Origin: a virus
IMG/VR virus record: IMGVR_UViG_3300020442_002036
Location: 1 to 32,982 of that record
Strand: one strand, 5' to 3'
Length of the DNA stretch: 32,982 nt
Shown here piece after piece: positions 1-32,982 of the stretch (position 1 is the first letter of the stretch; each line of letters begins with the position of its first letter). The notes beneath the pieces are model-generated. The model saw only the letters and a program-made list of their open reading frames with translations. It did not search any database and was not told where the DNA came from. The position numbers and the translations under genes are program-made.

Positions 1-3000
1 TATAGGTCACCGTTAGAGTTTAGACCAGTGTAGAATACAAGACCACCGTCTTGCTTCTTAGACTGTGCGTAGAAGTCCTGAGTTGTGGAAAGAATAACTT
101 CCTGTCTAGCAGGTAGACCAGTGGAGTAGTTACCTGGACCAAAACCAAGGTATTCAAACGTGTGGTTACCAGCACGAGCGATAGATGGTCGTCGCAATTC
201 AACATAGAATCTCTGATCAACAACAACTGTGCTGTCACCAGCGATAGAGATCTTACGATCTTCAGATCCAGAACTTGCATTACCTGATTGTGCCTTAAGT
301 GTATTATTACCAGTGTAATTATTGTTCTTAAGTGCCTCAGTAGCAAGGAAGTCAATGACAGATTCTTTAGTAGTTGAACCTTTGAAGTCGTTAACTCTAA
401 CTAAACCATGAACATAGTTGTCAGCAGCAGAGTATGTTGCTGGAGGATCAACAGCATTAGGATCAACTTGCTTGAACCATAGAGGATCGTTCTTATAGTT
501 GAGTGGATATAGTTTGCTGATTGGTTGAGAGAACTTGAAGTTCCTGAAGTTATTAAGGTTACCAGCACCAGTTGGGAATGGAGAAATGTTACCACGAACA
601 ACAGTTAGATAGTAAATACCATCTTGCTGATCAAAAATACGTCTCTGGATTTCCTCAACATCATACACATAGAATGTATCATCAAGTTCACCACAGTCAG
701 TTACAGACTCAACGTAGAATTGTACGTTGGCAGCGTCAGTAATAATATCACCAGGAGTGATAGTGTAAACCTTAGCACCGTTTTGTCTGTAGTAGAATTG
801 TGGTAGATTTTCTTTGATAAGATCCTTGCGTACAAGTGACTTACCACCATCAGGGAAGTCTAGTAGATCTGCAAATACAGTTCCCTGTGTAAATCTAATG
901 TTATCAGTAGAAGAGTACTTGATCTCACCAGATACACCCTTAATAATTAGGTGCCATGTAGTAGTACCAGGTACATTCAATGCAGCATGAAGATAACCAG
1001 AACCAGATGAATTACCAGCCCATGTTACAGCGTTTGCAGAAACATTCTGTGTCTTGTCAACAACAAAACTACCACCCTGAGGTGCAGTTACTTTGACTGT
1101 TGTAAAGATTTCATTCTTTAGACCAGTATTTGTAATGTTGTGATCAAATACTGTAAGTTCTAGATACTCATTGCTATTCTCTGTGTAGTATCTACCAGAT
1201 TGAATAGACATTGAAACATAGTTTGATGTCTCAATAACTCTTGTGTATTCCTTAGCACCTTTAGTATCTCTCTTATATGGATCATAGAAGATGTCCTCAC
1301 CAGCAGCATTAGTCTTGACAATGCTATTGGATGTGAAGTCAGCATCAGTGAAACCAATAATCTCGTTGGAGTTTCCACTATCTGTTGTGTTAAAGAACTT
1401 CGCCTTAGTTACATTACCAGATACAGGCTTAAGTCTGATCTTCTGTGGTAATAGTTTTCTAGTCTCGTCTTTTCTTGCTTTGATGGTGAATCCATTTAGA
1501 GGATCACGAACAGACTTAAGATACTTAGGAATTACATAACGTAGACGATAAATTCTATCTAGAGCAGTTCTTTCAGAATCATCAATTCTTTCATAGTAAG
1601 AGTCATTCGTCTTATTATTACCAGATGCATCACTATAGGTGCTATCATGGAATCTAGAAAGAATGCTTTGAGGATCATAGTCAGAAGAGTTAGGAGTAGA
1701 CTCATTCTTAACATTCAAATACCACTTACCCTTAGCACTTGTACCAACGTTACCATCATATGTTGGATCGTAACGCATGGGTGACTCACGCTTATCTGCG
1801 AATGCAGAGAAGTTGTAAGTGCCACTGTTAAGAGGAACAAAGATAATAGGATTAGTTGATGCAATAGCATCAGCATGTGTCTTATGGATTGTAATTACTT
1901 TAGCAGTATTATACCTAGCATAGAAGAACTTATCTCCTCTGAGTCTGCTATTGCTATCAGCAACATCAGGATCATTAGCAGAGGATCCACCTACGACTGG
2001 TAGATTGCCACCCTCATTTGCTCTAAAGAATACTTTATGAGGTGTGACTGAAGCATTAGGAACATCAAAGATGTGTGGAACATCAGTGATAATACCACCA
2101 CTTACACCAGTTGATAGTACGCAATTATATTCATGTAGATCATACTTGTCATCAAGAACGAACTGATAGATATCAATCTCAATGTCTGGATGAATTGCCT
2201 CTACTTCAGCAGAGTGAATGTAAATACCAGCAGCAGCGTTATCCTTACTGCTTGCAAGCATCAACTTAGTTTGATCGCTACCATTGAATGTAGTGTTACT
2301 AGCATAGTTTTCTGGTCTTGTATTTCTGCCAGGTGCAATTACATAATACTCAGTATTAGTATCAAAACCATTTGGTAGTCTTACATTACGCTTATCAACT
2401 TCAACATACTTGTTCTGTACAGTGTCATAACGTGGGCGTGGAACCAATCTTACTGGTGTTCCAGTCTCTAGTTGGTGAGGATTGGATCCTGATGTAGGAC
2501 CAGGTGTCCAGTCCTTGAGTCCCCAAATAGTTGCACGTGCAGATAGATCAGATGTAGCACTAGAAGGTTGAGTTCTAGTAACAGTACCGACACCAGTCTG
2601 GATGATTGTTGTGATGTTAGCAAAATACTGACGAATAGTATTAGCAACGCCATTACATTCTGGATAGACTGTATCCTGTGTGATAGTATCATCTACGTCA
2701 GGAGTATATGCTGTTGTATAACGACCAGCAGGTAGAGTGAAGTAGAGATATGAATTAGAAGTATCAGCAGTAGCATTAACAGCATTACCTGTTGATAGTC
2801 CTACTGGGGAGACAGTTCTATCAATTGCTGCTAGGTTGCCCTGTGTATTGATTGTATCTGTAATTAACTTGTATAGAGAAGAAATTGCAGAAGCAACATT
2901 CTGACAAGGACCGTTAGAGATATTTCTAGTTACACTTGCAAGTGATGCTGGAGTTGTTACAGTATCAGTAACAATCTTAAAGAGACTTTCAATAGTATTC

Positions 3001-6000
3001 TTAACATTATCACATCTGCTCTCACCAGTATGTCCTGTTCTGGTTACGCCAGCAAGACTTTCAGGTGTAGTAATAGCATTCTTAACAATGGTAGTTAGAG
3101 TAGTAATTGAAGACTCTACAGCATTACACTTGAATACTGATTGAGTACGAGCAACACCATTAAGTGTTGAGTTATTACTAATAGCATTAGTCAAGATGGT
3201 TGACAATGTAGTAATAGCAGTAGTTTCTGCTGCTAGTTGCTGAGCAGTCCAGTTGCTAGTACCAGATGCAGGATAAGTGATCTGTACAATATTTGTGTGA
3301 CCACCAACAGTAACTGCCTCACTCTTAATTACTTGAAGAGCAATATCCTTTAGGTGATTGATTGCTTCTACTGTCTCTGCAATAGAACCAGGTCCTACAG
3401 CACCACCAACATAGAGATTGGCAGTATCCCAAACTCTATCGTTACCACCATGCTTAACATTGTGAGCAATAACATCAACGATATCCTTTAGATCATCCTT
3501 ACAGTCATTGATTGAGTAACCAACAGGAGACTGGTAAGAAGGATTGTTGGCAATCATTCTGCCGAGTGCAATGTCAGCAATGAAGTTCTTATTCTGTGTA
3601 AGCAAACTAGCAGCATCAGAAGCTTGGTTGCTAACAATGCTTAGATTATCACCTGTAATTGTGTTATCAAATGTCTGAGTTAATCCATGCTTACCAACAA
3701 CGAGAACTTTCTCATTTCTCATTGCTTGAATCATGATCTCACTAGCATCTTGGAATGCTTCTAGTGTCTGAGTCTCTTCACCAGCAACATGAGCACCTGT
3801 AACATACAGTTGTGCCATATCCCAGACTCTATCATTACCACCAAATCCTACGTTGAAAGCAACTTCAACAACAAAGTCTTTGATGTCATCAATACAGTCT
3901 TGCTTGTTACCAGTTGGAGGTAAGAAACCAGGATGATTGATTAACATTCTCTCGTATGCTTCAGCAGCAATAAATGCAGCATTAGAATTGAGGAGATTGT
4001 ATGCATCACCAGCACCATTGTTTATGGCAGTCTGCGTATCAAGAGTAATTGTGGTATCATATGTTTGATGTAGACCATGAGAACCAATCGCAAGAATCTT
4101 CTGGTTCTTGATAACCTGAGCTGCCATATCTTTGGCGTGCTCAAATACAATGTTAGTCTCTGTCTCTTCACCTGCAACGTGAGCACCTGTCTTATAAGAA
4201 TAAGCAGCATCCCATGTCTTATCGTTACCACCGTATGCAACGTTATCTGCGATTGCTTCTAGTAGATCTCTGACATCATCAATACAGTCAGAATTATGAT
4301 ATGTTCTATTACCTGCAACAGAGAAGATCTTATGTACCGAGTCAGTCTTAGCAGATACAAATGTATGTGCGTAGTTACCACCAGCAATTAGAGCATTTGC
4401 TGTAGCAGATACAAACTGATGGACATATTGATCGCCAGCAGCAGAAGCACCTACGTTGACGGTAATTTTATTACCATTAACTTGGATAGCATTAGTTGCA
4501 GATCTCTTGAATGTGTGAACACCAGCGGGTTCATGCTTAACACTATTTGCAGTAGCACTTACAAATGTATGTGCAGACTGTGGTAGGTATTGAATTGCTT
4601 CACTGAGAGCACTTACAAATGTGTGAACGTACTGGTTGTTTGCATCAGCATCAAAACCAACGTTGAATGTAATGTCTCCAGTCTGCTTCTTAATACCACC
4701 AGCAGTAGCACTTACGAATGTATGTGTAGAGTTGTCAGAAGACTTACCTACGTTAACTGTGAATGTGTCGTTGGTCTTGCTTCTAATTTGTAACCAACGG
4801 TTGCTAGGATAATCAAATCCAGTACGAGGATACTGCTTGTTAGAAACATTACCATCTAGACTGCAACTAAATGTGAGTGAATTGTCAGAAACCTGAATGT
4901 AGTCACCACCATTAGAAACAGAGTTAGCAACAGCAGACACAAATGTGTGGACAGTTGTGTTGGTAGATGGGGAGTAATCAAGAATCTGTACATCAAATGT
5001 ATTTGTAGTTACATTAGATACAGTAAGATTTCTGCCACTTGCAGGATCACTTGGTCTAGGATAAGAATGGTTTGTTAGGTTGCCATCTTGTGTGCATGTA
5101 AACTTCAGTGCATAATCAGCAAGTCTTACAAAATCATTGTTATCCAAACCATGATTTGGAATTGTAAGAGTTACAATACCTGTAGTTGGATTGTATACAG
5201 CATTTGTAGGTGTGAATACCGCAGGACCTTGGAATCCATGATTAGCAACGGTGATTGTTAGATCACCAGTTGCAGGATCATATGCAGCATTAGTAGCAGT
5301 GTGACTAGAAGAACTTACATCTGTAATTCTGATTGACTTACCTGCTTTTGGATCTGTGCCAGGACGAGGATAAGAATGCTGAGTTGCATTGTTATCTTTA
5401 GAACAAGTAAAGGTTAGTGAATTATCTTTAAGAACAATATCATCCCCTACACGCAAGCCATGTTGTCCTATGGTGGCTACCATAACACCCGTTGCAGCGT
5501 TATAAGAAGCACCTGAAGGCTTGAAGAACTTGTTAGTTCCAGCATTACCAACCTTGACTGTAATTGTATCTGCTGTTACAGACTTGATCTTGAGTGATCT
5601 GCCAGATGCTTGATCTCTTCCTGCACGTGGATATGTTTGGGCAGTATCATTGCCATCCATGGTGCATTTGAAGGACAATGCATCATTTTCAATTAGAACA
5701 CCATCACCCTTAGAAAGGTTATGAGATCCAATAGTTAGAACTAAATCACCACTAGCAGGATCATAAGTTGCATTTGTTGGTGTGAATTGTTGGTTAGCAC
5801 CAGCAGCACCTACAGATACCTTGAATGTATCAGCAGTTACATTAGAAACTGTCAACCACTCACCATCAGCGGGATCGCCTTCTCTTGGATACTTATGCTC
5901 AGTAGCATTGTTATCCATTGCACATGTGAATGTCAGAGAATCCGTTGCGAGTTGAATTCTATCACCATTGACTAGACCATGAGCAGTCTTTGTAAAGACT

Positions 6001-9000
6001 AGATCGCCATTAGCAGGAGTATATGCAGCATCAGTTGGAGTGAAATAAGAGTTACCAACTTTAGTAATCTTAAGTGAATTTTGATATGCTCTATCCTTTC
6101 TTCTAACAATAGCATTTGCAGCAGCACTTACGAATGTATGTACTGAGGTATTGGTAGAAGGTGTGATATCCAATGTTTGAATATCAAATGTATTTGTAGT
6201 TACATTAGATACTGGAATGAACTTACCACTAATAGGATCAGTAGCACGAGGATATGTTTTTTGTGTCTGATTATTATCAGCAGCACAAGTAAATGTAAGT
6301 GAGTTATCAACAACATTGATTAGATCACCATTCTCAAACCCATGAGCATTCAGAGTAAATGTTAGAATACCTGTAGTTGGGTTGTATGCAGCATCTGTTG
6401 GTGTATGCTGAGTTGTATCACTTCTAGGATATACGTGATCAGTAGCGTAACTATCTTGAGAACACTTGAAGGTTAGAGAACCATCAGCAATTCTAACTGC
6501 TTGACCTTGCTGTAATTTATTGTTGTTAATAGTTAACTCAAGGTCACCAGTTGCAGGATTATAATCTGCATCAGTAACATTGTAATTAACAGTTGGTGAC
6601 TTGCCAACGTTAATTGTAAATGTATCAGTAGTTGATGCTGTAAGTGGGAGAATCTTGTTTGCAGCAGGATCGCTAATACGTGGGTAGGAATGCTGTGTAG
6701 CATTTCCATCCATAGCACAACTAAAGTTTAATGCATTATAATCAATTCTAACAGCATCATTTTCAGAAAGAACACCATTGCTTACAGCAGATACAAATGT
6801 ATGTGGATACTGATCAGCAGGAGCAGATTCACCAACGTTAACTTCAAATGTATCGTTAGTCTTGTTAGAAATTGTTAACCACTTTAGACTAGAGGGATCA
6901 GTTGCACGTGGATAAGTATGCTGAGTTGCATTACTATCTTTGGTGCATGTGAAAGTAATTGAATTATCCTTAATTAGAATTCTCTGTCCATTAGTGAATC
7001 CATGACCAGCAATGGTCAATACCAATTTACCACTGGATGGTGTGTATACAGCGTTTGTAACTGTATGCTCACTTGCCTTGGTCATACCATGACCAGCAGC
7101 AGTGATAACCATTTCACCAGTTGCAGCATTGTAAGTTGCAGCTGTGGGAGTATACTTCTGTACAGAAGAACCAAGAATCATTCTTTCAACTGCCTCAGCA
7201 GCAATTAGATTCTTGTTAGCAAGAATTAGATTACGAGCATCACCATTTCTATCAGCAACTAATTCTGGTTGATCAGTAGCAACAGGATCATTAGCAGTAA
7301 CCTTAGACTGTGTTAAACCATGAGCACCGAAGACAAATACATCTTCTTTACGCATGACCTGAACTGCCATGTCCTTACAATAGTTGAATGCTGCAAGAGT
7401 CTCGTTCTTGTTTGTTACTGCGTTTGTAACAGAACCTCTCTCGTAATAATCAGCAGCATCCCATGTTTCAGCATTACCACCATAACCTGTGTTATCTGCA
7501 ACAGCATCAATTGCTGTCTCTAAGTCAGCGATAAATGTAGCTTTGGTGTATCCAGCAGCAGGTGTATAACTAGGATAATCAAGAAGCATTCTCTCATATG
7601 CTTCGTTAGCAATGAATGTCTTGTTATTAACGATCAATGCACGGGCATCACCAAAACGACCTGTTACAAACTGTTTTTGTGCAGTTTGAGCATTGTCGCC
7701 CAACTCAATAGATGCAGAGTCAAGAACTCTCTTAACAAATGTATTGTTAGGAATTACAGGGTTTGTTGGTCTGGTAGCACCAGCATTTAATTTTCCATTA
7801 GTGAACTGACTAGGATCATAGTCAGCAACTGTCATACCCTCAACAACACCACTGGTATCACCGATGTTGACGATTGCACTATTATTAGTTGTAGTTACAC
7901 CTTCACGCAAATACGTAAAGTTACGCATTGCAGCAATAGCAAGATCCTTGGCGTAGTTATAACCCTCTAGAGTTTCAGTTAGTTCACCGTCAATATAAGA
8001 TAGGTTGTTACCAACGAAATATGCTTCAGCAGCTTGAATAGTATTGATGTTGCCACCAAGTCTCAAATCTTGTACTGTGGCGTCAATTAGATAACCAACG
8101 TCTCTACGACACTTGGTAATAGTAATAGTCTCTTTTACCTTGAGTGCTGGATACTTAGCAAGAATTCTGTCATATGCTTCATGAGCAATGAAGTCTTTGT
8201 TTGCTTCAATTCTATCAGCAGCATCAAGAATTTTATTATTAATAGTGACACCTGATGGATTCAGAATATCAGCAGTTGCAGTAAACTTCTTGAAACCACT
8301 AGGTTCTAGAGTTGCAAAGAATGTGTTATTACCACCAGCAGTTCTTGGGTTTAACTTGACATATAGTTTGTCGTCTGTCTTAGCACCAATTCTATAACCA
8401 CCAATAGTAGCAGCAGGACGCTTTTTAGGATCAATTGCGTCATCATCACCATGATAGATCTTGGTGTGGTTGCCAGGATCATTAGATGCATAAACATCTA
8501 GAGTATAATATGACTGTCTCTTCTTATTACCAGAAGTTTCATCAACAGTCTTAGGAGGAACAATGTCAGTAATATATCCACCTTTGTCCTGACTGAACGC
8601 AAATCCTTTATGACCGATTGCGTGTAGTGAGGTGTTACCAAAGTTGGAGTTAGAGTTGGTGATAGACATATCACCACCACTTTCCATTAGGAAGTGATCA
8701 GCGAAACCAACAGCGAAGATACTAACACACTGAATAAATGCGTCTTCAGATGCACGAACGTGGAAGTTTCTCCAGTCATCTTTCCAGAATGCATCACCCT
8801 TAGTATGATAAGGTACTGTTGCGAATGCGTCTGTTAGAGATGCTTGGTTGAATGTGTTTGTAAATTCATCGTATCTGATGAATGCTCTGTCGTCTTTCTG
8901 TAGAGAAACACCCGTGTACTGAGCGATAACCATGGATTTGAATCCAGTGGCTTTTAGACCATTCGCCCAGATACCGCAAATACCCCACGTAGAACGGATG

Positions 9001-10181
9001 GAACAGTTGAAGACGTAGGGGGATGCAGACTCAACAGAGTCAACTTCTGCTTTTACGACTGCATTAGAGTTTAAGCCGTTTGCTGTGGTATAAGTTGTAC
9101 CACTAACAAGACTAGTATTTGTACCTAGTGTGCTTACACTACCAGGAATTTGGTAAGAGAATTTTTTCTTATCTACCAGATCAAGAGATGAGATTGAGAA
9201 TGTACCATCAATCTGATCATCTAGACCATTGTTTTCAATAGCGATGAACTGGTTCCTGAAGTAACCATGATTAACTTTTGTGGTAACTTCAACAGTGATA
9301 GTTCCTCTTGGAGAAGAATCTGTACACTTAATAGACTCAATAGCACGGATGTCAGAAAGAGGACCTACAATTCTGTTCTCTTCAATTCTGTCACCAAATT
9401 CATTGGCATCATCAATTGTTGGTTGATACTCAGAAAATGCTTTTGCAATCTTCTGATAGTAAAGACCTAGTTCTTCTTTATCTGCATATTCAAATACAGT
9501 TAGTTTGTGGTGAGAGAAGTTAGGTACAGCAAGTTGAGTCCATGCACTGCCAGGACTGTCAGCAGGTGGTGTTTGATAATATACTTTTGCAACACCATCG
9601 GTTGAATTATATAATGGTGATGTTGGTTCTAGATCGCCATCCTTGATGGTAAACTGCCAGAAATATGTACCACCAGTTACGTTGAAGATTGCTGATCTTG
9701 CTTCAATTGGATCAGCAGGATCGGGAACATATAAAGGACGTACAATAGTTCTACGTAGATCGTAACCAATGATAGAAGAACCACGAGGAATAATAACACC
9801 ACCCTCTGTGTTATTAAACTTATAAAGAATGTTGTTTGGATCTGAGAGATCTAGAATGGAATCATCATTCCACTCACTTAATGCTTGATCAAAATTAAAG
9901 GCGTTGATGCCAGTAGTAGAAGTAAGACCAGGACGGTTATCAATGTAATGGTTACCAGGCATCACCATAACGGTGAATTGGTCAAACCTGTCGTTGTCTA
10001 TGCCAGGTACATATGAGAAACGTGAAATCTCAATAAATGCTCTTTGAAGAGATTTAAAAGGTCTAATAGGGGAGTTACCTCTATTATTAAGTTCATCTGA
10101 CGCATTAAAATCGTCAGGAGACACATACAAATACTTACCAGTTTTAGAACTAATAAGATTGTCAAGTCTAGTCAATGCCAT
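1..10181 (-). CDS. Giant repeat-built virion protein, partial (3' end outside window)
   Basis: A single frame stays open from the ATG at 10181 to the left edge, giving at least 3,393 residues with no stop. The N-terminus (MALTRLDNLISSKTGKYLYV, then a segment rich in aromatic beta-strand-like residues) resembles the very large structural proteins annotated in T4-type cyanophages. From the start inward: a unique beta-rich N-terminal region (about 700 residues), helical modules with GGN..WD..Y and EAYERM motifs, a long array of beta modules with TFTC...YPR...DP motifs and HTFVSA linkers, more helical modules, a run of C.NV..TI modules, then another beta-rich region. A T4-type late promoter lies 37 bases upstream and a purine-rich ribosome site (GTAGAAG) precedes the ATG. 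The modular, Asn/Thr/Asp-rich composition suggests an extended fibre or whisker-like appendage, but that role is inference. The spot translations along the region are mutually consistent. Confidence 0.85.
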   Translation of the reverse strand, partial: MALTRLDNLISSKTGKYLYVSPDDFNASDELNNRGNSPIRPFKSLQRAFIEISRFSYVPGIDNDRFDQFTVMVMPGNHYIDNRPGLTSTTGINAFNFDQALSEWNDDSILDLSDPNNILYKFNNTEGGVIIPRGSSIIGYDLRRTIVRPLYVPDPADPIEARSAIFNVTGGTYFWQFTIKDGDLEPTSPLYNSTDGVAKVYYQTPPADSPGSAWTQLAVPNFSHHKLTVFEYADKEELGLYYQKIAKAFSEYQPTIDDANEFGDRIEENRIVGPLSDIRAIESIKCTDSSPRGTITVEVTTKVNHGYFRNQFIAIENNGLDDQIDGTFSISSLDLVDKKKFSYQIPGSVSTLGTNTSLVSGTTYTTANGLNSNAVVKAEVDSVESASPYVFNCSIRSTWGICGIWANGLKATGFKSMVIAQYTGVSLQKDDRAFIRYDEFTNTFNQASLTDAFATVPYHTKGDAFWKDDWRNFHVRASEDAFIQCVSIFAVGFADHFLMESGGDMSITNSNSNFGNTSLHAIGHKGFAFSQDKGGYITDIVPPKTVDETSGNKKRQSYYTLDVYASNDPGNHTKIYHGDDDAIDPKKRPAATIGGYRIGAKTDDKLYVKLNPRTAGGNNTFFATLEPSGFKKFTATADILNPSGVTINNKILDAADRIEANKDFIAHEAYDRILAKYPALKVKETITITKCRRDVGYLIDATVQDLRLGGNINTIQAAEAYFVGNNLSYIDGELTETLEGYNYAKDLAIAAMRNFTYLREGVTTTNNSAIVNIGDTSGVVEGMTVADYDPSQFTNGKLNAGATRPTNPVIPNNTFVKRVLDSASIELGDNAQTAQKQFVTGRFGDARALIVNNKTFIANEAYERMLLDYPSYTPAAGYTKATFIADLETAIDAVADNTGYGGNAETWDAADYYERGSVTNAVTNKNETLAAFNYCKDMAVQVMRKEDVFVFGAHGLTQSKVTANDPVATDQPELVADRNGDARNLILANKNLIAAEAVERMILGSSVQKYTPTAATYNAATGEMVITAAGHGMTKASEHTVTNAVYTPSSGKLVLTIAGHGFTNGQRILIKDNSITFTCTKDSNATQHTYPRATDPSSLKWLTISNKTNDTFEVNVGESAPADQYPHTFVSAVSNGVLSENDAVRIDYNALNFSCAMDGNATQHSYPRISDPAANKILPLTASTTDTFTINVGKSPTVNYNVTDADYNPATGDLELTINNNKLQQGQAVRIADGSLTFKCSQDSYATDHVYPRSDTTQHTPTDAAYNPTTGILTFTLNAHGFENGDLINVVDNSLTFTCAADNNQTQKTYPRATDPISGKFIPVSNVTTNTFDIQTLDITPSTNTSVHTFVSAAANAIVRRKDRAYQNSLKITKVGNSYFTPTDAAYTPANGDLVFTKTAHGLVNGDRIQLATDSLTFTCAMDNNATEHKYPREGDPADGEWLTVSNVTADTFKVSVGAAGANQQFTPTNATYDPASGDLVLTIGSHNLSKGDGVLIENDALSFKCTMDGNDTAQTYPRAGRDQASGRSLKIKSVTADTITVKVGNAGTNKFFKPSGASYNAATGVMVATIGQHGLRVGDDIVLKDNSLTFTCSKDNNATQHSYPRPGTDPKAGKSIRITDVSSSSHTATNAAYDPATGDLTITVANHGFQGPAVFTPTNAVYNPTTGIVTLTIPNHGLDNNDFVRLADYALKFTCTQDGNLTNHSYPRPSDPASGRNLTVSNVTTNTFDVQILDYSPSTNTTVHTFVSAVANSVSNGGDYIQVSDNSLTFSCSLDGNVSNKQYPRTGFDYPSNRWLQIRSKTNDTFTVNVGKSSDNSTHTFVSATAGGIKKQTGDITFNVGFDADANNQYVHTFVSALSEAIQYLPQSAHTFVSATANSVKHEPAGVHTFKRSATNAIQVNGNKITVNVGASAAGDQYVHQFVSATANALIAGGNYAHTFVSAKTDSVHKIFSVAGNRTYHNSDCIDDVRDLLEAIADNVAYGGNDKTWDAAYSYKTGAHVAGEETETNIVFEHAKDMAAQVIKNQKILAIGSHGLHQTYDTTITLDTQTAINNGAGDAYNLLNSNAAFIAAEAYERMLINHPGFLPPTGNKQDCIDDIKDFVVEVAFNVGFGGNDRVWDMAQLYVTGAHVAGEETQTLEAFQDASEIMIQAMRNEKVLVVGKHGLTQTFDNTITGDNLSIVSNQASDAASLLTQNKNFIADIALGRMIANNPSYQSPVGYSINDCKDDLKDIVDVIAHNVKHGGNDRVWDTANLYVGGAVGPGSIAETVEAINHLKDIALQVIKSEAVTVGGHTNIVQITYPASGTSNWTAQQLAAETTAITTLSTILTNAISNNSTLNGVARTQSVFKCNAVESSITTLTTIVKNAITTPESLAGVTRTGHTGESRCDNVKNTIESLFKIVTDTVTTPASLASVTRNISNGPCQNVASAISSLYKLITDTINTQGNLAAIDRTVSPVGLSTGNAVNATADTSNSYLYFTLPAGRYTTAYTPDVDDTITQDTVYPECNGVANTIRQYFANITTIIQTGVGTVTRTQPSSATSDLSARATIWGLKDWTPGPTSGSNPHQLETGTPVRLVPRPRYDTVQNKYVEVDKRNVRLPNGFDTNTEYYVIAPGRNTRPENYASNTTFNGSDQTKLMLASSKDNAAAGIYIHSAEVEAIHPDIEIDIYQFVLDDKYDLHEYNCVLSTGVSGGIITDVPHIFDVPNASVTPHKVFFRANEGGNLPVVGGSSANDPDVADSNSRLRGDKFFYARYNTAKVITIHKTHADAIASTNPIIFVPLNSGTYNFSAFADKRESPMRYDPTYDGNVGTSAKGKWYLNVKNESTPNSSDYDPQSILSRFHDSTYSDASGNNKTNDSYYERIDDSERTALDRIYRLRYVIPKYLKSVRDPLNGFTIKARKDETRKLLPQKIRLKPVSGNVTKAKFFNTTDSGNSNEIIGFTDADFTSNSIVKTNAAGEDIFYDPYKRDTKGAKEYTRVIETSNYVSMSIQSGRYYTENSNEYLELTVFDHNITNTGLKNEIFTTVKVTAPQGGSFVVDKTQNVSANAVTWAGNSSGSGYLHAALNVPGTTTWHLIIKGVSGEIKYSSTDNIRFTQGTVFADLLDFPDGGKSLVRKDLIKENLPQFYYRQNGAKVYTITPGDIITDAANVQFYVESVTDCGELDDTFYVYDVEEIQRRIFDQQDGIYYLTVVRGNISPFPTGAGNLNNFRNFKFSQPISKLYPLNYKNDPLWFKQVDPNAVDPPATYSAADNYVHGLVRVNDFKGSTTKESVIDFLATEALKNNNYTGNNTLKAQSGNASSGSEDRKISIAGDSTVVVDQRFYVELRRPSIARAGNHTFEYLGFGPGNYSTGLPARQEVILSTTQDFYAQSKKQDGGLVFYTGLNSNGDL
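2580..3240 (-). repeat. Five-copy C.NV..TI module array in the giant protein
   Basis: The encoded protein repeats a unit of about 40-45 residues that reads roughly TTL.TIV.NAITTP.SLAGVTRT followed by C.NV..TI. Four to five copies are visible between 2580 and 3240, most carrying one cysteine just before the NV motif. The helical heptad-like spacing of the small hydrophobic residues suggests a coiled or bundled rod; this is inferred from pattern only. Confidence 0.65.
3310..4330 (-). repeat. Helical module copies in the giant protein (second half of the set)
   Basis: Three consecutive copies of a roughly 105-residue module can be read here. Each has a FIA.EAYERM-like segment (absent from the first, see the interruption at 4330-7212), then DC.DD..D, V..NV..GGND..WD.A..Y, GEET.T.EAF and a closing V..GKHGL.QT motif. 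Approximate limits on the plus strand are 3310-3585, 3670-3990 and 4050-4310. Two further complete copies of the same module lie at about 7310-7620 and 7915-8200. Confidence 0.7.
4330..7170 (-). repeat. Tandem beta-module array (TFTC...YPR...DP and HTFVSA) in the giant protein
   Basis: About nine copies of a 75-90 residue module are encoded. The core reads TPTNA.Y.P.TGDL.LTI..HGL..GD.V...DNSLTFTC..D.NATQHSYPR, then a DP..GK segment, V(S)NVT..TF.V.VG. The YPR motif falls near 4827, 5058, 5364, 5625, 5885, 6250, 6428, 6680 and 6910. Nine HTFVSA-type linkers (near 4355, 4405, 4500, 4555, 4605, 4705, 4935, 6125 and 6785) punctuate the array. DNA copies have diverged enough that the repeats are clearer in protein than in nucleotide. 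Confidence 0.75.
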
Positions 10182-10217
10182 ATTCTTCTACTCAGGATGG
10201 GTGGTCCGATCTCAGTT

Positions 10218-10225
10218 TATTTATA
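10218..10225 (-). promoter_or_regulatory. T4-type late promoter for the giant protein
   Basis: The minus strand reads TATAAATA, the exact T4 late promoter element recognised by the phage sigma factor gp55. It sits just beyond the upstream terminator and 37 bases before the ATG at 10181, leaving a leader of about 30 bases. Confidence 0.75.
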
Positions 10226-10228
10226 CAA

Positions 10229-10254
10229 GAAAAACCCTTGATTTGACAAGGGTT
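10229..10254 (-). terminator. Rho-independent terminator after the tRNA/tmRNA cluster
   Basis: On the minus strand an 8-bp stem AACCCTTG / CAAGGGTT with a 6-base loop is followed at once by a run of U. It ends the RNA cluster transcript and is followed within a few bases by the late promoter of the giant gene. Confidence 0.8.
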
Positions 10255-10296
10255 CTAAGATTTTAGGTTCAAGTAATTTGAACCATGTAATAAAAA

Positions 10297-10370
10297 CGAC
10301 TCAGGTAGGATTTGAACCTACGACCGACTGCTTAGAAGGCAGTTGCTCTACTCCACTGAGCTACTGAGCC
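10297..10370 (-). tRNA. tRNA-Arg (anticodon UCU)
   Basis: A full cloverleaf can be folded: acceptor GGCTCAG / CTGAGTC, D stem GCTC / GAGC, anticodon stem ACTGC / GCAGT with loop CTTCTAA, T stem GTAGG / CCTAC and discriminator G. The anticodon UCU reads AGA (and AGG). CCA is not encoded. It lies about 6 bases after the hydrolase stop codon on the same transcript. Confidence 0.95.
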
Positions 10371-10376
10371 AAGAAA

Positions 10377-10769
10377 TCACTGTTGCCAGTGATAGTGATA
10401 GAAATTACCTCTGGGGTGACACATCGGATCTTGTGATGATACCCGATATCTTAGCATACGTTGACCTTTGAAGTCTGTGCGGTCACCAATAATATCATAT
10501 GCCTGTAACATTCTGTTATTGTCTTGCAGACGAACCATAACTGATGGTTTGGGGGAATTGATATAATTATGCTTCAATCCCTCATACTGACCAGACGAAA
10601 GTACCACACCCTTAACTGTATTTGGGTACAATGGAGAACGTACCCTATTCAAGATTGATACCGCAACGCAGTATTCGTCCATAGTATTAGGTGCTGCCTC
10701 TACCTGTACGGTTCGGGCAAGGTAAGTGTAGTCAACTGCACTGAGTGCCAGCAATGTTTCCAGAATCAA
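10377..10769 (-). CDS. SleB-like cell-wall hydrolase (Hydrolase_2 family)
   Basis: The 130-residue protein matches the SleB/CwlJ-type cell-wall hydrolase fold: a segment YLARTVQVEA with the conserved Glu near residue 24, then AVSILNRVRSPLYPNTV (residues about 36-52) and a GQYEG segment, all in the family order. It likely cleaves host peptidoglycan and could serve in lysis or in entry. The frame has no ATG before the conserved core. The longest start is TTG at 10769, about 5 bases after GAGAG. An ATG at 10800 is in another frame and stops after about 20 codons. The frame opens just after an in-frame TAA upstream, so a longer N-terminus is impossible without a frameshift. The first residues are hydrophobic but lack the basic end of a normal signal peptide. 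It lies between the tmRNA coding piece and tRNA-Arg. Confidence 0.75.
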   Translation of the reverse strand: MILETLLALSAVDYTYLARTVQVEAAPNTMDEYCVAVSILNRVRSPLYPNTVKGVVLSSGQYEGLKHNYINSPKPSVMVRLQDNNRMLQAYDIIGDRTDFKGQRMLRYRVSSQDPMCHPRGNFYHYHWQQ

Positions 10770-10792
10770 GATACTCTCGCAAAGGATTAAGA

Positions 10793-11019
10793 GGGGGCAT
10801 TACACCCCCAAGGGTTGTTGGGTTACAAGGACAACCTATCCCCGATCTCCCCTAATGGGTCAAGCAGCAACTAGTTCACGGGTGCGAACTGGAGCAACTG
10901 GACGGGAGAATGCAACGATGTTATTCGCTGCGGTGTTAGATGTGTTTGCATCTGTTGTTTGCTTATCCAAGCAGGTTTCAGTCACGATCGTAATACCCCG
11001 TCAAAACCATGGCACCCCC
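10793..11019 (-). ncRNA. ssrA: tmRNA coding piece (two-piece, permuted tmRNA)
   Basis: The RNA starts GGGGGUGCCAUGGUUUUGACGG, the 5' tRNA-like half of tmRNA. Its first seven bases pair with CACCTCC at the end of the acceptor piece (11106-11100), with the G3-U70 wobble that marks alanine acceptors. The resume codon GCG is at 10928, 91 bases from the 5' end, as in ordinary tmRNAs. The tag frame (10928-10863, TGA at 10862-10860) encodes 22 residues that begin ANNIVAFSRPVAPV and end RTRELVAA. Picocyanobacterial hosts have tags of the ANxIVxFSRxxAPVAA type (from memory), so family and order fit. Downstream hairpins (GGTTGT/ACAACC; GGGGG/CCCCC at 10793-10809) may be tmRNA structure or the processing end, so the 3' limit is approximate. 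Confidence 0.9.
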
Positions 11020-11022
11020 ATA

Positions 11023-11094
11023 CTCCCAAGGCTGGATTTGAACCAGCGACCGAGTGATTAACAGTCACCTGCTCTGCCACTGAGCTACTTGGGA
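11023..11094 (-). tRNA. tRNA-Asn (anticodon GUU), lying between the tmRNA pieces
   Basis: The cloverleaf is complete: acceptor TCCCAAG / CTTGGGA, D stem GCTC / GAGC, anticodon stem GGTGA / TCACT with loop CTGTTAA, T stem GCTGG / CCAGC, discriminator G as expected for Asn. Only four bases separate it from the tmRNA acceptor end (11099) and three from the tmRNA coding piece (11019). It therefore makes up nearly the whole intervening segment of the split tmRNA. Confidence 0.95.
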
Positions 11095-11098
11095 TCAG

Positions 11099-11168
11099 TG
11101 GAGGTGAGGGGAATTGAACCCCTGTCCGAAGCTATTCGTAAAGTCACCTATTCCCTCAGAAGAGGGAA
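11099..11168 (-). ncRNA. ssrA: tmRNA acceptor piece (two-piece, permuted tmRNA)
   Basis: The segment ends with a tRNA-like T arm AGGGG-TTCAATT-CCCCT, acceptor strand CACCTCC and discriminator A. It is preceded by TAGCTTCGGAC, typical of the tmRNA 3' region, and by a 7-bp hairpin TTCCCTC-TTCT-GAGGGAA at its start. CCA is not encoded. In the transcript it comes before the coding piece, which is the circularly permuted order known from marine Synechococcus and Prochlorococcus. It begins directly at the 3' end of tRNA-Thr, so the 5' end is probably made by tRNA processing. Confidence 0.9.
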
Positions 11169-11242
11169 AGCCACTCGTCGGACTTGAACCGACGACCTAC
11201 GGTTTACAAAACCGTTGCTCTATCCAGCTGAGCTAGAGTGGC
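11169..11242 (-). tRNA. tRNA-Thr (anticodon UGU)
   Basis: The cloverleaf has acceptor GCCACTC / GAGTGGC, D stem GCTC / GAGC, anticodon stem ACGGT / ACCGT with loop TTTGTAA, T stem GTCGG / CCGAC and discriminator U. It abuts the tmRNA acceptor piece with no spacer. A 6-bp hairpin (CTATCT / AGATAG, 11251-11267) lies in the spacer towards tRNA-Leu. Confidence 0.95.
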
Positions 11243-11270
11243 AAAGAGTACTATCTATAAGAGATAGCAG

Positions 11271-11354
11271 TAGGAGTGGGGGGACTTGAACCCCCACGGG
11301 CACATGCCCAACAGATTTTAAGTCTGGTGCGTCTACCGATTCCGCCACACTCCC
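11271..11354 (-). tRNA. tRNA-Leu (anticodon UAA)
   Basis: A class II tRNA with a long variable arm (GGGC-ATGT-GCCC), anticodon stem CCAGA / TCTGT with loop CTTAAAA, and T stem GGGGG / CCCCC. The acceptor GGGAGTG / CACTCCT has a G1-U72 wobble and the discriminator is A. It reads UUA. Three bases separate it from tRNA-Ile. Confidence 0.93.
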
Positions 11355-11357
11355 AAA

Positions 11358-11429
11358 TAGGACTACCGAGAATTGAACTCGGTTCACTCCGTTATAAGCA
11401 GAGGGCATTAACCAATATGCGATAGTCCC
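11358..11429 (-). tRNA. tRNA-Ile (anticodon UAU)
   Basis: The acceptor is GGGACTA / TAGTCCT (G1-U72 wobble, discriminator A), D stem GCAT / ATGC, anticodon stem CTCTG / CGGAG with one T-G pair and loop CTTATAA, T stem CCGAG / CTCGG. The anticodon in the seven-base loop is UAU, which reads AUA. It is the first RNA after the HNH gene, four bases past that stop codon. Confidence 0.88.
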
Positions 11430-11433
11430 AGTG

Positions 11434-11787
11434 TTATGACGGTAGTAAAATTAAATCTGGCAGTTGTTTGATACCTGCATGAACCATACGATGGCAGTTA
11501 GAACATAAAGGAACGCACTTATCAACTTCGTCCTTTAGTTTATCATACGGTCCTGTCCTTGTCAACCCTGTGATGCTAACGGTTTTGGCGCTGTTGTCTG
11601 CATGATGAAGATCCATGCAGCACAATGGATACGATATGTTACAAATAACACAAGGTTTGGATTTGGCATCATCTACCAATTTTTGTCTGTTCGCAGGACC
11701 TCTTTGGTTTATTCTTTTTGTTTTACCATGTTTGCGAGCCCATTCACGTTGGTACTCTCTATTCTTGTCCTTGTCTTTGATGGGCAT
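11434..11787 (-). CDS. HNH endonuclease
   Basis: A 117-residue protein with a basic N-terminus (KDKDKNREYQREWARKHGKTKR) and a clear zinc-bound HNH core: CVIC at residues 46-49, the DLHH segment at 59-62, and CVPLCSNCHRMVHAG with Cys 91, 95, 98 and His 99, 103. HNH enzymes of this size in phages are usually freestanding homing endonucleases that nick DNA and promote copying of their own region. The ATG at 11787 follows GAGAAATTAC, and the stop lies only four bases from tRNA-Ile. This position at the edge of the tRNA cluster is typical for homing genes. The target cannot be told from the sequence. Confidence 0.85.
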   Translation of the reverse strand: MPIKDKDKNREYQREWARKHGKTKRINQRGPANRQKLVDDAKSKPCVICNISYPLCCMDLHHADNSAKTVSITGLTRTGPYDKLKDEVDKCVPLCSNCHRMVHAGIKQLPDLILLPS

Positions 11788-11911
11788 GTAATTTCTCTAG
11801 TGCTGCACGTACCTCTGGTGTTTCATCCCACTCCCATATGTTATTATGCTTAGGATTCTTTTTCTCTTGTACAAATGTTTTTTTCACGGTTTCGCTGCTC
11901 CTAAGTTTCAT
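11759..11911 (-). CDS. Small protein of unknown function (50 aa)
   Basis: A 50-residue frame with ATG at 11911, overlapping the end of cpeT by 11 bases and running 29 bases into the HNH gene. The product is charged, with a basic N-terminal third (KLRSSETVKKTF) and an IWEWDETPEVRAALEKLH segment that looks like a short amphipathic helix. The ribosome site is weak, so translation probably depends on coupling to cpeT. Without it there would be a 110-base gap between cpeT and the HNH gene in an otherwise gapless stretch. No family recognised. Confidence 0.5.
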   Translation of the reverse strand: MKLRSSETVKKTFVQEKKNPKHNNIWEWDETPEVRAALEKLHAHQRQGQE

Positions 11912-12359
11912 AAGTTTTGTTTAGTATGTAGATGACTTCACTACCCCAGACTAGTTTTCCATCTTTCCAACCTTGATCTCTGCTTTTGTAGTGATTACCA
12001 TTGAACTGTACTGTAGATTTTACCACACCTCCTCGGATAATGCAAGCATCTGTTTTGACGGTTCCATCGTAATAGTCGCCAAGATGATGAAATATCATAT
12101 CACAGCACTCGGAATGACTTTCCCAGTTAGGAGTCCAGTTCTCCACTATTATAGCACCATTTTCCTCTTTGACACGATGCCATTTATTTCTGTATGGATG
12201 ATCCTCCCCCATATACTCATACCATTGCTTAGAGGAGAGTTCATACTCTCCAATACGTTCCCACCTGAGTTTGCAATGGGCGTATTTTGCTGGGTTTGAT
12301 GACGCCTGATTCCAGTTATCATAAAACCCTTCTAGTTTATTACAAAAGTCACTAAGCAT
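11901..12359 (-). CDS. cpeT: CpeT-like phycobiliprotein lyase family protein
   Basis: At 152 residues it matches the CpcT/CpeT family (chromophore lyase/binding barrel), in the short form found in cyanophages. Landmarks in order: an N-terminal FYDNWNQASSNPAKYAHC segment, YEYMGEDHPYRNKWHRV (residues about 47-65), IIVENW, CDMIF, GTVKTDACII and the C-terminal GKLVWGSEVIY. Host CpeT attaches phycoerythrobilin to phycoerythrin beta. Published work on a cyanophage CpeT describes bilin binding without clear lyase activity, so a pigment chaperone role is possible. It fits with ho1 and pebS in this window. No strong Shine-Dalgarno sequence precedes the ATG at 12359. Confidence 0.85.
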   Translation of the reverse strand: MLSDFCNKLEGFYDNWNQASSNPAKYAHCKLRWERIGEYELSSKQWYEYMGEDHPYRNKWHRVKEENGAIIVENWTPNWESHSECCDMIFHHLGDYYDGTVKTDACIIRGGVVKSTVQFNGNHYKSRDQGWKDGKLVWGSEVIYILNKTYET

Positions 12360-12413
12360 TTTAACGTAGGCATTAATATTTGTTTAGGAGTATCTATTTG
12401 TCGGTATCAACAC

Positions 12414-12421
12414 AATAAATA
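12414..12421 (+). promoter_or_regulatory. Possible late promoter (AATAAATA) for the plus-strand small gene
   Basis: AATAAATA differs by one base from the T4 late motif and lies 77 bases before the ATG at 12498, the only plus-strand gene in this part of the window. The motif is short, so chance occurrence is possible. Confidence 0.35.
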
Positions 12422-12497
12422 ATTGCAGAATAAGGGAGGTCAGAGATGTAGCGAAAGCGCCTATATTATGTTCTCAACCAATTCACAGGAGGTCTGT

Positions 12498-12662
12498 ATG
12501 CACAACGCTATCAGCAGTAATCAATTAGCAGAGTGGAAACACTTTGATCAAGAACAGAATGCTAGTTACAAACTAGATCAAATTAACGATTATTACAACT
12601 GCATGATAGAAGCTCAAACGGACAGATCAGATCAACGAATATGCTTACATATTCTGGAATAA
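12498..12662 (+). CDS. Small conserved-type phage protein (54 aa), unknown function
   Basis: The ATG at 12498 follows a strong AGGAGGT site five bases upstream. The 54-residue product is polar and helix-like (QLAEWKHFDQEQNASYKLDQINDYYNCMIEA) with two cysteines. An upstream in-frame TTG at 12423 would give 79 residues but lacks a comparable site. It is transcribed against both neighbours and has its own terminator at 12683, so it is a single-gene unit. Its leader also contains a second good ribosome site followed by ATG-TAG. No family recognised. Confidence 0.7.
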   Translation: MHNAISSNQLAEWKHFDQEQNASYKLDQINDYYNCMIEAQTDRSDQRICLHILE

Positions 12663-12682
12663 ACTTTAAGTAAACATTCACG

Positions 12683-12707
12683 AAACCACCCGAAAGGGTG
12701 GTTTTTT
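12683..12707 (+). terminator. Rho-independent terminator
   Basis: Stem AAACCACCC / GGGTGGTTT with a GAAA loop followed by TTTTTTA on the plus strand, directly behind the 54-residue gene. The reverse side ends in only three U, so it mainly serves the plus strand. Confidence 0.9.
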
Positions 12708-12708
12708 A

Positions 12709-13002
12709 TTAGTCTTCTTCGTCACCGAATGGCCATTCTTTTTCGTATTTTTCTGGATAAATTTCTCTGTTTTGTCTATCCAATTCCTTTTCAAAGTTAT
12801 CTAAAAATGCTACACGTTGTTCCCAAGTTTGACCACTAGTTGATCCTTTTACTGGATTGATGCATCTTTCATCACCTTGTTCATTACAAACTAATCCTGC
12901 AAGATCATGTGGGCAACCTAGTTTTCCTGTAGACCAGTATAGTTGACCACCATACCAGTTTGCCCCACAGTGTGAACACGTTGAGGTAGAGAACTCGTCC
13001 AT
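12709..13002 (-). CDS. Cysteine-rich protein of unknown function, zinc-ribbon-like start
   Basis: A 97-residue protein that starts with CSHCG (Cys 9, 12) followed by GCPHDLAGLVC (Cys 30, 39) and Cys 47; the first four cysteines and a nearby His could bind one zinc. The C-terminal half is highly charged (NFEKELDRQNREIYPEKYEKEW). A good AAGGAGT site precedes the ATG at 13002. It follows ho1 with a 21-base gap, so cotranscription is likely. A possible role in binding nucleic acid or protein is only inferred from the zinc-ribbon-like cysteines. Confidence 0.7.
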   Translation of the reverse strand: MDEFSTSTCSHCGANWYGGQLYWSTGKLGCPHDLAGLVCNEQGDERCINPVKGSTSGQTWEQRVAFLDNFEKELDRQNREIYPEKYEKEWPFGDEED

Positions 13003-13023
13003 GGATTACTCCTTGATAGTGTC

Positions 13024-13740
13024 TTATTTATTTCTAAAACGTTCGGCCACGATCATTTCTCGTAGAAAATCCTGTGCGTAACTGTTCACCAACTGCCAGA
13101 AAGATTTACTAGCATTACCCTCAATTTCGTCAAACATATACATGTTCAATCTGAAAGCGTAATTTGCTTCAGCAATTAGGTTGTTAATTTCTGACTGATC
13201 AAGGTCTAGATTGTCTAGAACTGATCTATAATTAGATTTAAATTCTTTCGCATCCTGTATGAATGGAAATTCATAGAAATTAAGTCCTTTGCCAACGGGA
13301 GGTTTAAGAACTCTCTGCACAATCTGTTTAAGAATCTGTCCTCCAGATAAGTCTCCAATATACCTCGTATAGTGGTGAGCAATGAGGAGATAAGGATCTT
13401 GTTCTGCTACCTCATTGATCCTAAAACAGTATGTGTTACACGCATCTGTTGGTGTTATTTGATCCTTCCATTGAGGACCATAGTAATATTCTAAGTCGCT
13501 TTCAATAGCGTCTTTTCTTTCAAGAGACTCTGATCTGATCTGTTTGACCATTGAATCAGTTGTATCTTGAATCTTTTCTTCCATTGTGCTATAAACAAAA
13601 TAGAAGTTTGCGAGAAGTTTACGGTACTCCTCTGGGTTAAGTACACCTCTCAAAAAAGAGGCGACAAATTTGGTATTCTCAGCAGCAGAATGAGACTGTT
13701 TAGTTCCATCCTTTAACTGCTTTGATATCTCCATATACAT
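13024..13740 (-). CDS. ho1: Heme oxygenase
   Basis: The 238-residue protein carries the heme oxygenase hallmarks: the proximal heme ligand His 17 in KQSHSAAENTKF, and the distal helix HHYTRYIGDLSGGQ near residues 121-135. Length equals cyanobacterial HO1. It opens heme to biliverdin IX-alpha with ferredoxin as electron donor, supplying PebS (31246-31890). Two starts are possible, ATG 13740 and ATG 13734; the first leaves one base after the previous stop. It is read together with the membrane protein upstream and the cysteine-rich protein downstream. Confidence 0.95.
   Translation of the reverse strand: MYMEISKQLKDGTKQSHSAAENTKFVASFLRGVLNPEEYRKLLANFYFVYSTMEEKIQDTTDSMVKQIRSESLERKDAIESDLEYYYGPQWKDQITPTDACNTYCFRINEVAEQDPYLLIAHHYTRYIGDLSGGQILKQIVQRVLKPPVGKGLNFYEFPFIQDAKEFKSNYRSVLDNLDLDQSEINNLIAEANYAFRLNMYMFDEIEGNASKSFWQLVNSYAQDFLREMIVAERFRNK
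13025..13032 (-). promoter_or_regulatory. Possible late promoter (AATAAATA) for the cysteine-rich gene
   Basis: A one-mismatch T4 late motif on the minus strand, overlapping the last codons of ho1 and 23 bases before the ATG at 13002, which is the usual distance for such promoters. Not exact, so tentative. Confidence 0.35.
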
Positions 13741-13741
13741 G

Positions 13742-14029
13742 TTAATCGTCTAAGAAAATAATCATATCTTCTGGATCGTCAAGGAAATCACTTTTTGGAA
13801 CAATTGGTTCATAACGTCCAGTTCTATTTCTATCTAGATAACCATTGATCATGGCATCTACAGATTCACCGAACCATCTATCCATAGAATCTGCCATAGA
13901 ACGATATCCAGTGCCAACGTAGAGTTGACCTGCAACTACTGCAATAGTAGCGGTTCCCCAAAAAAGATAATAGAATCTAGATTTGACTTGAGCACGTCGC
14001 TTTGCCGTTTTCATATCTCTATCTGTCAT
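13742..14029 (-). CDS. Small single-pass membrane protein, unknown function
   Basis: A 95-residue protein with a strongly basic N-terminus (KTAKRRAQVKSR), one membrane segment at about residues 19-41 (FYYLFWGTATIAVVAGQLYV) and an acidic C-terminal tail ending in FLDD. The positive-inside rule puts the short N-terminus in the cytoplasm. It ends one base before the ho1 start, so it is probably translated in the same unit. No family recognised beyond a likely cyanophage-conserved protein. Confidence 0.75.
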   Translation of the reverse strand: MTDRDMKTAKRRAQVKSRFYYLFWGTATIAVVAGQLYVGTGYRSMADSMDRWFGESVDAMINGYLDRNRTGRYEPIVPKSDFLDDPEDMIIFLDD

Positions 14030-14046
14030 TTGATTTTCAATATAGC

Positions 14047-14075
14047 ATAAAAAAGGAGGGGTTGCAACCCCTCCT
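14047..14075 (-). terminator. Rho-independent terminator after the secreted protein gene
   Basis: The minus strand folds AGGAGGGG / CCCCTCCT with a short TTGCAA centre and is followed by six U. It ends the transcript of the 14097-14486 gene. Confidence 0.9.
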
Positions 14076-14096
14076 CACGGTTATTTAAGTTTCGCT

Positions 14097-14486
14097 TCAG
14101 AAAACGAACTTAGCACCTAGTTTACCGCCCCAGTCAATGACGGAATCGCCAGAAGCATCTTCACCGTTACTGATGCCTGATACTTCACCGTAGAGAGCGA
14201 GATCAGCATTGAGAGGATATGATGCACCTACCTTACCACTGAGTTCAGTTTCGTAGTCGTCGCCAGTCTCAGTATGAGTGATGGCAGGACCGCCTTGAAC
14301 ATAGTAAGATAGACCATTCTCAAGAGCACCTTCGTAGCCAATATGAAGATCTGTAACGGCACCAGAGTATTCGCCGTCTGGGTACGAAGCATTTGCTTCT
14401 ACGTTCACATAAGGACCAGCAAAAGCGGCACCAGAGAACAGGAGAGGGGTTGCAGCAAGTGCTGCGATTGTTGATTTGATAGACAT
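14097..14486 (-). CDS. Secreted beta-barrel-like (porin-like) small protein
   Basis: 129 residues with a classical signal peptide (MSIKSTIAALAATPLLFSGAAFA, cleavage probably after AFA at 23). The mature part alternates polar and hydrophobic residues in beta strands with glycine turns, and it ends GAKFVF, with a terminal aromatic as in outer-membrane barrels. It could make a small outer-membrane barrel of about eight strands. Function in the phage is unknown; proteins like this might alter the host envelope during infection. It forms a single-gene transcript with its own late promoter, a long folded leader and terminator. No clear Shine-Dalgarno sequence precedes the ATG. Confidence 0.75.
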   Translation of the reverse strand: MSIKSTIAALAATPLLFSGAAFAGPYVNVEANASYPDGEYSGAVTDLHIGYEGALENGLSYYVQGGPAITHTETGDDYETELSGKVGASYPLNADLALYGEVSGISNGEDASGDSVIDWGGKLGAKFVF

Positions 14487-14500
14487 GTGTTTAAATTAAA

Positions 14501-14562
14501 GTGTCTCGTAGAGTTTAACCTACGGATGGAAGAGAGTCCGACAAACTCTCGTTACGAGGCAC
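14501..14562 (-). promoter_or_regulatory. Long hairpin in the leader of the barrel-like protein gene
   Basis: A 10-bp outer stem (GTGTCTCGTA with TACGAGGCAC, one G-U) continues, after a small bulge, into a 6-bp inner stem (GAGTTT with AAACTC). It ends 14 bases upstream of the ATG at 14486 and lies within the presumed transcript from the late promoter at 14681. It may control translation or stabilise the RNA. Confidence 0.6.
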
Positions 14563-14603
14563 CTACCTAGCTCAAATTTGCGGAATTCGGAAGGTTAATC
14601 ATA

Positions 14604-14648
14604 GTACTTATCTAAGATATAAGTAAAACTTATGGGATGTATAAGTAC
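14604..14648. repeat. Interleaved inverted repeats ACTTAT / ATAAGT
   Basis: ACTTAT occurs at 14606 and 14628 and its complement ATAAGT at 14619 and 14641. The outermost pair extends to GTACTTAT / ATAAGTAC (8 bp). The four arms can form alternative hairpins in the leader of the barrel-like gene or act as a pair of DNA operators. Confidence 0.5.
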
Positions 14649-14680
14649 CAATAATAAGACGTAATGCATTCACGTCTGAC

Positions 14681-14688
14681 TATTTATA
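14681..14688 (-). promoter_or_regulatory. T4-type late promoter for the barrel-like gene
   Basis: Exact TATAAATA on the minus strand in the 263-base gap between the spike-like gene and the barrel-like gene. Transcription would begin near 14675, giving a leader of about 190 bases. Confidence 0.65.
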
Positions 14689-14749
14689 CATATTAACACT
14701 TTCTTCGGGATCGGTCAACCGCCCTTGTGACAGTTTTATGAGTGGCACA

Positions 14750-15805
14750 TCAGTTAAGGTAGATTTTGAGTGCATCAATGTCAACGTCACCTGCGAGTGC
14801 TTTGAGTTCTAGGTTACCTGCAACGGTTTCAATCTTAGCACCAGTCTTCGCTTTTAGCAAGACATCTCCACCAAGAGATTCTGCTTCAAACCTACCAAGT
14901 GTGTTAAGGAACAGATCTCCTTTCTCTCCAAGACCTGATGACATATCAAAGGTTCCCTTTGTAAATACAAAGAATTTACCACCATTCTTGAGACCATTGA
15001 CACCAATCGTCAGGGCAGCAGATCTGTTTTTAATAAGAGGTTTGGAGAAAGAATTCCCTCCCATCACTTGTAGATCAAAAAATCCATTAACCTTTACAGC
15101 ATAATCACCCAACACTCTGTGGTTTAAATGTCCGAGACTGACCACATTCTTTGATGCTCTAGGATCAAACTGTAATGTTGTTTCTTCTTTTACAACAGTT
15201 TCGGATTTAAAAAGATCTTCTTCTAAGAAATTAACATTAGATTTCCTAGTTCCAATTTCCTCTACCCATTCACCAGTTTCTACAATAATCTGTGTGCCTG
15301 CTCTAATGGTGATAGTATCGGCGTCAAGGGTGATGTTATTACCTTTTATATACTTATCCCCTAAAACCTCTTCTGTGCTGTCTCCGTAGGCGACAGTGCT
15401 GATAGCTTCACCATTTCCAGAACTAGTATCAGTTTCAGATCCTTCTCCTTCGCCAGGATCTTTGCTTGACGCAACATATTCACTGACCAGAGGACCACTC
15501 TTGATCATCTGACCATTCTTAGTATTGATTAGTAATCTTCCACCACAAGCATTACCTTTACCACCCTTACCAGAAAGAATAGCAATGTCACCATTCTTTT
15601 GGATGTGGATGCCATGACCCTCTAACTTGTCCTGTATAGATGCACCCCACTTATCAGAGTAGATTGTAATTCTTTCTCCATTGACAAGAACAGTATATTC
15701 TGTACTTAGATTTTCCTCATCTGTAGTACCGTCAGTATTAGTATTACTTTCGTTTTCGGCACTCAGTAATTCTGCATTCGCTAGTTCTTCTGATCTAGTA
15801 GTCAT
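14750..15805 (-). CDS. Baseplate spike-like beta-helical protein
   Basis: 351 residues, directly downstream of gp5 (10-base gap). After an acidic, low-complexity N-terminus come an EYTVLVNGERITIYSDKWG segment, a glycine-rich linker, and then regular short strands: ITLDADTITIRAGTQIIVETG, and at the C-terminus GGDVLLKAKTGAKIETVAGN with LELKALAGDVDIDALKIYL. This repeated strand pattern is that of a trimeric beta-helix. In T4 the beta-helical needle is the C-terminus of gp5 itself; here gp5 lacks an obvious needle, so this gene may supply it. It could also be a gp5.4-like tip or an unrelated fibre. No Cys or His cluster typical of PAAR tips is seen. Confidence 0.6.
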   Translation of the reverse strand: MTTRSEELANAELLSAENESNTNTDGTTDEENLSTEYTVLVNGERITIYSDKWGASIQDKLEGHGIHIQKNGDIAILSGKGGKGNACGGRLLINTKNGQMIKSGPLVSEYVASSKDPGEGEGSETDTSSGNGEAISTVAYGDSTEEVLGDKYIKGNNITLDADTITIRAGTQIIVETGEWVEEIGTRKSNVNFLEEDLFKSETVVKEETTLQFDPRASKNVVSLGHLNHRVLGDYAVKVNGFFDLQVMGGNSFSKPLIKNRSAALTIGVNGLKNGGKFFVFTKGTFDMSSGLGEKGDLFLNTLGRFEAESLGGDVLLKAKTGAKIETVAGNLELKALAGDVDIDALKIYLN

Positions 15806-15815
15806 AATTTACCCC

Positions 15816-18650
15816 CTACGGACAATCAATATAAGAACCAGTTCCAACCTTAGCAGAACCAATCTTAATTCTATTCTCAGCATCTAGACATGAGAACGAA
15901 GGAATAAACCTTGCTCCATATCCACCACCACCAAGAACTTTAATTTCTGGATAAGCATCAAATGTTAGAGTTCTATTTTTTATCCTGACACTGACAACTT
16001 GACCTCTATCATTAATTACTGCTTCAGCAACATTAGGGTCTCCATCAACAAATACTGTGGGTTCTGTGGTATATTCTCTTCCTGGTGTAATCATAGTAAA
16101 GGCATCAATAATACATTCTAAGTTTTCTGTTTCTGGTTTGTTAATTTTATAACCAAAACCAGGATCCATGATACGAATCTCTGTGGCAAATCCGTTAGGA
16201 TCTAAAAGAACCTCTCCTGATGCTCCGTATCCAGCACCAGTAATGAAAACTTTAGGGGGTTCTGTGTATGGGTCACCAGTATCATCAATTGGAACGCTAA
16301 TAATTCCACCAGTATTGTCAGTAATAGGACTTCCTGCTCTGGGTAGAGAAGGTATATTATCTTGAGTATCATTAGATGATTCATCTTCTAACTCATTGAT
16401 TGCCTCAGAACTAAGTGATGCAGTATCAGAGGTAATTAAAACAGATGCAGATGCTCCTGTGCCAGGTATAGAGAAGATCAGTGATTCTTCATCTTCAATC
16501 ACATTGTCCTTGGCAATACCAACAACAACAATTGCTTTAGATTCTTCAATAATAAAAGTACCTATTAAATTATTACCAACAATATCGGATGGGGATATAC
16601 TAGGTCCAAATAGTTGATATCTTAGAGTTGTTCCTTCTGGAACATTTGTAGTTGTGATAGTATAAGTAACAAACTCTCCTTCTTTTACAGTAAATTTATC
16701 AGGAGTAACATCGTAAGTTGGAAGTGTGGTAGTATCATTATCACCTGTTCCATTCTGTGTATTACCAGTAAATGGATCATCTGTTGGATCACCAATAGTA
16801 GGTGGATTTGCTGGTACAGCAATACCACTATCAGGAGTGACTGGTGTAGTTCCAGATGAAATAGAACTTTCCTTAATGACACACCTAGCAATATTTTTTA
16901 CAAAAGTTGAGGTAGGAACAGTAGCACCGTCTTTGATGTTTCTATCTGGTGTCTCCACTTTAAGTCTGACAAAGAAATCCTCTTGAACTTCTTTAATTGA
17001 GTCAACAAAAGTTCTAACAGTAATATATTGTACTGTCTCACCTATACGGAAACCTACAATACCACTAGACTCTTGGTAATCATCTCCTTTGAGAGCACTG
17101 CCATCTCTTGTTTTAAATGAAATACTAGATGCAATATCAGTCATGCCAGATCTAGTAATCGTAAATGTTGCTTCCTCTCCTTCTGTTACTTCTATATCAG
17201 AAATATTATACACTATATTTCTCTGCTGTGGTTGAATTCCACCAACAAATGTAATGTCTGTAGGACTCACTCTTGTTCCTTCTTTGTCGTCCTTACATGT
17301 GTATTGTGTCCAATCTTCAGCATCAAATTTATCCAGATCCTCTAGCAACTCATCAAGAAAATCTTTCTTCTTCCCTGTGCTGCAATTTGTGCATTTTACT
17401 GTGGTTTTAGCACATCTTTTTTTAGGTCCGCTACACTTAATACCAAGAAGATTTAAAACATAATTGATTGCCTCTCCAATCATGTTGATTGGTTTTGCAA
17501 TAGCACCAAGAATAGATTGTAAAGGTCCTAAGATATCTGATAACAATGAATTCATCAGAGACTGTATCTTATTGAGAAGACCACTGATGAATTTATCTAA
17601 CTGACATGCTGTTTGCTTGTAGATGTTAAAGAGATATCCAAATATAACATCAGTCAACCATTGTGCTAAGCGTTCACCAAGATCTGCCATTTCACAACCA
17701 ACTTTTGCTAGTTGATCATTTAAAAATTTGGTGATTCCTGACAGAGAATTACCTTCATCTGTTGGTTGTATTATGGCATCTACTAGGTCTTTAACACCTG
17801 CCTTAATTTTCTTTAAAACATAACCTTTGATTTTGGCAACAAATGATTTAACAAGATAAATTGCCTTATCTACATACTGCCTACCAAGGTCAACGGAGTC
17901 AAATAAACCACCTGATAGTTCATTAACTAAGTAAGTTCCTAGTTTACCATTGTTCCTTTGTGTCTCATATAGCATTTCGCTAAAGAGTCTTTGGAAGTTA
18001 TTTTTTAGGTCGCCTTCTTTACCACACTTATCTGCTTTCTCTACACAGAAATTGATTCCTCCAGCATTACCCTCACCATTTTCTCCATATTTTTGCTTTA
18101 CAATTGTAGTGAGAGGAGAAGTAATTACAGCATCGTTGGTTCTTAATTTTCCATCTGCAACAACACCAGCACCTTGTGCATCAACTGGACAAACTTTTTT
18201 ATCAGATGCATTTTGATCTGCTGCAAGTTTTGCAGCGTCCACATATGTTGTAAAAGAATTACAACCATCCTCTGCTGTTGGTTTATCTTCCGTCTCGGTT
18301 TTGGTAGAGTTCGCTACTCTACCAACACTTCCCATAATTACAGGTTGTTGTTTATCATTATCTAAAAAGAATCCAACAACCCAACAACCAGAAACAAGTT
18401 GTGATGATACAGATGCTACTGCACCTACTCTGTGAGGATTAGTCACAGGCATCATCTGAATCGCCCAAGGCAAGTCATCGTCCTGTACAACATCACAAGA
18501 TTGTGGATGTAAACCTACAATACGTACCTTACATCTACCAGAACCTTTCGGGTCATCTCTGTGATCTTTTTCAACTTGACCAATCCACCAATTAAAACCA
18601 TCGGATCCTAATTGATGTATTGGGTATAAACTTGCTAGGGATTGATCCAT
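15816..18650 (-). CDS. 5: gp5-like baseplate hub protein with Calx-beta-like domains
   Basis: 944 residues from the ATG at 18650 (a TTG at 18659 would add three). Residues about 15-115 (FNWWIGQVEKDHRDD, RCKVRIVGLHPQ, LPWAIQMMPVTNPH, GCWVVGFFLD, QQPVIMGSVG) form the gp5 OB-fold domain. Then come a helical, hydrophobic region (about 210-400), a cysteine cluster near 405-430, two Calx-beta-like domains (about 480-580 and 645-737; motifs VTEGEEATFTITRSG and VKEGEFVTYTI), and Y..PP.V.I.G.GYGA repeats near the end. T4 gp5 has 575 residues and a central lysozyme; no lysozyme motif is visible here, so this protein may be structural only. Just downstream of cp12. Confidence 0.8.
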   Translation of the reverse strand: MDQSLASLYPIHQLGSDGFNWWIGQVEKDHRDDPKGSGRCKVRIVGLHPQSCDVVQDDDLPWAIQMMPVTNPHRVGAVASVSSQLVSGCWVVGFFLDNDKQQPVIMGSVGRVANSTKTETEDKPTAEDGCNSFTTYVDAAKLAADQNASDKKVCPVDAQGAGVVADGKLRTNDAVITSPLTTIVKQKYGENGEGNAGGINFCVEKADKCGKEGDLKNNFQRLFSEMLYETQRNNGKLGTYLVNELSGGLFDSVDLGRQYVDKAIYLVKSFVAKIKGYVLKKIKAGVKDLVDAIIQPTDEGNSLSGITKFLNDQLAKVGCEMADLGERLAQWLTDVIFGYLFNIYKQTACQLDKFISGLLNKIQSLMNSLLSDILGPLQSILGAIAKPINMIGEAINYVLNLLGIKCSGPKKRCAKTTVKCTNCSTGKKKDFLDELLEDLDKFDAEDWTQYTCKDDKEGTRVSPTDITFVGGIQPQQRNIVYNISDIEVTEGEEATFTITRSGMTDIASSISFKTRDGSALKGDDYQESSGIVGFRIGETVQYITVRTFVDSIKEVQEDFFVRLKVETPDRNIKDGATVPTSTFVKNIARCVIKESSISSGTTPVTPDSGIAVPANPPTIGDPTDDPFTGNTQNGTGDNDTTTLPTYDVTPDKFTVKEGEFVTYTITTTNVPEGTTLRYQLFGPSISPSDIVGNNLIGTFIIEESKAIVVVGIAKDNVIEDEESLIFSIPGTGASASVLITSDTASLSSEAINELEDESSNDTQDNIPSLPRAGSPITDNTGGIISVPIDDTGDPYTEPPKVFITGAGYGASGEVLLDPNGFATEIRIMDPGFGYKINKPETENLECIIDAFTMITPGREYTTEPTVFVDGDPNVAEAVINDRGQVVSVRIKNRTLTFDAYPEIKVLGGGGYGARFIPSFSCLDAENRIKIGSAKVGTGSYIDCP

Positions 18651-18655
18651 CTTAT

Positions 18656-18883
18656 TCAATCATCATAAACTAAACACTCAGGTTCTGAGGGAAATTGATC
18701 ACAATACAATTCTAGGTATGTAGGATCATGGTGATCACCTGCTGCAATCTCCTTCTTATGATGCTCTCTATACTCTTCCAATTCTCTGAGTTCACCTTCT
18801 ACATGGCGTCTCATTTGTGGATTAGTTGTTGGATCTTGAAGGATCTCTTTATCTTTTTGGATATGTTGTTCTATACTTTCCAT
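18656..18883 (-). CDS. cp12: CP12-like Calvin cycle inhibitor
   Basis: 75 residues with an acidic, disordered-looking helical N-terminus and the diagnostic C-terminus: CDQFPSEPEC followed by LVYDD (Cys 61 and Cys 70, eight residues apart). In plants and cyanobacteria this end binds GAPDH while the protein clamps PRK, shutting the Calvin cycle. Only the C-terminal cysteine pair is present, as in many picocyanobacterial and phage forms. Cyanophage CP12 is thought to redirect carbon to the pentose phosphate route. An AGGT site precedes the ATG at 18883. It sits inside the tail operon, between hub protein and gp5, with 7 and 5 base gaps. Confidence 0.9.
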   Translation of the reverse strand: MESIEQHIQKDKEILQDPTTNPQMRRHVEGELRELEEYREHHKKEIAAGDHHDPTYLELYCDQFPSEPECLVYDD

Positions 18884-18890
18884 AAGTTAC

Positions 18891-20372
18891 CTATGTTACT
18901 TGGCTTTCTTTTTCTTTGATTCCATAAGAATCTCGGACTAATTCTAGCACTGTATGAAATTTAGGGGTAGCACCTGTCATGAATTGATGATTTAGATTTT
19001 TAATCAGATATGTACCACTGTGTTCAGGATCCCATGCATCGTCACGTTTTATTTCGGACATCGCTTCAGGAATTCTGATTTCAATTTTATCACCAGCACA
19101 TAATTCCATATGCCCTGTTATAGAAATAGTCAGTTTCTGATTGAATAAAATTCCTGCTCTAGCAATACCTTGGGATAGGTAATTCTTTTGAAAATCAGGA
19201 AAAGTATTCTCACCATCTCCACCATGTTTATCTTCGTTAGAAGCAACTTTGGTGTCGTTATACCAATTCTCATGATTAATCACGGTTGACATAACTCTTG
19301 ATGGGTATTTAGATAAAGACTCTTGTCCAATTGGCAGTTTGTCTTGACTCCCCAAATGAGCCATGTCTTTCCACATATCTTTTAAATTGTATACTCGCTC
19401 TTCATATTCACCAGTATTTATGTTGAAGTAACAGCATATTGAAGCGTAAGCACCCTGCCTCAACTTCTTAAACATATCAATTTCTGTATCATAAATTACT
19501 TCTTGAATTTTATACAGAGACTGTGGTCCTACCTTTGCTGCTTGATAATAGAAAGTGCCTTTAACTGGATCTCCTTCAAATTGAGACTTCTCATCTGATA
19601 CTAAACGATCAATTGATTTGAAGTTAAACCCTCTATTGGTCTGAAAAAATAGATATCCAGCAGTTCCTGTTGCTTTTTCTGCTGTCTGTGGATTTACATC
19701 ACTTTCTGTAATATTATCAGCACCCACAGAACCAGAAGAACTGCCACTTTTAATACCAACACCCGTCTTCTCAGAAATTGTTCTGGGTAGTAAACTTCTA
19801 ATAATAGAATACGGAGATTTCTTAGTTGGTAGTAACTTAATTGCCGTAATAGATGCTTCGCTGCTAATCTTAGAAGCAGGAACCTTTAGATACTTTGTTA
19901 AAAGATTTTCTACAACAGTGGTTGTATTACCAGTTTGTATTGAATTAACACGAATACCTTCGTTAAGTAGTCCTTCGGTAGAAATCAAACCAAGTGTATA
20001 AACTTGTTTACCTCTAGTATTGACTCTGTTTTTAACAGCATGGACTCTAAATTCAATTGTGTATATACCTGCTGATTCTCCTTCATCAGTTAGATCATCT
20101 ATCTCTACAACCACTCTTTCAAAACCTTGAATAGGCATACTAGAGATTAAGTTTTCATCATTATCAACCACGACCATTTGACCTCCATATGAAGGCCACA
20201 TGATATCTTCGCTATATTGGAATGAAACTAACATTCCGTTTTGACCATCATGTAAGTTTACATATGGTTTTCCAAAATCATCACCAGCTTTATACAATGA
20301 TACTGACTTAAACCTAAAACTTTCAGGATAAGTCTTCCTTTCAAAACTAGTGCTTCCTCTTTCGTTTGCCAT
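18891..20372 (-). CDS. Baseplate hub protein, gp27-like by position
   Basis: 493 residues. N-terminal beta-rich segments (FRFKSVSLYKAGDDFGKPYVNL, MLVSFQYSEDIMWPSYGGQMVVVD) and a central GLISTEGLLNEGIRV....NLLTKYL region recall the hub barrel domains of gp27 and related phage hub proteins. The C-terminal KLTISITGHMELCAGDKIEIRIPEA with GTYLIKNLNHQF is typical of tube-like hub domains. It lies immediately upstream of cp12 and gp5, the protein gp27 partners with in T4. Sequence identity to T4 gp27 cannot be judged by eye, so the name rests on architecture and position. Confidence 0.65.
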   Translation of the reverse strand: MANERGSTSFERKTYPESFRFKSVSLYKAGDDFGKPYVNLHDGQNGMLVSFQYSEDIMWPSYGGQMVVVDNDENLISSMPIQGFERVVVEIDDLTDEGESAGIYTIEFRVHAVKNRVNTRGKQVYTLGLISTEGLLNEGIRVNSIQTGNTTTVVENLLTKYLKVPASKISSEASITAIKLLPTKKSPYSIIRSLLPRTISEKTGVGIKSGSSSGSVGADNITESDVNPQTAEKATGTAGYLFFQTNRGFNFKSIDRLVSDEKSQFEGDPVKGTFYYQAAKVGPQSLYKIQEVIYDTEIDMFKKLRQGAYASICCYFNINTGEYEERVYNLKDMWKDMAHLGSQDKLPIGQESLSKYPSRVMSTVINHENWYNDTKVASNEDKHGGDGENTFPDFQKNYLSQGIARAGILFNQKLTISITGHMELCAGDKIEIRIPEAMSEIKRDDAWDPEHSGTYLIKNLNHQFMTGATPKFHTVLELVRDSYGIKEKESQVT

Positions 20373-20376
20373 TTAT

Positions 20377-22395
20377 TTACGCATATGGTTCAACGTACAT
20401 CCATCCTTGGAATGGTGATGCTGCATTCTGAATAGCAGAAAACTCTGGTTCAGAAGTCATCTCATTTGTTCCTGATTGGTTATTTATGACCACAGGATCA
20501 ATACCTCCAGACATAGCAAGCATAGACTGATTAACTTCATCGTTAATAGACTCTTGATTGATATGATTTGCTATAAATGATTTGTTTGATGCTGGTGCAT
20601 TTAGAGCAGTCATAGGCGTCACTTGCTTCATGAAGTAGGGACTGTCATTAGCAGATGATTTCAATATACCCATTTGGTCATATTGTCTATGACGTTCAAA
20701 TATATTATGAAGTATAGTACCTGGTGGATGTGGATTTGGTTGATTTATACCCTCAGGATGATTTGGATTATACTTCATCTTTTCAATTGGATTTTTCTTC
20801 TTGCCAAATCCCAAGAATGCCATTTGTTGACCTGGTCCGCCTGTACCACCTTTACCAAAGTAACTACCACCAGTACCACGCATCATAACACGGGAACTAC
20901 TAGATGTTTTATATCCACCGCCTCCACCACCAAAGATGAAGTTCTTAATTTTTTCAAGAATTCCCATCTCTCTACCCATTTTTCCACGGTTACGAGATGT
21001 AAACTGTTTTCTTCTAGAATCCTGTTTTTGTTGATTAGAAACATCAGCAGCAATATTGCTGGTAACCTCGTTTGGCACGCCAAACATAGATGCGATTGGT
21101 TCGCTTAGTAACTTAATACCACTAAGGACACTACCAACCATAGGAATGTTCTGTAGTACATTACCTAGCAGACCCATGGTTACCATACCTGCTGCTTTTG
21201 GAACTAGTTCCATTGCTTTAGCAAGTGTGCTCTGACCAAACATACCAGATTTGCCTCCAGAACTAACTGCTCTCTTCCTCATTCTTGGCATCATACTGGG
21301 TGAATTATCACCAGGAAATACTCCGCCAGCACCCATACCTTGTTCTGCTCTTGGAAGCATAGGCATATTCATATTGACAGAATTATTAACAGCAGATGTT
21401 TGTCCCTGTGTATAATTATTGTCTAAAGGAACAATAGCTTCATCTCCATGCAATACTGCAAGGTAACCACTGTCAGGACCAGAAGCAATACCACCTCGTT
21501 CAAATTCACCAGCAAAAGGAAGTTCTAATTGTGTCCCATCTGCCGCAGGAAGTAATGGAGTGTTTGGAGAAATTACACCCTCCGATTCAGCAATGTCAAG
21601 TTTCTGATCTTCACGTATTTCATCACGTGTATCACCTGCCATCTGAATTCTGTTGGCATCACTAACCTCACGTACTCTATCTTGCTGTGCCTCTTTTATG
21701 TTTGCTTCTCTTGAATCTTCTCTCTTCCTAGCAAAATCATTTCCTACTCTTAAGGCATCAATAATCTTGTCTAATTTATCAGTAACAGTATCACCACTCT
21801 CTTCTAACTTCTTGTAAGTTTGAGCAATACCTTCTTGTGCAGAAATAACACCCTTCTTAGTTTCATCCATCTGTTCTGTGATGGAATTGATACTAGAACT
21901 CAATGATAGTGCTACAGCAGATATAAACTCGCCAAGTTTCTCATCATGTACCTGAGTACCTCTAGGTCTACGAGGAGATGTATTTGTGATAGGTTTAGTT
22001 GCTACTGGTGTTGTTGGAGTTGTTTGTGCTGATAACGGTGCCCCAACTGCTACATTAGGAAACGGTTGACCAGACAATCTTGCCATTGTAGCAGCATTTG
22101 TCTTAAAAGGTCCTACAGGACTAGCAAATGGAGTTGATTGACCTCTAGCAAAGTAATTATTGTAATCACTCGGCATTTGTCTCTGAAATCTTGTAGGAAG
22201 TCCAGAAGTTGCCCTTACCTGTAGTGCTCTACTAAAAAACTCACCTCTACGAAATTTAGGATCAACACCAATACTATCTGCCCATGCTTGCGCTTCACGT
22301 TTACTAGAAGACGCCATAGAAGCGGCAATCATCAATTGATTTACAATTGATTCCCCAAAATCTCCAGAATAAGTTTTTTGTAAAGATACTGCCAT
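20377..22395 (-). CDS. Large tail protein with tape-measure-like motif
   Basis: The preferred start is ATG 22395 (672 residues; GAGG six bases before it), because MAVSLQKTYSGDFG then aligns with MAGLTKTYTGDFG at the start of the next upstream gene. A GTG at 22410 would add five residues. Residues about 160-270 are helical and charged (coiled-coil-like). A FERGGIASGPDSGYLAVLHG motif followed by DEAIVPL near residues 300-330 resembles the GGI..GP....GE.GPEAVIPL signature of tape measure proteins. Glycine-rich stretches and a hydrophobic segment around 400-440 follow. It overlaps no other gene; four bases separate it from the hub gene. Role: tail interior or hub, inferred. Confidence 0.6.
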   Translation of the reverse strand: MAVSLQKTYSGDFGESIVNQLMIAASMASSSKREAQAWADSIGVDPKFRRGEFFSRALQVRATSGLPTRFQRQMPSDYNNYFARGQSTPFASPVGPFKTNAATMARLSGQPFPNVAVGAPLSAQTTPTTPVATKPITNTSPRRPRGTQVHDEKLGEFISAVALSLSSSINSITEQMDETKKGVISAQEGIAQTYKKLEESGDTVTDKLDKIIDALRVGNDFARKREDSREANIKEAQQDRVREVSDANRIQMAGDTRDEIREDQKLDIAESEGVISPNTPLLPAADGTQLELPFAGEFERGGIASGPDSGYLAVLHGDEAIVPLDNNYTQGQTSAVNNSVNMNMPMLPRAEQGMGAGGVFPGDNSPSMMPRMRKRAVSSGGKSGMFGQSTLAKAMELVPKAAGMVTMGLLGNVLQNIPMVGSVLSGIKLLSEPIASMFGVPNEVTSNIAADVSNQQKQDSRRKQFTSRNRGKMGREMGILEKIKNFIFGGGGGGYKTSSSSRVMMRGTGGSYFGKGGTGGPGQQMAFLGFGKKKNPIEKMKYNPNHPEGINQPNPHPPGTILHNIFERHRQYDQMGILKSSANDSPYFMKQVTPMTALNAPASNKSFIANHINQESINDEVNQSMLAMSGGIDPVVINNQSGTNEMTSEPEFSAIQNAASPFQGWMYVEPYA

Positions 22396-22396
22396 A

Positions 22397-25078
22397 TTAT
22401 GCCTCGGCACCTAACCTTGCGAATATTAAAGCTTTCATATCAAATTCACTACTACAATTAGCACTTGTAACAAGAGGAGTAGCAGTTACATTACTCATAA
22501 TGTTATTAACAACTACCACTGGTTGAGTGGTTTTTCTTTTAACATCATTTCTATCAGAACTCTTAGTAGTAACTAATTGTGCTTTACCAGTGTTACTCAT
22601 CATATTAGACGCTGTAACATAGTTATCTATAGAACCTGATGATGAAACTGAATTAGCATCAGTTCCAGATGATGAATTTGGTTTCAATTTATCTAGTAAA
22701 CCATGAGGAGTGCTACCACTTGCTCCCATTATTATTCTAATAAGAGCATCAGCATTACGATATTTTGCTGCACTACCTGGTTCAAAGAAATCAAGACTAG
22801 TGTGCCATCCACTCATTCGTCCAGCATTATTAGGTTGTAGTTGCGGAACACCAGGTGTATCAACACTAACAAAACCAACTTTTCCTAAGATATCACCAGC
22901 ACCAATTTCTTGACCTGGTTTGACATAAATCCCACCATCGGGGAAGTGAGAGTATAATGCATCAAACTCCTGTCCGTTACTTGGATCTACACTCCTGACA
23001 ACAACTACGTTACCATAATTTTTACCATAAAGGAGTCCTGTCTCAAGAACTGTGCCAGGAAAAACATTGTAATTATTCTTATAATCTTTGAAACTAAAAT
23101 CAAGACCTGGTTCTCCAGATAAATCTTTTCCTTGCTGACCATAGAATTCAATAGTTGAACTATCACTCTTAGGTTTCATTAATGGTGTTACTGGTGTAAC
23201 ATTAGATCCTCCACCACCTTTATTATCGTTGTCTTTAGAAAATACTTGTAAAGGATCTAATATCCTTTGCCACCAAGGTCTTCCACCAGTATATCCTGGT
23301 TCCTCTTTATCTTCACCATTATCTTCACCATTATCATCAGTTTCCTCTTCCTCTGCTGCCTTTTGTGCTTTTCTAATTTTTGGCAACTCACGATCTTCAA
23401 TCATCTTTTGCTGAGTAGCAACAGTCTTTCCACTTGCAGGAGTAAGATCAAAGTTATATGATCCTGTTGGTGTAACAGTGCTTAATCCCTGAGCACTAAC
23501 CAAAGCTTTAGTATCAACACCTGCTGCTTGACCTAATGCTATTGTCATTCCAACAATATCAGTAATTAAAGGCATTACTGTTGGTGATGCTACAACGTTA
23601 GGAGTTCCACGTTCAAATTGATCAGGAGTAATACCAATTGCTTGCATAAAGAAATTAGCAAAATTTTCATCCGTTAACAATGGTAAATTTGGTTCAATAT
23701 GTGCTTCATATGCAGATTTATCAATATCACGCAAAATATCAAGCATAGCAAATCCCCAACCAGCAAATGGAATAGCACTACCAAAAGACAGTAACATACC
23801 CTTAGGATCGCCCATGAGAAGGCGAGCTATACCTTCAACTGCACCAATAGCAGTACCAACAAGAGGGAAACCACCTTTAACAGCACCAGTTGCCGCCTTT
23901 TTACCTAATTTCTTTGCACCTTCTCTACCTACTTTTTTAATAAGTAAATTTCTTGCTTTGGGACTATTAAAAAATGCCATCAGAATATTATTCTGCATGG
24001 TCTTCGCAACTTTTTTTCTAGCTGCTGAATTGAAGAGAAGACTCTTTCTGCCCGTTTTTTGAAGTGCCCTTTTACCAATCTCCGTTGTCGTTTCTCCTAC
24101 AACTTTTTGTCCTGGTCTCATTCCAACAAGTGCTTCTAGAGCATCATCTGCCATATCACCAGCGGCATCTCTTGCAGCACGATCGCTCAATAATTTAGAA
24201 CCATATTTTTTAGTTACTTTTTTAGTAAAAACGTCATCTAATGAAGGAATTGTCCTATTACCTAATGCTTTTGTAATTCTCTTTTTAGGTATTAAGTTTA
24301 AACCTCGCTCTTTTGCCAAATTTGATAAAGTTCTAGAAACTTTAGGAGCATATCTTTTAATAATTTGTCTAGAAGGTTGCTTTGTCTGTAAACCTAAAAC
24401 TTTACTTAATATTTTTGGAGATACAAAACGAGCAATTGTTGTGAGTGCCTTTTGCTTTATAGCTTTTAATCTAATGGTTTTAGCAACCATTTTTCTAAGT
24501 GCTCTAGCAATAGGAGACCTACCCCTCATAAATTGACGAATACCAAGTCTTTTCAGTAGATCTTGCATGACAGCAAAATCTCCACCACCAGTATCAAGAA
24601 GTCCAAAAGTTCCTGATACATCATTTCCTTGTTCTAATTGCCTCTCTAATTCCTCAAGAACAGCATCTTCTCTTGCTTTTGCAAGAGTCTCGTTCCTCAT
24701 ATTTAAGACGCCCAACATTGCGTCTAACTTTTCTTCCAGAATTTGATTCTGGTTTATAATTAAACTCTGCGTATCTGCAACCGCAGCACCAATAGTCGTA
24801 ATTTTAGCAGACATGGCATCTGAAGTTGCCTTTGTCTGTAAAATTTTAGCTTCTAATGGAATAAAATTTTTAACTACAGTCTCACGAAGACTGCTATCCT
24901 GCACAGGGATAGATTTTGGGTCATTTTGAGTTAACTTTTTTGCTGCGTCTTTTACCTCTTTAGACGCTTGTGCTGTCTCATCTCTCTTTTTATCATCATA
25001 ATCTTTTATAGCACCATAAATCTTACCAGCGATAAATACGCCAAAATCTCCAGTATATGTCTTGGTAAGTCCTGCCAC
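22397..25078 (-). CDS. Large tail protein with degenerate M23 peptidase domain, tape-measure candidate
   Basis: 893 residues from a GTG at 25078 that overlaps the previous stop (TAGTG). The N-terminus has the KTYTGDFG motif shared with the next gene, then helical coiled regions. A basic, amphipathic stretch (about 190-400) and a hydrophobic segment near 415-470 (GTAIGAVEGIARLLMGDPKG, LSFGSAIPFAGWGFAMLDIL) look like a membrane-inserting part of a tape measure. Residues about 654-790 are a LytM/M23-type domain (YGNVVVV, ALYSHFPDGGIYVKPGQEI, GDILGKVG, GWHTSLDF), but the first zinc His is replaced by Glu (GEPGLDF) and the HxH motif is HTS. It lies just after the gp26/51 chaperone-like pair, the usual place for a tape measure. 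Confidence 0.65.
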   Translation of the reverse strand: MAGLTKTYTGDFGVFIAGKIYGAIKDYDDKKRDETAQASKEVKDAAKKLTQNDPKSIPVQDSSLRETVVKNFIPLEAKILQTKATSDAMSAKITTIGAAVADTQSLIINQNQILEEKLDAMLGVLNMRNETLAKAREDAVLEELERQLEQGNDVSGTFGLLDTGGGDFAVMQDLLKRLGIRQFMRGRSPIARALRKMVAKTIRLKAIKQKALTTIARFVSPKILSKVLGLQTKQPSRQIIKRYAPKVSRTLSNLAKERGLNLIPKKRITKALGNRTIPSLDDVFTKKVTKKYGSKLLSDRAARDAAGDMADDALEALVGMRPGQKVVGETTTEIGKRALQKTGRKSLLFNSAARKKVAKTMQNNILMAFFNSPKARNLLIKKVGREGAKKLGKKAATGAVKGGFPLVGTAIGAVEGIARLLMGDPKGMLLSFGSAIPFAGWGFAMLDILRDIDKSAYEAHIEPNLPLLTDENFANFFMQAIGITPDQFERGTPNVVASPTVMPLITDIVGMTIALGQAAGVDTKALVSAQGLSTVTPTGSYNFDLTPASGKTVATQQKMIEDRELPKIRKAQKAAEEEETDDNGEDNGEDKEEPGYTGGRPWWQRILDPLQVFSKDNDNKGGGGSNVTPVTPLMKPKSDSSTIEFYGQQGKDLSGEPGLDFSFKDYKNNYNVFPGTVLETGLLYGKNYGNVVVVRSVDPSNGQEFDALYSHFPDGGIYVKPGQEIGAGDILGKVGFVSVDTPGVPQLQPNNAGRMSGWHTSLDFFEPGSAAKYRNADALIRIIMGASGSTPHGLLDKLKPNSSSGTDANSVSSSGSIDNYVTASNMMSNTGKAQLVTTKSSDRNDVKRKTTQPVVVVNNIMSNVTATPLVTSANCSSEFDMKALIFARLGAEA

Positions 25079-25224
25079 TATTTGTTCTTAGCTGCTTCTT
25101 GTTTTTGTTTGAGTTCTTCAAGGTATTGGATAAGGAATGTAGTATATACTTCCCTTTCCCAAGGTATCATATCTTCAATCTCAGTCAAACTATATTTATG
25201 GTACTGCATCAAGGCAAAATTCAT
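25078..25224 (-). CDS. 51: gp51-like frame, also reachable by -1 frameshift from gp26
   Basis: The frame encodes MNFALMQYHKYSLTEIEDMI, then PWEREVYTTFLIQYLEEL and a basic tail, 48 residues from ATG 25224. Upstream of that ATG the same frame stays protein-like (FFRIALFQNNLEGYYR) back into the end of gp26. The slippery site and hairpin at 25234-25272 would join the two frames, giving a product of about 298 residues. PWERE with the preceding SL..E..M is typical of phage tail assembly chaperone extensions. There is no good ribosome site in front of ATG 25224. Its stop overlaps the GTG of the tape-measure candidate. Confidence 0.7.
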   Translation of the reverse strand: MNFALMQYHKYSLTEIEDMIPWEREVYTTFLIQYLEELKQKQEAAKNK

Positions 25225-25233
25225 TCTATAATA

Positions 25234-25272
25234 CCCTTCCAGATTGTTTTGGAAGAGTGCTATGCGAAAAAA
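25234..25272 (-). promoter_or_regulatory. Predicted -1 programmed frameshift element
   Basis: The heptamer T TTT TTC (25272-25266) is in the correct phase with the gp26 codons AGT TTT TTC, followed 8 bases later by a 7-bp hairpin (CTCTTCC / GGAAGGG, one G-U, 10-base loop, 25257-25234). The gp26 stop (25260-25262) lies within the spacer and the base of the stem. Slippage by one base leads directly into the gp51-like frame. Confidence 0.7.
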
Positions 25273-25973
25273 CTCTGTAAACCCTCAATTGTGTAGTTAG
25301 ACTCTTTACCAGTTTCAGGATTTGTAACTGTGAAAGAATGCGACAATTTTGGAAGAGTACTATAAAAATACTGGATCTTCTCAAATTGCTTTGTAGTCAA
25401 ACTATCAACAAATTGACGAAATTCCTTTTTTGTAGTAGTAGAGGAGTCATATACCTCTTCATCATCAAATATCTGATCAATTGAATTTGCGATAAAGGTA
25501 TAAACCTCTTCAGTATTCATTTCCTTCTGTAAGAACTCCCTATCAATGAATTCTTGCATACTAGGGTAATTCATGACAATACCAGTCTTTTCATCAAACA
25601 TGATTTTAGGATCATGTCCTTCTACCTTCAATACCTCAACATCATTAATATTGATTTGTGCCTCTACCTGAGTTTTGTTGTCGTCAAGACACGTAACAGT
25701 CAAACTGACAACTTCACCAATAGATGCTGCTCTGATCTTCAAAAAGAGATATTCAAGGTCAAAACTAGGCAATGTATCTATCTTAATGCGTGAAATAACG
25801 CAATTTTTCAATAAATCCTTTACCGCACCAATTATCTGTTTTTCGTCTTCTGACTCAAGTGCCATCAATAGCACTTTTTCCTCTTTTACGAGAAATGGGC
25901 GATATTTGATAGTTTTCCCTGTAGAGGGTAAATCAAGTTCATACGTTGGATACCCTAACTTTGGTAATGCCAT
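25260..25973 (-). CDS. 26: gp26-like baseplate hub assembly / tail chaperone protein
   Basis: 237 residues starting MALPKLGYPTYELDLPSTGK and KYRPFLVKEEKVLLMALESED, the hallmark start of the T4 gp26 family (T4_baseplate). Residues about 40-110 contain DLLKNC, FDLEYLFLKIRAASIGEV, also family features. T4 gp26 and gp51 are needed for hub assembly but are not clearly part of the finished baseplate, and have been proposed to act as tape-measure chaperones. Here the last codons hold a -1 frameshift signal, so two products are expected. It is the first gene of the long minus-strand tail operon and has an exact late promoter 20 bases upstream. A little over half of the product is acidic helix. Confidence 0.85.
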   Translation of the reverse strand: MALPKLGYPTYELDLPSTGKTIKYRPFLVKEEKVLLMALESEDEKQIIGAVKDLLKNCVISRIKIDTLPSFDLEYLFLKIRAASIGEVVSLTVTCLDDNKTQVEAQININDVEVLKVEGHDPKIMFDEKTGIVMNYPSMQEFIDREFLQKEMNTEEVYTFIANSIDQIFDDEEVYDSSTTTKKEFRQFVDSLTTKQFEKIQYFYSTLPKLSHSFTVTNPETGKESNYTIEGLQSFFA

Positions 25974-25993
25974 AAAATTAATTTCAAGTCGTA

Positions 25994-26001
25994 TATTTAT
26001 A
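25994..26001 (-). promoter_or_regulatory. T4-type late promoter of the tail operon
   Basis: Exact TATAAATA on the minus strand, 20 bases before the gp26 ATG. It lies inside an inverted repeat, AAGTCG (25986) with CGACTT (26006), which on the plus strand is followed by six T and could also act as a terminator there. Confidence 0.75.
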
Positions 26002-26006
26002 TATGC

Positions 26007-26041
26007 GACTTTTTTGACAAAAAAATAGCGGGAAAAATTTT
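26007..26041. repeat. 35-bp direct repeat, copy 1
   Basis: A 35-bp sequence starting GACTTTTTTGACAAAAAAAT is found identically, in the same orientation, at 29956-29990. It contains the left arm of the terminator hairpin at 26019-26047. Confidence 0.9.
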
Positions 26042-26047
26042 CCCGCT
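26017..26047 (-). terminator. Rho-independent terminator after the tail-tube-like gene
   Basis: A 10-bp stem AGCGGGAAAA / TTTTCCCGCT with a one-base centre, followed on the minus strand by a run of seven U. It stops transcripts of the 26074-26808 gene just ahead of the gp26 late promoter. Confidence 0.85.
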
Positions 26048-26073
26048 TTCATGTAATTGAAAAGTCAATTTTG

Positions 26074-26808
26074 CTATACGTCTTGAATTCCGAAAACTGC
26101 TACACTAGTTCCTTGATAAGGTCTGGTGAGATCAAGACCACCCGTATCTCGCTGTGCCTGTGCTAAATCAAGTGGATCCAATCTGTAACCATAATCAACG
26201 GTGTGTCTAGAATAATAGAAGTTTACGTTGACTCTTGCTATCTGTGAACTACCATAAGAAAGAGGAACCGCATCAATAGAGTATGGATATGCATTTTCAA
26301 GAATAAATTGTACAGGTGCTCTACCACAAGCACTAGTAGCATTAGGTTCTGTCTTAATTATTCGTAGATTGCAAGTATAATCGTCCATATATTTGATACG
26401 ATTAGTTCTATTTCTGTTTTTGGGTGCAACCTCAATAGCTTTGTAAATACCACCTTGATGAGTTTCATCTAACTCACCGTAAATAAAGTTATACCAAGAG
26501 TGAAAGAACCTTAATGGTAACATTTCAGCATCACAAAGAAATCCCAGTGTTAGATCTGTAAACATTCTTCCTGTTGGATACTGGAATGCATTTTCACCAA
26601 GATATCTACCAGATAATTGACCAGTAGCAGATTGCACATTAGGTAGTTGTGCTTCATCACATAACATGTGTACAATATCTGTTTCAACCTGTGCTGAGTA
26701 TATATTTGGATTCAAGTCCGAAAAGTACACATCAAAGTTAGTCGTAAGGGACATACCCCCTTGACGACCAATTTTTGACATAAATTCGTCTATACGTGTT
26801 ACTGCCAC
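26074..26808 (-). CDS. Tail-tube-like baseplate protein (gp54- or gp19-like)
   Basis: 244 residues from a GTG at 26808. The N-terminal TTNFDVYFSDLNPNIYSAQVE, the central QLPNVQSATGQLSGRYLGEN, PTGRMFTDLTLGFLCD segment and FFHSWYNFIYGE match the tail tube fold, in which a loop before the strand carries QLPN and the turn FHSWYN is typical. T4 has three such proteins (gp19 tube, gp48 and gp54 caps). gp48 is at 27982, so this is probably a gp54-like tube initiator, or a tube paralogue. It is expressed alone, between its terminator and the divergent gp4 gene only 30 bases away. Confidence 0.65.
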   Translation of the reverse strand: MAVTRIDEFMSKIGRQGGMSLTTNFDVYFSDLNPNIYSAQVETDIVHMLCDEAQLPNVQSATGQLSGRYLGENAFQYPTGRMFTDLTLGFLCDAEMLPLRFFHSWYNFIYGELDETHQGGIYKAIEVAPKNRNRTNRIKYMDDYTCNLRIIKTEPNATSACGRAPVQFILENAYPYSIDAVPLSYGSSQIARVNVNFYYSRHTVDYGYRLDPLDLAQAQRDTGGLDLTRPYQGTSVAVFGIQDV

Positions 26809-26816
26809 TCTAAATA
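26809..26816 (+). promoter_or_regulatory. Possible late promoter (TCTAAATA) for gp4-gp53
   Basis: One mismatch from TATAAATA on the plus strand, 23 bases before the ATG at 26839, in the 30-base gap between divergent genes. No better plus-strand candidate is seen. Confidence 0.4.
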
Positions 26817-26838
26817 TACATGTTGGATTCTACATTAT

Positions 26839-27279
26839 ATGTATATGGCTTACTCAGGATTTTATAAACCTGCAAACCCAAATAAGTACCGTGGTAATCC
26901 TACTCGCATAGTGTATAGATCACTATGGGAGAAAAAATATATGAAGTATTGTGATAATACACCAGCAATACTGGAGTGGGGAAGTGAGGAAATCATAATT
27001 CCATACCGTTCCCCTATAGATAATAGAGTACATAGATATTATCCTGATTTCTACATTAAGGTGCGTGAAAAAAGCGGAAAAATATCAAAATACATTGTTG
27101 AAATCAAACCTAAGAAACAAACTAAACCCCCTTATGGTAAAGATAAGAGAACTGCTGCCTACAAAAGAGAAGCTCTAACCTTTGCAAAAAACCGTGCTAA
27201 ATGGGATGCTGCTGAGGAATTCTGTGACGATAGGCAGATGAAATTTTTAATACTCACAGAAGATCATTTAGCGGTATGA
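26839..27279 (+). CDS. 4: gp4-like head completion protein (TnsA-type nuclease fold)
   Basis: 146 residues with the gp4 pattern: YSGFYKPANPNKYRGNPTRI, YRSLWEKKYMKYCDN, EWGSEEIIIPYRSPIDNRVH, RYYPDFYIKV and YIVEIKPKKQTKPP. The D(PDFYIK)...E.K(VEIKPKK) arrangement is the PD-(D/E)XK nuclease-type core also seen in TnsA. In T4 gp4 (gp50) is needed to complete filled heads before tails join. Two starts are possible, ATG 26839 and ATG 26845; the second gives MAYSG, closer to relatives. First gene of a plus-strand unit of four. Confidence 0.9.
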   Translation: MYMAYSGFYKPANPNKYRGNPTRIVYRSLWEKKYMKYCDNTPAILEWGSEEIIIPYRSPIDNRVHRYYPDFYIKVREKSGKISKYIVEIKPKKQTKPPYGKDKRTAAYKREALTFAKNRAKWDAAEEFCDDRQMKFLILTEDHLAV

Positions 27280-27283
27280 ACAA

Positions 27284-27982
27284 ATGGCACAAGGATTTAA
27301 GGACATACAAGTCCCAACAGTACGAGAGGACTATGGTTACAAAACCATATTTGAAAAAGTAAAAGAAGAAGCGGGTGGAGAAAACAAATCTTATCTATGG
27401 TATAGAAACGCTGTTAGAAAATACGCATTAAAAATTAACGACAACCCACAAAGATTGATACGTGATGAATGGAGAGATCAGTTAGGTGATGTTGAAGAGC
27501 AAGAAGATACCAATGAAATAAGAAGATATGCAGTCTCAGGACACATGTATATCTTTGAGTACAAAGCAAAGACCGCATCAAAACTACCATATTATGACGA
27601 ATTTCCGCTTGTATATGTTATTAAAGCAACTAGAAAAGAATTCTGGGGATTGAACTTACACTACGTCACACCTAAGAAGAGAGCATGGATAGTCAAAAGA
27701 TTACTAGATGGTAAGATTGATGCACCTCGTAGTTGTTTTCATAAATACCTAACTACATATATTGATGGGTATTTGCTTGATCTAGCAGCAGCTGAATGGG
27801 CATCTGCCATACTACTACCTATTGAAACATTTGTGAGAAACAATAGGGGCAAACAAGGACAGCAATCTTATCCAAAAGAAGTTGTCTGGGATGAAACAAA
27901 TGAAAACTTCTATGATAAGATCAAACAAAGAAGAATCATTCGTGGTTATGGTAAACGATCAGATAGAGAAATGGTAACCTAA
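27284..27982 (+). CDS. Conserved-type structural or head-tail protein, unknown function
   Basis: 232 residues, four bases after gp4 and overlapping gp48 by one base (TAATG). It has a basic helical start (KTIFEKVKEEAGGENKSYLW), a central YIFEYKAKTASKLPYYDEF followed by PLVYVIK, a FWGLNLHYVTPKKRAWIVKRLLDG stretch and a C-terminal WASAILLPIETFVRN. This pattern is familiar from T4-type cyanophages between gp4 and gp48, but I cannot attach a function. In T4 the terminal DNA protecting protein gp2 neighbours gp4; a link is only positional speculation. Confidence 0.7.
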   Translation: MAQGFKDIQVPTVREDYGYKTIFEKVKEEAGGENKSYLWYRNAVRKYALKINDNPQRLIRDEWRDQLGDVEEQEDTNEIRRYAVSGHMYIFEYKAKTASKLPYYDEFPLVYVIKATRKEFWGLNLHYVTPKKRAWIVKRLLDGKIDAPRSCFHKYLTTYIDGYLLDLAAAEWASAILLPIETFVRNNRGKQGQQSYPKEVVWDETNENFYDKIKQRRIIRGYGKRSDREMVT

Positions 27983-29292
27983 TGTCAAAATACGATGGTA
28001 TAGATTTTCCTGGTGGTAAGTGGATGTGGCGAAATGCCATGACCAGACCAGAGTATAACGGAGAACCGATTGCAAACAAGAGTTATTTTATAACTCCCGA
28101 TGGAAGGTATTTTGAATTTAGAGAGTCTGGAGACGGTGCGTTTTTTGTAGATTTTAGATGGCAAGAAATTACAAGAGAAGGATACATTGAAAAATTAAAG
28201 TATAGTGGAGAATATACTTTAATCAATGATCAAAGAGACCTAGATACGATTAAAGCGGAAAAAGAACTATCTGAGACTACAAAAATACGTATCGGACCAG
28301 GACCTATTGAAGGGCATAGTAAAGATAACTCACTCCGTTGGCCTGATGATATGCTTGATGATAGTAGTGATTGGGTTCTATTTCAATTTGGAAAATACAC
28401 AAAACCATTTGCTAGAGACGTAAGAAAATTATCTGGTATTAATAAGAATAAATGGCAGAGAAAACAAGCAGGTGAAAACCAAGTATCACTTGATGAGTAT
28501 AATGTTTCCGCAGCTGCATTGAAACAGCAAGGACCATCAATAATGCTACCAATCCCACAAGATGTAGCGAATGAAATTCAACAAACATGGCAAGGAAAAC
28601 AATTTACTGCTTTAGGTAGAGCATCAATCGCTGCTGCTGCCGCTGGTAACTTTAGTCAGATGAAGGACGTTTTTAAAGATGTTGCTGGTAATCTAGTAGG
28701 ATTTCAACAATCATTGACTAAGTTAGCATTAAATACCATACCAGGTGTTGGTGGTAATATAGAGTTCAATGATATCAGTGGATCTACTAGGGGTATTGTT
28801 ATTAACCCAAATGCAGAATTACTATACGACTCTCCTCAAATGAGAGAAGTGGGTATGGTATTTAAAATGGTAGCAAGTAATGCAACAGAGGCGAAGTCAA
28901 TTTATAAAATTTGTCAAACTTTTAGACAAAATGCTTCTCCCGAATATGGCGGAACTGACAATGCAGACTCTGATGAATGGAAAGAAACCAAAGGTCAATA
29001 TGAAGGAACAGATGCTGAAAATTTCTTTGGTAATATGAATAACTTTATTAGAGTTCCTAACCTATGTAAATTTACATTCATGAAAGGTTCTAGTGTTCAC
29101 CCTTGGTTAGTACAATTCAAACCATGTGCTATCTCTAACGTAGAAGTAAGCTACACACCAGATGGAACTTACGCAACTCACCCAGATGGTTCTCCTGTTG
29201 CTGTGGAATTAAGAATTAGTTTCATGGAAACAAAACTTGTATTTGCACAAGAAATCAGCAGAGATATAGACTCAAAATCAGGATCATTCTAA
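27982..29292 (+). CDS. 48: gp48-like baseplate tail-tube cap
   Basis: 436 residues. The N-terminal half (KYDGIDFPGGKWMWRNAMTR...) is variable. The conserved C-terminal half has VINPNAELLYDSPQMREVGM followed by VFKM, then A.SIYKIC..FR..ASPEYGG and FIRVPNLCKFTF, SSVHPWLVQFKPCAISNVEV and VAVELRISFMET, all characteristic of gp48 and related tube-cap proteins. T4 gp48 has 364 residues, so this one carries extra N-terminal and alanine-rich internal sequence (SIAAAAAGN, about residue 214). It caps the baseplate and starts the tail tube. It overlaps both neighbours with TAATG, suggesting coupled translation. Confidence 0.85.
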   Translation: MSKYDGIDFPGGKWMWRNAMTRPEYNGEPIANKSYFITPDGRYFEFRESGDGAFFVDFRWQEITREGYIEKLKYSGEYTLINDQRDLDTIKAEKELSETTKIRIGPGPIEGHSKDNSLRWPDDMLDDSSDWVLFQFGKYTKPFARDVRKLSGINKNKWQRKQAGENQVSLDEYNVSAAALKQQGPSIMLPIPQDVANEIQQTWQGKQFTALGRASIAAAAAGNFSQMKDVFKDVAGNLVGFQQSLTKLALNTIPGVGGNIEFNDISGSTRGIVINPNAELLYDSPQMREVGMVFKMVASNATEAKSIYKICQTFRQNASPEYGGTDNADSDEWKETKGQYEGTDAENFFGNMNNFIRVPNLCKFTFMKGSSVHPWLVQFKPCAISNVEVSYTPDGTYATHPDGSPVAVELRISFMETKLVFAQEISRDIDSKSGSF

Positions 29293-29957
29293 TGTACTTT
29301 TCATTACTACCTAACTTACAATACGATACTAAACCAATTAAGTATCCATTCTCAGAATCTGATTCTGTGATTGTAAAAAATTTCTTCAAGAGATTCAAAA
29401 TTGATGACAATCTCTTTGGGTATGCTACGTTCTATAAAAAGTATGCTGTACCAGAGGGTACAAAAATTGAAAGCATAGCAAAAAGATACTATGGCAATGA
29501 GTTCTACGATTGGGTTATCATATTAACCAATAACTTTATCAATCCTCAGTTTGGAGTAGCATTAGAAGAAAGTGTGGTAAGAAAAATTGCCGAAGAAAAA
29601 TATGGAGATGATACTTACAGTGGTATACATCACTATGAAACTATTGCAACAAAATCAGGAAGATTTATCAATAGTTTACCAGTCCTAGCAGTAGAGGGAG
29701 GAATAATAGTAGACAAAAAATTCTACGATTCTCCATTTACATATTGGAATGGCAGCACCCATGTTACTGTCAATGGTAACACCGTATCCAAACCAGTTAC
29801 CAATTATGAATATGAAATTGCAGAGAACGAAAAGAAGAGAGAAATCTATATTTTGAAGAGAAGTTATTTCAATAGATTTGTAGAAGAATTTAAGACACAA
29901 AATCTATACGGCGAATCTTCAGACTTCATAAGTAAGAGACTTAAGAAAACTGGTTGA
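29292..29957 (+). CDS. 53: gp53-like baseplate wedge protein
   Basis: 221 residues. MYFSLLPNLQYDTKPIKYPF is the conserved gp53 start, and YAVPEGTKIESIAKRYYGNE with FYDWVIILTNN is the LysM-like segment of gp53 (residues about 51-82), which ties neighbouring wedges together. A variable beta region and KKREIYILKRSYFNRFVEEF close the protein. T4 gp53 has 196 residues. It overlaps gp48 by one base (TAATG) and is the last gene of the plus-strand unit, followed at once by the second copy of the 35-bp repeat. Confidence 0.88.
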   Translation: MYFSLLPNLQYDTKPIKYPFSESDSVIVKNFFKRFKIDDNLFGYATFYKKYAVPEGTKIESIAKRYYGNEFYDWVIILTNNFINPQFGVALEESVVRKIAEEKYGDDTYSGIHHYETIATKSGRFINSLPVLAVEGGIIVDKKFYDSPFTYWNGSTHVTVNGNTVSKPVTNYEYEIAENEKKREIYILKRSYFNRFVEEFKTQNLYGESSDFISKRLKKTG

Positions 29958-29999
29958 CTTTTTTGACAAAAAAATAGCGGGAAAAATTTTTCCAGTTTT
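29946..29999 (+). terminator. Terminator-like fold behind gp53
   Basis: An inner stem GGAAAAA / TTTTTCC and an outer 8-bp stem AAAACTGG (29946) / CCAGTTTT (29992), the latter overlapping the last gp53 codons. It ends in only four T, so it is weaker than its relative at 26017. Confidence 0.55.
29956..29990. repeat. 35-bp direct repeat, copy 2
   Basis: Identical to 26007-26041 over 35 bp in the same orientation. After base 29990 the sequences part: copy 1 continues into a perfect GC-rich stem arm, copy 2 does not. Confidence 0.9.
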
Positions 30000-30006
30000 A
30001 TGGAAT

Positions 30007-30192
30007 TCAATAGTCAATATAGTCACAGGTCTCAGGATGTTTCCTGAGGAACTGATGTACATGACCATGAACATCTACATCTAGAGTATGATGTGCTCTG
30101 GTGTGGATCACTTCAATCATTCCTAGAGTTCCAATCAACATTAGATTAACTAGTGTGACTGGATGAACAAAAGCTTGAAGGATTTTCTTCAT
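30007..30192 (-). CDS. Small membrane protein (61 aa), unknown function
   Basis: One hydrophobic segment at about residues 8-29 (FVHPVTLVNLMLIGTLGMIEVI) after a basic start, then a histidine-rich part (TRAHHTLDVDVHGHVHQFLRKH). The ATG overlaps the previous stop as ATGA, a translational-coupling arrangement. It is the last of four overlapping small genes. The His-rich segment might bind metal; this is not shown by the sequence alone. Confidence 0.65.
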   Translation of the reverse strand: MKKILQAFVHPVTLVNLMLIGTLGMIEVIHTRAHHTLDVDVHGHVHQFLRKHPETCDYIDY

Positions 30193-30746
30193 TCGTCAGT
30201 GACTTCACAATTAGGATTAAGATCTTCTACCATTTGTCCACCAATATCTGCACCTTGTTCCATGCCCATCATCGTAGCAGCACCAGCAAGCACCCAACCA
30301 ACATAAGGAATAGAGGCAAGACCAGAGCTAGCAACAGCAGCACCGACGCTACCCCCGACAAGCCTTCCCGTTTGCTCTCCTCCACCGACCGCCTTGATGC
30401 AGGCGACAGACTTTTTTGATTCGTCTCCTGTTGCTGAACCTCCACCTTCCAAGTGTTCAGAACCACCCATTGTGTACTGCTCAGTAACTTTAGTGGTGTT
30501 GTTACCCAGTCCCAGAAACCCTGCTTTTCTTTTAATATCTCTCTCCACTGTCATGACAGTAGGATCATTTGATTTATACTCAATAGAGTATCCATCTTTA
30601 CCTGCTTGCACATTGTATGATGTGTAGTCTCCTACAGGTAAATTAATTTGTGGTAGTTGATTGCGATTAGCAACCATACCAATCATTGCTATGTGGGTTA
30701 GTCCTAATATGCTACCTAGACTTATTCCTATCCATTTGTTCATCAT
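30189..30746 (-). CDS. Membrane-anchored protein with glycine-rich C-terminus
   Basis: I place the start at ATG 30746 (or 30743), four to seven bases after AGGAG; an in-frame ATG at 30791 lies in the preceding gene and has no such site. The protein (185 residues) begins MMNKWIGISLGSILGLTHIA, a membrane anchor or signal, followed by a soluble beta-like region and a C-terminal part rich in Gly/Ala (GRLVGGSVGAAVASSGLASI, GWVLAGAATMMGMEQGADIGG) that resembles glycine-zipper membrane segments. Such proteins can form membrane pores or act in lysis, but no family is recognised. Confidence 0.65.
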   Translation of the reverse strand: MMNKWIGISLGSILGLTHIAMIGMVANRNQLPQINLPVGDYTSYNVQAGKDGYSIEYKSNDPTVMTVERDIKRKAGFLGLGNNTTKVTEQYTMGGSEHLEGGGSATGDESKKSVACIKAVGGGEQTGRLVGGSVGAAVASSGLASIPYVGWVLAGAATMMGMEQGADIGGQMVEDLNPNCEVTDE

Positions 30747-30945
30747 CTCTCTCCTCTCGGAATACCAGTAACTTTTCTCCATACCTGACACCTTCCATTT
30801 CTGGGTGAGGTGCAGGTAGTTTTGTTACCTTTGGTTTATTCATTTCAGACAACGTTGATGACATCATTTTCCACATGAAAGCAAACGTTGCTCCAAAAAG
30901 AGCAACGAAGCAAATCAGATATACTGTTATCAGGACATCATTCAT
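30712..30945 (-). CDS. Small membrane protein (77 aa), unknown function
   Basis: An N-terminal hydrophobic helix (VLITVYLICFVALFGATFAFMW, residues about 4-25) is followed by a polar tail with prolines and charges. It overlaps the previous gene by 8 bases and the next by about 35 bases. The tight overlap pattern suggests it is translated as part of a small membrane-protein operon. Confidence 0.65.
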   Translation of the reverse strand: MNDVLITVYLICFVALFGATFAFMWKMMSSTLSEMNKPKVTKLPAPHPEMEGVRYGEKLLVFREERDDEQMDRNKSR

Positions 30946-31192
30946 CGTATTCTAATTCTTTGCCAGGATATAGTTTCTTTTCTTCTAACACCTCAGGATA
31001 TAATCGTTTGTCGTCAGACTCATAAGGTGGTTGAACTGACAATATAAAAGTATTTATATCAAAAGTCTCAGATCCTGTGATAATTGCAGCAGCACTTGTA
31101 CCAGTTGCACAAAGAACTGTTGCAGCAACAAGAGATGCCTCTGCCAATTCAAAAATTTTACTAGTCCGAAACACTTTGTTTCTATTCAACAT
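30938..31192 (-). CDS. Small membrane protein (84 aa), unknown function
   Basis: Start set at ATG 31192 (MLNRNKVFRTSKIFELAEAS). The GTG at 31219 would place the first codons inside a terminator hairpin and is unlikely. A membrane segment lies at about residues 20-41 (SLVAATVLCATGTSAAAIIT), followed by an acidic tail rich in Tyr, Lys and Glu. It is the first gene behind the pebS terminator. Confidence 0.6.
   Translation of the reverse strand: MLNRNKVFRTSKIFELAEASLVAATVLCATGTSAAAIITGSETFDINTFILSVQPPYESDDKRLYPEVLEEKKLYPGKELEYDE
31051..31058 (-). promoter_or_regulatory. Late promoter motif inside the 30938-31192 gene
   Basis: Exact TATAAATA on the minus strand, 106 bases before the ATG at 30945. 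It could give a separate late transcript of the three downstream small membrane genes; being inside a gene it may also be chance. Confidence 0.4.
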
Positions 31193-31207
31193 AATCAAAT
31201 GATAACA

Positions 31208-31234
31208 CAAAAGGGACACGTTGCTGTGTCCCTT
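31208..31234 (-). terminator. Rho-independent terminator after pebS
   Basis: A 9-bp stem AAGGGACAC / GTGTCCCTT with a 6-base loop followed by a short U run on the minus strand, 12 bases after the pebS stop. Confidence 0.85.
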
Positions 31235-31245
31235 GTGCCAGTTTA

Positions 31246-31890
31246 TTAATTGTCCTCTGCGTACGAAAAAAAGAACTCGTTCATCATTCGGTCAGCATTA
31301 TCAGCACCGAATCTACTAGACATATATCCTAGGATAGGGTCTAGTTTTTTCATGTATGTATCAAAGTCCTTGTAGAAGGATGTATCTTCACCACTTGGTT
31401 GTGCTTCATCAACCATAGCACGATACGTTTCAAGATACTTTCTAAAGTCTGGTAGATAATCATCTACCTCATCAAAAGTACAGTACCTTACAAAAATGTT
31501 CTCTGAAAAATGGTTGCCCATCTCAAAGAACCGATAGTCTTTCTCTGCTTTAGGTAAGTTAGGCAGAGAAAATAAAAGTTTTTCAACTGGATGTTGGAAG
31601 TCAAATACAATGATAACTTTCTTCTCAAAGAATCCCATGAGATCCATACCAAAACAGGGAAGATAACTCCCTGTCTTGGGATAGATTACATTGTTATAGA
31701 TATCTGATTTCTCATTGTAAATATCTACTCGTCTTGATTTTATAAAATGTGGGGCAGTAAAGATGTCTGCTGTTAAAGTCAGATCACCTTTACCTTTCCA
31801 CTCACACCACCGTGAATCAAATTTAAACTCAGGGAAAACATCATCAAGAACTCGTTTGTAGTTGACCCAGAGGTCAACTCTATCAGTCAT
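31246..31890 (-). CDS. pebS: Phycoerythrobilin synthase (ferredoxin-dependent bilin reductase)
   Basis: 214 residues matching PebS of cyanophages: DLTLTADIFTAPHFIKSRRV, SDIYNNVIYPKTGSYLPCFG, MDLMGFFEKKVIIVFDFQHP, FFEMGNHFSENIFVRYC, and the DFDTYMKKLDPILGYM segment. The two acidic residues important for catalysis in PebS correspond to Asp 83 and Asp 184. PebS reduces biliverdin to phycoerythrobilin in two steps, replacing PebA and PebB of the host. It is a little shorter at the N-terminus than the P-SSM2 protein. The start overlaps gp32 by 8 bases, so it is read from the gp32 transcript. A PcyA- or PcyX-type specificity cannot be fully excluded by eye. Confidence 0.9.
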   Translation of the reverse strand: MTDRVDLWVNYKRVLDDVFPEFKFDSRWCEWKGKGDLTLTADIFTAPHFIKSRRVDIYNEKSDIYNNVIYPKTGSYLPCFGMDLMGFFEKKVIIVFDFQHPVEKLLFSLPNLPKAEKDYRFFEMGNHFSENIFVRYCTFDEVDDYLPDFRKYLETYRAMVDEAQPSGEDTSFYKDFDTYMKKLDPILGYMSSRFGADNADRMMNEFFFSYAEDN

Positions 31891-32809
31891 CCGATGCTAG
31901 TGATGCGAAATATGATAGAGCATCATCATCTTCAACGACTGCTTCCTTCTTAACTGGAGGAGGTGAAGACATTTGCTGACGGAAAGAAGACTGAGGAGTA
32001 ATGTCAGGAGCGTTGAAAGAACCACGACCTTCACTCTCATCTTCTAGTGACTCATCAATGACCTGTCCTGAGGGACGGGCAGGAGCACCTAGAACAAGGT
32101 TCAACCTCTTCTCTAGGTCTTCGTATGATTTGAACTGTTCACGTGCTGTGAACGCTTCTAGCGAGTGCTCTTGCTTCCATGTTGCTTCCAGTTCAGTATC
32201 ATCTGCACTAAGAGCACTAACGTTATCAAACTCACTGCTGTCATAGTTCCAGAATCCTGCGACTTTTTTGATCTTCAACTTGAAGTTAGCACCTTCCCAA
32301 AGATCAAAGACATTTACTGGTGTCTCGTCTTGGAACTCAGGTTGCATGGCAGCAAGGATCTTGTCATGGATCTTCTTGCCATACTTGTAGAGAAATACTT
32401 TGCCTTCGTTCTCAGGATGCTTGGGGTCTTTAACAACAAAGATGTTACTGTAGTAAGAGAGTTTACGCTTCTGCTTACGAGCAGTCTCTTTGTCTGCATC
32501 TTCGCCACTATTCCATAGACGACGATTGACTTCCCCAACAGGATCTTTATCGCCAAGAGTGGTCAAAGAATTCTCAATGTACCAACCACCTGGTCCTTGG
32601 AATGCATGAGAATAAACCTTTGCCCAAGGCACGGTCTCTCCTTCTGGTGCTGGTAGAAAACGGATGACGGCATAACCATTGCCACTTGCATCTACTTCTG
32701 GTTTCCAGAAGCGGTCGTCAACATTCTTATTACTTACCGTTTTCTCTAGTTCTTTTTGTAGAAATTGTAGATTAGATTGGGATTTTTTCTTTAGGTCTGC
32801 GAAAGACAT
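31883..32809 (-). CDS. 32: gp32-like single-stranded DNA-binding protein
   Basis: 308 residues, about the size of T4 gp32 (301). MSFADLKKKSQSNLQFLQKE and NGYAVIRFLPAPEGETVPWA, the GGWYIENSLTTLGDKDP motif, RKLSYYSNIFVVKDPKHPEN and KVFLYKYGKKIHDKI are gp32 OB-fold features. The C-terminus is acidic (EDDDALSYFASLASDD), the partner-binding tail. No cysteine occurs in the whole protein, so the zinc site of T4 gp32 (three Cys, one His) is absent. An AGGTAATCTAAT site precedes the ATG at 32809. Confidence 0.93.
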   Translation of the reverse strand: MSFADLKKKSQSNLQFLQKELEKTVSNKNVDDRFWKPEVDASGNGYAVIRFLPAPEGETVPWAKVYSHAFQGPGGWYIENSLTTLGDKDPVGEVNRRLWNSGEDADKETARKQKRKLSYYSNIFVVKDPKHPENEGKVFLYKYGKKIHDKILAAMQPEFQDETPVNVFDLWEGANFKLKIKKVAGFWNYDSSEFDNVSALSADDTELEATWKQEHSLEAFTAREQFKSYEDLEKRLNLVLGAPARPSGQVIDESLEDESEGRGSFNAPDITPQSSFRQQMSSPPPVKKEAVVEDDDALSYFASLASDD

Positions 32810-32856
32810 ATTAGATTACCTCGGATTAATTTGGATTTATTTTGTTGTGTTGGGTC

Positions 32857-32946
32857 TTACGTGCAGTCAAGTCTCCCCGACTCATCTGCCCAACGTTTGT
32901 GTGGTGTGGGAGGTTGGGTTCCTGTGTACCAACAAGAGGAGGGCAT
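32857..32946 (-). CDS. Possible tiny ORF in the gp32 leader (29 aa)
   Basis: ATG 32946 to TAA 32857, encoding MPSSCWYTGTQPPTPHKRWA and nine more residues with two cysteines. Its nearest purine site (GAGGAG) is about 18 bases upstream, which is too far for a normal Shine-Dalgarno. It may instead be part of the gp32 leader, or GAGGAGTAA may be the end of the upstream gene. Nothing else is seen in 32810-32982. Confidence 0.2.
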   Translation of the reverse strand: MPSSCWYTGTQPPTPHKRWADESGRLDCT

Positions 32947-32982
32947 TTCTACAGTTTAGAATTACTCCTCTGCATGAGACCT

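Follow-up and report, generated by a model that had tools for sequence, protein, structure and literature searches.

A probable programmed -1 frameshift at the end of gp26 adds a gp51-like domain in a T4-like cyanophage

The window, i.e. the whole stretch of DNA analysed, is the 32,982-base record IMGVR_UViG_3300020442_002036 of a T4-like cyanophage, with Synechococcus phage S-CAM1 as the closest named relative of its gp26 (72 %). Four elements of the minus strand follow each other, given here in gene order with TAC for tail assembly chaperone:

26074..26808, minus strand: tail tube protein, upstream of gp26 (Pfam Phage_TTP_2, 4.8e-51)
25260..25973, minus strand: gp26, the proposed TAC-N, a 237-aa zero-frame product (Pfam T4_baseplate, 7.8e-69; phrog_150, 9e-75)
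25078..25272, minus strand: gp51-like domain, the proposed TAC-C, read in the -1 frame as FF...KNK from the slip (phrog_634, 1.1e-26; stop codon TAG at 25080-25078)
22397..25078, minus strand: 893-aa tape-measure candidate (position, hydrophobic segments, C-terminal M23 peptidase-like domain)

The gene context of gp26 is thus a tail tube gene upstream and a tape-measure candidate downstream. The 893-aa open reading frame (ORF) had no match to a tape-measure family in Pfam and PHROG profile searches; its candidacy comes from the position, hydrophobic stretches at about 404-520 and a Pfam Peptidase_M23 match near the C-terminus (9.8e-06, just under the curated cut-off). As the initial annotation had stated, the -1 frame ends at the GTG start of this large protein, the TAG at 25080-25078 sharing one base with the GTG at 25078. 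Elsewhere on the minus strand of the window, a gene of the CP12 family lies between tail genes (18656-18883; Pfam 9.3e-12), an auxiliary gene of the Calvin-cycle inhibitor type. A gp5-like protein of the baseplate hub/tail lysozyme family (15816-18659) carries an OB and a Calx-beta domain, while a lysozyme domain was absent among its Pfam matches. An ORF of at least 3393 aa (3-10181) runs off the window end.

The 3' end of gp26 reads GAG GGT TTA CAG AGT TTT TTC GCA TAG and contains a heptamer that fits the in-phase X XXY YYZ pattern of -1 frameshift sites. Four features of this end are considered below:

25282..25286, minus strand: Shine-Dalgarno-like (SD-like) GAGGG, 9 nt upstream of the heptamer, within Glu-Gly (E-G) codons; a candidate stimulator, from GAG enrichment
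25266..25272, minus strand: slippery heptamer T TTT TTC, in phase with gp26
25260..25262, minus strand: gp26 stop codon TAG, one codon past the heptamer
25233..25258, minus strand: 9-bp hairpin, 7 nt past the heptamer, with the arms ACTCTTCCA (25258-25250) and TGGAAGGGT (25241-25233) and an 8-nt loop

The heptamer was found where it had been proposed, in the last gp26 codons at 25272-25266, as the single in-phase T TTT TTC among the minus-strand genes examined in the window. The -1 frame is open from 25284 to 25078 and has its first ATG at 25224; the protein-like FFRIALFQNNLEGYYR lies ahead of this ATG. In conceptual translation, a -1 slip yields the junction …GLQSFFRIALFQNNLEGYYRMNFALMQYHKYSLTEIEDMIPWERE…. 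The length of the open frame is weak evidence, as a frame remains open over 61 codons from 16 % of the positions in a window so dense in coding sequence; the argument therefore rests on conservation.

Seventy-nine IMG/VR relatives with gp26 proteins 57-86 % identical all had TTTTTTC at the same place and an open -1 frame. One of them, L044, showed an apparent frame-breaking indel further downstream. Further searches together with 18 annotated phage loci gave 303 unique related loci; 286 of these had an in-phase T-TTT-TTN at the gp26 end and a gp51 domain in the -1 frame. The heptamer was also present in named phages of cyanobacteria, Methylophilales, Ochrobactrum, Pseudomonas, Stenotrophomonas, Vibrio, Rhizobium and Aeromonas. 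At the 5' end of the -1 frame, the mean entropy was 1.11, 0.65 and 1.56 bits at codon positions 1, 2 and 3, a coding-type variation before any ATG, and the start of the frame encodes invariant residues (FF at the slip). Hence the -1 frame is not only open but protein-like ahead of its first ATG, as initially annotated. The gp51-like domain had a mean column identity of 59 % over 34 loci.

Both domains occur in a single protein of T4. T4 gp51 (249 aa) matched PF12322, the gp26 family, over residues 1-201 (3.9e-52) and phrog_634, the family of short gp51 proteins, over residues 147-246 (1.2e-23); T4 gp26 matched PF12322 only. The conceptual fusion of gp26 and the -1 frame of the window aligned with T4 gp51 through the slip point, gapless there, with an E-value of 5e-6. 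Judged by this domain make-up, T4 gp51 corresponds to the proposed fusion, naturally present as one continuous protein; since it has both domains, T4 would carry as two genes what the phage of the window would make by slipping in one. The AlphaFold2 model of gp26 (pLDDT 86.5) had the tail assembly chaperone of HK97 (2ob9) as its first PDB match, a moderate one confined to the N-terminal third (Z 7.8 over 84 residues, Foldseek E-value 0.65, 11 % identity). The model of the gp51-like domain was helical (pLDDT 84). Searches of PDB sequences with gp26 and gp51 profiles and of NCBIfam revealed no relative, and in Pfam no TAC family matched gp26 beyond T4_baseplate.

In one alternative, gp51 is a separate short protein translated from an internal start of its own, ATG 25224 or another, by ribosomes that are coupled to gp26 translation or re-initiate past its stop. 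Many public records annotate gp51 from an internal ATG, the gp51 of Vibrio, Rhizobium and Stenotrophomonas phages is called at TAATG or TGATG overlaps with the gp26 stop, and an ATG just past this stop leaves room for occasional coupled re-initiation in some lineages. However, conserved -1 coding begins at the slip with the invariant FF, before any ATG, and no ATG, GTG or TTG was found in the -1 frame upstream of FFRIALFQ in any of 106 representatives, so that the frameshift reading survives. The first start codon occurs at scattered positions and is absent in some loci; where present, it lacked an SD site in 97 of 98 cases and was preceded by an SD-like one in a single case. An independent start also leaves the conservation of the heptamer without a reason, and T4 has both domains fused. 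An independent start is disfavoured by these observations and appears improbable.

Codon usage around the terminal Phe-Phe was counted in 102 representatives less than 80 % identical to each other. The codon before Phe-Phe ended in T in all 102 (background 40 %), the first Phe codon was TTT in all 102 (background 69 %), and the second was TTC in 87 of the 94 with Phe at this place (background 31 %). The gp26 protein does not need these synonymous choices, and by these counts the heptamer is conserved beyond the amino-acid need. They bear on the explanation that TTTTTTC is kept only for the terminal FF of gp26, the -1 frame being read by rare unprogrammed slippage or never. Phe-Phe is indeed nearly invariant at the gp26 end, yet the synonymous choices are fixed as well, with T in the preceding third position throughout and TTT followed by TTC rather than by the usual TTT, and the -1 frame encodes a conserved family of proteins, which T4 carries within a single ORF; retention for the amino acids alone is very unlikely. 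That an originally continuous gene was broken by an indel from sequencing or assembly has practically no probability left: single-base frame differences are typical of indels and L044 seems to have one further downstream, but an artefact is refuted by about 300 independent contigs and isolate genomes in which the gene is split at exactly this base.

Seventeen of the 303 unique loci keep a homologous -1-frame domain without the canonical heptamer; they are of the T765 type (Ackermannviridae) or belong to Vibrio phage K351. These loci read …ATTTTCAT[T/C]TAA… or …CTTTTCAAGTAATGG…. The loci L096, L263-L280 (gp26 ends) and L099 represent this Ackermannviridae type and Vibrio phage K351 and have no X XXY YYZ heptamer. 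Among the Ackermannviridae-type loci, RATTTTCATYTAAT(T/G)TTTGAAA is conserved, and some show a TAATG overlap.

The hairpin downstream of the heptamer had been described as 7 bp (CTCTTCC/GGAAGGG) after an 8-base spacer; it is present, and extends to 9 bp after a spacer of 7 nt. In comparison to synonymous recodings of the same -1-frame peptide, the window hairpin was more stable (z = -3.97). Over 34 close relatives the nine pairs were kept in 95.8 % of the cells, with one double change from C-G to G-C, and the covariation score was reached in 9 of 500 shuffles. In P-SSM2-type phages a second hairpin, also of 9 bp but paired in another register, has three pairs changed on both sides; its covariation score beats all 500 shuffles. 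Over 100 representatives the mean z was -1.76 at the site versus -0.27 at two control regions (p < 1e-6). About 45 % of the representatives had a z below -2, while excess stability was absent (z above -1) in 41 of the 100, hence a universal hairpin was rejected. Most members of the syn9/S-RIM12-type lineage (L087, L088, L100-L118) keep the heptamer without excess hairpin stability. Because of these 41 representatives, the predicted hairpin is at most a helper for the frameshift. The slip position and the extension are conserved throughout; the hairpin is lineage-specific and not universal. Of the conservation expected for both elements, that of the heptamer was borne out in virtually every close relative and in many distant ones, that of the hairpin only within lineages.

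Of 90 representatives, 62 have GAG GGN as the E-G codons at this site. GAG is used at 29 % in the gene background and in 14 of 56 E-G pairs at other places (Fisher p = 2e-7; p-values on codon bias ignore shared ancestry beyond the thinning at 80 % identity). An internal Shine-Dalgarno stimulator of frameshifting is known from dnaX, and by analogy the GAGGG probably fits such a role. We tentatively consider, with somewhat less than even confidence, a wider model: a three-part signal of an SD-like GAGG about 9 nt upstream, the poly-T heptamer and the hairpin would drive the shift; cyanophage lineages would have lost the hairpin or rebuilt it with other pairing registers, always retaining the heptamer; and Ackermannviridae would make the same domain by re-initiation or a non-canonical slip. 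The SD-like site and the hairpin turnover were not found in the literature searched, which covers the primary study of 2022 through papers citing it.

Some ribosomes very probably shift frame at the gp26 end and add the extra domain, as read from the conserved site. We regard it as highly likely that the locus encodes a TAC-N/TAC-NC pair made by programmed -1 frameshifting in the manner of lambda G/GT. This gene logic had already been suggested by the initial annotation, and it gains support from the conserved heptamer, the two-domain make-up of T4 gp51 and the match of the gp26 model to the HK97 TAC. The layout of the site, its conservation, the coding character of the -1 frame, the homology between the conceptual fusion and T4 gp51 and the fold match to a TAC are computed results; that ribosomes slip here, how often they do so and that the products act as chaperones in this phage is what we infer. 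On this reading, gp26 and the -1-frame extension would make up a single chaperone gene for tail assembly, from which two products arise. The majority of ribosomes would end at the TAG and release TAC-N (gp26, 237 aa). A minority may pause at the heptamer T TTT TTC, with help from the hairpin and probably from the SD-like GAGGG ahead of it, move back by one base there and read on into the gp51 domain, giving a TAC-NC of about 300 aa (...GLQSFFRIALFQNN...). By analogy to lambda G/GT, the chaperones, abundant in the short form and scarce in the long one, would cover the adjoining tape-measure protein and recruit tail tube subunits.

Short and long chaperone forms arise by programmed -1 frameshifting in lambda gpG/gpGT. 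The lambda heptamer is G GGA AAG and thus differs from the one described here; the comparison is one of gene logic, and a strong hairpin accompanies only part of the gp26 family. Among solved structures, residues 1-85 of the gp26 model fit the HK97 TAC (2ob9) best, but the identity is 11 % and gp26 has about 150 more residues without a clear match. T4 gp26 and gp51 resemble the short and long forms, although each has its own gene, the two lie on opposite strands, and no frameshift links them. Vladimirov and coworkers reportedly described in 2022 frameshifting in several groups of T4-like phages and separate genes 26 and 51 in T4. PMC3004832 lists the T4 proteins gp26 and gp51 as chaperones of hub assembly, with gp51 needed for assembly and absent from the particle.

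The novelty implied by the initial annotation does not hold, frameshifted TACs of T4-like phages having been published in 2022. That study (Vladimirov, Gautam & Davidson, Virology 2022, 566:9-15, doi 10.1016/j.virol.2021.11.003) reportedly identified the TAC genes of T4-like phages, and these resemble the present case in a gp26-type TAC-N with a TAC-C extension and a poly-T signal. One citing paper, PMC12846349, states that poly-T slippery signals are found in TAC-N genes of T4-like phages; another, PMC10885494, states that some of these phages carry a separate short gene together with a long fusion gene. The TAC of phage Adele (Pakpunavirus/Vandenendeviridae; PMC12846349) also has a -1 frameshift near the TAC-N end, a poly-T motif and a -1 frame open to the tape-measure gene; however, its motif is GTTTTT and the phage lineage is a different one; the likeness described is one of frameshift layout. 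The gp26-gp51 frameshift is a further case of the published TAC principle of T4-like phages.

None of the cyanophage or other records examined with the heptamer joins both frames; gp51 is either missing or called from an internal ATG. The reading presented here corrects the annotation in one of the commonest phage groups of the ocean. It is also an independent confirmation, from sequence alone, that the short and long TACs of T4 are gp26 and gp51, which have long been entered as assembly factors of the baseplate hub. The lineage-dependent hairpins and the SD-like site offer a natural series on what sets the efficiency of frameshifting.
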